64,000 bases of DNA from Sulfitobacter sp. JL08 (GTDB lineage: Bacteria; Pseudomonadota; Alphaproteobacteria; Rhodobacterales; Rhodobacteraceae), in contig NZ_CP025815.1 in the NCBI RefSeq assembly GCF_003352045.1, forward strand, positions 3,720,001 through 3,784,000. The letters run 5' to 3'. Under the pieces are notes generated by a model. It was not told the origin of the DNA, did no database searches, and worked only from the letters and a program-made list of their open reading frames with translations. Positions 1-64,000 of the stretch are shown here, one piece after another. The stretch's first letter is position 1. Every line of letters begins with the position of its first letter. The position numbers were made by a program, and so were the translations under genes.

Positions 1-1479
1 GACCGCCAGTTCCATATGGCCAACCGCCTCTTCGTAGCGCCCCAGACGGTACAAAACCCAACCCAGCGAATCCACGATATATCCGCTGTCCGGGCGGGCG
101 GCGACGGCCCGCTGGATCATGTCCAGCGCCTCATCCAGGTTGATCTGCTTTTCAACCATCGAATAGCCAAGATAGTTCAACACCTGCGGTTGATCCGGGT
201 TCAGTTCCAACGCGGCGCGAAAATCTGCTTCGGCTTCGGGCCAGTTGTCGGATCGTTCATGGGATATGCCCCGCGCATAGAACAAGAACCATTGCGATCT
301 GTCGCCATCCTTGGTCAGGGCAAGGGCGCGGTCATAAGCGCCAACCGCCCCTTCGAAATCATCCTGCTGGCGCAAAAGATCGCCCAATGTCGAATGAACG
401 ATCGTCAGGTCGGGGTAAGCCCGTGCAAGTTGTTCCAGCACCTCGACGGATGCATCCGGCTTGCCGCTTTGGTTCAGCGCATTCGCCCGGCCAAGTTCCG
501 CAGCATGATAGGCGCCATGACCTTCGGGCACCTGCTTGTACGTCTCGATCGCAAGATCGAACTGGTCTAGTTCATCCAGTAGGGCGGCACTTAGCAAAAG
601 GGCGTCGATATGATCGGGCCGCAGATAGGCTGCGATGCGGGTGTAGACCAACGAATAATCAGGGGTCGCTTCATTCGACAACGCGGCCCCTACGGAATAA
701 AACACTTCGGCCAGACCGTCATTGACCGATGTGACATGCGTGAAAGGCAGGCGCTCTCCGGTGCTTAGCCGGTCAACCAGCCCCTGCAACTCCGGGTCAA
801 GCGATGAACCGAACGTGGCCGTCAGCCCGGCAAGCGCATCCTCATTCCGCCCCAACTGGGACAAGACTTCGGCCTGTGCCATCGCCCCGCGTCTGGTTCT
901 GTTGATCGCGCCCGCCGCATCACCCGACAGGATCGCATCAGCACCTTCAAAATCGCCGACCATCGCCAGCGCCAGTGCCTTTTGGTAATAGGCAAAGCCA
1001 CGCAGCCCTGCATCCTGCGCCACATCGTCAAAACGTTCCAGCCCCTGGGCGACAGACCCGTTGCCGATCTGCGCCCATGCCTCGACCAGACCATCAACCA
1101 GAGGGCCAATTCCCAGTTTTTGTGAATCACGTTCCAGAATGGCGGCGTAATCTTCGTTAGCGCTTAGCTTTGCGACAACAATCATGTGTGCAATCTGGCT
1201 GCGCAGGCCGGCGGCTTCTATTTGCTGGGCCATCGGATACGCGGTATCGATCCGCCCGAGGGACAGTTGAGCAAGGGCCGCACTTTCCAATAATTCGGGG
1301 TCGTTTGGACTACGCACCAACGCTTGGGTGTAGTACTGCGCAGCGACATCGAAATCGCTGGAAAGCGCAGCTTGTCGCGCGGCAAGATAGGCTCCGGCCC
1401 CTGATTGTGCGGCCACCGGTACAGCCGACATCGTGATCAGTGCCGCAATACACGCCGTACGTCTCAATAGGTTCCGCAA
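1..1479 (-). CDS. Tetratricopeptide-repeat protein, exported (3' end outside window)
   Basis: At least 493 codons are read on the minus strand with no stop before the window edge, so the C-terminus is missing. The chosen start is TTG at 1477-1479. It has GGCAGGG just upstream and gives a classic signal peptide (MRNLLRRTACIAALITMSAV, then a cleavage-like AAQS). The mature part is a chain of helix-turn-helix units with TPR spacing, for example around DAAAQYYTQAL, WPEAEADFRAALELNPDQ and LDEALDMIQRAVAARPDS. TPR proteins are scaffolds for protein-protein contacts. This one is probably periplasmic or envelope-associated, and its partner is unknown. It is the last visible gene on this strand, 107 bases downstream of the ETF-QO gene. 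The family is clear, the function is not. Confidence 0.8.
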   Translation of the reverse strand, partial: MRNLLRRTACIAALITMSAVPVAAQSGAGAYLAARQAALSSDFDVAAQYYTQALVRSPNDPELLESAALAQLSLGRIDTAYPMAQQIEAAGLRSQIAHMIVVAKLSANEDYAAILERDSQKLGIGPLVDGLVEAWAQIGNGSVAQGLERFDDVAQDAGLRGFAYYQKALALAMVGDFEGADAILSGDAAGAINRTRRGAMAQAEVLSQLGRNEDALAGLTATFGSSLDPELQGLVDRLSTGERLPFTHVTSVNDGLAEVFYSVGAALSNEATPDYSLVYTRIAAYLRPDHIDALLLSAALLDELDQFDLAIETYKQVPEGHGAYHAAELGRANALNQSGKPDASVEVLEQLARAYPDLTIVHSTLGDLLRQQDDFEGAVGAYDRALALTKDGDRSQWFLFYARGISHERSDNWPEAEADFRAALELNPDQPQVLNYLGYSMVEKQINLDEALDMIQRAVAARPDSGYIVDSLGWVLYRLGRYEEAVGHMELAV

Positions 1480-1586
1480 TTGCCCTGCCTCGCTGTTTTC
1501 TGCTCTTGCGCGATAAGCTAGGGTTTTATGGGGCAACGCGCAATGGCGCGCGATGAATCAAACCCTTTGCAGACACTGGAATATCA

Positions 1587-3236
1587 TCACATGTTCGGGT
1601 AGTTCGGCCCGTCTCCGCCTTGCGGTGTCGTCCAGTTGATGTTTTGCGCAGGATCCTTGATATCACAGGTCTTGCAATGCACACAGTTCTGGAAGTTGAT
1701 GACAAATCGCGTGTCCTTGCCAGCTTCTTCAACGAATTCATACACTCCAGCCGGGCAATAGCGCGCCGACGGACCCGCAAATTTGGGCAGGTTCTGTGCA
1801 ACCGGTATCGACGCATCTTTCAGCTTCAAATGCGCGGGCTGGCTTTCTTCGTGATTGGTAAATGAAAACGCGACGTTGGTCAGGCGATCAAAAGACAGCG
1901 TGCCATCGGGTTTCGGATAGTCGATGGGCGTGTGCTTGCTGGCTTCTTCCGTCGCTTCAGCATCAGTCTTGCCATGCTTTTGCGTTCCCATCAGGGAAAA
2001 CCCCAGCGTGTTGGTCCACATATCGAACCCGCCCAGCGTCAGCGAAGCCATCAACCCGTATTTGGACCACAAGGGTTTGACGTTACGCACTTTCTTCAGA
2101 TCTTTTCCGATAGCGCCAGAACGTACTTCGTCCTCGTAAGCGCTCAGTTCATCCGCACTGCGCCCGTCCTGAATGGCCTTGAACGCGGCTTCGGCTGCAG
2201 CTTTGCCAGACAGCATCGCATTATGGTTTCCCTTGATCCGCGGCACGTTGACCATACCGACAGAGCACCCCAAAAGTGCAACACCCGGTGCCACCATTTT
2301 GGGCATCGACTGATACCCGCCTTCGGAAATCGCCCGCGCGCCATAGGCCACGCGTTTCCCGCCTTTCAGCAAATCGGCAACCATCGGGTGATGCTTGAAA
2401 CGCTGGAATTCCATGTAGGGAAACAGGTGCGGGTTCTTGTAGTTCAGATGCACCACAAACCCGACATAGACCTGATTGTTTTCAAGGTGGTAGATGAACG
2501 ACCCGCCACCGGCATTGCTGCCCAGAGGCCAACCCATTGTATGGGTCACGCGGCCTTCGTGATGTTTATCGGGATCAATTTCCCAGATTTCCTTCATGCC
2601 AAGCCCGAATTTCTGCGGCTCTTTCCCCTTGGACAGGTCAAATTTCTCGATCACTTCCTTGGACAGCGACCCGCGTACGCCTTCGGACAGGAAGACATAT
2701 TTACCGTGCAGTTCCATACCGGGTTCAGAGTTGGGGCCTAGGCTGCCATCTTCTTCCAGACCGAATACACCGGCCACAACGCCTTTGACTTCGCCATTGT
2801 CACCGTAAACCAGTTCGGAACAGGACATGCCCGGAAAAATCTCGACCCCCAGCGCCTCGGCCTGTTCGGCCATCCAGCGGCAGACATTGCCCATCGACAC
2901 GATGTAATTGCCGTGGTTGTTCATCAACGGCGGCATCGGAAAATTCGGGATGCGCAACTGGCCCGCTTCGCCCAGCATGTAGAAATTGTCTTCCTTGACA
3001 GGCACATTGATCGGTGCGCCCTTTTCCTTCCAGTCGGGGATCAACGCATCAAGCCCGACAGGATCAAGCACAGCACCGGACAGGATATGGGCACCGACTT
3101 CCGAACCTTTTTCCAGAACGACAACATTGATATCGGCATCAAGTTGTTTCAGGCGGATCGCGGCGGACAATCCGGCAGGGCCGGCCCCCACGATAACCAC
3201 ATCATATTCCATTGCTTCGCGTTCAATCTCGGCCAT
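1587..3236 (-). CDS. Electron transfer flavoprotein-ubiquinone oxidoreductase (ETF-QO)
   Basis: 549 aa, the usual length for ETF-QO. The enzyme takes electrons from reduced electron-transfer flavoprotein, which is charged by acyl-CoA and other dehydrogenases, and passes them to ubiquinone at the inner membrane. Visible features are an N-terminal FAD-binding motif VIVGAGPAGL (residues about 14-23) and a C-terminal [4Fe-4S] domain with Cys494 (YCPAGVY) and the set Cys518, Cys521 and Cys524 (NCVHCKTC). An upstream in-frame extension exists, but the ATG at 3234-3236 follows AGGAGAG at a good distance and gives the family N-terminus. The acyl-CoA dehydrogenase 10 kb away would feed this enzyme through ETF. 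Confidence 0.95.
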   Translation of the reverse strand: MAEIEREAMEYDVVIVGAGPAGLSAAIRLKQLDADINVVVLEKGSEVGAHILSGAVLDPVGLDALIPDWKEKGAPINVPVKEDNFYMLGEAGQLRIPNFPMPPLMNNHGNYIVSMGNVCRWMAEQAEALGVEIFPGMSCSELVYGDNGEVKGVVAGVFGLEEDGSLGPNSEPGMELHGKYVFLSEGVRGSLSKEVIEKFDLSKGKEPQKFGLGMKEIWEIDPDKHHEGRVTHTMGWPLGSNAGGGSFIYHLENNQVYVGFVVHLNYKNPHLFPYMEFQRFKHHPMVADLLKGGKRVAYGARAISEGGYQSMPKMVAPGVALLGCSVGMVNVPRIKGNHNAMLSGKAAAEAAFKAIQDGRSADELSAYEDEVRSGAIGKDLKKVRNVKPLWSKYGLMASLTLGGFDMWTNTLGFSLMGTQKHGKTDAEATEEASKHTPIDYPKPDGTLSFDRLTNVAFSFTNHEESQPAHLKLKDASIPVAQNLPKFAGPSARYCPAGVYEFVEEAGKDTRFVINFQNCVHCKTCDIKDPAQNINWTTPQGGDGPNYPNM

Positions 3237-3390
3237 CTCGCGGCTCTCCTGTTCGTTAAGTGGCGCCCACCAATCTGCGCACGAAATAATCTTTCGCGAT
3301 TGGCTATCGCAGCGGCGGCTTACTTGCAATCACGACACGGCGTAAAAACAGTCCAAAACGACTCTGTAAGTCTGAAACTGGTTCGATTTA

Positions 3391-3870
3391 TCACTTTTGC
3401 CAGTTCGATGGCGACCCGACAGGCCTGTGTGGCGTTTCCGGCGCGTCCCCCATTAGATAGCGCGGCCCGGCGCCGTTGATCCTTGCACGGTCCTTGGGGT
3501 TATAGAGTTTGCATTTCGCCAGGCTAAGGCACCCGCACCCTATGCAGCCATCCAGTTGATCCCGCAAACGCTGCATTGCATCGATTTTCTGATCCAATAC
3601 GGCACGAAACTGTATGCTGATCCGGCTCCAGTCGCGCTTGGTCGGGGTGCGCCCCATTGGCAGCCGGTCCAGCTCGGCCTTGATCTGGGGCAGAGAAAAC
3701 CCGAATTCCTGTGCGATCATCACAAATGACAGGCGACGAATATCCGCACGTTCAAACCGACGGTGTCCGCCGGCATTCCGGTCGGGGTGAACCAACCCCA
3801 TTTCTTCGTAATACCGGATCGCCGACACCGCCAGACCGGTGCGCTCTGCAACCTCTCCGATGCTTAGCAT
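3391..3870 (-). CDS. soxR: Redox-sensitive MerR-family regulator SoxR
   Basis: 159 aa. The N-terminal MerR winged helix starts at MLSIGEVAERTGL. A dimerisation helix follows, then the SoxR iron-sulfur signature CIGCGCLSLAKC with cysteines 109, 112, 114 and 120, the same spacing as the [2Fe-2S] ligands of Escherichia coli SoxR. SoxR is oxidised by redox-cycling compounds or superoxide and then activates its target by untwisting a promoter with an over-long spacer. The ORF extends upstream, but the ATG at 3868-3870 gives the family start. It is divergent from a VOC-family gene, with a SoxR box in the 76-base gap. No soxS gene is visible, as is usual outside enterics. Confidence 0.93.
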   Translation of the reverse strand: MLSIGEVAERTGLAVSAIRYYEEMGLVHPDRNAGGHRRFERADIRRLSFVMIAQEFGFSLPQIKAELDRLPMGRTPTKRDWSRISIQFRAVLDQKIDAMQRLRDQLDGCIGCGCLSLAKCKLYNPKDRARINGAGPRYLMGDAPETPHRPVGSPSNWQK

Positions 3871-3889
3871 ATAGGCCTCTCTTTCCCTC

Positions 3890-3920
3890 TTGACCTCAAG
3901 CTTACTTGAGGAATTACAAA
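3890..3920 (+). promoter_or_regulatory. SoxR box inside a 19-bp-spacer promoter of the VOC gene
   Basis: The 18-base palindrome CCTCAAGCTTACTTGAGG (3894-3911) has 7-base arms and matches the known E. coli soxS operator except in the central bases. It lies between a -35 hexamer TTGACC (3890-3895) and a -10 hexamer TACAAA (3915-3920). The spacer is 19 bases, the diagnostic over-long spacing of MerR-family activated promoters. The promoter points at the VOC gene at 3947. Confidence 0.92.
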
Positions 3921-3946
3921 GAGGCCACACAACAAAGGAGACTGAC

Positions 3947-4327
3947 ATGACAGCCCATCTGGAACACACGAATTTCACCGTTGCCAACGTGGATGCCACC
4001 GCCGAATGGATGTGCGATCTGTTCGGATGGCAGATACGCTGGGCCGGCCCGTCGATAGACAACGGTCGCAGCGTTCATGTCGGCACCAAAGACCATTACC
4101 TTGCGCTTTATTCGCCGGGCAATCCGCACAAGGCGACCGATAACAATTACAAAACGATTGGCGGTTTGAACCATGTTGGGGTTGTGGTCGATGACATCGA
4201 CGCGATGGAGGAAAAGGTGAAAGCCGCCGGTTTTGTGCCCGAAAACCATGCCGATTACGAACCCGGAAAACGGTTCTATTTCCACGATCACGATGGCATC
4301 GAATACGAAGTTGTCGCCTATTCCTGA
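3947..4327 (+). CDS. VOC-family (glyoxalase/bleomycin-resistance-like) protein, predicted SoxR target
   Basis: 126 aa with two beta-alpha-beta-beta-beta modules of the vicinal oxygen chelate fold. Candidate metal ligands are the His in HLEHTNF near the N-terminus, the His in GLNHVGVVV, and the Glu in GIEYEVVAY at the C-terminus. VOC proteins include glyoxalase I, fosfomycin/bleomycin resistance proteins and ring-cleaving dioxygenases, and the substrate cannot be read from sequence. The start ATG at 3947 follows AAAGGAG. Upstream in-frame sequence would run into the SoxR-controlled promoter and is not used. The SoxR box suggests it handles a redox-cycling compound or a product of oxidative damage. 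Confidence 0.88.
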   Translation: MTAHLEHTNFTVANVDATAEWMCDLFGWQIRWAGPSIDNGRSVHVGTKDHYLALYSPGNPHKATDNNYKTIGGLNHVGVVVDDIDAMEEKVKAAGFVPENHADYEPGKRFYFHDHDGIEYEVVAYS

Positions 4328-4337
4328 TCGGCCTGAT

Positions 4338-4362
4338 CGCGCGGGTCTGAATGATCCGCGCG
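4338..4362 (+). terminator. Probable terminator hairpin after the VOC gene
   Basis: Arms CGCGCGG (4338-4344) and CCGCGCG (4356-4362) form a 7-bp GC stem with an 11-base loop. It starts 10 bases after the VOC stop codon and is followed by a modest T-containing stretch, TGTTCTGCTT. The short T-tract makes intrinsic termination likely but not certain. Confidence 0.5.
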
Positions 4363-4458
4363 TGTTCTGCTTGCAATCCCCCGCCGCTTTGGGTCAGGTA
4401 TCTGCCAGAGAACTGACAGGTTGTATTAAGACCGTCGTAACGGCGTGGAAGAGTTTGA

Positions 4459-4929
4459 ATGGAAAAGATACCTATGACCCGCGCGGGCCATTCCGCGCTG
4501 GAAACCGAATTGAAGCAGTTAAAGTCAGTTGAACGCCCCGCGATCATCAAGGCAATTGCAGAGGCGCGCGAGCATGGCGACCTTTCGGAAAATGCCGAAT
4601 ACCATTCCGCGCGTGAAAAACAGTCTTTCATCGAAGGCCGAATCAAGGAACTGGAAGGCGTGCTAAGCCTTGCCGAAGTTATTGATCCGTCCAAATTATC
4701 CGGCGCGATCAAGTTTGGCGCAAAGATAACGCTGGTCGATGAAGATACGGATGAAGAAAAAACTTGGCAGATCGTGGGCGAACACGAGGCCAATATCGAA
4801 AATGGCCTGCTCAACATCAAATCGCCTATTGCGCGCGCACTGATCGGCAAGGAAGAAGGTGACAGCGTTGAGGTCCGCACCCCGGGAGGCGAAAAATCCT
4901 ATGAGGTTCTCAAGATCGTTTACGCGTAA
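4459..4929 (+). CDS. greA: Transcription elongation factor GreA
   Basis: 156 aa, full length. GreA rescues backtracked RNA polymerase by stimulating cleavage of the 3' end of the transcript. The N-terminal coiled coil (residues about 8-75) contains the acidic-tip motif [16 protein letters not shown] found across GreA proteins. The C-terminal FKBP-like globular domain contains the typical [17 protein letters not shown] and ends in [16 protein letters not shown] upstream of the ATG serves as ribosome binding site. It is followed 12 bases later by a membrane protein gene on the same strand, so the two may be co-transcribed. Confidence 0.96.
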
Positions 4930-4941
4930 AAGGTACGCCAG

Positions 4942-5964
4942 ATGACCGACAAAGAGACCACACGCCCGACGCCCTTGGGCATTTATGATAAACCGCGCCG
5001 CGATGCTATTTCCGGAATCGAGGTGGCAGCGCTTGCCCTCAGCCTTTTGTGGTTGATGGGCACAGCGATTTTCTTTTTGTCTCTGCCCGATCCCGAGGAT
5101 GCGCTGCCAAGCAACTTTGACAGCCTTCAGTTTCTGATGACGATTCTGGCGATATTCATGCCAATCGCCATGATCTGGGTTGCGGCAACGGCGGCGCGGT
5201 CGTCACGTGTGATGCGTGAAGAAAGCCAGCGCCTTCAGACCGCAATTGATGCGATCCGACAGGCCTATGTCGCGCAGAATCAGGGGCGGAACACGGCGTC
5301 TGAACCCTCTGTCGTGCGTAAACTGGACGAAATCGCTGCCGCCACACGCAAAACCGAAAGCGCGCTGGCTACGTTTTCCAGCCGTCGCGATGCATCGCCT
5401 GTGCGCGCGGCGCCACCTCCGGCTGACAGCTCTATGGGCGAAGAAAACCAAACCTCGCTGGCCCTTGGAACACGCGCCGAAGATATGGCGCCGCCGCTGG
5501 AACGCTCTGATTTCATCCGGGCCCTGAATTTTCCCGAAACCGCAGAAGATCACGAAGGGTTTGCAGCCCTGCGCCGCGCCTTGCAGGATCGATCGGCCTC
5601 GCAGTTGATACAGGCGGCACAGGATGTGCTGACTTTGTTGTCACAAGACGGCATTTACATGGACGATCTGCGCCCGGATATGGCCAGACCCGAGATATGG
5701 CGCCAGTTTGCGGCCGGAGCACGCGGGCGCAGCGTGGCCGCGTTGGGCGGTGTACGTGACAGATCGTCTCTGGCGCTCTCTGCCGGTCGCATGAAGCAGG
5801 ATCCGATCTTTCGCGATGCGGCGCATCATTTTTTGCGCAAATTCGACAGGATGTTTGCAGAGTTCGAAAAAACAGCATCGGACGCGGAAATCTCCGCACT
5901 GTCCGAAACCCGCACAGCGCGCGCCTTTATGCTGCTGGGCCGCGTCGCCGGCACATTTGACTAG
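4942..5964 (+). CDS. Uncharacterised inner-membrane protein with two N-terminal TM helices
   Basis: 340 aa, not assigned to a named family. It has a short cytoplasmic N-terminus, two hydrophobic helices (residues about 27-47 and 63-86), and a charged helical stretch with coiled-coil character (RVMREESQRLQTAIDAIRQAY). A Pro/Ala-rich linker (about 145-175) precedes a soluble C-terminal domain of about 165 residues starting near FIRALNFPETAEDHEGF. The C-terminal half has no motif I recognise. Starting 12 bases after greA, it is probably read through from it. Its stop is 25 bases from the convergent moeA stop. It looks like a lineage-restricted Rhodobacterales protein. Confidence 0.8.
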   Translation: MTDKETTRPTPLGIYDKPRRDAISGIEVAALALSLLWLMGTAIFFLSLPDPEDALPSNFDSLQFLMTILAIFMPIAMIWVAATAARSSRVMREESQRLQTAIDAIRQAYVAQNQGRNTASEPSVVRKLDEIAAATRKTESALATFSSRRDASPVRAAPPPADSSMGEENQTSLALGTRAEDMAPPLERSDFIRALNFPETAEDHEGFAALRRALQDRSASQLIQAAQDVLTLLSQDGIYMDDLRPDMARPEIWRQFAAGARGRSVAALGGVRDRSSLALSAGRMKQDPIFRDAAHHFLRKFDRMFAEFEKTASDAEISALSETRTARAFMLLGRVAGTFD

Positions 5965-5989
5965 GCGACATGCCAAAGCCCCTTATCTG

Positions 5990-8071
5990 CTAGAGTCCAA
6001 AACTCGCGTAGGGAATATACCGCACCGGATCCCCTTTGCTGATGTCGCGCGCGCCATCGTCCAGTTCAACAAGGCCTTCAGCCCAGCTTAGCCCGCTGAT
6101 CCGGCCTGACCCTTCGGATGCAAACACCTGCGCCTTGCCGTCGCGGATGCGGGCACGCAAGTATTCGCGCCGCCCCGGTTTCTTGCGCTTGTCGAAATCC
6201 GCAGGCACATCAAACCCCTGCGGGACCTGCCAGCGTTCGCCCGCCATCTGCGCCATCGCGGGGCGCGCAAAAACAAGGGTACAGACCAGCGCGGCCACGG
6301 GATTGCCCGGCAAGCCGAACACCGGCTTGCCGTTCCACAAGCCCAACGCCAAAGGCCGCCCCGGTTTGACGGCGATACGCCACAACGCCATGGCACCCGC
6401 CTGTTTCAATAGCGCCGACACATGATCTTCGTCGCCGGCCGATGCGCCACCGCTTGTCAGGATAACATCCGCTTCCAGAGCGGCCTGATCCAGCAATCCG
6501 CGCAGCGCGTCGCGGTTGTCAGGCGAAATACCCAAATCAACCGGTTCAAACCCGAATCGCGCGATCATGTTCAGCAGCATCGGGCGATTGGCATCAATGA
6601 TCTTGTTGTCCTGCGCATCGCCGGTCACATCCACCAGCTCGTCACCGGTAGACACAACAGCAACGCGCAAGCGCTTGTGCGTGTTCACTTGCGTGACACC
6701 TGCTGCCGACAACAGCGCCAAGTCGGCAGCCCCGATCCGTTCTCCGGCGCTCAACACCTTGTCACCGGCGGAAAAATCCTCTCCGGCGCGGCGCGTGTTG
6801 GCGCCTTGTTTCAACGGGCCATGAAACGCAATCTGGTCTTGGCCAACTGTCACGTCTTCTTCCAGAATGACCGTGTCCACACCCGCAGGCAGGGCAGCCC
6901 CCGTCAGTATACGAACCGCCGACCCGTTTGGAACCCGATCCTTGAAATCGCCCCCCGCTGCGGCGCGGCCAGTCACCAGCGGCAGATACTGTGCACCCGA
7001 TGGCACGCTGCCCGAAAACCCGTACCCGTCCACTGCCGAATTCGCGCGGGGCGGATTGGCCCGTTTTGCGAAAACCGGTTCGGCCAGAACCCGGCCCCTT
7101 GATTGCAAAACCGGTATCAGTTCGGTTTCGGTGACGGGGTTCAACCGATCACGCAGCATGGCCAACGCATCATCAACCGGGGTCCAGTCGACACCTGCGG
7201 GCAGCGCAAAACAATCATTCCTTAACGGGGGCGGCACGGGTTTATCCGGCGCAAGTTGCGCCTCGTGTCCAACCCCCAAAATCCAGCCCTCTTCCGGCGC
7301 GTCCACATCCAGCATCTTGCCCAGTATCACAGGGTCAAGGCGCGACAGGGTTTGCGCAACATTCCGGACCTGCCACGCGTCCTTGATCATGTTCTTGGGT
7401 GCGACCCCACCCAAAAGGCTGGGCCAGATTTCCACCACTGAAACAGGCCGGGCCAGCGGTTCGAATGGCCAGACCGAAAGCGTGTCAGGAAACGCGCGTC
7501 GCAGACGTGACAGAACCGGCAGCCCCATCATAACCTGCGATCCGACAGCACCCGCTCCTGCCAGTTGCCAGCAGGTGAACGCCCCGGGTGCCTGCGTTTC
7601 CACGCTTCGTCGGTCAGGAAACGGGTTAACGTATCCCTGCTTTGTACGCGGCAGACCTGTAATATCACGCTTTAGCCCATTGCCCCAGAACGGGCCATTT
7701 GTTCCCAGAGACAGATTGATTTCAGCAGCCATATCAAACCTGTTGTTTTGCGAACCGGCGTCTTTAATCCGGTTTTCAAACCAATCCCAAACGGCAAACG
7801 GATCGGTTTGCCCCGTCAAGGCATGCGCGAACCCCTTTGGATACCCGAACGGGAAATCAAACCCGATACAGCACCGGCGACCGGCCGACACCTCAACATT
7901 CAGAGTTTCCGTAATCCACTTTTCCGCCACCTGACGGTTGCGCAGATAAACCGGCGCTTCGGCGCCGCCTGCGCGTGCAATGCAGGCCCAGATCGCATCC
8001 TTTACCGGTGTCGGGCCACGATCATTTCCTCCGGACCAATCCACCATGATGAACGTGTCATAAGGTGTCAC
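5990..8071 (-). CDS. moeA: Molybdopterin molybdotransferase MoeA fused to an N-terminal RNase-H-like (DUF429-type) domain
   Basis: 693 aa against about 400 for ordinary MoeA. Residues from about 297 to the end are MoeA: the PPRANSAVDGYGF entry motif, then VVSTGDELVD, LTSGGASAGDEDHV, and VKPGRPLALG with GLPGNPVA. MoeA inserts molybdate into adenylated molybdopterin. Residues 1 to about 285 are a separate domain with MVDWSGGN near residue 9, GFDFPFGYP near 69 and VEIWPSLLG near 210. This Asp/Asp/Glu pattern recalls RNase-H-fold DUF429 proteins (inference). The start is GTG at 8069-8071, overlapping the mobB stop as GTGA. It is the last gene of the fdhD-mobA-mobB-moeA operon. Confidence 0.92.
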   Translation of the reverse strand: MTPYDTFIMVDWSGGNDRGPTPVKDAIWACIARAGGAEAPVYLRNRQVAEKWITETLNVEVSAGRRCCIGFDFPFGYPKGFAHALTGQTDPFAVWDWFENRIKDAGSQNNRFDMAAEINLSLGTNGPFWGNGLKRDITGLPRTKQGYVNPFPDRRSVETQAPGAFTCWQLAGAGAVGSQVMMGLPVLSRLRRAFPDTLSVWPFEPLARPVSVVEIWPSLLGGVAPKNMIKDAWQVRNVAQTLSRLDPVILGKMLDVDAPEEGWILGVGHEAQLAPDKPVPPPLRNDCFALPAGVDWTPVDDALAMLRDRLNPVTETELIPVLQSRGRVLAEPVFAKRANPPRANSAVDGYGFSGSVPSGAQYLPLVTGRAAAGGDFKDRVPNGSAVRILTGAALPAGVDTVILEEDVTVGQDQIAFHGPLKQGANTRRAGEDFSAGDKVLSAGERIGAADLALLSAAGVTQVNTHKRLRVAVVSTGDELVDVTGDAQDNKIIDANRPMLLNMIARFGFEPVDLGISPDNRDALRGLLDQAALEADVILTSGGASAGDEDHVSALLKQAGAMALWRIAVKPGRPLALGLWNGKPVFGLPGNPVAALVCTLVFARPAMAQMAGERWQVPQGFDVPADFDKRKKPGRREYLRARIRDGKAQVFASEGSGRISGLSWAEGLVELDDGARDISKGDPVRYIPYASFGL

Positions 8072-8559
8072 AATCCAACCTCGGACAGTATGAAATCTGC
8101 GATGGACACGGTATCGTTCAGATCAAATACCGGACGGTCCAGATCAAGCGGCACGTCCGAAGCGACAGCGCGCACCGTTTCATCATCCGGCGCGATCAAC
8201 GGGTTGCCGGTTTCGGCGCGATGCGCTTCAACTTTGTGGTGCAGATCGCGTTTATAGCCTTCGATCAGCACCAGATCCACCGGCGCCAGCTTCTTCAAAA
8301 GCATGTCCAGCGTGGGTTCCTCTTCGGTGCGCAATTCATGCATCAATGCGAACCGGTTGCGCGACGCCAGCAAAACTTCGGTGGCACCGGCCACGCGATG
8401 CCGATGGCTATCCTTGCCCGCGTGATCCACATCAAAGGTGTGATGTGCATGTTTGACGGTTGAAACCGTAAATCCGCGCGCGGTGATTTCGCTCACAAGC
8501 CGTTCCATCAGCCCGGTTTTTCCAGCGTTTTTCCAACCGACAACTCCGAAAATTCTCAT
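8068..8559 (-). CDS. mobB: Molybdopterin-guanine dinucleotide biosynthesis protein MobB
   Basis: 163 aa. A small P-loop GTPase with Walker A GWKNAGKT at residues 8-15, the KHAHHTFDVDHAGKDSHRH segment typical of MobB, and LVLIEGYKRDLHHKVE downstream. MobB is an accessory to MobA in attaching GMP to the molybdenum cofactor and is not strictly required in E. coli. It overlaps mobA and moeA by 4 bases each, which implies translational coupling within one transcript. Confidence 0.95.
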   Translation of the reverse strand: MRIFGVVGWKNAGKTGLMERLVSEITARGFTVSTVKHAHHTFDVDHAGKDSHRHRVAGATEVLLASRNRFALMHELRTEEEPTLDMLLKKLAPVDLVLIEGYKRDLHHKVEAHRAETGNPLIAPDDETVRAVASDVPLDLDRPVFDLNDTVSIADFILSEVGL

Positions 8560-9176
8560 GATGCGGCCTCAAGTGCGGATTGCGCGGCGATCAGATCATC
8601 CGGCGTGTTGACGTTGAAAAAGGGATCAATCCCGTTTGTTTCGAACAAGGCTTCGCGCCCGGCGTGTTGATCTGTCCAGACCACAACCTTGCGCACACCA
8701 TTGTTCAACGCCGCGCGCAGATCGTCGCGCAACGCGACCGGCCAAAGCCCGAAGGTCGGGTGGCGTACCTGGCCACGCTTTGCATCCGGCGTCGCGGCCA
8801 GAGCTAGCGGTGCCGCCATACCCTCAGCGGTGGCCAGAAGGCGCGGCACCAGATCACAGGGGAAAAACGGTGTATCAGCGGCGGCTGTCACAATCGTATC
8901 GGCGCCCTGATCTGCCGCCCAGTCCAAACCTGCCAGAACACCGGCCAAAGGGCCGACAAACCCGTCAATCGTATCGGGCAGAACAGGCAGGCCAAACGCT
9001 GCAAACCGCGCCGGATCGCCGTTTGCATTCAAGGCAAGCGATGCGACCTGCGGCTCAAGCCTGTCAATGACACGTCTCAGAATGGGAACACCGCCCAGTT
9101 TCAGCAGGCCCTTGTCGCCACCACCCATCCGGCTGGCAAGACCACCCGCCAGTATCACACCAAGAGGCTGCTTCAT
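8556..9176 (-). CDS. mobA: Molybdenum cofactor guanylyltransferase MobA
   Basis: 206 aa. It transfers GMP from GTP to molybdopterin to make the bis-MGD cofactor used by DMSO-reductase-family enzymes such as formate dehydrogenase and nitrate reductase. The N-terminal nucleotide-binding loop LAGGLASRMGGGDKG is complete, and the metal-binding AAADTPFFP segment follows. The start codon overlaps the fdhD stop as ATGA, and the stop overlaps the mobB start. Confidence 0.95.
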   Translation of the reverse strand: MKQPLGVILAGGLASRMGGGDKGLLKLGGVPILRRVIDRLEPQVASLALNANGDPARFAAFGLPVLPDTIDGFVGPLAGVLAGLDWAADQGADTIVTAAADTPFFPCDLVPRLLATAEGMAAPLALAATPDAKRGQVRHPTFGLWPVALRDDLRAALNNGVRKVVVWTDQHAGREALFETNGIDPFFNVNTPDDLIAAQSALEAAS

Positions 9177-10063
9177 GTCTTGGCCCCCTTGCGGCCCGAT
9201 TTTCTGGGTTCGTCAGCCACCTGATCCGGATCGGCGTCCCAGATCAGACGCTCTTCGCCCGAAAGGCATATAAACCTGCGCCCCCGCACCCGCCCGATCA
9301 GCGTCAGCCCGACATCGCGCGCGATTTCAACGCCCCACGCCGTAAAACCGGAACGCGACGCCAGCACCGGGATTCCCATAAGGGCAGTCTTGATCACCAT
9401 TTCAGACGTTAAGCGCCCCGTTGTGTAAAGTATCTTGCCCTCGGGCTGGACCTTGTTCATCAGCATCCATCCGGCAATCTTGTCTACGGCGTTGTGGCGG
9501 CCAACATCCTCCATATAGACCAAAGGGCGGTCTCCTTCGCACAGAACGGTGCCATGGATCGCTCCGGCCTCAAGATAAAGGGACGGCGTGCGATTGATCT
9601 TTGCCGAAAGCGTATAGAGCCAGGACGTGCGCATCGTGGTTTCGGGCAAGGTGATCCCCTCCAGCCCGTCCATCATGTCGCCGAAAACCGTGCCCACGGC
9701 ACAACCGCTTGTCCGCGTTTTCTTGCGCATCTTTGCTTCAAAATCGGTTTTGACCGCAGTGCGAACAACAATCGTTTCAAGGTCTTCGTCGTAATCGACA
9801 CCGGTCACGACGTCCTCAAGGCTTAGCATGCGCTGGTTGCGCAGAAATCCAAGCGCAAGGTAGTCCGGATAATCCCCGATCGTCATCGCAGTCACGATTT
9901 CCTGGCTGTTCAGAAAAATCGTCAAAGGCCGTTCTTCCACTACGGAAATCTGGCTGACCTTGCCATCCTGATCCGTTCCGTCAACCGCGCGCGTCAGTCC
10001 CGGCGCAAACGGGTCGGGCGCGATGATGTAATCTGTTTGATCTTTCGACTTGGCCAATTGCAT
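9173..10063 (-). CDS. fdhD: Formate dehydrogenase accessory sulfurtransferase FdhD
   Basis: 296 aa. FdhD carries sulfur from the cysteine desulfurase IscS to the molybdenum cofactor of formate dehydrogenase and binds the cofactor. Visible are VVEERPLTIFLN near the N-terminus, the catalytic loop RTSGCAVGTVF with a single cysteine, and YMEDVGRHNAVDKIAGW, TTGRLTSEMV and ASRSGFTAWGVEIAR. The annotated ATG (10061-10063) directly abuts AAGGGG, which is too close for a normal ribosome site. A TTG two codons later is better spaced and may be the true start. First gene of the Moco operon, divergent from azlC. Confidence 0.94.
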   Translation of the reverse strand: MQLAKSKDQTDYIIAPDPFAPGLTRAVDGTDQDGKVSQISVVEERPLTIFLNSQEIVTAMTIGDYPDYLALGFLRNQRMLSLEDVVTGVDYDEDLETIVVRTAVKTDFEAKMRKKTRTSGCAVGTVFGDMMDGLEGITLPETTMRTSWLYTLSAKINRTPSLYLEAGAIHGTVLCEGDRPLVYMEDVGRHNAVDKIAGWMLMNKVQPEGKILYTTGRLTSEMVIKTALMGIPVLASRSGFTAWGVEIARDVGLTLIGRVRGRRFICLSGEERLIWDADPDQVADEPRKSGRKGAKT

Positions 10064-10110
10064 CCCCTTGATTTCGCAGCTAGGGCTGGCGTCCAGTTTA
10101 GGGGCAAGCG

Positions 10111-10830
10111 ATGACTACCTCCACCACCAAATCAATCTTCTGGCAAGGCTTTCGAGACGGCGCGCCGTTTGTTCTTGTGGTCATTCCGTTTTCGGCCCTG
10201 TTTGGCGTTCTGGGCACCGAAGCCGGCCTGAGCGTGTTTGAAACCATGACGTTCAGCGTGGTTGTCATTGCAGGTGCGGCACAATTCACCGCTCTGCAAC
10301 TGATGGTCGAAAATGTTCCAACCCTGATCGTTCTAGCCTCTGCGCTTGCCGTGAACCTGCGGATGGCGATGTATTCAGCGCACCTGACCCCCTTCCTCGG
10401 GTCAGCGCCGATCTGGCAGCGGGCGTTGGCAGCCTATTTCACCGTTGATCAGTCATATGCCTGTTCCATATCGAAATTCGAACGCGAACCGGCACTTACC
10501 GTGCCTCAGCGCATGGCGTATTTCTTTGGTGCGGTCACGCCGGTCTGCCCGTTGTGGTACCAGTTTACTCTGGTCGGCGCGGTGGTTGGCGGGCGTATTC
10601 CGGATTCGTTCGCGCTGGATTTTGCCCTGCCGATTACGTTTCTTGCCATGATCACCCCCATGCTGCGCACCCTTGCGCATGTCGTTGCTGCCGTCGTCGC
10701 AATTGTCATGGCCCTGATCTGTGCGGATGTGCCTTACAATCTTGGCCTGATCATCGCCGGTATGGCAGGAATGGTGGCTGGTGCGCGTACCGAGCTTTGG
10801 ACACAAAACAGAAAGGTGGCTGTTCAATGA
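10111..10830 (+). CDS. azlC: AzlC-family branched-chain amino acid exporter, large subunit
   Basis: 239 aa, an integral membrane protein of the LIV-E family with about five to six hydrophobic helices. Family segments are FWQGFRDGAPFVLVVIPFSALFG, then AQFTALQLM, NLRMAMYSAHLTP, and FTVDQSYA. AzlC works with AzlD to export branched-chain amino acids or analogues. It starts 47 bases from the divergent fdhD start and overlaps azlD by 4 bases (ATGA). Confidence 0.92.
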   Translation: MTTSTTKSIFWQGFRDGAPFVLVVIPFSALFGVLGTEAGLSVFETMTFSVVVIAGAAQFTALQLMVENVPTLIVLASALAVNLRMAMYSAHLTPFLGSAPIWQRALAAYFTVDQSYACSISKFEREPALTVPQRMAYFFGAVTPVCPLWYQFTLVGAVVGGRIPDSFALDFALPITFLAMITPMLRTLAHVVAAVVAIVMALICADVPYNLGLIIAGMAGMVAGARTELWTQNRKVAVQ

Positions 10831-11153
10831 TCGAACCAACCACACTTTGGACCGTCATCATCGGCTTGGGCATCGGGACGTTTCTGATCCGGTTTTCGTT
10901 TATCGGCCTTGTTGGCGACCGTGCGATGCCCGAATGGCTTTTACGCCACCTGCGCTATACGGCCGTCGCGGTCTTGCCTGCGCTTGTCGCCCCTTTGGTG
11001 GCGTGGCCTGCTGCAACCGGAGGCACACCGGATGCGCCGCGGGCGCTGGCGGCGCTTGCAACTGTGGTGATCGGCCTGCTGACGAAAAATGTCTTTGCAT
11101 CCATCATCGGGGGCGCACTTACGCTGTTCGGAATGCTTTATCTGATCGGTTGA
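10827..11153 (+). CDS. azlD: AzlD-family branched-chain amino acid exporter, small subunit
   Basis: 108 aa with three to four hydrophobic helices, starting at the ATG that overlaps the azlC stop. The motif GTFLIRFSFIGLVGDR near the N-terminus and PALVAPLVAWP in the middle are typical of AzlD. It is the small partner of AzlC, and the two form one two-gene operon. It ends 3 bases from the convergent lipoprotein gene. Confidence 0.9.
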   Translation: MIEPTTLWTVIIGLGIGTFLIRFSFIGLVGDRAMPEWLLRHLRYTAVAVLPALVAPLVAWPAATGGTPDAPRALAALATVVIGLLTKNVFASIIGGALTLFGMLYLIG

Positions 11154-11156
11154 CGA

Positions 11157-11747
11157 TCACAGAACAGCCAGGGCGTCCACAACGTCTCCGGCATCGTTTT
11201 CATAGTATTTTTCGGTCTTCACGCCGGGGATCTGTTCGATCTGGTTTTGAAACCGGATCGGCGACATGGTCACGCCGATCTGGCTGAAGCCCGGCACCTG
11301 TGACAGCAACCGTGATGCGGCATTTGTACAGAAACCGCCAAACACAGGCCCGTTGCGGGTGGCAAGCTGATATGCCGCCTGTGCCTGCGCCTGGCTGATT
11401 ACGATTTCCTGCGTCACCACGTGATGCGATGCGCGTGCATGCGAACTTCTGTAGGTTTGAAAGACCTGTGGTGTGATCCCGTAAAGCACATCGCCGCGTT
11501 CCGGTACGTTCGGGGTTCGGAACGATCCTGCCGGATCGAAAATGATCCGTTGCGGCCCGTTGATCATCAGGGCGGTATGCCCGCCTGCCCCTGTCTCGTT
11601 GTTGATCATCGTGATGACCGTCAGCTTCGACGGGCCTTCATCCCGGTAGGAGACTGCGGCAATCGATTCAGGCGTCGCCAGAATAGGAGAGCTTTCGCTG
11701 CACGCGACCAGGCCCAACATCAGGCACAAAGAAACCAGAACACGCAT
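11157..11747 (-). CDS. Predicted lipoprotein of unknown function
   Basis: 196 aa. A short signal peptide ends in the lipobox LVAC, with Cys16 as the lipidation site, so the protein is probably anchored in the membrane on the periplasmic side. After a short linker there is a globular domain with GGHTALMINGP (His near residue 58) and a FCTNAASRLL segment (Cys near residue 140). The order His then Cys resembles circularly permuted papain/NlpC-P60-like folds, but this is only a suggestion. The enzyme activity, if any, is unknown. It is 21 bases downstream of the small oxidase subunit gene on the same strand. Confidence 0.8.
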   Translation of the reverse strand: MRVLVSLCLMLGLVACSESSPILATPESIAAVSYRDEGPSKLTVITMINNETGAGGHTALMINGPQRIIFDPAGSFRTPNVPERGDVLYGITPQVFQTYRSSHARASHHVVTQEIVISQAQAQAAYQLATRNGPVFGGFCTNAASRLLSQVPGFSQIGVTMSPIRFQNQIEQIPGVKTEKYYENDAGDVVDALAVL

Positions 11748-11768
11748 GATGTGAGCCTACCAGCTTGA

Positions 11769-11903
11769 TCAGGTGATAAAGATCGCCATCAGAATGATGA
11801 TTGCCATGATGACAATCACAGACCAAGTGGTGAAACGCATGAACCCGTCAAAGGTTTTTTCCTGCGTCTTGATATCCATATCGCCGTGTTTGTGGTCAGC
11901 CAT
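11769..11903 (-). CDS. aa3-type cytochrome c oxidase subunit IV (44 aa)
   Basis: A 44-residue protein: a charged N-terminus (MADHKHGDMDIKTQEKTF), then one transmembrane helix (about residues 26-44) ending in IFIT. This is the layout of the small subunit IV of bacterial aa3 cytochrome c oxidases known from Paracoccus and Rhodobacter. Such proteins are commonly encoded far from the ctaCDE genes and are missed because of size. The start ATG is at 11901-11903 and the stop TGA at 11769-11771. Confidence 0.88.
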   Translation of the reverse strand: MADHKHGDMDIKTQEKTFDGFMRFTTWSVIVIMAIIILMAIFIT

Positions 11904-11988
11904 TTGCTTTGTGTCCTTGTAGTCCATCGCTTGAACGCTGGTTAACGCATTTTCAAATCCGAGTCATCCCTTCAAAGCGACGCGATTG

Positions 11989-12495
11989 CTAGGCTTTTTT
12001 GCGGGCTTTCGTTTTGGCGGGCTTTTTTGCCAGCTTGGCGGTTTTTTCAAGATCTGCGGCCAGTTGAAACCCGATCCTGTTCGGTTCGGGCTGATCCGCC
12101 TGTTTGGGCAGGGCGCGCAGCAACACGTTCAGCTGGCTTACATGCTGGATCAACTGGGTTTTTATGCCGGTTGCTTCGGACCCGTAAAACGTAATGATAT
12201 CAGGGTCGAAAAAACCCATTCCTTCGATCCGCAAAACGCCGGCGTCCCCCCCGGCAAAGCCCATCGCGACTTCGTGCTGGTTGTCCAGCTGTTCTTCGAA
12301 ATTCTTTATATAAAGAATTATACGCTCATAGGCCCATTCCGCCGGGCTTTTCTGTTTGACCGGTTTTTTCGCAATATTTTTCTTCAGGGGCTTGGCATCG
12401 ACGCATTTGCGGTTCGGATCTGTGTGCACTTCGTGCAGACGGGGCAACGCGTCAGCTTCGACCGCCTCTGCAGAAGTTTTGATTGCATCTTCCAT
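11989..12495 (-). CDS. Conserved hypothetical protein (DUF6173-like)
   Basis: 168 aa. It has a basic, low-complexity N-terminus (residues about 1-50), a conserved core PAEWAYERIILYIKNFEEQLDN followed by VLRIEGMGFFDPDIITFYG and TQLIQHVSQLNVLLRALPK, and a lysine/alanine-rich tail ending AKTKARKKA. The core matches what I recall of the Rhodobacterales family DUF6173, recognised from memory. The chosen ATG at 12493-12495 has AAGGA at good spacing. A GTG one codon earlier is possible. It begins 4 bases after the metallo-hydrolase stop, so it belongs to the same operon. Function unknown. Confidence 0.78.
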   Translation of the reverse strand: MEDAIKTSAEAVEADALPRLHEVHTDPNRKCVDAKPLKKNIAKKPVKQKSPAEWAYERIILYIKNFEEQLDNQHEVAMGFAGGDAGVLRIEGMGFFDPDIITFYGSEATGIKTQLIQHVSQLNVLLRALPKQADQPEPNRIGFQLAADLEKTAKLAKKPAKTKARKKA

Positions 12496-12498
12496 CAC

Positions 12499-13557
12499 TT
12501 AATCCTTGCGCTGATAGGCCCACGCGCCGTCTTCACGCCGGATGCGCGTCGCAAGACCCGTTTGGTAAAGGTGGCTCAGATGGGCTACGGATTCAACCAG
12601 GGCAAGGCCATATTCCGCTTCGCCTATCGATCTTTTGAACAGCGGGGCGAAACAATCACCCGCCGCCTTCGGGGAAGTGATGTAATCAAGCAACCGCGAC
12701 AAGGCACCGTGATGGTTGTCAATCAACTGGCGCATCCGAAACGGCAAACCTGTGAACGGCAGTTTATGTCCGCCAAGAACCAGATGGTCAGGACGCGCAT
12801 GTTGCCGCAACCGTTCGCAGGCTTCGATCCATTCGCCGATCGGATCGGCCATCGGTTCGGTTGCATAGACCCCGATATTCGGGCTGATCGACGGCAATAT
12901 CTGATCCCCCGCCAGAACCAGATTGTCATCGCGGCTCCAGAATGTGGCGTGTTCGGGGGCGTGGCCGTTGCCAATATGAACATCCCAGGTGCGCCCGCCG
13001 ATTTCGATCACACTGCCCTGCTGGATACGGGTATACCCCAGCGGCAATGGTGCGACGACATCGCCAAAATTGAACGGGCGTTCCGTGGCGCGTTTTTCAA
13101 GAATGGCAGGGTCCATGCCTGCGTCGCGATAAAAGGCCAGCGTTTCGAGCGCAGGCACCGGCTGCACATCCAGCGTCAGCATCCGCGCAAACAGCCACGA
13201 GGTGCGCGTGGTAACCAGTTCGGCGCCAAATTCCGCCTGAAACCAGCCCGCCAAACCGATATGGTCCGGGTGATAATGCGTTACAATCACGCGGCGCACA
13301 GGTTTTCCGGCCAGTGGCCCGTTTAGCAACTGCTGCCAGACGGCCTTGGATTTCCCGGTGTCAAATCCGGTATCGACAATGGTCCAGTAGCTGCCTTCGT
13401 CCAGCGCATAGACGTTGACGTGATCCAGCTTCATCGGCAGCGGCAAACGCATCCACAAGACACCTTCGGCAACTTCGATTGCCGTTCCGGGGTCTGGGGG
13501 TACGTCCCATGGATAGCGCAGCACCGGTTCGGGATCAGTCAAGGGATTGTCTTTCAT
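12499..13557 (-). CDS. MBL-fold metallo-hydrolase
   Basis: 352 aa. The metallo-beta-lactamase fold signature HYHPDHIGL (residues about 110-118) is intact, with the later ligands in GNGHAPEH, LAGDQILP and LGGHKLPF. It is a two-metal hydrolase of the glyoxalase-II/YcbL-like group with an extra C-terminal winged-helix-like part. The substrate is unknown, and thioesters or lactones are common for the family. Its start overlaps the acyl-CoA dehydrogenase stop (ATGA), which suggests a role in the same acyl-CoA breakdown, for instance as a thioesterase (inference). Confidence 0.9.
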   Translation of the reverse strand: MKDNPLTDPEPVLRYPWDVPPDPGTAIEVAEGVLWMRLPLPMKLDHVNVYALDEGSYWTIVDTGFDTGKSKAVWQQLLNGPLAGKPVRRVIVTHYHPDHIGLAGWFQAEFGAELVTTRTSWLFARMLTLDVQPVPALETLAFYRDAGMDPAILEKRATERPFNFGDVVAPLPLGYTRIQQGSVIEIGGRTWDVHIGNGHAPEHATFWSRDDNLVLAGDQILPSISPNIGVYATEPMADPIGEWIEACERLRQHARPDHLVLGGHKLPFTGLPFRMRQLIDNHHGALSRLLDYITSPKAAGDCFAPLFKRSIGEAEYGLALVESVAHLSHLYQTGLATRIRREDGAWAYQRKD

Positions 13558-15266
13558 GCCATCAGGTCTTCGGCAGTTATGGCAAAAAGCCCCGAAGCGC
13601 CAGCTTGGGCATGGGGCAAAAGACCGACATATTCGGGCAGCCGCCGCAAAATATAGAACCGCGCCAGTGCCTCGCGCGATGTGCCCGAGGCAGACAGGGC
13701 CGCCACCAGATGATGATGTGCGCCCAAAACCGCCGCAAACGCACGCAGATAAGGGTCTGCTCCGGCAAACCGTTCGTTCATGTCGGTTTGCGATACCATC
13801 CAGTCGGTGGCTTCGCGCAATGATTCCGATGCCTGCCAGACCGCTTCCGCAAGATCGGGCAGTCTGGTCCGGGCCTGTTCGGCAAAATCCTCGACCTCGT
13901 CCAGTAGCCTGTTGGCCATTTCGCCGCCATCCATCAGCTTGCGCCCCACAAGGTCCATCGCCTGAATGCCGTTCGTACCTTCGTAAATGGCGGTCACACG
14001 CACATCGCGGGCAAATTGCGCCGCGCCGGTTTCTTCGACATAGCCCATGCCGCCATGCACCTGAATGCCCGTGTCGGCAACGGATATGCCCGTGTAAGAG
14101 CCGAACGCCTTGGCAATCGGCGTCAGAAATGCGGCGCGCGCAGCCCAGTCTGTGTCCTGTGTCGCTGTATGCATGTCCGTGGCCACTGCACAGGACAGCG
14201 CGATCGCGCGCGCGGCAAATACGTCGGATTTCATCGACAGCAGCATACGCCGCACATCGGCATGATCGACAATCGCACCGTCACCCGAAACCGCCGTGCG
14301 ACCCTGTTTGCGATCCATGGCATAGGCAAGCGCGTGCTGGAACGCAGCTTCGGCCACGCCGATGCCCTGACACCCGACGCCAAGCCGCGCATTGTTCATC
14401 ATCGTGAACATCGTCGCCATGCCCTTGTTCGGTTCGCCCACCAGCCAGCCGGTGGCCCCGTCAAACTGCATGACGGCGGTCGGTGATCCGTGCAGACCCA
14501 TTTTGTGTTCAAGGCTGACAACATTCAGGCTGTTCGCGGCACCTGCATTGCCGTTCTGGTCCGGCAGACGTTTCGGTACCAGAAACAGGCTGATGCCTTT
14601 TGTACCGGCCACACCATCTGGCAACCGGGCCAACACCAGATGGCACACATTTTTGGCCACATCATGGTCACCCCAGCTGATATATATTTTCTGGCCGGTG
14701 ATGGCATATGTACCATCGTCATTCGGCACAGCTGCCGTGCGCAAGGCGCCGACATCGGATCCGGCCTGCGGTTCCGTCAGGTTCATGGTTCCGGTCCACG
14801 CACCAGACACCAGTTTTGGCAGGTACAAGGCCTTGATGGCGTCGCTGGCGTGGTGTTCCAGCGCCTCGATCTGGCCTTGCGACATCAGTGGCGCAAGCTG
14901 CAGCGAAAGACACGCGCCGCTCATCATTTCATTCACGGCTGTCGCCAGCGCAACAGGCAGCCCCATGCCGCCATGTTCAGGGCTGGCGCTGATCCCGATC
15001 CAGCCCCCTTCTGCAATGGCGCGGTAGCCATCTGCAAATCCGGGGGATGTGCGCACGACACCGTTTTCAAGTCGCGCCGGTTCCTGATCGCCCGACCGTT
15101 GCAGAGGGGCCAGAACCTCGTCACACAGCTTGGCCGCTTCGGTCAGAATGGCCGATGATACATCTTCGGTCGCGTCACTGAACCTTTCGGTCGCGACAAC
15201 CTGATTAAGTCCCACCACGGAATTCAGTATGAACTGGTATTCGGATACGGGCGCTCGGAATGACAT
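13554..15266 (-). CDS. Acyl-CoA dehydrogenase, long DmdC-like subfamily
   Basis: 570 aa, longer than the 380-400 aa of classical acyl-CoA dehydrogenases, with the extra C-terminal domain of the subfamily that includes 3-methylmercaptopropionyl-CoA dehydrogenase DmdC. FAD and substrate motifs are NLTEPQAGSDVGALRT, ITGQKIYISWGDHD, and YEGTNGIQAMDLVGRK near residue 425, whose Glu is the probable catalytic base. The ATG at 15264-15266 gives the family start MSFRAPVSEYQF. Electrons would pass to ETF and then to ETF-QO. Roseobacters carry several paralogues, so the actual substrate (fatty acyl-CoA or MMPA-CoA) is not settled. Confidence 0.9.
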   Translation of the reverse strand: MSFRAPVSEYQFILNSVVGLNQVVATERFSDATEDVSSAILTEAAKLCDEVLAPLQRSGDQEPARLENGVVRTSPGFADGYRAIAEGGWIGISASPEHGGMGLPVALATAVNEMMSGACLSLQLAPLMSQGQIEALEHHASDAIKALYLPKLVSGAWTGTMNLTEPQAGSDVGALRTAAVPNDDGTYAITGQKIYISWGDHDVAKNVCHLVLARLPDGVAGTKGISLFLVPKRLPDQNGNAGAANSLNVVSLEHKMGLHGSPTAVMQFDGATGWLVGEPNKGMATMFTMMNNARLGVGCQGIGVAEAAFQHALAYAMDRKQGRTAVSGDGAIVDHADVRRMLLSMKSDVFAARAIALSCAVATDMHTATQDTDWAARAAFLTPIAKAFGSYTGISVADTGIQVHGGMGYVEETGAAQFARDVRVTAIYEGTNGIQAMDLVGRKLMDGGEMANRLLDEVEDFAEQARTRLPDLAEAVWQASESLREATDWMVSQTDMNERFAGADPYLRAFAAVLGAHHHLVAALSASGTSREALARFYILRRLPEYVGLLPHAQAGASGLFAITAEDLMA

Positions 15267-15393
15267 TTGGGGCTTCTCCGGAACAAACCAGCGGCTTGGC
15301 AATCGCCTTGGCCGGCTATAAAGACATGTTGCTATTGCGGCCAAAACTATCGGCTCTGACCGCACACGCAACACAAACGCCGCGTAACAAAAC

Positions 15394-16338
15394 ATGCCAA
15401 ACGACATCACACTGGGCCTGACAGCAACACAGGAAGGCGTTGCAAAGGCAGCCGAATTGCTGGCGGCGGGGTTGCTTGTCGCGTTTCCAACCGAAACGGT
15501 TTACGGTCTGGGCGCTGACGCCCGCAACAGCCAGGCCGTGGCGAAAGTGTTCGATGCCAAGGGCCGGCCAGCGTTCAACCCCCTGATTGTTCATGTGTCA
15601 TCACCTCAACAAGCCCGACGCCATGTTGTCTGGTCCGATCTGGCACAACGCCTGGCCGATGCGTTCTGGCCCGGCCCGCTAACGCTGGTTTTGCCGCTTT
15701 GCCCCGATCACGGCATTTCACCACTGGTCACGGCAGGTCTGGACACGTTGGCAATCCGGGTTCCCTCCCATCCGACGGCGCAGGCGATCATGGACGCGTT
15801 TGATGGCCCTATCGCCGCGCCGTCGGCCAATCCGTCCGGGCGGATCAGCCCGACAACAGCTGATCATGTACGCGCAGGGCTGAACGGCAGGATTTCCGCG
15901 ATTCTGGATGACGGCCCGTGCGCCGTTGGTGTTGAATCAACCATTGTCGGCCTGCAGAATCATCCGACCTTGCTGCGCGAAGGCGGTGTAACACGCGAAA
16001 GCATCGAACAGGTGATGGGCGCACCGCTTGAACTGCCTGCCGCCGATGCCCCGCTGACCGCACCCGGCCAGTTGCGATCGCACTATGCGCCGAACGCAAA
16101 GGTCAGGTTGAATGCAAAAACGGCGCATGCCGGCGAAATCCATCTTGGGTTTGGCCCGATCAGGGGGGATCTTAACCTGTCACCCACATCGGATCTGGCC
16201 CAGGCTGCGGCGCGATTGTTTGACTATCTGCATCAAATGGATGCAACCGACCAACCCATTGCCATTGCCCCGATACCCGATGTCGGACTGGGCCGTGCGA
16301 TCAATGACAGATTGTTACGTGCCGCAGCGCCCCGCTGA
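15394..16338 (+). CDS. Threonylcarbamoyl-AMP synthase Sua5
   Basis: 314 aa. It makes threonylcarbamoyl-AMP from threonine, bicarbonate and ATP for the t6A modification of tRNAs reading ANN codons. The YrdC domain (residues about 12-200) shows FPTETVYGLGADA, KGRPAFNPL, and SANPSGRISP. The Sua5 C-terminal domain, with the linker motif PGQLRSHYAP, follows, so this is the long Sua5 type rather than the short TsaC type. It is divergent from the acyl-CoA dehydrogenase gene across a 127-base gap. Confidence 0.94.
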   Translation: MPNDITLGLTATQEGVAKAAELLAAGLLVAFPTETVYGLGADARNSQAVAKVFDAKGRPAFNPLIVHVSSPQQARRHVVWSDLAQRLADAFWPGPLTLVLPLCPDHGISPLVTAGLDTLAIRVPSHPTAQAIMDAFDGPIAAPSANPSGRISPTTADHVRAGLNGRISAILDDGPCAVGVESTIVGLQNHPTLLREGGVTRESIEQVMGAPLELPAADAPLTAPGQLRSHYAPNAKVRLNAKTAHAGEIHLGFGPIRGDLNLSPTSDLAQAAARLFDYLHQMDATDQPIAIAPIPDVGLGRAINDRLLRAAAPR

Positions 16339-16351
16339 CCGGCCCGTTCAC

Positions 16352-16918
16352 TCAGGCGTGGCCGGCAACTGCGGACAGGCTGATCGGGTCTACCCCGATT
16401 GATTTCAGCGCCGCTTCCCATTTCTCGCTTTCGGGAACATCGAACACCAGCTTCGGGCTTGCCGCACAGGTCAACCAGCCATTGCGCGTAATCTCGTTCT
16501 CAAGCTGGCCTTCACCCCATCCGGAATATCCAAGCATCAACAGCGCCTGTTTCGGCCCCTGCCCCCGGGCAAGATCTTCCAGAATATCCATGGTCGACGT
16601 CATGGAAAAACTCTCGTCAACCTCAAGCGTTTGAATGCGCGACAGGTAATCGGGCGAATGCAGCACAAAGCCGCGCCCCTGTTCGACCGGACCTCCAAAG
16701 CACACCTGCATACCCATATTTACCGCACCGTCTTCAACATCGACCTCAAGCTGTTTCATCAGGTCCGTCACCGTAACGTCGCTGACCGGTTTGTTGATGA
16801 TCAGACCCATCGCGCCTTCGTCAGTGTGTGCGCACATGTAGACAACAGAATGATCGAACCGCGGATCACCCATTCCCGGCATTGCGATCAATAATTTACC
16901 TGTCAGGTCAAGCGGCAT
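16352..16918 (-). CDS. YqgE/AlgH family protein
   Basis: 188 aa. Family landmarks are [50 protein letters not shown], and [16 protein letters not shown]. The family is widespread in Gram-negatives, and its biochemical role is unproven. ATG at 16916-16918 is used. A TTG two codons upstream (16922-16924) sits at better distance from GAGGTG and may be the true start. The gene converges on sua5 with only 13 bases between stops. Confidence 0.9.
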
Positions 16919-17070
16919 TGTCAATTTCGGCACCTCGATCCGCGGTTTGGACGCTACCCACAGCATGGCCCGAGCTTGCCTGTGCTGCAAGTTGCTTTGC
17001 CCTGATAAGCATCACAATGCCGGTTCAGACACATTCGCTAACCAGAACGTGACTTGGCATTTCAATCGAC

Positions 17071-17904
17071 ATGGCCCATCTGGAAAGGATGAGAACCAGA
17101 ACAGCATCCAGCCTTCTGTGCATTGCCGCCTGTCTGGGCGCAGCCCCTGCATTTGCAGGCGATCCCTATACCGATGTCATTTCGGTCGAGGTTCGCCCCG
17201 GTTGGACGCAATCCAACGGCACCCACATGGCCGCATTGCACCTGTCGCTTGCGCCGGGGTGGAAAACCTACTGGCGCGCGCCGGGCGATGCGGGCATCCC
17301 GCCACAGTTCTTCTGGGACGGATCGCGCAATATCGGAACAATGGCGGTGTCTTGGCCCACGCCCATGGTGTTTGATCAAAACGGCATGCGGTCTGTCGGA
17401 TACAAAGACGAACTGGTTATCCCGCTTCACATCACACCGGACAAATCCGGCAAGGATATCCGGATCAAAGGCGAAATCGAACTGGGCGTTTGCAAAGACA
17501 TCTGCATTCCGCGCAGCCTGAAATTCGACCAGTGGGCATTGGCCGCAAATACGCAGCCCGATGCCGTGATCGCCGCTGCAATGGCCTCTGGCCCCTATAG
17601 CGCGGACGAGGCCGGCGTTCGTTCGGTCACATGCAGCCTTAGCCCGATCGAGGGCGGTCTTCGCTTGTCTGCAACAATCACGATGCCGTCATCCGGCGGC
17701 ACCGAGTTTGCGGTTATCGAACCCGGCGATCCGCAAATCTGGGCGTCTGAATCCGTCAGCGAAAGATCGGGCGACCAACTGACAGCCTACAGCGATCTGA
17801 TCCATGTCAGTCAAAGTGCATTTGCATTGGACCGGTCGGATGTGCGGATAACGGTACTGGGTGGCAAACACTCGGTCGATATCAGGGGCTGCAGCCCCGG
17901 CTAG
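17071..17904 (+). CDS. Periplasmic protein with DsbD N-terminal-like domain
   Basis: 277 aa. A signal peptide (about 1-29, ending APAFAG) precedes an immunoglobulin-like domain similar to the N-terminal domain of the disulfide reductase DsbD: LAPGWKTYWRAPGDAGIPP, then VGYKDELVIPLHI, and a redox-type pair in GVCKDICIPRSL. In DsbD this Cys pair hands electrons to periplasmic partners. Here the membrane and thioredoxin domains are absent, so it would need a separate electron donor. A second ATG at 17089 is directly preceded by GGAAAGG. The stop TAG shares the palindrome CTAG with the stop of the convergent RND gene. Confidence 0.86.
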   Translation: MAHLERMRTRTASSLLCIAACLGAAPAFAGDPYTDVISVEVRPGWTQSNGTHMAALHLSLAPGWKTYWRAPGDAGIPPQFFWDGSRNIGTMAVSWPTPMVFDQNGMRSVGYKDELVIPLHITPDKSGKDIRIKGEIELGVCKDICIPRSLKFDQWALAANTQPDAVIAAAMASGPYSADEAGVRSVTCSLSPIEGGLRLSATITMPSSGGTEFAVIEPGDPQIWASESVSERSGDQLTAYSDLIHVSQSAFALDRSDVRITVLGGKHSVDIRGCSPG

Positions 17905-20900
17905 GCGCGCCTTGCGGCCAGCAAGTATCCTGCGACCGCCACGATGTAAGTGACCAACGCAATCACTGCCGCCCCGATCAGAAACAGCGCCAACCCGGCG
18001 ATTTCCGGTGACCATGACTGGAACGCGGGAAACACCGACAGGATCGGTGCCGGCAAAGTGCCCAATGCAATCGCCCAACCCAGCGTGGCGATCAGCCAGC
18101 CACAAACCAGTCCCCACGCCACAAAAAGCGCCGCCTTTATTCCTGCTGCCGATCCACGCAAGCCACGCCGCATCGCGCTGATCTGGCGGTTCACATCCTG
18201 CTGCATGGCCAGCAGGGATGGGACAATCAGCAACACCAGCACCATGCCAAACCCAAGTCCATAGACCAATGTAATCACGGTGGGTTTCAGAAACTGGGCC
18301 TGTTGGGATTGTTCGTACAACAGTGGCGCAAGGCCCAATACCGTTGTCAGGGTGGTCAACAGAACCGGCCGCAGACGATCCGCCGCGCCATCGATAATGG
18401 AAGGTATAAAACCGCGATCCTTTGCATATTCGTCCACGGTTGTGACCAGAACGATGGAATCGTTGATGATAATGCCGGTCATGCCCAGCAAGCCCACAAC
18501 TGTAAACATGCTCAGCGGAACATCCCACGCCACATGCCCGTAAATGGTTCCGACCAGTCCGAACGGAATAATGATCATCACCACAACCGGACGCGTCCAA
18601 CTGGAAAAAACCCACGCCAGAACAAGATAGATGCCCGTCAAACACAGGATCAGACCGGTCAATGCATCGGTCAGGAACGTGTCTTCCTGTTCCGACAAGC
18701 CAGAAAACCGGAATTCGACCTGCCGGTCGCTTGCGATCAGGGGCAGTATTTCCTCTTCCAGTTCGGTCATGATCTGTTCAGCCCGTGCCGGATCATCTTC
18801 GGACAAATCCCCCGTGACCGAAATCATTCTGATACCGTTTTCACGGCGCACAGTGGAAAATCCGGTCCGCTGCTGCACACTGACAATATCTGCCAGCGGT
18901 ACATAGGCGCCCGTTGGTGTCCGCAACTGGGTGCGTTCCAGAAAATCTGCCGTCAGCTCTCCTTCGGGCAGTTCCACCCTGATTTCGGCACTGCGCGGCC
19001 CGTCCGGAAACGTTGCCGCTTCGATCCCGTTCAAACGGTTGCGCAAAACGCGGCCCAGAGTGTCAATCGTAAAGCCCAGTGCCCGCCCTTGCGCCGTCAG
19101 ATCAAGGATCAGTTCTTCCTTGTCATAGGCCAGATTATCCTGAACCGCGGACACTTCGGGATAGCGCAGCAGCGCCGCCTGCAAATCCTGTGACGCGGCC
19201 TTGAGCGTGTCGGTTCCCGCCCCGAAGAACTGAACATCCAGCGCATCACCCCCCGGACCGGAGCGCCAGCTGCGGAACGAAACCGTTTCGACAAGTGGGT
19301 GATGGCGCACGGCATCCTGCAATTCGCCGACAAAGGCAAAGCTGGAATAAGGGCGCAAATCGGCATCAATCAATTCAACCGAAATACCCCCCAGAAGATC
19401 CTTGTCCTTGGTTTCAACGCCGGACAATCCGCGCCCCGCATTGCCGCCAATCTCGGCAATCACATAATCAAGCGGATTGCGCCCGTAGCGTTCTTCGTAT
19501 TCGGCGCCCAGGGATTGAACCGCACGTTGCATTTCGCGCATCATCATCAATGTGTCCTGACGGGTTGCCCCTTCGGCCATCACAAAATTGCCGGTCACTG
19601 ATCCACGCTCGGGCGCATTGAAAAAACGCCACTGCACATCGCCGCGAATAAACAGCGATACCTGACTGGCCAGAACCAGAATCACGCCGGCAAACACCGC
19701 ATAGCGCGCCCAGATCACGCCAGCCATGAACGGGCGGAACATGCGCGACCGGAACCACATAAAGCCGCGGTTGACCTGTCGGCTGGGCCAATCGTACCAG
19801 TGCCGCTCTCCGGTATGGGCCAGTGCATGCGACATGTGATGCGGCAGGATCAGAAAACATTCCACCAGTGACGCCAGCAAAACCGCAATCACGGTCAGTG
19901 GAATATCGCGGATCAGATCACCGAAACGCCCCCCGATGGCCACTAGCCCGAAAAACGCAATGACGGTTGTAAGGGTTGCCGCAAAAACCGGCATTGCCAT
20001 GCGGCGGGCTGCGTTTTCTGCTGCAGTGACCGGGTGTTCGCCATATCTGCGCGCCCGAAAATCTGCGTGTTCCCCGACGACGATTGCATCATCCACCACG
20101 ATGCCCAACGTGATGATCAGCCCGAACAGACTGATCATGTTGATGGTAAGCCCCCCCAGGTACATCAGTGCAATCGCAGCCAGCATGGCAACGGGAATAC
20201 CGGCCGCAACCCAAAATGCGGTGCGCGCGTTCAGGAACAGGAACAGCAGCATCACCACAAGCCCAAGACCCATCAGACCGTTATCCAGCAGGATATCCAG
20301 ACGCCCCGTGATAGCCTCTGCGCGGGTTCGGATCAGCTCGATCTTGACGTCGGCCGGCAACACAGCCTGCATTTGCGCCGCTACGGTTTCAACCTGTTCC
20401 TGAATGCCGATGGCATCGCCTTTGTCGGACCGGTCGATGCGGATGGACACCGCCGGGTTATCCCCCACGAAATAGCTACGATTCCGGTCTACTCCTTCAA
20501 CCCGAACCGTCGCGATATCCCCGATCGTCAGCTTGGACCCATCCGGGTTCGAACGCAGGACAATGCCTGAAATCTGCTCGGCGCTGCGCTTTTCAACACC
20601 GGTGCGCACCCGCGCATTCGCACCTGCGACATCCCCTGCCGGATCAGCATCAACCTCTGCGGCAATCGCAGCGGCGACCTCTGCCATCGAGATATCGTAC
20701 CCGATAAGCTTCGCAGACGGCACCTCGACAACGGTTTGGGGCGCTGCCACACCGCGGATTGAGGTGCGGGTAACGCCTTCGGCAAAAAGGCGCGTTACGA
20801 ATTCATCCGCGAAACGGCCCAGTTGATCCGGCCCGATCGGCCCCGTGATCACCACGTCTGTTACCCTGTCGCGCCATGCGCCCCGTCTTACGCTGGGGTC

Positions 20901-21296
20901 TTCGGCGTCTTCGGGCAGGGTCGTGACCGTATCAACGGCGGTTTGCACGTCATCCGCGGCGCGCGACATGTCCCAGCCCGGATCAAAATCAAGCGTAATG
21001 CTGCCCCGCCCCTCGCGCGAGTTTGAATTCGAACTTTCGACCCCTTCAACGGCAAGTAAAACAGGTTCAAGCACCTGCACTATCGCTGCATCTACATCTT
21101 CGGCGCCCGCACCTTCCCACTCCACCGACACGGTGACGTTGTCGAGGATCACGTCGGGAAAAAACTGCGCCCGCATATTGGGAAACGATGCAAGACCCGC
21201 GACAAGCAAAACCACAAGCAACAGATTGGCGGCTGTGGGATGACGCGTAAAGTAAGACAGCAATCCGCCAGCCGCATGAGGGATGTCCCGGACCAT
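17901..21296 (-). CDS. RND-superfamily efflux pump, inner-membrane subunit
   Basis: 1131 aa, somewhat longer than typical HAE1/AcrB pumps (about 1040). Twelve transmembrane helices in two repeats are expected: helix 1 at LLLVVLLVAGLASF, a periplasmic porter domain from about 40 to 340, and the proton-relay helix with [17 protein letters not shown], whose paired Asp residues match the essential Asp pair of AcrB. A second repeat follows with GIIINDSIVLVTTVDEYAKDR. It would export hydrophobic compounds using the proton gradient. It lies 3 bases after its adaptor gene. Substrate unknown, and no outer-membrane channel gene is adjacent. Confidence 0.93.
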   Translation of the reverse strand: MVRDIPHAAGGLLSYFTRHPTAANLLLVVLLVAGLASFPNMRAQFFPDVILDNVTVSVEWEGAGAEDVDAAIVQVLEPVLLAVEGVESSNSNSREGRGSITLDFDPGWDMSRAADDVQTAVDTVTTLPEDAEDPSVRRGAWRDRVTDVVITGPIGPDQLGRFADEFVTRLFAEGVTRTSIRGVAAPQTVVEVPSAKLIGYDISMAEVAAAIAAEVDADPAGDVAGANARVRTGVEKRSAEQISGIVLRSNPDGSKLTIGDIATVRVEGVDRNRSYFVGDNPAVSIRIDRSDKGDAIGIQEQVETVAAQMQAVLPADVKIELIRTRAEAITGRLDILLDNGLMGLGLVVMLLFLFLNARTAFWVAAGIPVAMLAAIALMYLGGLTINMISLFGLIITLGIVVDDAIVVGEHADFRARRYGEHPVTAAENAARRMAMPVFAATLTTVIAFFGLVAIGGRFGDLIRDIPLTVIAVLLASLVECFLILPHHMSHALAHTGERHWYDWPSRQVNRGFMWFRSRMFRPFMAGVIWARYAVFAGVILVLASQVSLFIRGDVQWRFFNAPERGSVTGNFVMAEGATRQDTLMMMREMQRAVQSLGAEYEERYGRNPLDYVIAEIGGNAGRGLSGVETKDKDLLGGISVELIDADLRPYSSFAFVGELQDAVRHHPLVETVSFRSWRSGPGGDALDVQFFGAGTDTLKAASQDLQAALLRYPEVSAVQDNLAYDKEELILDLTAQGRALGFTIDTLGRVLRNRLNGIEAATFPDGPRSAEIRVELPEGELTADFLERTQLRTPTGAYVPLADIVSVQQRTGFSTVRRENGIRMISVTGDLSEDDPARAEQIMTELEEEILPLIASDRQVEFRFSGLSEQEDTFLTDALTGLILCLTGIYLVLAWVFSSWTRPVVVMIIIPFGLVGTIYGHVAWDVPLSMFTVVGLLGMTGIIINDSIVLVTTVDEYAKDRGFIPSIIDGAADRLRPVLLTTLTTVLGLAPLLYEQSQQAQFLKPTVITLVYGLGFGMVLVLLIVPSLLAMQQDVNRQISAMRRGLRGSAAGIKAALFVAWGLVCGWLIATLGWAIALGTLPAPILSVFPAFQSWSPEIAGLALFLIGAAVIALVTYIVAVAGYLLAARRA

Positions 21297-21299
21297 GGC

Positions 21300-22757
21300 C
21301 TACCCTCCCATACGGCTTTCGATCCGTTCGACCATTTGTTGCGGCACTTGCGACTTTTCCAGTTGCGCCAGAATGCGCGCCTTGGCTTCGGCGGGCATTT
21401 GTGTGCTTGCCTGCACAAACGCCACCAGTTTCGCGCGGCGCTCTGCACTCAGTTCCAGCATCGCCTGTTCTTCTATCGCGCGGCCCTCATCTCCGCGAAG
21501 GGGCCGCACGGCAATGCCGGCACCCAGCAAGGGCGAGCGCGACTCGACAACCTCGCGCCCTTCAAGTTCTTCGGCGCGTACGATCACATCATCCCCCTGA
21601 CGGCGCAGAACCACCACAGGCAGGGATTCAAGCCGGTCTTCCCCGACAAGAACCAGCACGTTGCTTGCTGCATTCACAGCCGAGGATGGCAACAGATACA
21701 CATTGTCCAAAGCTGGCTCCTGCACCGAAACCGTCACGAAATCACCCGGTTTGAAACCGGGGGCCTCATCCAGCCTTGCAAAGATAAGACGACCAGTCTG
21801 CCCGTTTCCCGCAACGGCACTGTCACGCTCGATATGGGCCCGAGCGGTCAAATCTATGCTGGCCACATCCAAAGTGACCGTGACCGGTGCAAGCAGCAGC
21901 TCACCGCTTTCGTCCAGCAAACGGCTGTACTGCGATGTCGATACCCGAAAAGACACCTCAAGTGCCTTTCCGTCAACCAGACTGGCAAGTTTTTCATTGG
22001 CGGCAACCAGACCGCCACGCACCACGCTGACATCTGCCAGCGTGCCGTCAAACTCAGCCACGACAACTGTATCATCCAACCGTCTTTCTGCCTCGGCCAG
22101 CGCTATACCGGCGCGCGACAGACGGGTCGCCGCCTGATCAACCCGTGCTTCGGCCTGCGCCACGGCCTGTCGGCGCGAAACGACAGCCTGCCGCGCCGAA
22201 GACGCTGCAAGTTCTGCAATCTCGACGGCGGCGGCCGTACCAACACCGCGTTCCTGAAGATCGATCTGTCGCTGCAGGGCGCGATCGCGCAATATGGCTT
22301 GCGCCTCGGCGGCAGTTTTGTCGTCACGCGCCAGATCAAGCCCGCGCGCTGCATCGCGCACTTCTGCCTCGGCATCACGCAAGTCGCTGGTAATGCGATC
22401 CAGCGCAGATTGTGCATCCGCAGGATCGATCCATATCAGTGACTGGCCGGCCTTGACATCGCCGCCTTCCTGAAACGCATCCGCCAGTTCGACGATACGC
22501 CCCCCCGTCGCCGCCCGTATTTCAAGCGTCCGGCGGCTCTGAACTTCGCCAAAAGCGGTCAGAACAGGCGTCAGGGTTTGCGCCGTTGCTGTCAGAACGT
22601 TGACTGCAAACACCCGTTCGCGCGGCGCCTCGATAACCGGAGTGTCTGACAAACGGACCTGAATGGCCGATCCGATCATCTGACCAGCATACATTAACAA
22701 GGCCAGCGTCGCTGCTGCCAGAAACAATCCCGTCAGGCTTTGCCTGAGAAACCGCAT
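21300..22757 (-). CDS. RND efflux periplasmic adaptor (HlyD/membrane-fusion protein)
   Basis: 485 aa. An N-terminal membrane anchor (about 9-33) precedes the lipoyl-like half motif around TLEIRAATGGRIVELADAFQEGG, a long helical hairpin (about 120-215, rich in Ala, Glu and Arg), a beta-barrel domain, and a C-terminal membrane-proximal domain with VYLLPSSAVN. Adaptors of this type link the inner-membrane pump to an outer-membrane channel. First gene of a two-gene operon with the pump. AAAGGATAAGTT upstream of the ATG is a good ribosome site, and the leader carries a nested hairpin (22789-22837). Confidence 0.92.
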   Translation of the reverse strand: MRFLRQSLTGLFLAAATLALLMYAGQMIGSAIQVRLSDTPVIEAPRERVFAVNVLTATAQTLTPVLTAFGEVQSRRTLEIRAATGGRIVELADAFQEGGDVKAGQSLIWIDPADAQSALDRITSDLRDAEAEVRDAARGLDLARDDKTAAEAQAILRDRALQRQIDLQERGVGTAAAVEIAELAASSARQAVVSRRQAVAQAEARVDQAATRLSRAGIALAEAERRLDDTVVVAEFDGTLADVSVVRGGLVAANEKLASLVDGKALEVSFRVSTSQYSRLLDESGELLLAPVTVTLDVASIDLTARAHIERDSAVAGNGQTGRLIFARLDEAPGFKPGDFVTVSVQEPALDNVYLLPSSAVNAASNVLVLVGEDRLESLPVVVLRRQGDDVIVRAEELEGREVVESRSPLLGAGIAVRPLRGDEGRAIEEQAMLELSAERRAKLVAFVQASTQMPAEAKARILAQLEKSQVPQQMVERIESRMGG

Positions 22758-22788
22758 AACTTATCCTTTGTTGGACCCTTGCGGGCCG

Positions 22789-22837
22789 ACACTCTTAAAC
22801 TAAAGAAGTGGCACGAAATGCCAAGCCACAAGAGTGT
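22789..22837 (-). promoter_or_regulatory. Nested inverted repeats in the leader of the RND adaptor-pump operon
   Basis: Outer arms ACACTCTT (22789-22796) and AAGAGTGT (22830-22837) are perfect. Inside are two mutually exclusive stems: GTGGC/GCCAC (22808-22812 with 22825-22829) and TGGCA/TGCCA (22809-22813 with 22819-22823, loop CGAAA). The structure lies 32 bases upstream of the adaptor start codon, on its transcript or over its promoter. It could be a regulator-binding site or an RNA switch. There is no T-tract, so a simple terminator for moaB is less likely. Confidence 0.5.
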
Positions 22838-22852
22838 TAACGGAGAATTGTT

Positions 22853-23395
22853 TTATTTCCGTCGCTTATGCTCGTCCAAACGCGGCATAATCTCAACAAA
22901 ATTGCAGGGCCGGTGCCGGTAATCCAGCTGTAGCCGCAAAATTTCGTCCCAGGCATCCTTGCACGCGCCCGGGCTTCCTGGCAGGGCGAACAGATATGTG
23001 CCACCAGCGACCCCGCCAGTCGCCCGTGATTGCACAGCGGATGTGCCGATTTTCTGCATCGAAACAATCGTAAACACGGTTCCGAACGCCTCGATTTCCT
23101 TTTCGTAAACATCCCGGTGCGCCTCGACCGTAACATCCCGACCGGTCAGCCCTGTACCGCCCGTTGTCAAAACCACATCTACCGAGGCATCCGCGATCCA
23201 GGCCCGCAACTGATCCGAAATAAGCGCCCGTTCGTCCTGAACGATCTTGCGGTCCGCCAGAATATGCCCCGCCTCGCTGATCCGGTCGACCAGCACCTTG
23301 CCTGATTTATCCTCATCCAGACTGCGGCTGTCAGACACGGTCAGAACGGCGATCCGGACCGGAACAAATTCCATGCTTTCATCAATTCTGGACAT
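22853..23395 (-). CDS. moaB: Molybdenum cofactor biosynthesis protein MoaB
   Basis: 180 aa. MoaB/MogA-family proteins adenylate molybdopterin before molybdate insertion by MoeA. The molybdopterin-binding signature VLTTGGTGLTGRDVT is intact, and the family motif FALPGSPGACKDAWDEIL is present near the C-terminus. It complements the fdhD-mobAB-moeA operon and moaDE elsewhere in the window. It is 4 bases downstream of the LysE gene, so it is likely co-transcribed with it and the uracil-DNA glycosylase. Confidence 0.94.
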   Translation of the reverse strand: MSRIDESMEFVPVRIAVLTVSDSRSLDEDKSGKVLVDRISEAGHILADRKIVQDERALISDQLRAWIADASVDVVLTTGGTGLTGRDVTVEAHRDVYEKEIEAFGTVFTIVSMQKIGTSAVQSRATGGVAGGTYLFALPGSPGACKDAWDEILRLQLDYRHRPCNFVEIMPRLDEHKRRK

Positions 23396-23398
23396 AGC

Positions 23399-24019
23399 CT
23401 AACCCCTTTCAAAAACCGCAAGCCGCACTGCAAGCACGGCGAAAATCCCGCCACTGATCCACGCAAGTGCACGCTCAAACCCTGACGATCCGGTCAGATA
23501 CCGGCGCACCTGTCCGGCAAAGACACCGACGCCGGCATTGATCAGAAAGCCGCCAATCGCCAGAACCGATCCGAACACCAGAAACTGTCCCAGCACCGAT
23601 CCATGATCCGGATCCACGAATTGCGGAACAAAGGCCAGCACGAACAGGATGACCTTTGGGTTTGTCAGGTTAACGATGAAGCCTGCGCGAAACGCATTTT
23701 TGACAGGCGCGGACAAACGCGGCCCATTGCCGAACCCGCCGCGGATCGCACCCAGTGCCAGCCACAACAGATAGGCCACACCGACCCACCGGATCACATC
23801 AAAAAGCCAGGGCACTGCCGCGACAGCCGCACCCAATCCGACACCTGCAAGCGAGACATGCACCATGGAACCCGCGGAAATGCCCGCACTGGCCGCAACC
23901 GCCGATGACGCGCCGGATCGGACACCCTGCCCCAGACAAAACATCATGTCTGCCCCCGGAGTGAGGTTCAGCGCAAGCGCGGCAGGCACAAAGGCAAGAA
24001 GTGTCAGCAGATCAACCAT
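23399..24019 (-). CDS. LysE/RhtB-family amino acid exporter
   Basis: 206 aa with about six hydrophobic helices. Family marks are the N-terminal NLTPGADMMFCLGQG and the central FIVNLTNPKVILFVLAFVPQFVDP. The family exports basic, neutral or hydroxylated amino acids or homoserine lactones, and the substrate here is unknown. The start overlaps the uracil-DNA glycosylase 3' end by 8 bases, and moaB follows after 4 bases. Confidence 0.9.
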   Translation of the reverse strand: MVDLLTLLAFVPAALALNLTPGADMMFCLGQGVRSGASSAVAASAGISAGSMVHVSLAGVGLGAAVAAVPWLFDVIRWVGVAYLLWLALGAIRGGFGNGPRLSAPVKNAFRAGFIVNLTNPKVILFVLAFVPQFVDPDHGSVLGQFLVFGSVLAIGGFLINAGVGVFAGQVRRYLTGSSGFERALAWISGGIFAVLAVRLAVFERG

Positions 24020-24776
24020 CGTTCAGTTTCGACTTCAGCGCCAAAAGATCGGCCCACGCCTGCGCCTTGGCCGCCGGATTGCGCAAAAGATAGGCCGGGT
24101 GGAACATTGGCAGAACCGGTTTTCCAAAAGCACTCTGCCACTGCCCGCGCAGCCGCGTGATACCCCGTTTGCCCAGTACAGCCTGACAGCTGATATTGCC
24201 CATAAGAACCAGAACATCGGGATCGGCCAGCGCCACATGACGCTCCAGAAACGGACGCATCATCGCTATCTCGTCGGGTGCCGGATCACGGTTCTGCGGC
24301 GGACGCCAGGGCAGAACATTGGTGATGTAGACCGGATTTCGCGCCGCATCCCGCGACATTGCGATCGCGGCCAGCATCCGGTCAAGCAACTGGCCTGCGC
24401 GTCCTACAAACGGCCGGCCTTCCCTGTCTTCGTCCCGCCCCGGAGCCTCGCCGATGATCATCACCCGCGCGGCGGGCACGCCGTCAGAAAAGACCAGATT
24501 GCGCGCACCCAGCTTCAATTCACAATGCTCGAACGCCGCCAGCGCCGCCTGCAGGGCTTCCAGTGATCCGGCGTTTCGCGCGGCCTGTTCGGCCTCTGCA
24601 ACCGGATCCACTGCCGCGGCCATTGCGGAAGCAGGTGCAGGGGCTGCCGCCTGTTTGACCGGCGCAAGCTGAACTTCATAGCGGTTGACCGGAACGTCGC
24701 CAATCGCCTCGGTCGCGCCCAAATCAATCTGCCAGTCCAGCAGCGCTTTGGCCGTGTGAAAATCCATTGATTCCAT
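24012..24776 (-). CDS. Family-4-type uracil-DNA glycosylase
   Basis: 254 aa. It removes uracil from DNA. The catalytic motif [17 protein letters not shown] and the second motif FHPAYLLRN are intact. An Ala/Pro-rich spacer (about 42-60) separates a short N-terminal segment from the catalytic domain. Classical family 4 enzymes hold a [4Fe-4S] cluster with four cysteines. Only two cysteines exist here (Cys85 in EHCELK and Cys197 in NISCQAV), so the cluster is probably absent. ATG at 24774-24776 is used, with another ATG three codons later. It is divergent from pyrB. Confidence 0.9.
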
Positions 24777-24929
24777 GCGCCCTACGCTATCCTGCCTGCG
24801 ATCCGGTGAAAACGCCCAACTTCTTTTTGCACCAAATACGGAAACCCGGTCTTTCAGTTCCGCGCATCCGTCTCTTGCCCGGGCACGACCGCATCCTTAT
24901 AAGGCTGAAAATTGCTGCCGGAGCGGTCC

Positions 24930-25880
24930 ATGACATTTGCCCACCGTCACCTTCTGGGTATCGAACAACTCAGACCTGACGACATCACGACCATTCTTGA
25001 TCTGGCAGATGATTATGTGGCGCTGAACCGCCAGACGGCAAAACACTCTGACGTTCTGGCCGGCCTGACCCAGATCAACATGTTCTTTGAAAACTCCACC
25101 CGCACCCAGGCCAGCTTTGAACTGGCGGGAAAACGGCTGGGCGCCGATGTGATGAGCATGGCAATGCAGGCTTCGTCGATCAAAAAGGGCGAAACCCTGA
25201 TTGATACGGCGATGACACTGAACGCCATGCATCCTGATCTTCTGGTGGTGCGCCATCCGCATTCCGGCGCTGTCGATCTTTTGGCGCAAAAGGTCAACTG
25301 CGCGGTTCTGAACGCGGGCGACGGGCGTCACGAACATCCGACACAGGCCTTGCTTGACGCGCTGACGATCCGGCGGGCCAAAGGCCGGTTGCACCGCCTG
25401 TCGATAGCGATTTGCGGCGATATTGCCCATTCTCGCGTGGCGCGTTCCAACATCATGCTGCTGGGCAAGATGGAAAACCGCGTGCGCCTGATCGGTCCGC
25501 CGACACTGATGCCGGCAGGAATTGCCGATTTTGGTGTCGAAGTGTTCGACGATATGAACCGCGGCCTTCAGGATGTAGACGTCGTGATGATGCTGCGCCT
25601 TCAGAAAGAGCGCATGGATGGCGGGTTTATCCCGTCAGAGCGTGAATATTACCACCGCTTCGGGCTGGATGCGGAAAAGCTGGGCCATGCCAAATCCGAT
25701 GCCATCGTCATGCACCCCGGCCCGATGAACAGAGGCGTGGAAATCGATGGAACCCTGGCCGACGACATCAACCGTTCGGTCATTCAGGAACAGGTGGAAA
25801 TGGGCGTGGCCGTGCGCATGGCCGTGATGGATCTGCTGATGCAAAGCCATCGTGCCCAACATCAGACGGGGGCAATGTGA
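24930..25880 (+). CDS. pyrB: Aspartate carbamoyltransferase, catalytic subunit
   Basis: 316 aa. It condenses carbamoyl phosphate and aspartate in the second step of pyrimidine synthesis. The carbamoyl-phosphate loop [12 protein letters not shown] (residues about 51-62), the [12 protein letters not shown] motif and the C-terminal [13 protein letters not shown] are intact. No regulatory pyrI is adjacent. A dihydroorotase homologue lacking its metal ligands follows two genes later, as in bacteria where ATCase forms a complex with an inactive dihydroorotase. An upstream in-frame ATG exists, but 24930 gives the family N-terminus. Confidence 0.95.
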
Positions 25881-26437
25881 TGCGCATCCATATCCCGAAA
25901 AACGAACGCGGTGTGGTCCGGATCTTTGCAATAGATCTGGATGATTCCGCGCAAGCCGAATTCACGACCCGAAACACCGACGAAGGCCGCGATTTATGGC
26001 CCCTGCGTGATGCGTTGGGCGTTGCAGATATCCAGCCCCGGCATGTCGAGATTTTTCCGGTCGCGGATCTGGCCGATATCGGCGTTGCCGGATACCTTGC
26101 CGAAGGCTACGCCATTGCGCCGGAAGATATTGAAAAGGTCCGGGCCGCGCTTGAGGCCCTGAAAGGGCTGGTGGTTCTGGTCTGGTCACCTGCCTTTGGT
26201 GGCGTGGAAACTGAACTGGAGCCCAAGCCGCCCCTGCGGTTGGTCGCGACCTTGCAGGAACCACAACCCGACATCCGGTTTGATGATCTGCCCGATCAAT
26301 CGGCAAAGGCATCATCTGGTGTAACGCCGCAAAGAAGCAAAGTGTCAGATGCCGCCATGTCCGGGCGGATTGCGATGCTGGCGCTGATTGTGGCCTTTGC
26401 TGTCGTCGGGCTGATGATTTGGGTGGGCGCGCAATGA
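25880..26437 (+). CDS. Uncharacterised tail-anchored protein between pyrB and pyrC'
   Basis: 185 aa, no family recognised. The soluble N-terminal part (about 1-115) begins [20 protein letters not shown] and has mixed alpha/beta character. A Pro-rich, acidic linker (about 116-155) leads to a single C-terminal transmembrane helix (IAMLALIVAFAVVGLMIWV) that ends two residues before the stop. The start overlaps the pyrB stop by one base (TGATG) and its stop overlaps the pyrC' start (ATGA), so the three genes are translationally coupled. It may tether or regulate the ATCase-PyrC' complex (inference). Confidence 0.85.
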   Translation: MRIHIPKNERGVVRIFAIDLDDSAQAEFTTRNTDEGRDLWPLRDALGVADIQPRHVEIFPVADLADIGVAGYLAEGYAIAPEDIEKVRAALEALKGLVVLVWSPAFGGVETELEPKPPLRLVATLQEPQPDIRFDDLPDQSAKASSGVTPQRSKVSDAAMSGRIAMLALIVAFAVVGLMIWVGAQ

Positions 26438-27723
26438 CCGATGCAACCGTCTTTACCAATGCCCGCCTGATCGATCCGGAAACCGGAACAGATGACATTG
26501 GCTGGGTACGGACAGAAAACGGCCAAATTAGCGCTGTATCCTATGATGCCCTCCCGAAAACGGTGGAAGGAACACGTATCGACTGTTCCGGTAAATGCCT
26601 GGCGCCGGGTATTGTCGATATCGGCGTCAAGGTGTGCGAACCGGGGGAACGGCACAAGGAATCCTATCGCTCTGCCGGGCTTGCTGCGGCGGCGGGCGGC
26701 GTGACCACGATGGTCACGCGCCCCGATACCGATCCGAGCATCGACAGCCCTGAAATTCTTGAATTTGTGACCCGCCGCGCGAACCAAGCCGCGCCTGTCA
26801 ATGTCGTGCCCATGGCCGCGCTGACCAAAGGCAGGCAGGGACGCGAAATGACGGAAATCGGGTTTCTTATGGATGCCGGGGCTGTTGCGTTTACTGATTG
26901 CGACCACGTGGTCACCGACACCAAGGTATTCAGCCGCGCGCTGACCTATGCCCGATCCTTGGGCGCGCTTGTGATTGCCCATGTGCAGGAACCGGTCCTG
27001 TCACAGGGCGCGGCTGTCACCTCTGGCAAATTTGCATCCTTGCGGGGTCTTCCGGCGGTATCGCCCATGGCCGAGCGGATGGGGCTGGACCGTGACATAG
27101 CGCTGATCGAAATGACAGGCGCGCGCTATCACGCCGACCAGATCACAACGGCACGGGCCCTGCCAGCGCTTGAGCGGGCGAAACGCAATGGTCTAGACAT
27201 CACGGCAGGCGTGTCGATCCATCATCTGACGCTGAATGAATTCGACGTGGCCGATTACCGCACCTTCTTCAAGGTCAAACCGCCGCTGCGTGCGGAAGAC
27301 GATCGGCTGGCGGTTATCGAAGCTGTCCGCAGCGGCCTGATCGATACGATCAGTTCGATGCACACGCCGCAGGACGAAGAAAGCAAACGCCTGCCCTTTG
27401 AAGAGGCCGCAAGCGGTGCCGTGGCCCTGGAAACCCTGCTGCCGGCCGCCATGCGCCTTTATCATGCAGGGCAGTTGGATTTGCCCGCGCTTTTCAGGGC
27501 CATGTCGCTGAATCCCGCAAAACGGCTTGGCTTGCCCGGTGGCCGGTTGCAGGCAGGTGCTCCCGCCGATCTGGTGTTGTTTGACCCGGATGCGCCATTT
27601 ATGATGGATCGCACCACCCTGAAATCGAAATCGAAAAACACACCGTTTGACGGACAGCGCATGCAGGGTAAGGTTATCGCAACCTATGTTGCAGGCCAGC
27701 CTGTATTTGAAAGACAGCATTAA
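26434..27723 (+). CDS. Dihydroorotase-like protein lacking metal ligands (PyrC'/PyrX type)
   Basis: 429 aa with the amidohydrolase fold of type I dihydroorotase. The active-site motif D-x-H-x-H-x-R-x-P-G reads D62 I G64 V K66 V C68 E P G, so both histidines and the arginine are gone. The later segment DxIATDHAPH reads DTISSMHTPQ, so the catalytic Asp and a His are also lost. Non-catalytic PyrC' proteins in pseudomonads are needed for ATCase assembly. Its place in the pyrB operon supports the same role. A true pyrC must lie elsewhere in the genome. ATGA overlap with the upstream gene. Confidence 0.9.
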   Translation: MTDATVFTNARLIDPETGTDDIGWVRTENGQISAVSYDALPKTVEGTRIDCSGKCLAPGIVDIGVKVCEPGERHKESYRSAGLAAAAGGVTTMVTRPDTDPSIDSPEILEFVTRRANQAAPVNVVPMAALTKGRQGREMTEIGFLMDAGAVAFTDCDHVVTDTKVFSRALTYARSLGALVIAHVQEPVLSQGAAVTSGKFASLRGLPAVSPMAERMGLDRDIALIEMTGARYHADQITTARALPALERAKRNGLDITAGVSIHHLTLNEFDVADYRTFFKVKPPLRAEDDRLAVIEAVRSGLIDTISSMHTPQDEESKRLPFEEAASGAVALETLLPAAMRLYHAGQLDLPALFRAMSLNPAKRLGLPGGRLQAGAPADLVLFDPDAPFMMDRTTLKSKSKNTPFDGQRMQGKVIATYVAGQPVFERQH

Positions 27724-28331
27724 TGCCCTTGTTTGAAACTTCTGTCGCCGGTTTGCTTCTCTGGGCTCTGATCGGATACGGGCTGGGGTCTATTCCGTTC
27801 GGCATGGTGTTGGCACGTCTGATGGGGCTGGGGAACCTGCGCGATATCGGGTCGGGCAACATCGGGGCAACCAATGTATTGCGCACAGGCAACAAACTGG
27901 CGGCGTTTCTGACACTGCTGCTGGATGGCGCAAAGGGCGCGGTCGCCGTTGTTCTGGCCCGTATGTTTGCCGGCGAAGACGCGGCCCAGATCGCGGCACT
28001 TGCCGCCTTTCTGGGGCATTGTTATCCGGTCTGGCTGGGCTTTCGCGGCGGCAAGGGCGTTGCTACGTTTCTGGGCATCATTCTGGCGCTGGCCTGGCCT
28101 GTCGGGCTGGCCTGTTGCGCCGCATGGGCGGCAGGCGCAGGTCTGTCGCGCATGTCATCGATGGGCGCGCTGGTGGCTGCGTCTTCGTCCACTTTTTTCA
28201 TGGTGTTCATGGGACATGCCGGCGCGCTGCTGCTGGGCGTCATTCTGACAGTTTTGGTGATTGTCCGTCACAAGGACAACATCAAGCGGATCAAGGCCGG
28301 AACAGAACCAAAGATCGGCCAGAAAACCTGA
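27723..28331 (+). CDS. plsY: Glycerol-3-phosphate acyltransferase PlsY
   Basis: 202 aa, an inner-membrane enzyme with about five helices. It transfers an acyl group from acyl-phosphate to glycerol-3-phosphate, the first committed step of phospholipid synthesis. The three catalytic loops are present: GSIPFGMV, SGNIGATNVLR, and GHCYPVWLGFRGGKGVAT. The start codon overlaps the pyrC' stop by one base (TAATG), making it the last gene of the pyrB operon. Confidence 0.95.
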   Translation: MPLFETSVAGLLLWALIGYGLGSIPFGMVLARLMGLGNLRDIGSGNIGATNVLRTGNKLAAFLTLLLDGAKGAVAVVLARMFAGEDAAQIAALAAFLGHCYPVWLGFRGGKGVATFLGIILALAWPVGLACCAAWAAGAGLSRMSSMGALVAASSSTFFMVFMGHAGALLLGVILTVLVIVRHKDNIKRIKAGTEPKIGQKT

Positions 28332-28421
28332 CGGGTCTGTCAAGAAACCCATCGGCAAGTCGCCGTTGCGCACAAATGTGGTTGCGCCAGATGAATGCGC
28401 ACACTGCAAGGAGCGCCGGCA

Positions 28422-29054
28422 ATGATTGAACTGAATCTGCCCCTGATCCTGATTGCCGCGCTTTTGGCGGGGGCCAGTCCGGGTCCGGCAACATTGGCGA
28501 TTGCCGGCACATCCATGACATCGGGGCGGCGCGCCGGGCTGGCCCTTGCGTCGGGCGTGACCACCGGATCATTTGTCTGGTCTGTTTCGGCGGCGTTCGG
28601 ATTGGCGGCCGTGATGCTTGCCAATGCCTGGGCATTCGAAATCATCCGCTACGCCGGGGCGGGGTACTTGCTGTTCCTCGCCTATAAATCCGCGCGCTCT
28701 GCCTTGCAGGGGGCGCAGTTGAAAACGCCTGCTCTCGTTCTGTCGCCGCGTCGCGCCTATTCCAAAGGATTGGCGCTGCACCTGACGAACCCAAAGGCAA
28801 TCCTGTTCTTCGGGGCGCTATATGCCATTGGCCTGCCGCCGGATACGCCACCATCGGGGTTGGTGATCGTCATCCTTGCTGTTGGAACGCAAAGCATGAT
28901 CGTGTTTCACGCCTATGCTGTGATTTTTTCCAGCGCCCCGATGATCGCCTGTTACCAGCGGATGCGGCGCGGGTTCGAGGCCGTGTTTGCAATGGCTTTT
29001 GGTGCTGCCGCACTGCGCATTCTGACAGCCCGTCTTGCCGCGCCTCAGGGCTGA
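28422..29054 (+). CDS. LysE-family translocator
   Basis: 210 aa with about six membrane helices. It is the second LysE-type exporter in the window and only distantly similar to the one at 23399. Motifs are AGASPGPATLAIAGTSM near the N-terminus and LALHLTNPKAILFFGALYAIG in the middle. The ATG at 28422 follows CAAGGAG. Upstream in-frame sequence is not used. It converges on and overlaps the DUF1185 gene by 10 bases. Confidence 0.9.
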   Translation: MIELNLPLILIAALLAGASPGPATLAIAGTSMTSGRRAGLALASGVTTGSFVWSVSAAFGLAAVMLANAWAFEIIRYAGAGYLLFLAYKSARSALQGAQLKTPALVLSPRRAYSKGLALHLTNPKAILFFGALYAIGLPPDTPPSGLVIVILAVGTQSMIVFHAYAVIFSSAPMIACYQRMRRGFEAVFAMAFGAAALRILTARLAAPQG

Positions 29055-29593
29055 ACCGGCCCACTGCCACAGCGCGGGATGGGGCGGCCCCCATCGGCAT
29101 AGGCCAGAACCATCGCGATTTCGTCCGGTCCGGGGCCATCGGGCACGCACAGCGTAATGGTATCGAAGTGATCGAAAGACCACGGATTATCCTTGTGACC
29201 CAAGGGCAAATCGATTGAGGTGCCCGGCCCGCCGATCTTGACATTCGACGGAATAACCGCTGCACCCCCACCCGCAGCGCCACGCATCGGGGCACCCAAT
29301 CGCGGGTGAATGACAGCGCCGCCATGCTCCATATCACCGTTGACGCCAACGATCGCCGCCTTGCCATAAGACACCGGTGCTTTGGCAAGCTGCGCAACCG
29401 CGTCCTGCGCAAGGGTCTGGCCCAGTTCTGCGCCAATCTCGAACAGTTCCGACAGATCATCCCGGCGACGGCCGGCAAGTGGATTGCGAAAAACGGCAAT
29501 CGCCGCAACCCGCGTAACTGGCGCGCAAGGCTGTCCCAGCAAATCGGCGGTAATCAGTTCGCGCAGGAAAATGATCTTTCGGGTTTGTACCAT
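29045..29593 (-). CDS. DUF1185 / amino-acid-synthesis family protein
   Basis: 182 aa. It begins MVQTRKIIFLRELI, followed by RVAAIAVFRNPLAGRRRDDL, then AIVGVNGDMEHGGAVIHPRLGAPMR, and ends in a Ser/Pro-containing tail. This is the small family recorded as amino acid synthesis protein (DUF1185), whose reaction is not established as far as I know. A 23-base inverted repeat lies 7 bases upstream of the start codon and overlaps the GGAAAG ribosome site. The 3' end overlaps the convergent LysE gene. Confidence 0.82.
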   Translation of the reverse strand: MVQTRKIIFLRELITADLLGQPCAPVTRVAAIAVFRNPLAGRRRDDLSELFEIGAELGQTLAQDAVAQLAKAPVSYGKAAIVGVNGDMEHGGAVIHPRLGAPMRGAAGGGAAVIPSNVKIGGPGTSIDLPLGHKDNPWSFDHFDTITLCVPDGPGPDEIAMVLAYADGGRPIPRCGSGPVQP

Positions 29594-29599
29594 TGCGGC

Positions 29600-29622
29600 T
29601 TTCCATCTGTTTCAGGTGGAAA
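29600..29622 (-). promoter_or_regulatory. Inverted repeat overlapping the ribosome binding site of the DUF1185 gene
   Basis: Arms TTTCCATCTG (29600-29609) and CAGGTGGAAA (29613-29622) pair over 10 positions with one T:G wobble, closing on a TTT loop. On the gene's strand the proximal arm contains GGAAA, the likely Shine-Dalgarno. The element could be a regulator-binding site or an RNA hairpin that hides the ribosome site. Confidence 0.5.
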
Positions 29623-29686
29623 CTGTGCACGGTTTATGCCGTTCGGTCGATTGGAAATGCACAATATGCTGAAACCGCCCGCAGCT

Positions 29687-31057
29687 TCAGTACGAATATT
29701 CCTGATAAATACGGGTCAGATTCCCGCCCCATTCACCGTTGTATTTGTCCAGCAATTCGTCGGCAGGCACTTTCCCCGACTCGATGCTTTCTTTCAGCGT
29801 GTTCAGAAAGTGGGTTTCATCCGGCACCATGCCGCCCGCGCCGCTGCGCCCGCGCGCTTTCAGTCCCGCTTCGGACAGCGCCACGACTTCGCGCGCCAGA
29901 TCGTGCATCTTGAGGCTGCCAACCTGCGCCTGCAATCCGTCGCGTCCGGCGGCAACACGCAGTTCTTCGCGTGTTTCAGCATCCCAGCCCTTGACCAGAT
30001 CCCAAGCACCATCCAACGCGGTCTGATCATACATCAAACCGGTCCAGAAGGCTGGCAGCGCACACAACCGCCGCCAGGGACCGCCATCAGCCCCGCGCAT
30101 TTCAATGAATTTCTTGATCCGCGCTTCGGGAAAGGCCGTGGTCAGGTGATCGGCCCAATCCGACAGGGTCGGCGTTTCACCCGGAAGCGCCGACAATTCG
30201 CCCTTGAGGAAATCACGGAACGATAGGCCCAGCGCATCGATATATTTGCCATCGCGATACACAAAATACATCGGCACATCGAGCGCGTATTGCACCCAGC
30301 GTTCAAACCCGAAGCCGTCTTCGAACACGAAAGGCAGCATGCCGGTGCGAGAATCATCAAGATTGCGCCAGACATAGCTGCGCCATGATTTGTAGCCGTT
30401 GAGTTTGCCTTCAAAGAAAGGCGAATTGGCAAACAGTGCAGTTGCCACAGGTTGCAACGCAAGGGACACACGCAACTTCTGCACCATGTCCGCCTCGGAT
30501 CCGAAATCAAGGTTCACCTGCACCGTGCAGGTGCGGCGCATCATTGCCCGGCCCATCGTGCCCACATGCTGCATGTATTCGTTCATCAGGGCATAGCGGC
30601 CCTTTGGCATCAGCGGCATGTCGTCATGCGTCCAGATCGGCGCTGCGCCAAGGCCGATGAATCCGACGCCGACCTCGTCCGCGATATCCTTGACCTCGCG
30701 CAGGTGGGTGTTCACCTCGTCGCAGGTTTCGTGAATGGTTTCCAACGGCGCGCCCGACAGTTCCAGTTGGCCGCCCGGTTCCAGCGACACATTCGCACCG
30801 TCTTTTTCAAGACCGATCAAGTGGCCCGCCTCGCGCACCTCGGACCAGCCGTGACGGTCGCGCAATCCTTCCAACACCGCCAGAATCGATCTTTTGCCTT
30901 CGAACGGCAAAGGTTTCAGCGTGTCTTTGCAATAACCGAATTTTTCGTGTTCGGTGCCGATGCGCCAGTCTTCTTTGGGTTTGCACCCGTCGGCCAGATA
31001 CTCGGCCAACTGGTCATGATGTTCGATCGGGCCACCGCCGGACTGAGGAATGGACAT
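29687..31057 (-). CDS. gshA: Glutamate-cysteine ligase (plant/alphaproteobacterial type)
   Basis: 456 aa. It catalyses the ATP-dependent joining of glutamate and cysteine, the first step of glutathione synthesis. The sequence follows the plant-like GCS2 family: IGTEHEKFGY near residue 33, ANVSLEPGGQLELSGAPLET, RTCTVQVNLDFGSEADM, and IEMRGADGGPWRRLCALPAFW. This family is the usual one in alphaproteobacteria and is unrelated in length to E. coli GshA. It stands alone, with a 93-base gap to DUF1185 and 59 bases to the next gene. Confidence 0.93.
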   Translation of the reverse strand: MSIPQSGGGPIEHHDQLAEYLADGCKPKEDWRIGTEHEKFGYCKDTLKPLPFEGKRSILAVLEGLRDRHGWSEVREAGHLIGLEKDGANVSLEPGGQLELSGAPLETIHETCDEVNTHLREVKDIADEVGVGFIGLGAAPIWTHDDMPLMPKGRYALMNEYMQHVGTMGRAMMRRTCTVQVNLDFGSEADMVQKLRVSLALQPVATALFANSPFFEGKLNGYKSWRSYVWRNLDDSRTGMLPFVFEDGFGFERWVQYALDVPMYFVYRDGKYIDALGLSFRDFLKGELSALPGETPTLSDWADHLTTAFPEARIKKFIEMRGADGGPWRRLCALPAFWTGLMYDQTALDGAWDLVKGWDAETREELRVAAGRDGLQAQVGSLKMHDLAREVVALSEAGLKARGRSGAGGMVPDETHFLNTLKESIESGKVPADELLDKYNGEWGGNLTRIYQEYSY

Positions 31058-31116
31058 GCGCGTGCTCCAATCTGAAAAAGCGTTCGGGGCAGTCCTGCGT
31101 GGAAACCGTCAGGGTG

Positions 31117-31644
31117 TCAATGCAGCCGGGCCACGCTTGGGCGCAATGGTGTCTTCTCCCAGATCACAACTGCATGAGCTTTTTTGCCCTTCAGCTCGCC
31201 CAGCATCCGTTCGGTGCGCAATCCCGGAAGGGTCGAGAATGCATCGAATAGAGTTTCTGCGCCCTCCGCATTCAGGGGAATGTAAACCGGCGGCTGGCCG
31301 GGTTGTTCCAGTATCCAGTGGGCCGGTGTGTTGGCATGATCAAGTGTCACACGCTCCAGATCGGCCAGTGCGATCGCGCCGCCGGACAGGGGGCCGAAAT
31401 AGGTGATCTGGCCTTCGTCCACCTGCACAACACCCGGTCCGCCACTGCCCACGCGAAACCGTGCGCGTTGCAGGCCCAGAACGACCAGCCCTACCCCGAC
31501 GGCGCCCGTGACATAGCCGACGATCTGCAAGATGCCGTAGGTGCCAACGATCCAGTAAAGGCCCAGTGCAATCAGCCCGATCCCCACCAGAACCTCGCGC
31601 AATCGCCACAGCACCTGCCGCGCGGCCGGCCGTATCAGGCTCAT
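31117..31644 (-). CDS. Uncharacterised membrane protein downstream of rsmE
   Basis: 175 aa, no family assigned. Two hydrophobic helices near the N-terminus (about 18-38 and 39-58, LIALGLYWIVGTYGILQIVG then GAVGVGLVVLGL) precede a soluble domain of about 115 residues starting GGPGVVQVDEGQITYFGP. This looks like a PH-like beta domain that opens with a short strand (inference). The ATG at 31642-31644 overlaps the rsmE stop (ATGA), so it is translationally coupled to rsmE. Confidence 0.82.
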   Translation of the reverse strand: MSLIRPAARQVLWRLREVLVGIGLIALGLYWIVGTYGILQIVGYVTGAVGVGLVVLGLQRARFRVGSGGPGVVQVDEGQITYFGPLSGGAIALADLERVTLDHANTPAHWILEQPGQPPVYIPLNAEGAETLFDAFSTLPGLRTERMLGELKGKKAHAVVIWEKTPLRPSVARLH

Positions 31645-32363
31645 GTCCAGTCCCCCAGGGTGTGTTGCCAAAGGGTCATTGCGGCCACCGCCGCCGTATC
31701 CGCGCGCAAAACAAGCGGACCCAGTGAAATCGAGTGCGAAAACGGCAAGGCGCGCAGCCGTTTTCGTTCCGCTTCGGAAAACCCGCCTTCGGGCCCGATC
31801 AGGATGGCCCAGGGCCCGCGTTCGCTTATCGGCAGGTTCAACCGCCCGCCTGCTTCGGCTTCATCACAGAACATCAACTGGCGATCCTGCGGCCAATCGG
31901 CCAGCAGACGATCCAGTTTGTGCAGGCCCGTCACCTCGGGAACATAGGTTCCGCCGCATTGTTCGGCGGCCTCCACCGCGTGCGCCTGCAGCCGGTCCTG
32001 CTGAATGCGGCCTGCATTGGTAAATTCAGTCTGCACCGGAACAATGCGCGCCGCCCCCATTTCGGCAGCTTTTTCCACGATGAAATCGGTACGCGCCTTT
32101 TTGATCGGGGCAAACAGCAGCCATAGGTCTGGTGGCATCTGCAAAGGACGCGTCTGGTGTCGCACACTCAAGACACCACTGCGCTTTGACGCTTCGCTGA
32201 CCTCTGCCAGCCATTCACCATCTTTTCCGTTGAATACAAGAACAGCGGCCCCGACCGCCTGTCGCATGACGCCAAAAAGATAATGTGCAGCATCGCGCCC
32301 CAAAGGAACCGATTGCCCCACCCCCAACGGGTGCTCTACATAAAGCCTGATTTTTGCATTCAT
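31641..32363 (-). CDS. rsmE: 16S rRNA (uracil1498-N3)-methyltransferase RsmE
   Basis: 240 aa. It methylates N3 of U1498 in 16S rRNA. The SPOUT methyltransferase domain shows LIGPEGGFSEAE and the knot motif LGPLVLRADTAAVAA near the C-terminus. The N-terminal PUA-like part starts KIRLYVEHPL. Two ATGs are possible: 32361-32363 (used, giving MNAKIRL) and 32373-32375. The second would abut the divergent ubiA ATG in a CATATG. A long upstream in-frame extension through ubiA is not credible. Confidence 0.93.
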   Translation of the reverse strand: MNAKIRLYVEHPLGVGQSVPLGRDAAHYLFGVMRQAVGAAVLVFNGKDGEWLAEVSEASKRSGVLSVRHQTRPLQMPPDLWLLFAPIKKARTDFIVEKAAEMGAARIVPVQTEFTNAGRIQQDRLQAHAVEAAEQCGGTYVPEVTGLHKLDRLLADWPQDRQLMFCDEAEAGGRLNLPISERGPWAILIGPEGGFSEAERKRLRALPFSHSISLGPLVLRADTAAVAAMTLWQHTLGDWT

Positions 32364-32375
32364 AGGCTGATACAT

Positions 32376-33338
32376 ATGCAAGGTGATGCGCCAACACCAG
32401 ATGGACAGGTTGCAGATGCTGTCAAAGGCAACTGGGTAGACCTTTACGCACCCGCGCCGGCCCGCCCCTATCTGCGCCTCAGCCGCGCCGACAGGCCGAT
32501 TGGCACGTGGCTGTTGCTGATCCCGTGCTGGTGGGGTCTGACGCTTGCGATGCTGTTTGACGGCAAGGCCGGTTGGCATGATGCGTGGATTGCGCTGGGA
32601 TGCGCCCTGGGTGCGTGGCTGATGCGCGGCGCGGGGTGTACCTGGAACGATATTACTGACCGTGATTTTGATGCTCAGGTGGAACGCACGCGATCCCGCC
32701 CGATCCCGTCCGGGCAGGTCAGCACCCGACAGGCGGCCATCTGGATGATCGCACAGGCATTGCTGGCGTTTTGCATTCTGCTGACGTTCAATACGGCGGC
32801 CATCGCCCTTGGCGTGCTCGCGCTTTTGCCGGTCGCGATCTATCCGTTTGCAAAACGCTTTACGTGGTGGCCGCAGGTTTTTCTGGGTCTGGCGTTCAAC
32901 TGGGGGGCGCTGCTGGCATGGACCGCACATACCGGATCGCTGGGGGCACCCGCCGTCGTTCTCTATCTGGCCGGTATCGCGTGGACATTGTTTTACGACA
33001 CGATTTACGCCCATCAGGACACCGAAGACGACGCACTGATCGGAATCAAATCAACGGCACGCCTGTTCGCTGAAAACACCGCGCCATGGTTGCGCCGATT
33101 CCTGATGGCGACGGTCGGATTGATGGGAATTGCCGTGATCTATTCCGCCATCGACAGTGCAAATGTTCTGGGAATGGCGATTGCGCTGGGGGGGCCATGG
33201 GCCATGGGATGGCACATGACATGGCAATTGCGCGGGCTGGACATACATGACAACGCCAAATTGCTGCGCCTGTTTCGCGCCAACAGGGACACTGGCATGA
33301 TCCCGCTGGTGTTTTTCTGCGCAGCCCTGCTGACGTGA
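32376..33338 (+). CDS. ubiA: 4-hydroxybenzoate polyprenyltransferase UbiA
   Basis: 320 aa, membrane enzyme of ubiquinone synthesis that attaches the polyprenyl tail to 4-hydroxybenzoate. Both Asp-rich substrate motifs are present: NDITDRDFDAQVERTRSRP (about residues 90-108) and YDTIYAHQDTEDD (about 208-220). About eight to nine helices are visible. The ATG at 32376 gives the family start and is separated by only 12 bases from the rsmE start on the other strand, so both promoters must overlap coding sequence. Confidence 0.95.
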   Translation: MQGDAPTPDGQVADAVKGNWVDLYAPAPARPYLRLSRADRPIGTWLLLIPCWWGLTLAMLFDGKAGWHDAWIALGCALGAWLMRGAGCTWNDITDRDFDAQVERTRSRPIPSGQVSTRQAAIWMIAQALLAFCILLTFNTAAIALGVLALLPVAIYPFAKRFTWWPQVFLGLAFNWGALLAWTAHTGSLGAPAVVLYLAGIAWTLFYDTIYAHQDTEDDALIGIKSTARLFAENTAPWLRRFLMATVGLMGIAVIYSAIDSANVLGMAIALGGPWAMGWHMTWQLRGLDIHDNAKLLRLFRANRDTGMIPLVFFCAALLT

Positions 33339-33399
33339 TTGAATACCCTGCCCCATCGGCGTATCAAACCTGAAAGCAACAAGGTCGAGCCTGTTATCG

Positions 33400-35286
33400 A
33401 TGCGTCTTTCCGCACTTTTCATTGTTATCGCCACGTTTGTCGGTGCCGCAGTAATAAGCCTTGTGGCGGCCGGGTTTTCGGTAACGCTGATTGAAGACAA
33501 TTCCGAAATCGGGGTGCGTGATACACTGGACGCCGAGGGAATGCCCTGGGCTGAAGTACAGGCAGACGGATTGCAGGTTACGCTGTCAGGTGTCGCACCA
33601 TCCGAAGCGGTTCGGTTCAAGGCGCTTAGCGCGGCAGGCAGTGTTGTTGATGCGGCCCGGATCATCGACAACATGGAAGTCAAGGCAGTGGCCGATCTGG
33701 CCCCGCCGCGGTTCTCTGTCGAAGTGCTGCGCAATGATCGCGGCATTTCGATCATCGGCCTGATCCCGTCAGCAACGGATCGCGCAGCCATCGTTGAACG
33801 CCTGCAAAAGATGGCCGGAAACGGCGATGTCACCGACCTTCTTGAAACCGCCGATTACAGCGTGCCCGATGGATGGGAGGAAGCGCTGGGATTTTCGCTG
33901 ACAGCCTTGAAAGACCTGCCGAGATCAAAAGTGTCGGTCACGGCGGGGCGTGTTTCAATCACGGCGATGACCGACAGCGCCGAGGCCAAGCAAAAGGTTG
34001 AAGACACTCTGACCCGCGCGGCACCGCCCGGAATTCAGCTGGTTGTTGCGATATCAGCGCCGCGCCCTGTCATCACCCCGTTCACATTGCGCTTTGTGCT
34101 GGACGCGGACGGCGCACGTTTTGATGCCTGTTCGGCAGACACCGAAGCATCGGCAGATCGCATTCTGGCGGCAGCAAGAATTGCAGGTCTGGGCGAAAAC
34201 ACAGGCTGCACGATCGGCATGGGGGTTCCTTCGCCGAATTGGTCAAAGGCCGCGGTTCAATCCATTTCCGCAATTGCCGAACTGGGTGGCGGTTCGGTGA
34301 CGTTTTCGGATGCCGATGTCGCCCTGATCGCGATTGAAGGCACGGATCAAGACATTTTTGACCGTGTGGTCGGAGAGCTTGAGGCCGCTCTTCCGGATGT
34401 GTTTGCATTGCATGCCGTGCTGCCAGTTCCCGAAACCGGGCAGAACCAGGGCCCGCCGGAGTTTACAGCCACGCTGAGCCCCGAAGGGCTGGTTCAGCTT
34501 CGGGGCCGGCTGAGCGATGAAAACCTGCGCAGTGTCGCCGACAGCTACGCCCAGGCCAGATTCGGGTCGGCCCGGGTGTATACGGCGGCGCGGATCGTTT
34601 CCGATCTTCCGCCAAACTGGCCGCTGCGCGTTCTGACCGGGCTGGAAGCCCTGAGCTTTCTTAGCAATGGATATGTCACCGTGACCCCGGACAGCATTCA
34701 GGTACAGGGGAACACAGGCAACCCTGATGCAAATGCTGCGATTGCCAGTTTGCTGGCTGAGAAACTGGGGGCCGCAGAAGATTTCAAGATCGATGTCGCG
34801 TACCAGAAAAAGCTGGATCCCGTGGCCAGCGCCCCAACGCCCGACGAATGCGAAGCCGAGATCAAGGCGATCATCGATGTTGCCAAAATCGATTTCGAAC
34901 CGGGATCGTCGCAAATGAACGCCGCCGCGCTTGAGACAATGGATGACATTGCGGAAGTTCTGAAAAAATGCGGTGACATGAAAATCGAAATTCAGGGTCA
35001 TACAGACAGTCAGGGCCGCGAGGAAATGAACCAGCAGCTAAGTCAGGAACGCGCCCAGTCGGTTCTGGACGAACTGCGCGCCCGGCGGGTATTAACATCA
35101 TCTTTTTCTGCGAAAGGGTATGGCGAAACTTTACCAATCGCGGATAATGGGACCGAAGAAGGTCGGGAAACCAACCGCCGGATCGAATTCAAACTGATCC
35201 GCCCGGCCCCGGCAAAAGCAGAACAGCCCACAGGGCTGGAACGCACGGAAGAAGAAATAACGCCGGAAAACGGCGAAACTGAATAG
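33400..35286 (+). CDS. OmpA-family protein with long N-terminal periplasmic region
   Basis: 628 aa. An N-terminal hydrophobic anchor or signal (about 4-27) is followed by repeated alpha/beta modules that resemble BON domains (about 40-460, inferred from pattern). The C-terminal OmpA/MotB peptidoglycan-binding domain spans about 500-605: IDFEPGSSQMN, IEIQGHTDSQG, LSQERAQSVLDEL and NRRIEFKLI, including the Asp and Arg that grip diaminopimelate. There is no N-terminal beta-barrel as in E. coli OmpA, so it is probably an inner-membrane or periplasmic protein bound to the wall. It is followed 10 bases later by a small coiled-coil membrane protein. Confidence 0.87.
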   Translation: MRLSALFIVIATFVGAAVISLVAAGFSVTLIEDNSEIGVRDTLDAEGMPWAEVQADGLQVTLSGVAPSEAVRFKALSAAGSVVDAARIIDNMEVKAVADLAPPRFSVEVLRNDRGISIIGLIPSATDRAAIVERLQKMAGNGDVTDLLETADYSVPDGWEEALGFSLTALKDLPRSKVSVTAGRVSITAMTDSAEAKQKVEDTLTRAAPPGIQLVVAISAPRPVITPFTLRFVLDADGARFDACSADTEASADRILAAARIAGLGENTGCTIGMGVPSPNWSKAAVQSISAIAELGGGSVTFSDADVALIAIEGTDQDIFDRVVGELEAALPDVFALHAVLPVPETGQNQGPPEFTATLSPEGLVQLRGRLSDENLRSVADSYAQARFGSARVYTAARIVSDLPPNWPLRVLTGLEALSFLSNGYVTVTPDSIQVQGNTGNPDANAAIASLLAEKLGAAEDFKIDVAYQKKLDPVASAPTPDECEAEIKAIIDVAKIDFEPGSSQMNAAALETMDDIAEVLKKCGDMKIEIQGHTDSQGREEMNQQLSQERAQSVLDELRARRVLTSSFSAKGYGETLPIADNGTEEGRETNRRIEFKLIRPAPAKAEQPTGLERTEEEITPENGETE

Positions 35287-35296
35287 GGACAGGCGT

Positions 35297-35629
35297 GTGA
35301 GCAGAACAGAATTCATTATTGCAACGGCGATCGTTCTTTTTGTCGCGTTCTGTATGGGCTGGTTTGCCAATTGGCTGATCCACCGGTTCACCCGCGTGAG
35401 CCAAAGCGATGTCGGTGAACTGGAAAAGATGAGTCAGGAACTGCACGAAGCCGAAGAAACCCGCGATCAGGCCATCACGTATCTGCAACAACGCGAAGCA
35501 GAACTGACCAATCAGCTAAGTCAGACCGAGGCGGAACTGCGCGCTGCAATGGATGGATTGCGTGATGCACGCCACGAAGCCGAAGAAATGCGCGGCTATA
35601 TCGAACGGATGAATGCCCCGACAGGGTAA
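35297..35629 (+). CDS. Small membrane-anchored coiled-coil protein
   Basis: 110 aa. One N-terminal transmembrane helix (about 6-28, FIIATAIVLFVAFCMGWFAN) is followed by a continuous charged coiled coil rich in Glu, Gln and Arg (about 40-100). The start is GTG at 35297, preceded by GGGACAGG. No enzymatic motif. It starts 10 bases after the OmpA-like gene and probably works with it at the envelope (inference). It ends 4 bases from the convergent moaE stop. Confidence 0.8.
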   Translation: MSRTEFIIATAIVLFVAFCMGWFANWLIHRFTRVSQSDVGELEKMSQELHEAEETRDQAITYLQQREAELTNQLSQTEAELRAAMDGLRDARHEAEEMRGYIERMNAPTG

Positions 35630-35633
35630 AGCG

Positions 35634-36077
35634 CTACCAGCGGGTCAGGGCCTTTTCGTCTTCATCTTTCGACTGCACCCAATCGGAACCTTCCGCGGTC
35701 TGTTCCTTTTTCCAGAACGGCGCACGTGATTTCAGGTAATCCATCAGGTATTCGGCGGCTTCGAACGCGTCTTTGCGGTGTCGGGCAGCGGTTGCAACCA
35801 TCATGATGATATCCCCTGCTGCCAGCGGGCCGTAGCGGTGAATGACAAGAACGTCGCCCAAAGACCATCGTTCGGCCGCGTCTTGTGCAATCTTTTGCAG
35901 CGCCCGTTCCGTCATGCCCGGGTAATGTTCGATGTCCATACCGCGCAGGCCGCCTTCGGCAGTATCGCGCACAATGCCCGAAAACGTGACAATCGCGCCC
36001 AGATCATGCCGCCCTGTCGCAAATGCGTTCAGCTCTGCACCGGCGTCAAACGGTTCTGACTGTACCCGCACCTGCAT
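35634..36077 (-). CDS. moaE: Molybdopterin synthase catalytic subunit MoaE
   Basis: 147 aa. With MoaD it converts cyclic pyranopterin monophosphate into molybdopterin. Family motifs are VTFSGIVRD, LRGMDIEHYPGMTE, VIHRYGPLAAGDIIMMVA, HRKDAFEAAEYLMDYLKSRAPFWKKE. The conserved Lys residues in the last motif are the site of contact with MoaD. Three bases separate it from the upstream moaD gene. Confidence 0.95.
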   Translation of the reverse strand: MQVRVQSEPFDAGAELNAFATGRHDLGAIVTFSGIVRDTAEGGLRGMDIEHYPGMTERALQKIAQDAAERWSLGDVLVIHRYGPLAAGDIIMMVATAARHRKDAFEAAEYLMDYLKSRAPFWKKEQTAEGSDWVQSKDEDEKALTRW

Positions 36078-36080
36078 CGT

Positions 36081-36326
36081 TTACCCACCTGTCATGGGCG
36101 GAAAAAACGCCACTTCCGAAGCGTTCCCAATCGGGGCGTCAAAATCTGCCAGTTCCTGATCCACAGCAACCCGCAAGGCGCTGAGATCAGAAAACGCCAC
36201 ATCATAGCGCCCCTCGCGCGCGCGCAGTTCATCAACCAGATCGGCCACAGTGGCCGCCTTGGTTTCAAACGTTTCCTTGGGGACGCCGATCCGTTCGCGC
36301 ACCCATGCGAAATAAAGAATATCCAT
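36081..36326 (-). CDS. moaD: Molybdopterin synthase sulfur-carrier subunit MoaD
   Basis: 81 aa, ubiquitin-like fold starting MDILYFAWVRERIGVPKE. It ends in the essential Gly-Gly (PPMTGG), which is activated by MoeB and carries the sulfur as a thiocarboxylate. The ATG overlaps the pgsA stop by one base (TGATG). The order pgsA-moaD-moaE is tight and likely one transcript. Confidence 0.95.
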   Translation of the reverse strand: MDILYFAWVRERIGVPKETFETKAATVADLVDELRAREGRYDVAFSDLSALRVAVDQELADFDAPIGNASEVAFFPPMTGG

Positions 36327-36991
36327 CAGCGTTGCTCCTTCAAATGCGGCAAGGCCTTTTTAAGATAGTCCACTCCGGTCAACAGTGTAAGCCCGGCGGC
36401 CAGCCACAAAAGCCACAGCCCAATGCGTCCTGCCCATTCCATTCCGGCAAGTTTCCAGCGCAAGCCCTGCAAATCAGCGGCTTTGCCGGACAGAATATCC
36501 TGAATCATGTTTGGCTCCATCCCCCAGACGGACATGCCCAGATAATGTTCGAATATGCCCTGCGCAAAAAGCACCGAGATCGCGATCATCTGCAGGGTGG
36601 TTTTCCATTTGGCCAGACTGGTGACTTTCAATGTGCCTGCCGTATCGCCCAGATACTCGCGCAGGCCAGAAACGAACACTTCACGAAAAAGGATCACCGT
36701 GGCAGGCAGCACAAGCCAGGGCGACATTGACGAATAGCCGACAATGACCATCAAGGCGATGACAACCATTGCCTTGTCCGCAATGGGATCCAGCATCGCT
36801 CCCAGCTTGGTTTCCTGCCGCCAGGCCCGTGCAAGATACCCGTCAAACCAGTCTGTTATTGCTGCGCTGACGAACAGGATAAGCGCAAACCAGTCTGCAT
36901 AAGGTCTTGTAAAATATAAAAACATAACCGCGATACCCGGCGCGGCCAGCAACCGCAGAACGGTCAGAATATTTGGCAAAGTCCATTTCAT
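36326..36991 (-). CDS. pgsA: CDP-diacylglycerol-glycerol-3-phosphate 3-phosphatidyltransferase
   Basis: 221 aa, inner-membrane enzyme making phosphatidylglycerol phosphate. The CDP-alcohol phosphatidyltransferase signature D-G-x2-A-R-x8-G-x3-D-x3-D is intact in DWFDGYLARAWRQETKLGAMLDPIADK (about residues 48-74), preceded by NILTVLRLLAAPGIAV. About five helices. It opens the pgsA-moaD-moaE run. Confidence 0.95.
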   Translation of the reverse strand: MKWTLPNILTVLRLLAAPGIAVMFLYFTRPYADWFALILFVSAAITDWFDGYLARAWRQETKLGAMLDPIADKAMVVIALMVIVGYSSMSPWLVLPATVILFREVFVSGLREYLGDTAGTLKVTSLAKWKTTLQMIAISVLFAQGIFEHYLGMSVWGMEPNMIQDILSGKAADLQGLRWKLAGMEWAGRIGLWLLWLAAGLTLLTGVDYLKKALPHLKEQR

Positions 36992-37098
36992 GAAAAAACC
37001 CTACATCGCCAAAGTCGCAGGGGAAAGAATGAACGCAAGGCTCAGGCGCTTTCCACACCAAAAATCGGGTGCGGTTGGCGGGCGTCGTTTGTCATCCG

Positions 37099-37962
37099 CT
37101 AAGTTGCGCTCGAACCGGCGCCAGATTTCGGACCGGTTGCGTCAAACGAAACTGACAAGATGCGTGCCTTGTAGAATGGAAAATAGTCTTCAGTTCCGAA
37201 ATGGTTTCCGCCTTCCACATATGTGGGCAACCGCACACCATCAAAATCGCGGAAACAGGACAGGGTTCCGCCAAAGGGCTGCCTGCGGAAAAGGTGTTCG
37301 GGGTTTTCATTGCTCCATCGGTCAATCACGACGTGGCTGGGGCGTCCATCGGGATCGACGGTAATTTCAACAGATTGCTCAAATCCCTGAAAATGACAGA
37401 TCGCACGCGCAATCTGATCATCAACAGGTTCCCACGTGATATCCTTACCCGGCAAAAGCGCCGCCGGAGCCCAGAATGCGCTTTCAGCGATCAGGCGGCC
37501 AAAGGCGGACAACTGATGATCGCGTGCGCGCCCGACCCGCACCACAGGCAACAGATGAAAGACCCAGAACCGTGTCCACGATGTTTCCGGAAGCAACACA
37601 TCCGACCCGCTGATCGCGCCAAATTTCAACCTCCACACCAAACCATATGGCGGCGCAAGTATCTGTCGCGCCTGCATCGGGCGGTAATCCGGCGCATCCT
37701 TGCGGCCCAATGACAATTCCCCCGTCATCGTCAGAACAGTGTTGCGGTGCAGACTTGCCCCTTCTGAAAATGTATAAAGAAAAAACCGCCGCGCGGGGTC
37801 AGGCAGGTCTTTGACGGTCTTCGGATCAAAGGCAACCGCAGCACCATTCGACAGGTCCGCAAGCCGCGTCCAGGCGTTTCGTTCAGCCAGAACATCAGAC
37901 AAACGCCAAAGCAACAATCCGCACGGGATCAGGCAAACCAGTATGATCACAACAGTCAGCAT
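37099..37962 (-). CDS. Conserved hypothetical protein (DUF6544-like)
   Basis: 287 aa. One N-terminal hydrophobic helix (about 2-20) is followed by a globular domain with the motifs KDLPDPARRFFLYTF, TGELSLGRKDAPDYRPM, and LIAESAFWAPAALLPG. It ends in an antiparallel-sheet segment RWSNENPEHLFRRQPFGGTL. The pattern fits the family recorded as DUF6544 (recognised from memory). The role is unknown. It lies between uvrC and pgsA on the same strand, with gaps of 51 and 107 bases. Confidence 0.78.
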   Translation of the reverse strand: MLTVVIILVCLIPCGLLLWRLSDVLAERNAWTRLADLSNGAAVAFDPKTVKDLPDPARRFFLYTFSEGASLHRNTVLTMTGELSLGRKDAPDYRPMQARQILAPPYGLVWRLKFGAISGSDVLLPETSWTRFWVFHLLPVVRVGRARDHQLSAFGRLIAESAFWAPAALLPGKDITWEPVDDQIARAICHFQGFEQSVEITVDPDGRPSHVVIDRWSNENPEHLFRRQPFGGTLSCFRDFDGVRLPTYVEGGNHFGTEDYFPFYKARILSVSFDATGPKSGAGSSAT

Positions 37963-37979
37963 GGACTGTTTTTACAGCG

Positions 37980-38006
37980 GCAGCTGTCATAACCCAATGA
38001 CGCTGC
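37980..38006 (-). terminator. Possible hairpin after uvrC
   Basis: GCAGCTGTCA (37980-37989) and TGACGCTGC (37998-38006) pair over nine positions with one bulged base and an 8-base loop, 7 bases past the uvrC stop. No T-tract follows on the minus strand, so it is a weak candidate terminator. Confidence 0.3.
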
Positions 38007-38013
38007 TCAAACG

Positions 38014-39891
38014 CTAGCCACGTTCATGAAAAAACCCGTAAATGGTTTCGGCCAAAGCGTCAGAAACACCATCAACCGCTTTCAGATCAGCCAGATTTGC
38101 CCGCGCAACGGCCTTGGCCGATCCGAAATGCGCCAGCAAGGCCCGTTTGCGCGTGGCGCCAACGCCCGGCACTTCGTCCAACGGCGTTGCACCAATCGCC
38201 TTTGACCGCTTTGCACGGTGGGTACCAATGGCAAACCGGTGCGCTTCGTCACGCATGCGCTGCACGTAATACAGCACCGGATCATTGTGGCGCAGGGCGA
38301 AGGGGCGCTGACCCGTACGGTAAAATTCCTCTTTACCGGCGTCGCGGTCCACCCCCTTTGCGACACCGACCATCGGAATATCCTGCACAGAATGCGCCCG
38401 CATGATCGATTGCACCGCGCTAACCTGTCCGGCACCACCATCGATCAGCAACAGATCCGGCCACATGCCTTTGCTGCGATCAGGGTCTTCCTTGATCAGG
38501 CGCTTGAACCTTCGGGTCAGAACCTCTTTCATCATGCCGAAATCATCGCCGGGGGTAAGGTCTTCTCCGCGAATGTTGAACTTGCGATACTGGTTTTTCA
38601 TGAAACCCTCCGGCCCTGCAACAATCATCGCTCCGACCGCATGTGCACCCTGAATATGGCTGTTGTCGTACACTTCGATGCGGGCCGGCGGTGCAGGCAG
38701 ATCGAACGCCTCGGCAAGGCCTTTCAATAGCTTTTTCTGGGTTGCGGTTTCAGCCATTTTGCGGCCCAGGGATTCGCGCGCGTTGCGCAACGCCCCGTCT
38801 ACCAGTTCGGCCTTTTCGCCGCGCTTGGGCACGATCAGTTCCACCTTGCGCCCCGCCTTTTCGCTTAACGCGTTCGTCATCAGATCGGGGCTTTCGATCT
38901 CGTTGGACAGGATCAGTTGGCGGGGCGGTTCCTTGCCATCGTAAAACTGGCCCAGAAACGCCTCAAGAACCTCGGCGGCATCGACATCATCGCCCACGCG
39001 CGGGTAAAAATCGCGGTTGCCCCAGTTCTGGTTGGCTCGAATGAAAAACACTTGAACACAGGCCTGCCCGTCTTCCAGATGCAGGGCGATCACATCCGCT
39101 TCGCGCACGCCACGCGGGTTGATACCTTGCGCGGTCTGCACCTGTGTCAGGGCACGGATACGATCCCGTATTGCGGCAGCGCGTTCGTATTCCATGTTTT
39201 CAGACGCTTGCGCCATCTGTGTCGCCAGCGTTTCCTGCACCTCGGTCGACTTGCCGGACAAGAACCGTTCTGCATCGCGCACGGAAGCGGCATAATCCCG
39301 TTCCGAGATATGGCCGACACATGGTGCCGAACAGCGTTTGATCTGGTACAAAAGACAGGGCCGTGTTCGCGCATCGAACACGGTATCGGTGCAATTGCGC
39401 AGCAGAAAAACCTTTTGCAGCTGGTTCAACGTCCGGTTTACCGCACCCGCGCTGGCAAAGGGGCCGTAATACGCCCCCTTCTCTTTCTTTGCGCCACGAT
39501 GCTTTTTGATCTGTGGAAACGCATGGTCCTTGGCGACCAGAATATTGGGGAAACTTTTGTCATCACGCAGCAGAACGTTGAACTTGGGCTTCAACTGTTT
39601 GATCAGGTTCTGTTCCAGCAACAACGCTTCGGTTTCGGTTTTCGTGGTCAGAAACATCATCGATGCTGTGGCGCGGATCATCCTGTCGATCCGGCTGCTA
39701 TGGCCACCGGGACGCGCATAATTCGAAACCCGGGCCCGCAGATTGCGCGCCTTACCAACATACAGCACCCGGCTGTCCGCATCGAGCATTCTGTAAACCC
39801 CTGGCGCATTGCTCAGCGACTTCAAATAGGACTGAATACAGGCATGACCGGTCACATTTGGGGCCGTCGTTTTGTTGTCAGGTTGTGTCAT
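38014..39891 (-). CDS. uvrC: Excinuclease ABC subunit C
   Basis: 625 aa, full length. UvrC makes both incisions in nucleotide excision repair. Domain order is a GIY-YIG nuclease ([28 protein letters not shown], about 32-59), a Cys-rich block including CPC-like [18 protein letters not shown], a UVR motif region, the RNase-H-like endonuclease domain ([21 protein letters not shown]), and C-terminal helix-hairpin-helix motifs ([17 protein letters not shown]). ATG at 39889-39891 is preferred to a TTG two codons earlier. No clear SOS box (GTTC-N7-GTTC type) was seen upstream. Confidence 0.95.
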
Positions 39892-40181
39892 GATCAACAG
39901 ATATGATTCTCTGGCTCTGGCTGCAATCTTGACTGGCCCACTGCAAGGCCAAAGGCATCCCCGCTTCTTGTGGATAAGTCTGATGATATCTTTCGGTGAT
40001 CCGGAAATTTTCGTTGTTTTTTGGTAGCTTCGCCGAACTGCCTAAAATTTAGGCAGCCAAATAACATACTGTTTTTACATGATATTTTTATGAACATTAA
40101 GCAAGGCGCTGAAAACAAAGGTCTTTTTGTGACATTTTTGTAAATCACTGCGCCCACGTGCAAAACTTTGCACGGGGAATA
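39892..40181. other. AT-rich intergenic region with a DnaA box and a palindrome
   Basis: A 290-base gap between uvrC and the short-chain dehydrogenase gene, visibly richer in A/T than its surroundings (runs such as TTTTTACATGATATTTTTATG around 40071-40091). It holds a perfect DnaA box, TGTGGATAA (39969-39977, complement TTATCCACA), and a 19-base palindrome at 40038-40056. The short ORFs crossing it have no coding character. It may serve as the uvrC promoter region or be a replication-linked element. Confidence 0.5.
40038..40056. promoter_or_regulatory. Perfect 19-base palindrome, probable operator
   Basis: Arms CTGCCTAAA (40038-40046) and TTTAGGCAG (40048-40056) around a single central A. 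The symmetry and lack of a T-tract favour a dimeric repressor site over a terminator. The regulator is unknown, and the site is about 147 bases upstream of uvrC. Confidence 0.5.
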
Positions 40182-40964
40182 TCACATTTCAACGCCCAGA
40201 ACGTCCGGTGTCTGCCATCCAAGATGCTGTCCGCCGTCGACACAGATCAATTGCCCCGTCACTGATCGTGCATCCAGAAGGTATCCAAGAGCGGTCGTTA
40301 TATCCCCCTCGTCCGCGCCCCGGCTCAGAACCGTCGCACGGCGTTGTGCATCAAAATGCGCCTCGCTTTGCCGTGCGCCCTTTAAGGTCGGCCCCGGCCC
40401 GATCGCGTTGACCCTGATGGCAGGGGCCAGCGCCTGCGCCGCTGTACGGGTCAGCGCCCAGAGGCCCATTTTGGCCAGCGTGTATGTCATGAAATCCGGC
40501 GTCAGCTTGCGCACCCGCTGATCAATCATGTTGACCACAAGACCGGCCGAAACCGGTTCGTTCCGTGTGTCCATCTGCGCTGCCAGGTTTTGCGCTGCCA
40601 TCGCCTGGGTCAGCACAAAGGGCGCGCGCAGATTGCTTTCCATATGTCGATCCCAGCTTGAGCGGGTCGCGGTTTCAATCGTGTCATATTCAAAGATCGA
40701 CGCATTATTGATCAGGCAGGTTACCGGCCCGCCCAGCGCATCAACCACAGAAGGCAACAGGGCCTGAACGGCGTTTTCGTCAAGCAGGTCAGCCTGTATC
40801 GCGACAGACTTGCGGCCCATCGCCAGAATTTCGTCAACAACGCATTGCGCCTCGGCTTGGGACGTTGCGTAGTGCACGGCCACATCATATCCGCGGCCCG
40901 CCATGTACAGCGCCATCGCGCGTCCCAGCCGCCTGCCTGCACCTGTTACCAAACATATCGACAT
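40182..40964 (-). CDS. Short-chain dehydrogenase/reductase, pteridine-reductase-like
   Basis: 260 aa. Rossmann NAD(P) fold with TGAGRRLGRAMALYMAGRGYDV at the N-terminus, where the TGxxxR form is typical of pteridine reductases and FolM rather than the usual TGxxxGxG. The Asn-Asn-Ala motif (LINNASIFEYD) and active-site Tyr-x3-Lys (YTLAKMG) are present, with NAIGPGPTLKG further on. The likely role is reduction of dihydro-pterins or folates (inference). It is the last gene of a minus-strand series with the cation exchanger, 24 bases downstream of it. Confidence 0.87.
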   Translation of the reverse strand: MSICLVTGAGRRLGRAMALYMAGRGYDVAVHYATSQAEAQCVVDEILAMGRKSVAIQADLLDENAVQALLPSVVDALGGPVTCLINNASIFEYDTIETATRSSWDRHMESNLRAPFVLTQAMAAQNLAAQMDTRNEPVSAGLVVNMIDQRVRKLTPDFMTYTLAKMGLWALTRTAAQALAPAIRVNAIGPGPTLKGARQSEAHFDAQRRATVLSRGADEGDITTALGYLLDARSVTGQLICVDGGQHLGWQTPDVLGVEM

Positions 40965-40987
40965 CTCGGTGCGTCCCCTTCAATCCG

Positions 40988-41932
40988 TTAGATCAACACC
41001 ACTGTCAGATAGACCAAATAAAGTGCGGTCAAGCCGATGCCCCAGGCCTTTGTGATGTCACGCCGCCAGTAGACAAACGGGATCAACATGATCGATGCCG
41101 CCAGCATGACCCAAAGATCAAAGCGAAGGAACTCCGGATCCACGCTGATCGGCCCGACAAGCGAAGCTATTCCGATGATCGCCAGCAGATTGAACATGTT
41201 CGACCCGATCACGTTGCCCAGCGCAACATCAGCCTGTCTGCGCAACGCGGCCATCACGGTGGTTGCCAGTTCGGGCAATGACGTTCCGATGGCAACCAGC
41301 GTCAGGCCGATCACGGTGTCGCTGACGCCATAGGTTTTCGCAATAACGGTTGCATTGTCCACCAGCAGATCAGCACCCAAGGGAAGACCGATCAGACCCA
41401 GAACCAGAAAAACGGCGATCTTCCACCACGGCATATCCGGATCGGCACCTTCGACATCTGCCTCGATACTGTCATTGGCTGTCTTGTGGGCCCGCGCATC
41501 GCGAAATGCATCACCCAGCACCAGCGCCAGCACCGACAGCAGAACCAAACCGCTGATCCAGTCGAAAACACCGCGAAACGCCAGCGCTATAAATATAAGC
41601 GACGAGGCGATCATAAAGCCGAATGTCTTGCGCGTGTTGCATTCGCTTGTGTGCAAGGTCGCCAACAGCGCCGGTATGCCCAGAACCAGCAACACATTCG
41701 CCGTGTTCGAGCCAACAACATTGCCCAGCGCAATGCCCGGCGCATTGTCCAGCACCGCCTGGATCGAAATCAGCAATTCCGGTGCGGATGTACCAAAGGC
41801 CACGATAGTCAGGCTGACGATCAACGCCGGCACGCCCAATCGAAGACTAAGATTCACCGCGCCCTTAACAAGCGCGTCACCGGCAAGCAGCAGGATAACA
41901 AGGCCCAGGATTACTAAAAGCCAGGCAATCAC
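40988..41932 (-). CDS. Calcium/sodium antiporter, CaCA family (YrbG-like)
   Basis: 314 aa, about ten membrane helices in two inverted halves. Both alpha-repeats that form the ion-binding centre are present: TIVAFGTSAPELLIS with NVVGSNTANVLLVLG, and LVAIGTSLPELATTV with NVIGSNMFNLLAIIG. It exchanges Ca2+ for Na+ or H+ across the inner membrane. The start is GTG at 41930-41932, 3 bases after the stop of the small zinc-ribbon gene. Confidence 0.92.
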   Translation of the reverse strand: MIAWLLVILGLVILLLAGDALVKGAVNLSLRLGVPALIVSLTIVAFGTSAPELLISIQAVLDNAPGIALGNVVGSNTANVLLVLGIPALLATLHTSECNTRKTFGFMIASSLIFIALAFRGVFDWISGLVLLSVLALVLGDAFRDARAHKTANDSIEADVEGADPDMPWWKIAVFLVLGLIGLPLGADLLVDNATVIAKTYGVSDTVIGLTLVAIGTSLPELATTVMAALRRQADVALGNVIGSNMFNLLAIIGIASLVGPISVDPEFLRFDLWVMLAASIMLIPFVYWRRDITKAWGIGLTALYLVYLTVVLI

Positions 41933-41935
41933 AGC

Positions 41936-42103
41936 TTATCCTTTTCCCTGGCCGCACGAACACGGCCCCTTGCCGATCCGGAATTTTCCACAGTGGCGGC
42001 AGCGGGCAGATGCCAGCCGTTTCTGGCCCGGCAAGGTGATTTTGCCGAACATGGCCAATACACCCATAAAGACCAGAAACAGGATGACGATCTTGAATAT
42101 CAC
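41936..42103 (-). CDS. 55-aa membrane-anchored zinc-ribbon protein
   Basis: Starts at GTG (42101-42103), one base after the upstream peptidase stop, and ends at TAA. One N-terminal transmembrane helix (about residues 2-20, IFKIVILFLVFMGVLAMFG) is followed by a basic linker and a zinc-ribbon C-R-H-C-G-x6-G-P-C-S-C-G with two CxxC-like pairs. The four cysteines should bind one Zn2+. The gene is tightly packed between an S49 peptidase and a Ca2+ exchanger. Function unknown. I recall similar short proteins in other Rhodobacterales. Confidence 0.78.
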   Translation of the reverse strand: MIFKIVILFLVFMGVLAMFGKITLPGQKRLASARCRHCGKFRIGKGPCSCGQGKG

Positions 42104-42104
42104 G

Positions 42105-42902
42105 TCACAGCCCAAACCGCGCATATTGTGCGCGTTCTTCCAGTCCGGCCAGCGCGTCCTGGGTCAGTTGCAGGCCGAATTTCTGCAGGAAGGGCTTGCG
42201 TATGCCATAACGACGAAAGCGAACCTTGTCGCCAAAACATTCTTTCATCTTGGGTTGAAGATGGCCGATGCCGTCAATCAAACCGACCTCTTGCGCCTTG
42301 TGACCCACCCATATTTCACCTGTAAACAGGTCTTTTTTCTGGTCAAGCTTGTCGCCGCGGCGGCTTTTGATATGCGCGATAAAGGTGCCGTGGATATCGT
42401 TCAGAATTTCTTTGAGCCGTGTCACATCTTCCGGTTTTTCCGGGCTGAACGGGTCGAGCATGGATTTCGACTTTCCCGCGGTATAAACGCGGCGTTCAAC
42501 GCCCTGCCGCGCCAGAAACACATGCGCCCCGAATCCCGCCGAAATCACCCCGATCGATCCGATGACCGAACTGTCGTCGGCCCATATTTCATCCGCCGCA
42601 GCAGCCAGCCAATACCCACCCGACGCGGCCACATCTTCGACAAAGGCAAAGACGGGGATGTTCTTTTCTTCCGCAAGGCGCCGGATACGCGCCCCGATCA
42701 AGGAAGACTGCACCGGTGATCCGCCGGGGGAATTGATTTCAAGCGCAACCGCATCCGGCTTGCCGCGAGAAAACGCCTTTTCGATGATCGGCGCCATGCC
42801 GGCATCGCTTAACGATCCGCGCCCCGCCATTCCAATGGCACCGGCCAACCGGATGACGGCGACCGTCGGGTGCGATTTGATAAAGGGAAGCCGTGCTCTC
42901 AT
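42105..42902 (-). CDS. S49-family serine peptidase (SohB/SppA-like)
   Basis: 265 aa. The clan SK signal-peptide-peptidase core shows INSPGGSPVQSSLIGARIRRL, the nucleophile Ser in ASGGYWLAAAADEI, IGSIGVISAGFG, and a general-base Lys candidate in AGKSKSMLDPFSPEKPE. It probably degrades leftover signal peptides or membrane-protein fragments at the inner membrane. ATG at 42900-42902 gives the family start MRARLPFIKS. A TTG further up would add 12 residues without a ribosome site. Confidence 0.92.
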   Translation of the reverse strand: MRARLPFIKSHPTVAVIRLAGAIGMAGRGSLSDAGMAPIIEKAFSRGKPDAVALEINSPGGSPVQSSLIGARIRRLAEEKNIPVFAFVEDVAASGGYWLAAAADEIWADDSSVIGSIGVISAGFGAHVFLARQGVERRVYTAGKSKSMLDPFSPEKPEDVTRLKEILNDIHGTFIAHIKSRRGDKLDQKKDLFTGEIWVGHKAQEVGLIDGIGHLQPKMKECFGDKVRFRRYGIRKPFLQKFGLQLTQDALAGLEERAQYARFGL

Positions 42903-43014
42903 GTATGCCCATGTATATTTCAGCGCAGCGACAAACAAGGCAGCGATGCAATATCGTTCTTCATCTTTTCAAAAATACTTGAAAGCAGGTCCGGTTCCGC
43001 ACGATCCCGTCCGC

Positions 43015-43761
43015 TTACTTGCGCAACCGCCATCCGGTTCTGAAAATCCAGCCGATGACAGCCAGACAAAGCAATGTGAACCCGGCAATCGCAAGCAGGC
43101 TTAACCCGATGGGAACGTCTGCGGTGCCAAAGAATGACCAGCGAAAACCCGAAATCAGGTACACGACCGGATTGAACAGCGTGATCGTCTGCCAGACCGG
43201 CGGCAGCATAGAGATCGAGTAAAACGACCCGCCAAGGAAAACCAAAGGGGTGACAATCAGCAACGGGACAAGCTGCAACTGTTCGAAATTGCCCGCCCAG
43301 ATCCCGATAATGAACCCCATCAACGAAAAGGACAGGCAGGTCAGTACCAGAAACAGGATCATCGCCAACGGATGTGCAATCTGCAGATCAATGAAAAATC
43401 CGGCCGTGACAAGAATGACCAGACCAATAAATAGCGATTTCGTCGCAGCCGCCCCGACATAGCCCATGACAATTTCCAGAAAATTCACCGGCGCCGAAAG
43501 CAATTCGTAGAACGTGCCGATGAATTTCGGAAAATAGATACCAAAGGACGCGTTTGAAATTGCCTGCGTCATCACCGACAGCATGATAAGGCCGGGAACG
43601 ATAAAGGCCCCATAGCTGATACCTTCGACCTCCTGAATACGGCTGCCGATCGCCGCCCCGAAAACCACAAAGTACAGCGATGTTGAAATCACAGGAGAAA
43701 TGAAGCTTTGCAACAGCGTGCGGAAAAAGCGCGCCATTTCGTAAAGATATATCGCTTTCAC
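43015..43761 (-). CDS. ABC-2-type transporter permease
   Basis: 248 aa with six hydrophobic helices. Family marks are [23 protein letters not shown] near the N-terminus and [23 protein letters not shown] towards the C-terminus, the layout of YadH/NodJ-type exporters. The start is GTG at 43759-43761, 5 bases after the ATPase stop. It forms an exporter with the upstream ATPase. The cargo cannot be deduced. Confidence 0.9.
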
Positions 43762-43766
43762 AGCCG

Positions 43767-44702
43767 TTAGGTTGATGACGCATCCTCCTGCACAAGATTG
43801 ACGAATATGTCTTCCAGACTGCTTTGCTGGGTTTGCAGATCGCGCAGAACCAGACCGGCGCCGGCCAGATCGGCCAGCAGCTTGGTGATGCCTGTCCGGT
43901 CGCTCTTAGTATCATAGGTATAGATCAGGCTGAGTTTGTCAGCGCCCAGTTCCAGTTGGTAATGCGACAGGGCAGCGGGTATTTCAGGTGTCTTGTTCTG
44001 GATGTGGATCACCAGCCGTTTCTGGCCCATTCGCGCCATCAACGCGGTTTTGTCTTCCACCAGAAGCAGGGCACCCTTGTTGATCACACCCACGCGATCC
44101 GCGATGGCTTCGGCTTCTTCGATGTAATGCGTCGTCAGGATGATCGTAACGCCGCTGGCTTTCAAACCGGCAACGATATCCCACATGTCCTTGCGCAGTT
44201 CGACATCAACACCGGCTGTAGGTTCATCCAGAAACAGGATGTCCGGTTCATGGCTTAACGCTTTGGCAATCAACACGCGGCGCTTCATACCGCCCGACAG
44301 TTCCATGATGCGGTTGTTGCGTTTGTCCCAAAGTGACAATTGCCGCAATATCCTTTCAAGGATGGCATCATCGCGGGCCTTCCCGAACAGTCCGCGCGAA
44401 AATCGGACCGTGTTGATCACTTTTTCAAAAGGCTCAAGCGCGATTTCCTGCGGCACCAGCCCGATCATCGCGCGCGCAGCGCGGTAGTCTGTCATGATGT
44501 CATGACCGGCAACCGTGACAGAGCCGGATGTCGGTGTGGTGATGCCACACACGGTAGAAATCAACGTCGTCTTGCCAGCACCGTTTGGTCCCAGCAGCGC
44601 GATGATTTCGCCCTTTTCGATCTGCAGGCTAACGCCCTTTAGCGCTTCGAACCCGTCGTCATAGGATTTGCGAAGGTCGCGGATGTCCAGCACTGGTGCC
44701 AT
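43767..44702 (-). CDS. ABC transporter ATP-binding protein (ABC-2 exporter)
   Basis: 311 aa. Walker A is GPNGAGKTT (about residues 38-46), the signature is [15 protein letters not shown], and Walker B is [12 protein letters not shown], with a switch His in [14 protein letters not shown]. This is the YadG/CcmA-like subfamily that works with ABC-2 permeases. The next gene downstream is that permease. Confidence 0.93.
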
Positions 44703-44780
44703 GAAGTCAGAAAGCCTTGGTTGTTTGCGCGAACCCTAAAAGGCAAACCCGCGATTGGATACCGCGCAATTGCACAGACT

Positions 44781-44802
44781 GACCTGCGTAACCGCGCAGG
44801 TC
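44781..44802 (-). terminator. Hairpin immediately after the CoxG-like gene
   Basis: Perfect 8-bp arms GACCTGCG (44781-44788) and CGCAGGTC (44795-44802) with a 6-base loop abut the stop codon of the CoxG-like gene. The position suggests a terminator or mRNA-stabilising stem. A T-tract is lacking. Confidence 0.45.
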
Positions 44803-45327
44803 TTAGCCACGTTTGGTAAACCGTTTGATCCAGCCTTTCTTTTCGGCCTCGGGCGCTGCGTCGCCGTCTTCCGCACCTTCTGCGGGTCCTTCCAACACTT
44901 CCTGAAACCGAGTGAAAAACTGATCGGCCATTTTCTTGGCAAATCCGTCAATCAGCCTGCTGCCCAATTGCGCAAGCTTTCCGCCAACCTTCGCTTCGAC
45001 ATCGTAAATCAGCCGCGTGCCGCCGTCTTCCAGCGGTTCAAGACGAACATTTGCGCCGCCCTTGGCAAACCCGGCGGCACCGCCCTTGCCTTCTCCGGAA
45101 ATGATCAGGGATGTGTTTTCAACCATTTCCGAAAGAACCACAGTACCCTTGAAAGTGGCTTTTACGGGGCCAACCTTTTGCACCACGACCGCCTCGAACC
45201 CGTCTTCGGGCGATCCTGTGACCTCTTGCGCGCCGGGCACACATTCCATCAGCACATCGGGACTTAGCAAAGCCGCATAGACTGTGGCCGGGGGGGCCTG
45301 AATATCGCGCTGATCGCTCATCTGCAT
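44803..45327 (-). CDS. CoxG-like SRPBCC-fold protein
   Basis: 174 aa. It has the carbon-monoxide-dehydrogenase subunit G family fold: RDIQAPPATVYAALLSPDVLMECVPGAQ, then VGPVKATFKGTVVLSE and LIYDVEAKVGGKLAQLGSRLIDGFAKKM. CoxG proteins help assemble or recruit molybdenum hydroxylases at the membrane and also occur without coxMSL. No hydroxylase genes are adjacent here. A C-terminal acidic then basic tail (EGAEDGDAAPEAEKKGWIKRF) is visible. ATG at 45325-45327 follows GAGGAG. Confidence 0.87.
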   Translation of the reverse strand: MQMSDQRDIQAPPATVYAALLSPDVLMECVPGAQEVTGSPEDGFEAVVVQKVGPVKATFKGTVVLSEMVENTSLIISGEGKGGAAGFAKGGANVRLEPLEDGGTRLIYDVEAKVGGKLAQLGSRLIDGFAKKMADQFFTRFQEVLEGPAEGAEDGDAAPEAEKKGWIKRFTKRG

Positions 45328-45470
45328 AATGTGTCTCCTCGCTGTGCTCATTGTTTTCTAATGCATCTTTGGATGGCCGCCAACGACGTTTCGATCCGGT
45401 GTCGCAAACAGGCATAGACACCAGCCAGCGCTGTGTTAGCGGTGAAGTCAAATCAAAGTAGGAACTTCAT

Positions 45471-46451
45471 TTGACCTCTGCCCTGAGAAATCAGTCCAGT
45501 GTCGGCATTGCTTTCATTCTGGCCGGCATGCTCAGCATTTCGCTGAATGATCTGATGATTAAACTGTTGTCTGGCGATTATCCCCTGCACCAGATCGTTT
45601 TCGCGCGATCCAGCATTGGTATTCTGTTCACGCTGATCCTTGTGCGGTTCGAAGGCGGGCTTTCGATTTTGAAGACAAAGCAACCTGCCTTGCATCTGCT
45701 GCGCGGTGTTTTGATCGTGATCGCCAACATGACATTTTTCGTGGCACTTGCCGCCTTGCCGCTGGCGGATGCAACGGCCCTGTTTTTTGCAGCGCCGTTG
45801 TTCATAACCCTTTTGTCCATTCCAATACTGGGTGAAAAAGTCGGGCCTTTGCGGATCATCGCTGTTGCCATCGGATTTTTGGGCGTCATCGTCATGCAGC
45901 GCCCATGGGAAGGATCAGATGATCTCATGGCAAGCCGCATCGTGCTTTTGTTGCCGGTTTTGTCCGCCATCACATATGCGTTCAACCAGATCCTGACACG
46001 AAAACTGGGCGGAACGACCAAGGCTTCGGCACTGGCATTATACATTCAGGCAACGTTTATTGTTGTGTCGGTCCTGTTTTACGTCGTCGCCGGCGACGGG
46101 CGCTTTGCCCAAGGGTCCGAAAACAGCAGTGTGCAGTTTCTTCTGCGGGCCTGGGTCTGGCCCACAGACAATGATATCTGGGTCATGCTCGGGCTTGGCG
46201 TGAACTCTGCGATCATCGGATATTGCCTCAGTCAGGCGTACAGGATGGCCGACGCTGCCACGATCGCACCGTTTGAATATGTCGGCCTGCTTCTGGCCGT
46301 TTTCTGGGGCTGGGTCTTCTGGGCCGAAATCCCGGTGTGGGAGGTTTGGCTGGGCATGCTTCTGATCATGGGATCGGGCCTGTTCGTGTTTTTGCGCGAA
46401 CGGCAAAAGGCAAGGAAACTGGCATCAGCAACTGTGAACCGGCGCTACTAA
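45471..46451 (+). CDS. EamA/DMT-family transporter
   Basis: 326 aa with ten predicted membrane helices in two EamA repeats (FILAGMLSISLNDLMIKLL near the N-terminus, YAFNQILTRKLGG at the second repeat). It is probably an exporter of a small metabolite. The start is TTG at 45471 with AGTAGGAAC at suitable spacing, since no ATG/GTG is available before the first helix. It is divergent from the CoxG-like gene and followed by a terminator hairpin. Confidence 0.88.
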   Translation: MTSALRNQSSVGIAFILAGMLSISLNDLMIKLLSGDYPLHQIVFARSSIGILFTLILVRFEGGLSILKTKQPALHLLRGVLIVIANMTFFVALAALPLADATALFFAAPLFITLLSIPILGEKVGPLRIIAVAIGFLGVIVMQRPWEGSDDLMASRIVLLLPVLSAITYAFNQILTRKLGGTTKASALALYIQATFIVVSVLFYVVAGDGRFAQGSENSSVQFLLRAWVWPTDNDIWVMLGLGVNSAIIGYCLSQAYRMADAATIAPFEYVGLLLAVFWGWVFWAEIPVWEVWLGMLLIMGSGLFVFLRERQKARKLASATVNRRY

Positions 46452-46482
46452 GGCGCTGCCTTCCTTTGCCGGTGCCATTTTT
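46452..46482 (+). terminator. Rho-independent terminator after the DMT transporter gene
   Basis: The stem GGCGCTG/CGGTGCC (46452-46458 with 46470-46476, including G:U pairs) is followed by ATTTTT (46477-46482), directly after the TAA stop. This is the standard arrangement for an intrinsic terminator. Confidence 0.65.
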
Positions 46483-46619
46483 GCATGCTTGATACGCTTC
46501 AAGATACCGGACCTGTCCGCATCCACGAAGGTTGCGCCCCGTGATTGGCGGCGTTACCGTTATTGAAAGGATGTGTCAGGCATTCCAATCAACAAAAAAC
46601 ACGGGGGCGTTTAATCAGA

Positions 46620-47714
46620 ATGCTAAAGACACTTGCTCGCACAATTACGCTTGTCCTGCTTTGCGCTCCCGCACATGCGCAACAACCCCCGCCGCCCGCC
46701 GTCATTGTAACGCAGGCAATCCTTGAAAACGTGAACGAAAGCGCTGTGTTCAACGGGCGGCTGGAAGCAGACCAGCGCGTTGATCTGCGGGCACGTGTCA
46801 GCGGAACGCTGATGGAAGTTCTGTTTGAACCGGGCGATATCGTATCAGAAGGCGATGTCCTGTTTCTTATCGAAGAAACACTTTACGCCGCCGCTGTGAA
46901 AGAAGCCGAAGGATCACTGGTTTCGACCGAAGCAGAGCGCAAACTTGCAGAACTTGAACGCGACAGACAACAGGTTCTGGTCGAACGCGAAGCATCGGCA
47001 CAAACACAACTGGATCGTGCCGAAGCCGCGCTTGGTCAGGCCGAGGGTTCTGTTATCCGCCTGAATGCCGCGCTTGATACCGCAAGACTGAATTTGTCCT
47101 ATACCAAGGTCGTTGCGCCTTTTTCGGGGCGTTTAGGCGTTGCACAAGTGGACGAAGGCGCACTTGTCGGGCTTGAAAGCGGGCCGCTGGTGACGCTCAC
47201 AAAGCTTGATCCGATACACGCAGAATTCCCGGTATCGACAGCCAATCTGCGTGCGCATCTGGATCGTGTGGCTTCTGGCAAGTCCAGCAACGAGGCCGTC
47301 GTGTCTTTGATCCTGGCAAACGGGGATACCTATGAAAGAATGGGTGACGTCGATTTTGTGGACAGCGCTGTCAATTCGGCAACCGACTCTGTGAACGTCC
47401 GGGCCAGGTTCGACAACCCGGAAGGTGTTCTTCTTGATACAGAGCTTGTTCGCGTTGTTCTGACATCGGGCGAGGCAACCGAAGTCCTGACGGTGCCGCA
47501 ACAAGCCATCCAGCGCGATCTGCAAGGCGCATTTGTTCTGGTTGTGGCCGACGATAATACTGCCCAACAGCGGCGCGTCGAAGTTGACCGGATTGCGCAG
47601 GGCAAGGCGATTGTGTCCGACGGACTGGTCGCAGGTGAAAAGGTGGTTACAGACGGCATCAACAAGGTGCGCCCCGGCATGGTCGTTGATGCGGCCACTG
47701 CGGACAACGGATAG
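46620..47714 (+). CDS. RND efflux periplasmic adaptor
   Basis: 364 aa. A signal peptide ([20 protein letters not shown]) precedes the lipoyl half-motif around [25 protein letters not shown], a helical hairpin (about 95-155), [14 protein letters not shown], and a barrel domain ending near [10 protein letters not shown]. It is the AcrA/MexA-type adaptor for the pump encoded 4 bases downstream. No outer-membrane factor is adjacent. ATG at 46620-46622 is used, and longer in-frame starts lie in non-coding sequence. Confidence 0.92.
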
Positions 47715-47718
47715 TCCG

Positions 47719-50700
47719 ATGCTGGCAGATCTCTTTATTGCGCGCCCCCGCTTTGCCGGCGTCATTTCAATCGTCATGTTTCTGGCCGGTCTTATCGCCC
47801 TGACGCGGATGCCGGTCGAACAGTTCCCCGATATCGTTCCGCCGCAGGTCACCGTGACCGCATCTTATCCCGGTGCCGGGGCCGAAGTGACGGAACAAAC
47901 CGTCGCGCAGGTGATCGAAGACAAGGTCATTGGCGTCGATGACATGATTTACATGAAATCCACGTCGGGCGCGGATGGCAGTTACACGCTGAACGTCAGC
48001 TTTGCAGTCGGCACCGACCCCGACATCGCCACTGTCAACGTACAGAACCGTGTGGCATTGGCTGAACCGTTGCTGCCGGCTGATGTGCGCAACACCGGGA
48101 TCAGTGTGGCCTCCAAATCGACATCGCTGCTGATGGGTATCGTGCTCTACGCCAAAGACGAAAGCGTCGACGGTCCTTTGCTGACCAACTACGCGCGCAT
48201 CAACCTTGTTGATCAGTTGAAAAGGGTGGCAGGGGTTGGCGATGCCAAGCTTTTTGGCAGTGACGATTTTGCCATGCAGATCAATCTGGACATTGACCGA
48301 CTGACGGCCCTTGGGCTGGTGCCTGATGATATCTCGGCAGCGCTGCGCACCCAGAACGTTCAGGCGGCTGCAGGGCGCGTTGGCGGGCAACCGATGACGG
48401 AAGACCCAGGTCTGCAATTGAACATCACGACCACCGGCCGCCTGTCCGATGCCGAAGAATTCGCCGAAATCATCGTTCGGTCCAACCCTGACGGATCGGT
48501 GATCCGTATTGGCGACGTGGCCACGGTAATTCTGGGCGAAAAAAGCGCTGACGTCATCACCAGCTTTGACGGTGTGCCGGGCACGCTGATCGGCATGTAT
48601 CTGGCCCCCGGTTCCAATGCCCTGAATGCGGCCGAAGACGCCAAGCACCTGATGGAACGGCTGTCGCAGAATTTCCCGTCCGGCATCGGATACGATATCA
48701 TTTCGGACAATTCCGTGTTCGTCGAAGAAAGCATTCTGGCGGTTGAACACACTTTGATCGAAGCGTTCGTTCTGGTCGTGCTGATCGTATTCCTGTTTCT
48801 GGGGAATTTGCGCGCCACGATCGTACCTCTTGTCGCCGTGCCCGTGGCATTGGTTGGTACCTTTGCGGTGATGATGGCGATGGGGTTTTCGCTGAACACC
48901 GTGTCATTGCTTGCACTGGTACTGGCCATCGGGATCGTGGTGGATGACGCCATTGTTGTTGTCGAGGCCGTCGAGGCCAAGATGGAGGAAAACCCCGGGA
49001 TGAGCCCCGCCGAAGCGGCCAGTGCCGCAATGGGCGAAATCACCGGTGCGATCCTTGCCATTACGCTGGTGCTGTTGTCGGTTTTCGTGCCGGTCGCCTT
49101 TATTCCCGGTATATCCGGCCAGCTGTTCCAGCAATTCGCGGTGGCTGTATCTGTCTCGATGGTGATTTCGGCGATTAACGCGCTGACCTTGTCACCGGCC
49201 CTGTGTGCCATTTTGTTAAAACCGCACCACGGACCCAAGAAAGGTATCCTTGGCTGGATCTCAAACCGCATCGACAATGCGCGCGACGGCTATGCAAATG
49301 TGGCGGGTCACATTGCCCGCAGGGCTGTATTGGGCGTGCTGCTACTGGTCGGAGCAGGCGTTATGACCGGGCTTCTGTTCGGCAAGATCCCAACCGGGTT
49401 TTTACCCGCGGAAGATCAGGGATCTTACATTGTAGAAACAAGATTGCCGGAATCCGCATCCGTAAACCGGACATTCGCAGCCCAGCGCCAGGTCGAAGAC
49501 CTGATCCGCGAAATTCCCGGCGTCAAGACCGTGACCAGCGTTGTCGGCTACTCCATTCTTGACGGCATCGTAAAATCAAATGCGGCCTTTTCGTTTGTTT
49601 CGATGGACGAGTTTGCCGAGCGTACCACAGTCGAAACATCGGTTTTTTCCGCCATTCAATCGACACTTGTTCGCGGCAGTACAATACGTGAAGCGCAGGT
49701 GATCGCATTCAACCTGCCACCCATTGCCGGGCTGGGCAGCGGCTCAGGCTTCGAAATGCAGCTGACCGATCTGCAAGGGCGCAGTGCTGCCGATCTGGCC
49801 GCAACGGCGCGCGGACTGACAGTTGCTGCCAATCAGCATCCTGATCTGTCCGGCGTCTATACAACCTTTTCGGCCAACAGCCCGCAACTGTTCCTGAATA
49901 TCGATCGAAAGCGGCTTTATACGCTGGGTGTTCAGGTAAGTGATGTGTTCTCGGCTTTGCAGGCGTCTTTGGGTGGCCTCTACATCAACGATTTCAACCT
50001 GTTCGGCCGGGCATGGCAGGTGCGCGTGATTGCGCAGGAACAGAACCGCGATGCCGTAGACGATATCAACCGGATTCACGTCCGTTCAAACACCGGCCAA
50101 ATGGTTCCGTTATCTGCATTTGCGACGGTTGAATACACGACCGGCCCGATGTCATTGCAGCGTTATAACAACGTGCGGACCGCCACGATTAACGGTGATC
50201 CGGCTGCTGGCGCGTCTTCGGGCGATGCGATTGCGGCGATGGAACAGATCATGGCGGCCAATGCACCACCCGGCTTTGATTACGAATGGACCGGAACCGC
50301 TCTTCAGGAAAAAGCGGCTTCTGGGCAAACCACAGTCATTCTGGCGCTGGCCGTTTTGTTTGCCTATCTGTTTCTGGTCGCGCTTTACGAAAGCTGGACC
50401 ATTCCGGTTCCGGTTCTGTTGTCGGTCATTTTCGGCGTTCTGGGTGCGATGATTGCCTTGCTGGTCACCGGATTGCCTTTCAATATCTATGCCCAGATCG
50501 GGTTGGTTGTGCTGCTTGCACTTGCAGCCAAGAACGCGATTCTTATCGTGGAATTCGCCATGGCGAAACGGGCCGCCGGCCTCTCGATTATCGACGCCGC
50601 GATATCCGGCGCCAGCGCACGGTTTCGCGCGGTGATGATGACAAGCTTTGCCTTTATCGCGGGCCTTATCCCACTGGTCACAGCCGAAGGTGCTTCGATG

Positions 50701-50862
50701 CTGAGCAGGCGCGCGGTTGGTACCGGTGTTGCAGGCGGGATGCTGGCAGCGGCAGCCGTCGGGATCTTTGTGATCCCTGCCTTATACGTCGTGTTTCAGA
50801 CATTGCGGGAAAAGGTCAAACGACAACCGGACGCGACAACTCCGGATCAACCGTCCACATAG
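47719..50862 (+). CDS. RND multidrug efflux pump, HAE1/AcrB family
   Basis: 1047 aa, normal AcrB length. Twelve membrane helices. It begins [17 protein letters not shown] and [23 protein letters not shown], typical of HAE1 pumps. The proton-relay Asp pair is in [17 protein letters not shown], and the second-half motif [12 protein letters not shown] supplies the conserved Asn/Lys region. It exports hydrophobic or amphipathic compounds with the adaptor encoded just upstream. It is distinct from the longer RND protein at 17901 and much closer to classical AcrB. Confidence 0.95.
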
Positions 50863-50944
50863 GTTTACTGCGGGTTCAGGAGTGGCCAAGGGTTATAATC
50901 CGCCGGAACAAACTCGCATTCATCCCGGCGGGCACCCGAACCAC

Positions 50945-51244
50945 TCACTCTGTCCAGCAAGGTTTCCCCTGGGACATAATGCCGTGGCACTCGTCACTAC
51001 AGGGATCGTTAGACAGCCCAAAATGGGCCAGTATATGACGCCGATAAGCGTCAGGTGTCAGGAATTTGGCGCAAGTAAGGCCGGGTTTTCCGGGTCGTTT
51101 TTTCGTCCGGCTCGGTTTCGGAAACATTGGCGGGCAAATCATCTGGCCGTTGCAGATTTCACAAAGATATCCCGCCCGACTGTTTCCAGGATCAGCACGA
51201 AAATCGCCCCAAACCGCTTTAACAATTGAGGCGAAATTGCCCAT
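50945..51244 (-). CDS. Possible small cysteine-rich protein (doubtful gene)
   Basis: About 99 codons on the minus strand in the 431-base gap between the RND pump and hemA. It contains CEIC, QMIC and PCSDEC cysteine clusters and an H-x3-H in YRRHILAHFGL, loosely like a zinc finger. There is no good ribosome site at either possible start (ATG 51242-51244 or TTG 51269-51271), and I recognise no family. It may be a relic. Nothing else is seen in the gap. Confidence 0.25.
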   Translation of the reverse strand: MGNFASIVKAVWGDFRADPGNSRAGYLCEICNGQMICPPMFPKPSRTKKRPGKPGLTCAKFLTPDAYRRHILAHFGLSNDPCSDECHGIMSQGKPCWTE

Positions 51245-51293
51245 CTTCAATAATGGCCAATTCCGGAACAATCTGTTTCTGAGCGCGGCAAAT

Positions 51294-52517
51294 CTACTGC
51301 GCGGCCACAGGCAACCGGGCCAGCTTGCACTGATTCCACAATTGCGCCAACGCGTTCACCAACCGGTCAAGATCTTGCGTGCTGTGAACAGGTGACGGAG
51401 TGATGCGCAACCGTTCCGTGCCTTTCGGGACTGTCGGATAATTGATCGGCTGAATGTAAATTCCGAATTGGTCCAGCAGCAGGTCCGAGATGTATTTGCA
51501 CTTGACCGGATCGCCAACCATCACTGGGATGATATGACTGGGATTATCCAGATGCGGTATGCCTGCCTTGTCCAGGCGCATACGCAGTTCTGCCACGCGT
51601 TTCTGTTGCAAGGCCCGTTCGCTCTGGCTTGATTTCAGATGGCGAACCGATGCGGCGGCACCGGCGGCGATGGCAGGCGGCAGCGCCGTGGTGAAAATGA
51701 ACCCGCTTGAGAAACTGCGCACGAAATCACACAGTGCAGCGGAAGCCGCGATATATCCGCCAACAACACCAAATGCCTTGCCCAGCGTTCCCTCGATCAC
51801 TGTCAGCCGGTGCATCAGCCCTTCGCGTTCGGCAATGCCGCCGCCACGTGGCCCATAAAGGCCAACAGCGTGTACCTCGTCCAGATAGGTCATCGCGCCA
51901 TACCGGTCGGCAAGATCACAAATCTCGGCAATCGGGGCAATGTCGCCATCCATTGAATAGACGCTTTCAAAGGCGATCAGCTTGGGCGCGTTCGCCGGGG
52001 CCGCAGCCAGTTTCGCCTCGAGATCGGCAAGGTCATTGTGCTTCCAGATCACTTTGGGTGCCCGCGAATGGCGAATACCCTCGATCATGCTTGCGTGGTT
52101 CAAGGCATCGGAAAACACGATGCAATCAGGAATTTCCGACGCCAGTGTTCCCAGCGCGGCCCAGTTTGACACGTATCCCGATGTAAACAGCAGGGCCGCT
52201 TCCTTGCCGTGCAGATCAGCCAGTTCAGCCTCAAGCAGAACGTGATCATGCGTGGTGCCGGAAATATTGCGTGTTCCCCCCGCGCCAGCACCACACCTGT
52301 CCAGCGCGGTATGCATCGCGTTCAGAACCGACGGATGCTGCCCCATCCCAAGATAATCGTTTGAACACCACACCGTGACATCCTGCTGGTCGTCACCCTT
52401 GTGTCGGGTGGCCGCGGGAAAGTGCCCCTTGTGCCGTGCCAGATCGGTGAAGACGCGGTAATTCCCTTCTTCCTTGAGGCGCGAAAGACGATCATGGAAA
52501 TAGGTTTCATATGTCAT
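51294..52517 (-). CDS. hemA: 5-aminolevulinate synthase
   Basis: 407 aa, full length. It condenses glycine and succinyl-CoA to 5-aminolevulinate, the first step of haem and bacteriochlorophyll synthesis in alphaproteobacteria (C4 route). The PLP enzyme features are [40 protein letters not shown], and the PLP-binding Lys in [16 protein letters not shown]. It is divergent from the dnr gene, with a Dnr/Fnr-type box between them. Placement in the denitrification island suggests a supply of haem for nitrite and NO reductases. Rhodobacterales often have a second hemA copy. Confidence 0.95.
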
Positions 52518-52552
52518 GTCAGACCCCTCGGACTTTTGGTGTTGATGGCCAA

Positions 52553-52594
52553 AAAATAGGATGCGGCACCGTTTGCTTCCTTGACTAACGTCAA
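52553..52594 (-). promoter_or_regulatory. Dnr/Fnr-type box and -10 element of the hemA promoter
   Basis: Perfect palindrome TTGAC-TAAC-GTCAA at 52581-52594 between hemA and dnr. On the hemA strand a -10-like TATTTT lies at 52553-52558, with its centre 32 bases from the centre of the box. This matches the spacing of class II Crp/Fnr-activated promoters (box at -41.5). The box is 83 bases upstream of the dnr start codon and may act there as well. Confidence 0.75.
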
Positions 52595-52676
52595 GTCATC
52601 GAGCCGCAGCCTTCAAAAGTCTTGGTTGCCATGTTTTCGCGCCACACATAGCATGGCAAAAAAGCGTGGAACCAGA

Positions 52677-53384
52677 ATGATCAAAGACTTGAACTTGAAA
52701 ACAGCCAGAGAGTCTTTGCTGCTACGCAGCCTGCCTGATCCTGTTGTTGATACCGTGCTTAAAGGCGCACACACCCGGACCGCGACACGGGGCGAAACTC
52801 TTTTTCTGCAGGGTGAAATGGCACAAGTTATTCATGTCGTTCTGGATGGCTGGGTGAAACTGTACCGTATTGCCCCAAACGGAAACGAAGCCGTGGTCAG
52901 CGTGTTCACCCGCGGCAGCAGTTTTGGTGAAGCCGTTGCACTGCGTCATCTGGACTATCCGGTATCGGGAGAGGCGGTAACCGACTGCACATTGATGCAA
53001 ATCTCGGCAACCTCGCTCATTTCGCTGATGAAGGACCAGCCGGAAATCTGCGTTTCGATTTTGGCATCAACCTTTCAGCACCTGCATTCTCTTGTGTCAC
53101 AAGTTGAACAAATCAAGGCACAGACCGGGGCCCAGCGGGTTGCGGAATTCCTGCTGGATTTAAGCAACTGTGCTGATGGAAGCTGCGTTGTGACCCTGCC
53201 CTACGACAAGGTTCTGATCGCTGGCCGGCTTGGGATGAAACCGGAAAGCCTGTCCCGCGCGTTTTCGAAATTGCGCCCCGTTGGCGTGCGGATTTCCAAA
53301 AACCACGCCACGATCGATAATGTGGAACGCTTGCGTGACTACGCCGAAGAAGATCCTGCGGCAGCCTGGAACAAAGCGCTGTGA
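52677..53384 (+). CDS. Crp/Fnr-family regulator of the Dnr (NO-responsive) type
   Basis: 235 aa. It has a cyclic-nucleotide-binding-like sensor domain (GETLFLQGEMAQVIHVVLDGWVKLY, then GSSFGEAVALRHLDYPVSGEA), a dimerisation helix, and a winged helix (YDKVLIAGRLGMKPESLSRAFSKLRPVGV). The N-terminal cysteine cluster of Fnr is absent, so it is not an oxygen-sensing Fe-S protein. The Dnr/NnrR group senses nitric oxide with haem and activates nir and nor genes. ATG at 52677-52679 is used, and another at 52653 is possible. The stop overlaps the DUF4202 gene (GTGA). Confidence 0.87.
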   Translation: MIKDLNLKTARESLLLRSLPDPVVDTVLKGAHTRTATRGETLFLQGEMAQVIHVVLDGWVKLYRIAPNGNEAVVSVFTRGSSFGEAVALRHLDYPVSGEAVTDCTLMQISATSLISLMKDQPEICVSILASTFQHLHSLVSQVEQIKAQTGAQRVAEFLLDLSNCADGSCVVTLPYDKVLIAGRLGMKPESLSRAFSKLRPVGVRISKNHATIDNVERLRDYAEEDPAAAWNKAL

Positions 53385-53941
53385 GCAGACTGGAACAGGC
53401 GCTTTCACGGATTGACGCGGCCAACGCGGCCGATCCCGATACAGCCGAAGGCGCGCCCGCCGCGCAGCTTTATGGCCAACGGATGAGCGCGGAACTCGCG
53501 CGCCTTTTTCCCGACGCGTCAGAGCCGCTGCAAATCGCCGCCCGCGGTCAACATATTGAACGCTGGGTTCTGAAGCGGGCCGATTTTCCGCAGGACCGCG
53601 CCGGATATCTGGCGTGGCGGCGCGATCTGGCCAGGCATCATGCGCATCGTGTCGGAGAGATCATGTTGGAGAGCGGCTATAGTGCAGATCAGGCAGATGC
53701 CGCAGGGCGGATGATCCGCAAAGAGGGGATCAAGCGCGACCCAGAGGTCCAGGCACTGGAAGACGTGATTTGTTTCGTCTTTCTGAAATGGTATTTTTCA
53801 CCGTTTTCCAAAACGCAAGCCCCCGACAAATTGCTGAGGATCGTGGAAAAGACAGCGCGCAAAATGTCGGCAGAAGGGCGTACGCGTGTTTTGAAGGAAT
53901 TCGATTTACCTGCCGATTTCGCGGACGCTTTCAAAACATGA
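53381..53941 (+). CDS. DUF4202 protein in the denitrification cluster
   Basis: 186 aa. It begins at GTG inside the dnr stop (GTGA) and reads MSRLEQALSRIDAANAADP. Charged, mostly helical, with His-rich stretches QHIERWVLKRADFPQDRAGYLAWRR and RHHAHRVGEIM, and an EDVICFVFLKWYF helix, matching the DUF4202 family (from memory). No signal peptide, so cytoplasmic. Function unknown. Coupling to dnr and the convergent overlap with norF (11 bases) make a role in nitrogen-oxide metabolism likely. Confidence 0.85.
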   Translation: MSRLEQALSRIDAANAADPDTAEGAPAAQLYGQRMSAELARLFPDASEPLQIAARGQHIERWVLKRADFPQDRAGYLAWRRDLARHHAHRVGEIMLESGYSADQADAAGRMIRKEGIKRDPEVQALEDVICFVFLKWYFSPFSKTQAPDKLLRIVEKTARKMSAEGRTRVLKEFDLPADFADAFKT

Positions 53942-54200
53942 ACGGGATCAGATAGAGGCCCAGCAACACGGTACAGAACACACCAAGCGCCAGCCCAAAG
54001 CCGCGGGCCCAGAACGGCGCGGCACACAGCCCCAGATAGCGCGACAGGATCACACGCGCTTTCAGCCAGGCAAGCAGCAGAACAATTGCCCCGCTCGCGG
54101 CATGCCACTGCGATGGCACAGGCAGGATCGACACCAACGTTGAAACGGCGCTGAACCCGATCAGCATCCCCCAACCCAAAATCAAGGCCCGCATCGTCAT
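53931..54200 (-). CDS. norF: NorF-like small membrane protein
   Basis: 89 aa with three hydrophobic helices. It starts MTMRALILGWGMLIGFSA and ends LLGLYLIPFMF. The size, helix pattern and position after norE match NorF, a small cytochrome-oxidase-subunit-IV-like protein needed for full NO reductase activity in Paracoccus. The ATG overlaps the norE stop (ATGA). Its 3' end overlaps the convergent DUF4202 gene by 11 bases. Confidence 0.83.
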   Translation of the reverse strand: MTMRALILGWGMLIGFSAVSTLVSILPVPSQWHAASGAIVLLLAWLKARVILSRYLGLCAAPFWARGFGLALGVFCTVLLGLYLIPFMF

Positions 54201-54745
54201 CGCAGCAGATAGATCACGGGGAACAACAGAACCCAAACCAGATCAACCATATGCCAGAACGCTGCGCCTACTTCGATGTTGCGGGGCGCATCGCGCCACA
54301 TCACCAACAGCAGAATGACAATCCCGGCCACCACATGCGCAGCGTGAAACCCTGTAAGCAGATAGTAGAACGTAAAGAACGGGTGCGTGTCCCAGCCGAT
54401 CCCAAGTTCTGCCTTGTCGGCATACTCTGCTGATTTGATCCACAAGAATGCAAAGCCCAGGACAGCAGCGAGCCCTAGCAACACGCGGGCGCGCGCACGT
54501 TGGCCGCGTTCGCGCACGGCAACGGCAAGCGCCGCAAACAACCCGCTTGTCACCAGAACAATCGTGTTGATCCCGGCCGCTGTGCTGTTCAGCACGGCCT
54601 GCGCTGATGCAAACCCTGCAGGATCGGTGGCCCGCATCGCCGAAAAGGCCGCCAGACCGGCCCCGAACACCAGCAGCTCGCTGATGATCAACACCCACAT
54701 CATCAAATCGCCGGGCAGCTCATCCAGCACCGAATGCGTGCTCAT
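54197..54745 (-). CDS. norE: NorE, cytochrome-oxidase-subunit-III-like protein
   Basis: 182 aa, five membrane helices. Homologous to subunit III of haem-copper oxidases: PGDLMMWVLIISELLVFGAG, then FFTFYYLLTGFHAAHVVAGI and FWHMVDLVWVLLFPVIYLL. It is an accessory to NO reductase. The start ATG overlaps the norD stop (ATGA). The ORF extends upstream into norD, but this start is the only one matching the family. Confidence 0.93.
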   Translation of the reverse strand: MSTHSVLDELPGDLMMWVLIISELLVFGAGLAAFSAMRATDPAGFASAQAVLNSTAAGINTIVLVTSGLFAALAVAVRERGQRARARVLLGLAAVLGFAFLWIKSAEYADKAELGIGWDTHPFFTFYYLLTGFHAAHVVAGIVILLLVMWRDAPRNIEVGAAFWHMVDLVWVLLFPVIYLLR

Positions 54746-56673
54746 GCACCCACCAGTTCCCGATAGATTTGCGGCAACGCCTCGGTCAGCTTGTCGGGGT
54801 GCGCGATCACATGAAAGCCGCCGCGCCCGAACAGTCGCGGGAACCACGTTTTGGCCTGTTTGTCGATGGTGACACCAAACACCGATTGCCCTGCACGACG
54901 CGCCTCGCGCACGGCCATGGCAGTATCTTCGATCCCGTGGCGGCCTTCGTAATGGTCCAGATCATTGGGTTTGCCATCGGTAATAACCAGAAGAAGGCGG
55001 CGCTTCTTGCCCTGTTGCGCCAGATCGGCCGACGCATGGCGGATCGCTGCCCCCAACCGCGTGTAGAATCCCGGGCGCAATGCACCAATCCGGTCTTCGA
55101 CATGCGCGCTCATCGCTTCACCAAAAGCTTTGCATTGCTGGATATAGACGCGGTCACGTTTTAAGGATGAAAACGCATGGATCGCAAAATCGTCCCCGCA
55201 CGCATCCAACCCCCAGCTGAGCGCCGCCAGCGCTTCACGCTCGATATCAATCACGGCGCGCCCCGTTACGGCGCTTTCCGTCGAACGGGACACATCAAGA
55301 AGGATAGACACCGCCAGATCGCGGGCCTGTGGCAGGGATTGCCGCCAGATGCGGTTGCTGCCCGACCCATTGGCCAGAATATCGACACGCGCGCGCACAA
55401 CCGCCTCCATGTCCAGTTCATCTCCGTCCAGACATGCCGGAACAAACACCCGTCCCGGGCGCAATGCTTCGAACTGGCGTTTGACATGACGGATACGACG
55501 CGCCGCACGAGGGTCTTCTCGAAAGGAAGGAATTGTATCCCCCGCTTTGGCAAGACTGTGCAAAACACGCACGTGATCAGGTAGATAGCTGCCAGAGCGC
55601 GCATCCCATTCCGGATATGTCGTCACGCCGGACAGGCGTTCACGGTCTACGTCTTCGGGGGCCAGATCCAGATGCAGCTTCAGCCGCGTGGCCGGTGCCT
55701 TGGAAATCTGGCCAAGGCCGATTTCATCCTGATCGTCAGCCGCTTTTTTTGCATTGTCCGGATCATCGTCATCGACACGGCGGTTCAGGTTCAGGAACTC
55801 TGCCCAACTTAGAATGGCTTCGAACTTGTGCAGGATCAGGCTGTCGGTGCGTTCGGCCTGATCGGCCTGACGACGGCGCGCGCGATGGGTGCCGTCACCG
55901 GATTCTTCGGGCGGCCCATCTGAATCACGCGCTTCGACACTGTCTGGGGCGCTGAACACCAGTTCGCGCAGATCAGGCCACAGAGGCACCGGCTGATAGG
56001 GGCTGTATCCCCTTGTTGCCGTCAGGGTTTCACGTGGAGCATCCAGCAATTTCAATGCCAGTGCAGGCAGCGGCGCAGGATCGCCCAGCGCAGCCCGCAC
56101 CAGGGCTTCGACGGCGGCTTCGGTTTTCGGCAGGTGCGCTGTGCGGCGGTGGTGGCGTGTGACATCACACAGACCGCGGTAAAGATCGGCCAGACCGGGG
56201 CCATTTTCCAACGCCGCCCGCGCCATTGTACGGGCGGCATCAATTGCACGCAGATCGGCGCGCAACGGATCATCATCGCGCACGAATTCGGGTGCGTGCG
56301 CCGCTGCGGCTGTCAGCCACAGATACAAGGCCCCGTTGGCTTCGCGCGTTGGAAAAACCGCCAGTCTTTGCGGCAAGCGCAAGGCTTCTCCGTCAAAGCT
56401 GGCGCGCGGGACTATTTCGGCCTCGGCTCCCAGACGGCGCAGAAAGCTCAGCCTGTGGCGGCTGACTTCGGCGCTGACAGGGCGCAGTTCGACGGCATGG
56501 GAACCGCCCAGTCCACGGAAAAAAACTGCCAGCCGCCCGCTGACCTCGGAAAGGTCAACACCGGCTCCGTGATGCATGGTTGGCGCATCCAGACGGCTGG
56601 CAAACGCGTGCCACAGTTTCCCGACAGTTTCTTCGGGTTCCCATGGCTCGATTTCAATCTTGCCCATGGCCAT
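54742..56673 (-). CDS. norD: NorD, von Willebrand-type protein for NO reductase activation
   Basis: 643 aa. A C-terminal VWA domain has a metal-binding motif in ILLDVSRSTESAV (about residue 450). With the MoxR-type ATPase NorQ it activates NorBC, probably by helping insert the non-haem iron. The N-terminal two-thirds, starting MAMGKIEIEPWEPEE, are NorD-specific. Two ATGs, at 56673 and 56667, are possible, and the second has the better distance from AGGC. It lies 3 bases after norQ. Confidence 0.94.
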   Translation of the reverse strand: MAMGKIEIEPWEPEETVGKLWHAFASRLDAPTMHHGAGVDLSEVSGRLAVFFRGLGGSHAVELRPVSAEVSRHRLSFLRRLGAEAEIVPRASFDGEALRLPQRLAVFPTREANGALYLWLTAAAAHAPEFVRDDDPLRADLRAIDAARTMARAALENGPGLADLYRGLCDVTRHHRRTAHLPKTEAAVEALVRAALGDPAPLPALALKLLDAPRETLTATRGYSPYQPVPLWPDLRELVFSAPDSVEARDSDGPPEESGDGTHRARRRQADQAERTDSLILHKFEAILSWAEFLNLNRRVDDDDPDNAKKAADDQDEIGLGQISKAPATRLKLHLDLAPEDVDRERLSGVTTYPEWDARSGSYLPDHVRVLHSLAKAGDTIPSFREDPRAARRIRHVKRQFEALRPGRVFVPACLDGDELDMEAVVRARVDILANGSGSNRIWRQSLPQARDLAVSILLDVSRSTESAVTGRAVIDIEREALAALSWGLDACGDDFAIHAFSSLKRDRVYIQQCKAFGEAMSAHVEDRIGALRPGFYTRLGAAIRHASADLAQQGKKRRLLLVITDGKPNDLDHYEGRHGIEDTAMAVREARRAGQSVFGVTIDKQAKTWFPRLFGRGGFHVIAHPDKLTEALPQIYRELVGA

Positions 56674-56676
56674 GCC

Positions 56677-57489
56677 TCACCCGAAGATGGCCGTAACAAG
56701 ATCGAGGAGCCCGCGTTTGATATCGGCATCATCGGTCAGCGGTTCGATCATCGCCGCTTCGACGGCCCGTTCCACGGGCATGCCTTGTGCTATCAACGTG
56801 GCCGCATAGACGATCAGCCGTGTTGAAACACCCTCTTCCAGATCCTGACCTTTCAGGGCCCGCAATTTCCCGCCAAGTCGGACAAGCGGTTTGACCCGGT
56901 CAACATCCAGCCCACTTTCACAGGCCACGACTTCCACCTCGACATCGGGCTTGGGAAAGTCGAATTCAACGGCCAGAAAGCGCTGGCGTGTCGATGGTTT
57001 AAGGGTTTTGAGAATATTCTGGTAACCGGGGTTGTACGAGGCCACCAGCATAAATCCGGGCGCGGCTTCAAGCTCTTCTCCGGTACGGTCGATCGGCAGG
57101 ATACGCCGGTCATCCGTCAACGGATGCAAGACTACAGTCACGTCCTTTCGCGCCTCGACCACTTCGTCAAGGTAGCAGATCGCGCCTTCGCGCACCGCGC
57201 GGGTCAGCGGGCCATCGACCCAAACGGTTTCTCCGCCTTTCAGCAGATACCGCCCGATCAGGTCGGCTGCTGACAGATCGTCATGACAGGCTACCGTATA
57301 AAGCGGGCGGCCAAGACGGGCGGCCATATGGGTGACAAAGCGTGTCTTGCCACAGCCTGTCGGACCTTTCAGAAGAACCGGCAGATCATTCGCGCTGGCC
57401 GCTTCGAACAGGGCGCATTCATCGCCCTGCGGCAGGTAAAAGGGGGCGTCAGCCGCCCCCTTCTTGTTCGGGGCAAAGGTGCCATCCAT
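56677..57489 (-). CDS. norQ: NorQ, MoxR-type AAA+ ATPase for NO reductase activation
   Basis: 270 aa. Walker [10 protein letters not shown] (about residues 42-50), Walker [15 protein letters not shown], and sensor-like SYNPGYQN. MoxR ATPases act with VWA partners (here NorD) to remodel or metallate their target. ATG at 57487-57489 follows GGAG at about 9 bases. A GTG overlapping the norB stop is an alternative start. Downstream, norD follows after 3 bases. Confidence 0.94.
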
Positions 57490-57494
57490 ATCGA

Positions 57495-58859
57495 TCACTC
57501 CGCTGCTACTGTTTTACCGGGTTCGATCACTTCGCGCCGGGGCACAAAGATCGCGTAAAGGAACAACAGAACGCCCAGGAAGACGACCACACCGGACCCA
57601 AAGCGCATCCAGTAGAACAGCGCGATGCTGTCCTGCACGTCCATAAAGTTTTCGCCCAGCACGCGCTGCATGTGGGTTTGGACAGTGCCAGCAAAGGTCA
57701 GTGTGAAGGTCATGAACACCATACCACCCGACATCAGCCAGAACGACGCCATGTTCAGCACCTGATTATAGGGATCACGCCCTTTCAGGATCGGCATCGC
57801 ATAGGTGAAGATCGCAAGGTTAAGGCAGACATAGGCACCATAAAACGCAAGGTGTCCGTGCGCAGCCGTGATCTGGGTGCCGTGGGTATAGTAGTTGACC
57901 CCGTGCAGCGTGTGCAGGAAGCCCCAGACACCCGCCCCGAAGAACGCCAGTGTGGCGCAGCCAAGGCTCCACAACAGTGCTGCCTTGTTCGGATGGTCCC
58001 GACGGCCCTTCCAGACCATGACAAAGGCAAAGGCCATCATCATGAAGAACGGGATCACTTCAAGCGAACTGAAGATGGATCCGATCCACTGCCAGTAACC
58101 GGGTGATCCGATCCAGTAATAATGGTGTCCGGTACCAAGGATGCCGGAAAACAGCGCTGCGGCAACGATGACGTAAAGCCACTTTTCAACCACCTCGCGG
58201 TCCACGCCGGTCAGCTTGAGCATCAGGTAGGCCAGAATGGATGCCATTATCAGCTCCCACACGCCTTCCACCCACAGGTGGATCACATACCACCAGTACT
58301 GTTTGTCCAGCGCCAGATTGTCAGGATTGTAAAAGGCGAACAGGAACAACAGTGCCAGACCCCACAAACCCAGCAACAGGATGTTGGTGATTGCGGTTTT
58401 CTTGCCTTTCAGAACTGTCATGCTGACATTGTAAAGGAACATCAATGCAGCCACGACGATGCCCACCTTGACCCATTTGGGTTGTTCCAGAAACTCGCGT
58501 CCTTCCTTGCCCAGCAACCAGTTGCCTTCGAACAGGTTGAACACATAGGTCAGCACAACGCCCAGTGTTCCGACCACCAGGATGATCAGTTGCAGATAGG
58601 CAATGGTAGGCGAATGGATTTCACGCTCGGCTTCTTCCGGGATCAGGAAATAGGCCGCGCCGAAAAAGCCCAGAAGCAGCCACACAACAAGGCTGTTGGT
58701 GTGCAGCATCCGGATAATGTTAAAGGGCAAAAGCTCTGACAGGGTGTTGGGCATCACATACACAAACCCCGCCAGCAAACCGCCCACGATCTGGATCGCG
58801 AACAGGCCAAGCGCCACCCCAAAATACGCATACGCGATTTTTTGTGATTGGTATTTCAT
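57495..58859 (-). CDS. norB: Nitric oxide reductase large subunit NorB
   Basis: 454 aa, twelve membrane helices, haem-copper oxidase superfamily. It reduces 2 NO to N2O with electrons from NorC. Conserved haem and FeB ligands are visible in [25 protein letters not shown] and [10 protein letters not shown], and the late histidine pair in [11 protein letters not shown]. The length is usual for cNor. It starts 16 bases after norC. Confidence 0.96.
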
Positions 58860-58874
58860 CGGTTTCGTCCTTTC

Positions 58875-59327
58875 TCAGCCCGCATCATTGGGCGGCCAGC
58901 CCTGCGCATCGATAGAATCGGTCCACAGCAGAAAATCACTGAGGGCGCGGTATTCTTCGTCGTTCAGGCCAAAGTTCGGCATCTGACGGCGGCCTTCGAT
59001 GCCTGTCGGCATGGCCTCCATCCAGCCTTTGAGCGTTTCAAACGCCGCCTCCGGATCGTCTTCGACGCCCCAGCGGGTCATCACGTTCGCCAGTTCAGGC
59101 GCGAAATACGCGCCTTCGCCAAGGATCGTGTGACAGTTGATACAACCGTTCTGTTCCCAAAGGTGTTTTCCAAGGGCAACGCTTTCGGTGATGCCCTCGT
59201 GATCGGTAGATGTGGTGACGATGTAACGGTGCGAATGAACCGACAGCCCCACAAAGATGATAATAAAGAACAGGGATCCCCCGAAAAAGATGTTCCGGGC
59301 CATGCTCTTGGTCATGACTTCGCGCAT
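58875..59327 (-). CDS. norC: Nitric oxide reductase cytochrome c subunit NorC
   Basis: 150 aa. One N-terminal membrane helix (about 13-30), then a periplasmic cytochrome c domain with haem site CINCH (Cys62, Cys65, His66) in CINCHTILGEGAYFAP and the axial Met in RRQMPNFGL. It passes electrons from cytochrome c to NorB. ATG at 59325-59327 follows AAAAGGAGAGC. It heads the norCBQDEF operon, with two overlapping Dnr-type boxes upstream. Confidence 0.95.
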   Translation of the reverse strand: MREVMTKSMARNIFFGGSLFFIIIFVGLSVHSHRYIVTTSTDHEGITESVALGKHLWEQNGCINCHTILGEGAYFAPELANVMTRWGVEDDPEAAFETLKGWMEAMPTGIEGRRQMPNFGLNDEEYRALSDFLLWTDSIDAQGWPPNDAG

Positions 59328-59384
59328 TGCGCTCTCCTTTTGCGCTGCGTTGATGATAGGGGCACTTTGTGCGCCGCGGCCGTT

Positions 59385-59405
59385 TTGATCCTTGGCAAAA
59401 GTCAA
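59385..59405 (-). promoter_or_regulatory. Two overlapping Dnr/Fnr-type boxes upstream of norC
   Basis: TTGATCCTTGGCAA (59385-59398) and TTGGCAAAAGTCAA (59392-59405) each have the TTG-N8-CAA frame of Crp/Fnr-family sites and share TTGGCAA. Their centres are about 64 and 71 bases upstream of the norC start codon. They lie in the 110-base gap between nnrS and norC, so they can only serve norC. A TATCAT at 59353-59358 is a possible -10. Confidence 0.68.
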
Positions 59406-59437
59406 GCAGCGGCGTTTCTTTTACGTTTTCGCAAATG

Positions 59438-60631
59438 TCACGCGGTCTGGCGCGGCCCCGATATAGCCGGCCACAGCGCGATCAGGTAAAGGGTAAAGGC
59501 GATGATCCAGATGCCACCGGCGCCCAGCATCATGGGAAAATAGAAATCGCCCGACAGCGTGGATCCGACCCAGCGCAAACCGGCGGCCAGAATGATCAGC
59601 CCGTAGGCAACAGCGACCGCAACCGGCGCAATCAACGGGCGCCCGCTATGGCCCAGTATTGCACGGCTCATCACGGCCAGTGTCATACCCCCGATGCAAC
59701 CGATGCCCAGAACATGCAGTGCCGCAACTTCGCTGGACAGGGCGAACTGGCTGGCCCCCCAAGACACCAGCCCCACGCCAAGCGTCAGCATGCCCAGATG
59801 CAACGACCAAAGGATCGGTTGGTTCCACGTCCAGAACGGCCGCCAGCAGGCCACACGCAGACATTGCAGAATGCCGGCAATTGCGGCCATTCCCCCCAAC
59901 ACCCATGCGGGCAAACCGATCAACAGGGCCAGCGGCAACGCCGCCATTAACAGAATGGCAGGGCGCTCGATCCGGTTCGGGCTGGTTGGCCAAAAAGCTT
60001 CCGCGACACCTGCGCGTTTCATCGCATTTCGGGTAAAGGCCGGTGTCACGCGTCCGCCCAGAACAGCAATCATCGCGCACAGCGCAAACAGACCGGCCCG
60101 CAATCCGACGGCTGCACTGTCCTCTGTCACGCCCATCCATTCCAGATGCACCACCAGATTGCTGACCCAGATTGCGCCAAGAAACCCGACAAGAACCATG
60201 TTCTGAGGTTTCGGCCGTTTGATCAGTTGCGACATGATCTGGGCGATCATGATCGGCAGAAAGGCAAGATCGGCAATGGCAACCAAACTCGCCGGCAAGG
60301 TACCGGACCACCACATGACAGCCCGTCCGGCAAGCCAGACACCCGCAGCGACGGCGATAAAGCGTTGCGGCGCGGCCTTGGCACCGGTCCAGTTTGGCAC
60401 GGCTGTCAGCAGAAAGCCCCCCAACGCCGCAGCAGAGTAGCCGAATATCATCTCGTGTGCGTGCCACAGATGCGGCGGCGGGGCGAAGGGCAGATCATAA
60501 ATCATGCCGCCGGCGAAATGCACCCCCAGATACAATTCCCATACCAGCATCGAAAATATCGCAAACGCCCCCGCAGCCAGAAAGAAGATGCGGAAGCCCT
60601 GGGAAAACAGACGTGAGATCAGCGATGTCAT
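59438..60631 (-). CDS. nnrS: NnrS-family haem-copper membrane protein
   Basis: 397 aa with about twelve membrane helices. It matches NnrS, a haem- and copper-containing membrane protein linked to denitrification and to relief from NO stress. Features include PPPHLWHAHEMIFGYSAAALGGFLLTAVPNWTG and LHVLGIGCIGGMTLAVMSRAILGHSGR, both His-rich and typical of the family. The start overlaps the nirI stop (ATGA). It ends 111 bases upstream of norC. Confidence 0.94.
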   Translation of the reverse strand: MTSLISRLFSQGFRIFFLAAGAFAIFSMLVWELYLGVHFAGGMIYDLPFAPPPHLWHAHEMIFGYSAAALGGFLLTAVPNWTGAKAAPQRFIAVAAGVWLAGRAVMWWSGTLPASLVAIADLAFLPIMIAQIMSQLIKRPKPQNMVLVGFLGAIWVSNLVVHLEWMGVTEDSAAVGLRAGLFALCAMIAVLGGRVTPAFTRNAMKRAGVAEAFWPTSPNRIERPAILLMAALPLALLIGLPAWVLGGMAAIAGILQCLRVACWRPFWTWNQPILWSLHLGMLTLGVGLVSWGASQFALSSEVAALHVLGIGCIGGMTLAVMSRAILGHSGRPLIAPVAVAVAYGLIILAAGLRWVGSTLSGDFYFPMMLGAGGIWIIAFTLYLIALWPAISGPRQTA

Positions 60632-62694
60632 GCGGATGACCCTCCTACAGCGGGTGTGGCGCGTTGGCGCCTTTTCAGAACAGGGCAGGTTGCGGCATCA
60701 TTCATGACAACCTGACATCTGAGGCACAGAACACATTCGTTCGGGTTGATACGGCCCAGCGGATCAATCGCGCCGACCGTACACTTGGTCTCGCACAACC
60801 GGCATTCGCGGCCGCATTGCGGGCGGCGGTGCAGCCAGTCGAATATCTTGAGCTTGGCCGGAATGGCCAGTGCGGCGCCCAGCGGGCAAAGATAGCGGCA
60901 ATAAAACCGTTCGATAAACAGCCCGGCCGTAAGCAGCACCAGCACAAAGGCCACAAATGGCCATGCGCGCATCATCTGCATGGAAATCGCCGTCTTGAAC
61001 GGCTCTGCCTCTGCCAGAATTAGCGCCTGTGTCATCGAATAGAAGGACAGCGCCAGAATCGCCACGAACAAGGTGTACTTGATGATCCACAGCCGTTCGT
61101 GCAGGGCATGCGGCACCTTGATCTGGGGCACACCCAGACGTTGCGCGATAACATTCGACAGTTCCTGCAAAGCGCCAAACGGGCATAGCCAACCACAGAA
61201 CACACCCCGCCCCCAAAACAACAAACCCAGACCGACACCCGCCCAAAGCGTGAATATGACCGGTTCGATCAGGAATGTTTCCCAGCGAAATCCGTTCAGC
61301 AGGGAATGCACAAAGGCGACGACCTGCACGACAGACAACTGGCCGTTCAGAATCCAACCCAGCCAGACCAGTGTGGTTGTCAGAAACCCCAGCCGGATGG
61401 CCCGCCACAATTTGGGCCGGCGCACCACGGATTCCTGAAACAGAAGGATCAGGGTCAGTATGATTTGCATAGCTGCAACGCTGATCACGGCAAACCGTTT
61501 GTCCTGCCACGTCAGCTGCCATAACGGCGCAGCTTCGGGCGGGGGCGGCACCAGATGCGTTTCAGGCAAGGCGTATGGAACATCAATCACGAATGACAGG
61601 TCATTCCCGGCGCTGTCGGGGCGTGTCGCCGTCAGTTCAAGGGTGAACGGGCGGGTCGGGTCAAAGCCGTCCGGCGGGATCGTGAACAGGCTGCGTTCCT
61701 TGGTTTCCGGCGCACCCGCCGTGGCCAGTTTATCAACGCGCACATATCCTGCATCGGTGATCGGCACACGCCTGTCGCCCTGCACCAGAACGATCCTGTC
61801 AAAAACGCCGGTCTTGCGCCAATCAGTGCCCCGGTGCGAATGAAGCCCGCGCGAGGCAACAAACAGAACCACGTCACCGGGTCCAAGCGCCCCGACAGCG
61901 CGGGTATATTGCTGCTGTCCCAGAATATTGCGGCCAATCGTGGGGGGATCGGCCAGGGCGACCCATACCTCTATGAAGGGCGCATCCCCTGCGGGAACCG
62001 GAACCTTGGCCCCGCTCAAGGCCGCGCGCGCGGTATCGAGTGTTACCACGCTGTGCGAAATTGCGTTTTCGGCAATCAGTGTGGGCCAGTCCTTTGCTTC
62101 AAAACTGATCCGGTCGATGCCACCACCGGGCAGCAATCCGCGCCCGATTGCCAATGTGCGCGCAGTCCGCAGGATCGAATCCCTGATTACACCTGTAGAA
62201 ACCGTCGCGCGGGAGATAATGTCCGGCATATCGGGGCCGTCACCCGCCCCGTCTGGGTTCGTCAGGTCAATACCGGCAAACCCATCGACGAATCTGGCGA
62301 TGTCCTGATCTGTCAGGCCCAAAGTCAGAATGGGTTCGTTGTGCTGCATCAGCCTGGCGCCAACGATGCGGCCTTGCGGACCAATGGCCACCATCACATC
62401 CAGCGGACGGCCCGAGTAGCCGACAGAGCGTGCAATTTCCCATGTCGACGCAATATGGCCAACAACCCTGCCGCCCTGGGATACGGACCACCCCGGAACG
62501 GCGGCTTCGTCGCGTGTGATGACCGGCGCATCCTGCAGATCAAAAAGGCCCTGGGCAATCTCGGGTGTTGGCGGGATCGCGGCAATGCCCTGCTCCATCT
62601 GCGGACGCACAGTTTGCGCACTGGCAAAATGCACCGAAGCCGGTGCAACACAGGCCAACACACAAATCATCATGGATACAAGTTGACGAACCAT
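60628..62694 (-). CDS. nirI: NirI/NosR-type membrane flavo-iron-sulfur protein
   Basis: 688 aa. A signal peptide or anchor (about 1-26) precedes a periplasmic FMN-binding domain with RATVSTGVIRDS (about 162-173), where a covalent-FMN threonine motif like that of NosR would sit. Then come five to six membrane helices, a CGWLCPFGALQEL motif, and C-terminal CRYLCPLGA and ferredoxin-like clusters (CRLCETKCTVG, CVLCLRCQVVMN). NirI and NosR support expression or electron supply of nitrite or N2O reductase. The location divergent from nirS favours NirI. Confidence 0.92.
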   Translation of the reverse strand: MVRQLVSMMICVLACVAPASVHFASAQTVRPQMEQGIAAIPPTPEIAQGLFDLQDAPVITRDEAAVPGWSVSQGGRVVGHIASTWEIARSVGYSGRPLDVMVAIGPQGRIVGARLMQHNEPILTLGLTDQDIARFVDGFAGIDLTNPDGAGDGPDMPDIISRATVSTGVIRDSILRTARTLAIGRGLLPGGGIDRISFEAKDWPTLIAENAISHSVVTLDTARAALSGAKVPVPAGDAPFIEVWVALADPPTIGRNILGQQQYTRAVGALGPGDVVLFVASRGLHSHRGTDWRKTGVFDRIVLVQGDRRVPITDAGYVRVDKLATAGAPETKERSLFTIPPDGFDPTRPFTLELTATRPDSAGNDLSFVIDVPYALPETHLVPPPPEAAPLWQLTWQDKRFAVISVAAMQIILTLILLFQESVVRRPKLWRAIRLGFLTTTLVWLGWILNGQLSVVQVVAFVHSLLNGFRWETFLIEPVIFTLWAGVGLGLLFWGRGVFCGWLCPFGALQELSNVIAQRLGVPQIKVPHALHERLWIIKYTLFVAILALSFYSMTQALILAEAEPFKTAISMQMMRAWPFVAFVLVLLTAGLFIERFYCRYLCPLGAALAIPAKLKIFDWLHRRPQCGRECRLCETKCTVGAIDPLGRINPNECVLCLRCQVVMNDAATCPVLKRRQRATPAVGGSSA

Positions 62695-62727
62695 TCCATC
62701 TTGTTGCGCGCCGGAAAGTTTGCCGCC

Positions 62728-64000
<1,273 letters not shown>

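Follow-up and report, generated by a model that had tools for sequence, protein, structure and literature searches.

Why a MoeA-type enzyme should carry a further domain at its N-terminus, and what that domain might contribute to late assembly of the molybdenum or tungsten cofactor (Moco or Wco), is the question raised by one gene of Sulfitobacter sp. JL08. The gene lies in a 64,000-nucleotide stretch of the genome, which was analysed as a whole and is called the window below. It is a single open frame on the minus strand (8071-5990; 693 aa from a GTG start to the stop), described in the original prediction as an added N-terminal domain followed by a complete MoeA. This description was confirmed by three Pfam domains, MoeA_N (residues 298-458; 133.4 bits, cut-off 30.8), MoCF_biosynth (471-607; 98.8 bits, cut-off 26.6) and MoeA_C (623-687; 48.3 bits, cut-off 22.1), all of which scored above their cut-offs. 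The X::MoeA fusion gene (5990..8071) can be divided into domain X (residues 1-273; 7253..8071), a junction (residues 274-297; 7181..7252) containing PPPLRNDCFALPAGVDWTP, and the MoeA part (residues 298-687; 6011..7180), all on the minus strand.

The fusion gene is the last of a run of overlapping minus-strand genes in the order fdhD-mobA-mobB-[X::moeA], with a 4-base overlap between each pair of neighbours, so that its GTG start overlaps the mobB stop by 4 bp. The run starts with fdhD (9173..10063; PF02634, 4.6e-71), encoding the formate dehydrogenase accessory sulfurtransferase, followed by mobA (8556..9176; TIGR02665, 203 bits, above cut-off) for the molybdenum cofactor guanylyltransferase and mobB (8068..8559; PF03205, 5.1e-47) for a GTPase adaptor. 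A riboswitch in the operon was rejected, since the sole Rfam match between 4400 and 12000, PhotoRC-I at 19.9 bits, was below the gathering threshold of 45. An assembly artefact or one-off fusion was ruled out, as the genome (G000) is one 4.32 Mb contig and the fusion recurs in relatives. In seven loci inspected where X and moeA are separate genes, the junction sequence PPPLRNDCFALPAGVDWTP also opens the separate MoeA, as a form of M..PPPLRNDCFALPAGVDWTP, which indicates that the linker derives mostly from the N-terminal extension of MoeA itself. In most of these seven loci the stop codon of X overlaps the start of moeA, and the fusion therefore looks like the product of a lost stop codon. At one further locus (L004), X is in frame with the first 178 MoeA residues, after which the frame changes by a frameshift or a sequencing error.

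The MoeA half aligned over its length with E. coli MoeA 1fc5 (E 1.2e-64). The active-site acids of the E. coli enzyme, which we take to be D59, D142, E188, D228 and D259, correspond to D348, D432, E478, D518 and D549 of the fusion protein and were invariant in 14 fusions. Assignment of this partner to the divisome protein Glp was rejected because NF045515 scored 257.1 bits against a cut-off of 475 and the active-site acids are kept; public records of relatives carry the name Glp.

The three motifs quoted in the original prediction were all found in X, VDWSGG at residues 10-15, GFDFPFG at 70-76 and VEIWPS at 213-218. The same prediction had read them as an Asp-Asp-Glu pattern of a DUF429 or RNase-H-like protein; the acidic pattern and, in a predicted model, the RNase-H-like topology held up, but membership of DUF429 was not supported by sequence. 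A Pfam scan of the fusion protein gave no match in residues 1-297, DUF429 included, and PF04250 (cut-off 23 bits) matched neither the window protein, the X of L145, the CobH-fused L140, the MobA-fused L155 nor L016, with zero matches across the whole of G000. Profile-profile comparison of X with DUF429 by hhalign, which used small alignments throughout, gave a probability of 1.9% (E 0.026) with ten DUF429 rows that included two apparently out-of-frame ones (L207 and L211), and 3.3% and 0.5% with eight or seven cleaner rows. This was no better than the unrelated single-sequence controls, FdhD at 5.0% and MobA at 2.6%. DUF429 was thus rejected as a sequence assignment and survives as a fold-level lead. 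The nearest solved sequence to X was just a ribosomal protein (E 0.74), which we took as chance. A strong match was obtained with NF011066/PRK14495, whose positions 167-447 aligned with X residues 4-273 (E 5.7e-60); the window protein scored 203.6 bits, with the domain half alone, and missed the whole-protein cut-off of 596 bits. NF011066 was also matched by the CobH-fused L009.

The AlphaFold2 model of X, built from 14 relatives, had a pLDDT of 94.1 and a pTM of 0.92. In this model D11 closes strand 1, D72 lies just after the strand at 67-71, E214 falls within the strand at 210-215, and D231 opens the last long helix (230-244), so that acids are found at strand 1, at a following core strand and at the C-terminal helix, the arrangement of an RNase-H-like core; in the model the quartet is placed as in RuvC-type enzymes. 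VIA comparison of the model gave Z scores of 6.7 for Spt6, 6.6 for Tex, 6.5 for RuvC and 5.7 for YqgF, and a second RuvC entry reached 6.3 over 126 residues of a 158-residue chain, where a Z below 8 may reflect merely a common arrangement. Other proteins among the 50 realigned entries included Cas12a/Cas9 and terminases; the list consists mostly of RNase-H-fold proteins, to which we take Spt6, Tex, RuvC and YqgF to belong. A Foldseek search of the model against the PDB returned no chain at E 0.001 or better, the best being E 0.055. The model therefore supports an RNase-H-like fold for X, predicted to be closest to the RuvC/YqgF/Tex topology.

D11, D72, E214 and D231 were invariant in all 157 near-full X sequences (150 of 150 distinct ones), a count that omits three shorter sequences (L011, L195 and L016) and includes many close relatives, 54 sequences staying below 65% identity to each other. 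Eleven further residues from 28 tabulated positions, W12, R46, P78, R111, W129, R155, G174, Q179, P202, Q234 and V235, were also invariant. The net charge of X is -1 in the window protein and -3.5 on average, values that would fit binding of one small, specific molecule more readily than of DNA or RNA. Because of the invariant quartet, the invariant Arg, Gln and Trp residues and the slightly acidic charge, our preferred, though tentative, reading of X is a phosphoester hydrolase of the RNase H fold that depends on metal, acts on a small nucleotide and was recruited to late assembly of the (W/Mo)-bis-MGD cofactor.

A rather improbable alternative is that X is a non-catalytic scaffold, which holds MobA, MobB and MoeA together and channels the pterin intermediate. 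Its position between, or in fusion with, MobB and MoeA would suit such a role, as would the finding that nine of ten X-less regions, chosen for closely placed MobB and MoeA, have these two in one frame, and the MoeA1-MobB platform reported for Methylorubrum in the accessible text of PMC13197769. However, a pure scaffold would not need an acidic quartet that is invariant in every distinct sequence, and X also occurs in genomes without Moco genes. Nor does the model favour it, since the full-length fusion reached a pTM of only 0.53, with MoeA residues 341-407 and 412-430 below a pLDDT of 50, and gives no fixed packing of X on MoeA.

In order to place the fusion among other arrangements, 160 loci containing X were gathered. 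X was identical within seven pairs, most of them one genome present in two collections, and keeping one locus of each pair left 153 distinct loci. X was in one frame with MoeA in 76 of them, a share inflated by the inclusion of the 80 genome loci closest to the query. A separate X gene between mobB and moeA was seen in 24 loci, in addition to L004, a MobB::X frame in three (L182, L185 and L186), a mobA-mobB-X order with no moeA nearby in six, mobA-X without mobB in 11, a MobA::X frame in one (L118/L155) and X::CobH in seven, L016 being left unlabelled. In 23 loci no match to MobA, MobB, MoeA, FdhD or CobH was found around X within the limited flanks available (stretches of mostly 9-17 kb, 4.7 kb in one). 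Within the same loci, identity to the window was alike for X and for the MoeA half. Because X is found attached to a range of cofactor-making enzymes, it has the look of a genuine enzyme rather than of a sequencing error. The pairing with MoeA on which the original prediction rested is real, but MoeA is just one of several partners beside MobB, MobA and CobH, and X can also stand alone.

We then surveyed 120 genera of the window's family, counting X at E 1e-20 or better and dropping one weak match (G023). X was present in 67 genera, MobB over cut-off in 91, FdhD in 115 and MoeA in 119; X is widespread in the family. X and MobB occurred together in 56 genera, X only in 11, MobB only in 35 and neither in 18, a weak co-occurrence (Fisher p 0.03, with genomes that are not independent and kinship uncorrected). 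mobB lies directly upstream of X on the same strand in 48 of the 56 genera with both. Matches to X were obtained in 51 of 398 Pseudomonadota genomes; 32 reached about 1e-64 or better, and many of the weaker ones belong to a second group that we call family Y (L016, L219-L230 and L233-L236; open frames of about 290-450 aa). MoeA_N was absent from four of 20 tested X-bearing genomes outside the family (G323, G349, G411 and G343), all listed as 100% complete, and CobU and a convincing MobA were absent from all four. In G011 and G479 (L017 and L203), X stands alone between the genes that flank the window's operon (the greA side and azlC, read by eye), and mobAB is located elsewhere in the genome. 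Similar-looking proteins at these two loci also hold the place of a 340-aa protein encoded beside greA in the window (4942-5964, plus strand), which has no Pfam match over cut-off.

The MoeA-less genomes indicate that Moco cannot be the sole business of X, which is not a MoeA-specific module, and together with the lone X of G011 and G479 they give X a use apart from Moco. The proposal that X processes the AMP intermediate of MoeA must be abandoned as a general function, because X has several partners and persists without MoeA. The same observations lend weight to the view that X has nothing to do with Moco and is a nuclease of the RNase H fold, or some other housekeeping enzyme, whose operon site suits expression and whose overlapping gene fuses easily, a view that we consider unlikely, if still a serious one. 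It draws on the 23 loci with none of the expected neighbours, on the four genomes of 20 that lack MoeA, on the X genes that stay at the old site where mobAB is elsewhere, on the weak co-occurrence with MobB, and on the prediction of active nucleases for DUF429, the fold-alike of X, in the accessible text of PMC3985635. It is opposed by the fusion of X to three different neighbours from one pathway (MobA, MobB and MoeA), by the mobB-X adjacency in most genera that have both, and by the large number of polar residues that are invariant in addition to the quartet, together with the slightly acidic charge.

Cobalamin synthesis provided a further set of partners. An open frame that joins X to precorrin-8X methylmutase (CobH/CbiC) is present in L009, L012, L124/L140, L187, L188, L189 and L195, where the identity of CobH was checked with Pfam in two (L140, CbiC 7.4e-70; L009, 3.2e-66) and assigned in the others by similarity to L009. 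At L140 the strand of the fusion also carries a CbiG/tetrapyrrole-methylase gene, some 2 kb further downstream. In G025 (L021:6876-8308) the gene directly upstream of X encodes CobU, a cobinamide kinase/guanylyltransferase (PF02283, NF004469); the corresponding locus L013 is counted among the 23 that lack the five expected neighbours. These observations, with mobA as the most constant neighbour of Moco-linked X and the single MobA-X frame, could be taken to mean that X serves GTP-dependent cofactor guanylyltransferases generally, MobA in Moco and CobU in cobalamin synthesis, for example by handling the product nucleotide. We regard this as very improbable. CobU adjoins X in only one of 18 CobU-bearing genomes from a set of 33, the window's own genome being among the 18 with its CobU elsewhere, and it was on this count that a guanylyltransferase partner rule was demoted to a rival. 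Furthermore, CobH acts long before guanylylation, and some X-bearing genomes lack both CobU and a MobA over cut-off.

A tree built on 70 X sequences placed Moco-linked forms on one side of the midpoint root, which was used for drawing only, and most free or CobH-fused forms on the other, with L188 and several free forms as exceptions on the Moco side. On this tree the CobH label requires three changes and the MoeA-fusion label five, at least two of the latter being forced by well-supported branches. Judging from these sequences, the X gene has changed its position repeatedly. A phage origin was rejected, as none of 50,697 phage records matched at E 0.01. Six of 72,556 plasmid records matched, from the genera Ruegeria, Tritonibacter, Alloyangia and Salipiger, all predicted to be non-mobilizable. 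Fusion to MoeA is one outcome of operon packing, and X is a real, recurrent, enzyme-like domain.

A separate question is which metal the fused MoeA handles. The accessible text of PMC13197769 reports that MoeA1, MobB and FdhD of M. extorquens work for a formate dehydrogenase that contains tungsten, and names Arg291 and Ala312 as the residues that set MoeA1 apart from Mo insertases. In the fused MoeA the matching pair is R572 (KPG[R]P) and A593 (NPV[A]). The window genome encodes a second, free MoeA of about 400 aa (open frame 402; 34% identity), whose neighbouring gene looks by eye like moaC; this MoeA has Lys/Ser at the two positions. Among distinct MoeAs, the Arg/Ala pair was found in 75 of the 76 fused and 23 of the 24 split ones, both misses being truncated, and also in ten of ten MobB-linked MoeAs without X; of 11 other MoeAs, 10 had Lys/Ser and one was not parsed (unparsed rows in this count were L041 and L059, truncated, and L182 and L185, where no MoeA was found, and row L256 reads KPGKP with the second position missed). 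Since MobB-linked MoeAs without X have the pair equally, it speaks for MoeA and not for X, and it may mark ancestry instead of metal. The window genome also encodes a TupA-like protein (NF041772, 231 bits, below the 400-bit cut-off) and a TupB-like permease (NF041773, 164 bits, below 320), with an ATPase between them. At L259 (G000:C1, about 1303831), TupA/TupB-like genes are followed by a helix-turn-helix and PBP_like protein resembling the C-terminal part of PRK14498. From its residues, the MobB-linked MoeA paralogue is probably tungsten-biased, and the residue pair with the Tup-like genes makes a tungsten branch in this organism plausible.

Taken together, we infer the catalysis and substrate of X, its role in Moco/Wco assembly and the tungsten preference of its system as follows. 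X would be a free-standing enzyme family whose acidic quartet binds metal, and its substrate would be a small molecule containing a nucleotide, hydrolysed at a phosphoester or pyrophosphate bond, rather than nucleic acid. In Rhodobacterales, its gene would have joined the mobA-mobB-moeA operon that makes bis-MGD for FdhD-dependent enzymes, where loss of a stop codon at an ATGA-type overlap could have fused it to the downstream MoeA. The fusion may tether X to the insertase, the MobB-linked and probably tungsten-biased MoeA paralogue, and X would there clear away nucleotide species that are abortive or spent, such as a pterin that was adenylated or guanylated while lacking metal or holding the wrong one, or a released nucleotide. 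The AMP- or GMP-bearing pterin steps are suggested as target because the operon points there. A bolder form, which we hold to be decidedly improbable, makes X a cofactor-proofreading hydrolase of the RNase H fold, anchored to MobA, MobB or a tungsten-type MoeA. It would break down nucleotidyl-pterins that are abortive or carry the wrong metal, or a corrin intermediate in the CobH-linked form, and so let organisms that use both tungsten and molybdenum load the right metal.

We know of no RNase-H-fold member among the usual late Mo/W cofactor assembly factors (MogA, MoeA, MobA, MobB and FdhD), and X is a further strictly conserved, enzyme-like domain tied to late assembly in much of the window's family. 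If it acts on a pterin nucleotide, it adds a step to the pathway and may matter for tungsten formate dehydrogenases; if it does not, it offers a clean case of an unrelated enzyme caught by operon fusion. Our literature search found no paper on X or on an X-MoeA fusion and no activity data for X or DUF429; the accessible parts of PMC11733289 and PMC6147048 deal with other MoeA or molybdoprotein fusions. X goes by the name of hypothetical protein in a public record of Ruegeria sp. TM1040 (WP_011537357.1), where the gene order is the same, or hides inside 'MoeA'. In this strain and in Ruegeria pomeroyi (L084) it is a gene of its own, placed between mobB and moeA.

Compared with known systems, X shares its RNase-H-like topology and core-strand acids with DUF429 (PF04250), placed in clade D of the RNase-H-like superfamily in the accessible text of PMC3985635, but has a long insertion at about residues 80-175, between the D72 strand and the next core helix. 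That text describes DUF429 proteins as uncharacterised and likely active nucleases, found fused to NUDIX or RelA/SpoT domains; should X be a relative of DUF429, these fusions would likewise point to nucleotide chemistry. Family Y is close to X (hhalign probability 99.7%, E 2.8e-27), with the common motifs DWSG, GLD..SLP and VWPF..EIY, but many of its members end in a DH.xDA...AAW motif that is absent from X. It failed as a bridge to DUF429, to which it was not significantly similar. Its one member scanned, L016, had no Pfam match. The tungsten branch of Methylorubrum extorquens resembles the window operon in having mobB beside a dedicated moeA with the Arg/Ala pair; the accessible text of PMC13197769 mentions no X-like domain with MoeA1, MobB and FdhD, and tungsten use by the window organism is putative. 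The bifunctional MobB::MoeA protein PRK14491 (NF011060) ties MobB to the same kind of MoeA, but has MobB and not X as its N-terminal partner, and the MoeA half of the window protein scored 431.5 bits, below the 532-bit cut-off. A frame of 815 aa at L242 (G002) contains MobB at 223-383 and then MoeA, with 222 residues preceding MobB. Another parallel is NF011066/PRK14495, a 'putative MobB/unknown domain fusion protein' in which X follows MobB in one chain, whereas in the window gene X precedes MoeA and mobB is separate. Since the C-terminal unknown domain of this entry (167-447) is X, the domain fused to MoeA in Sulfitobacter is already partly known, as the unnamed half of an NCBIfam entry.
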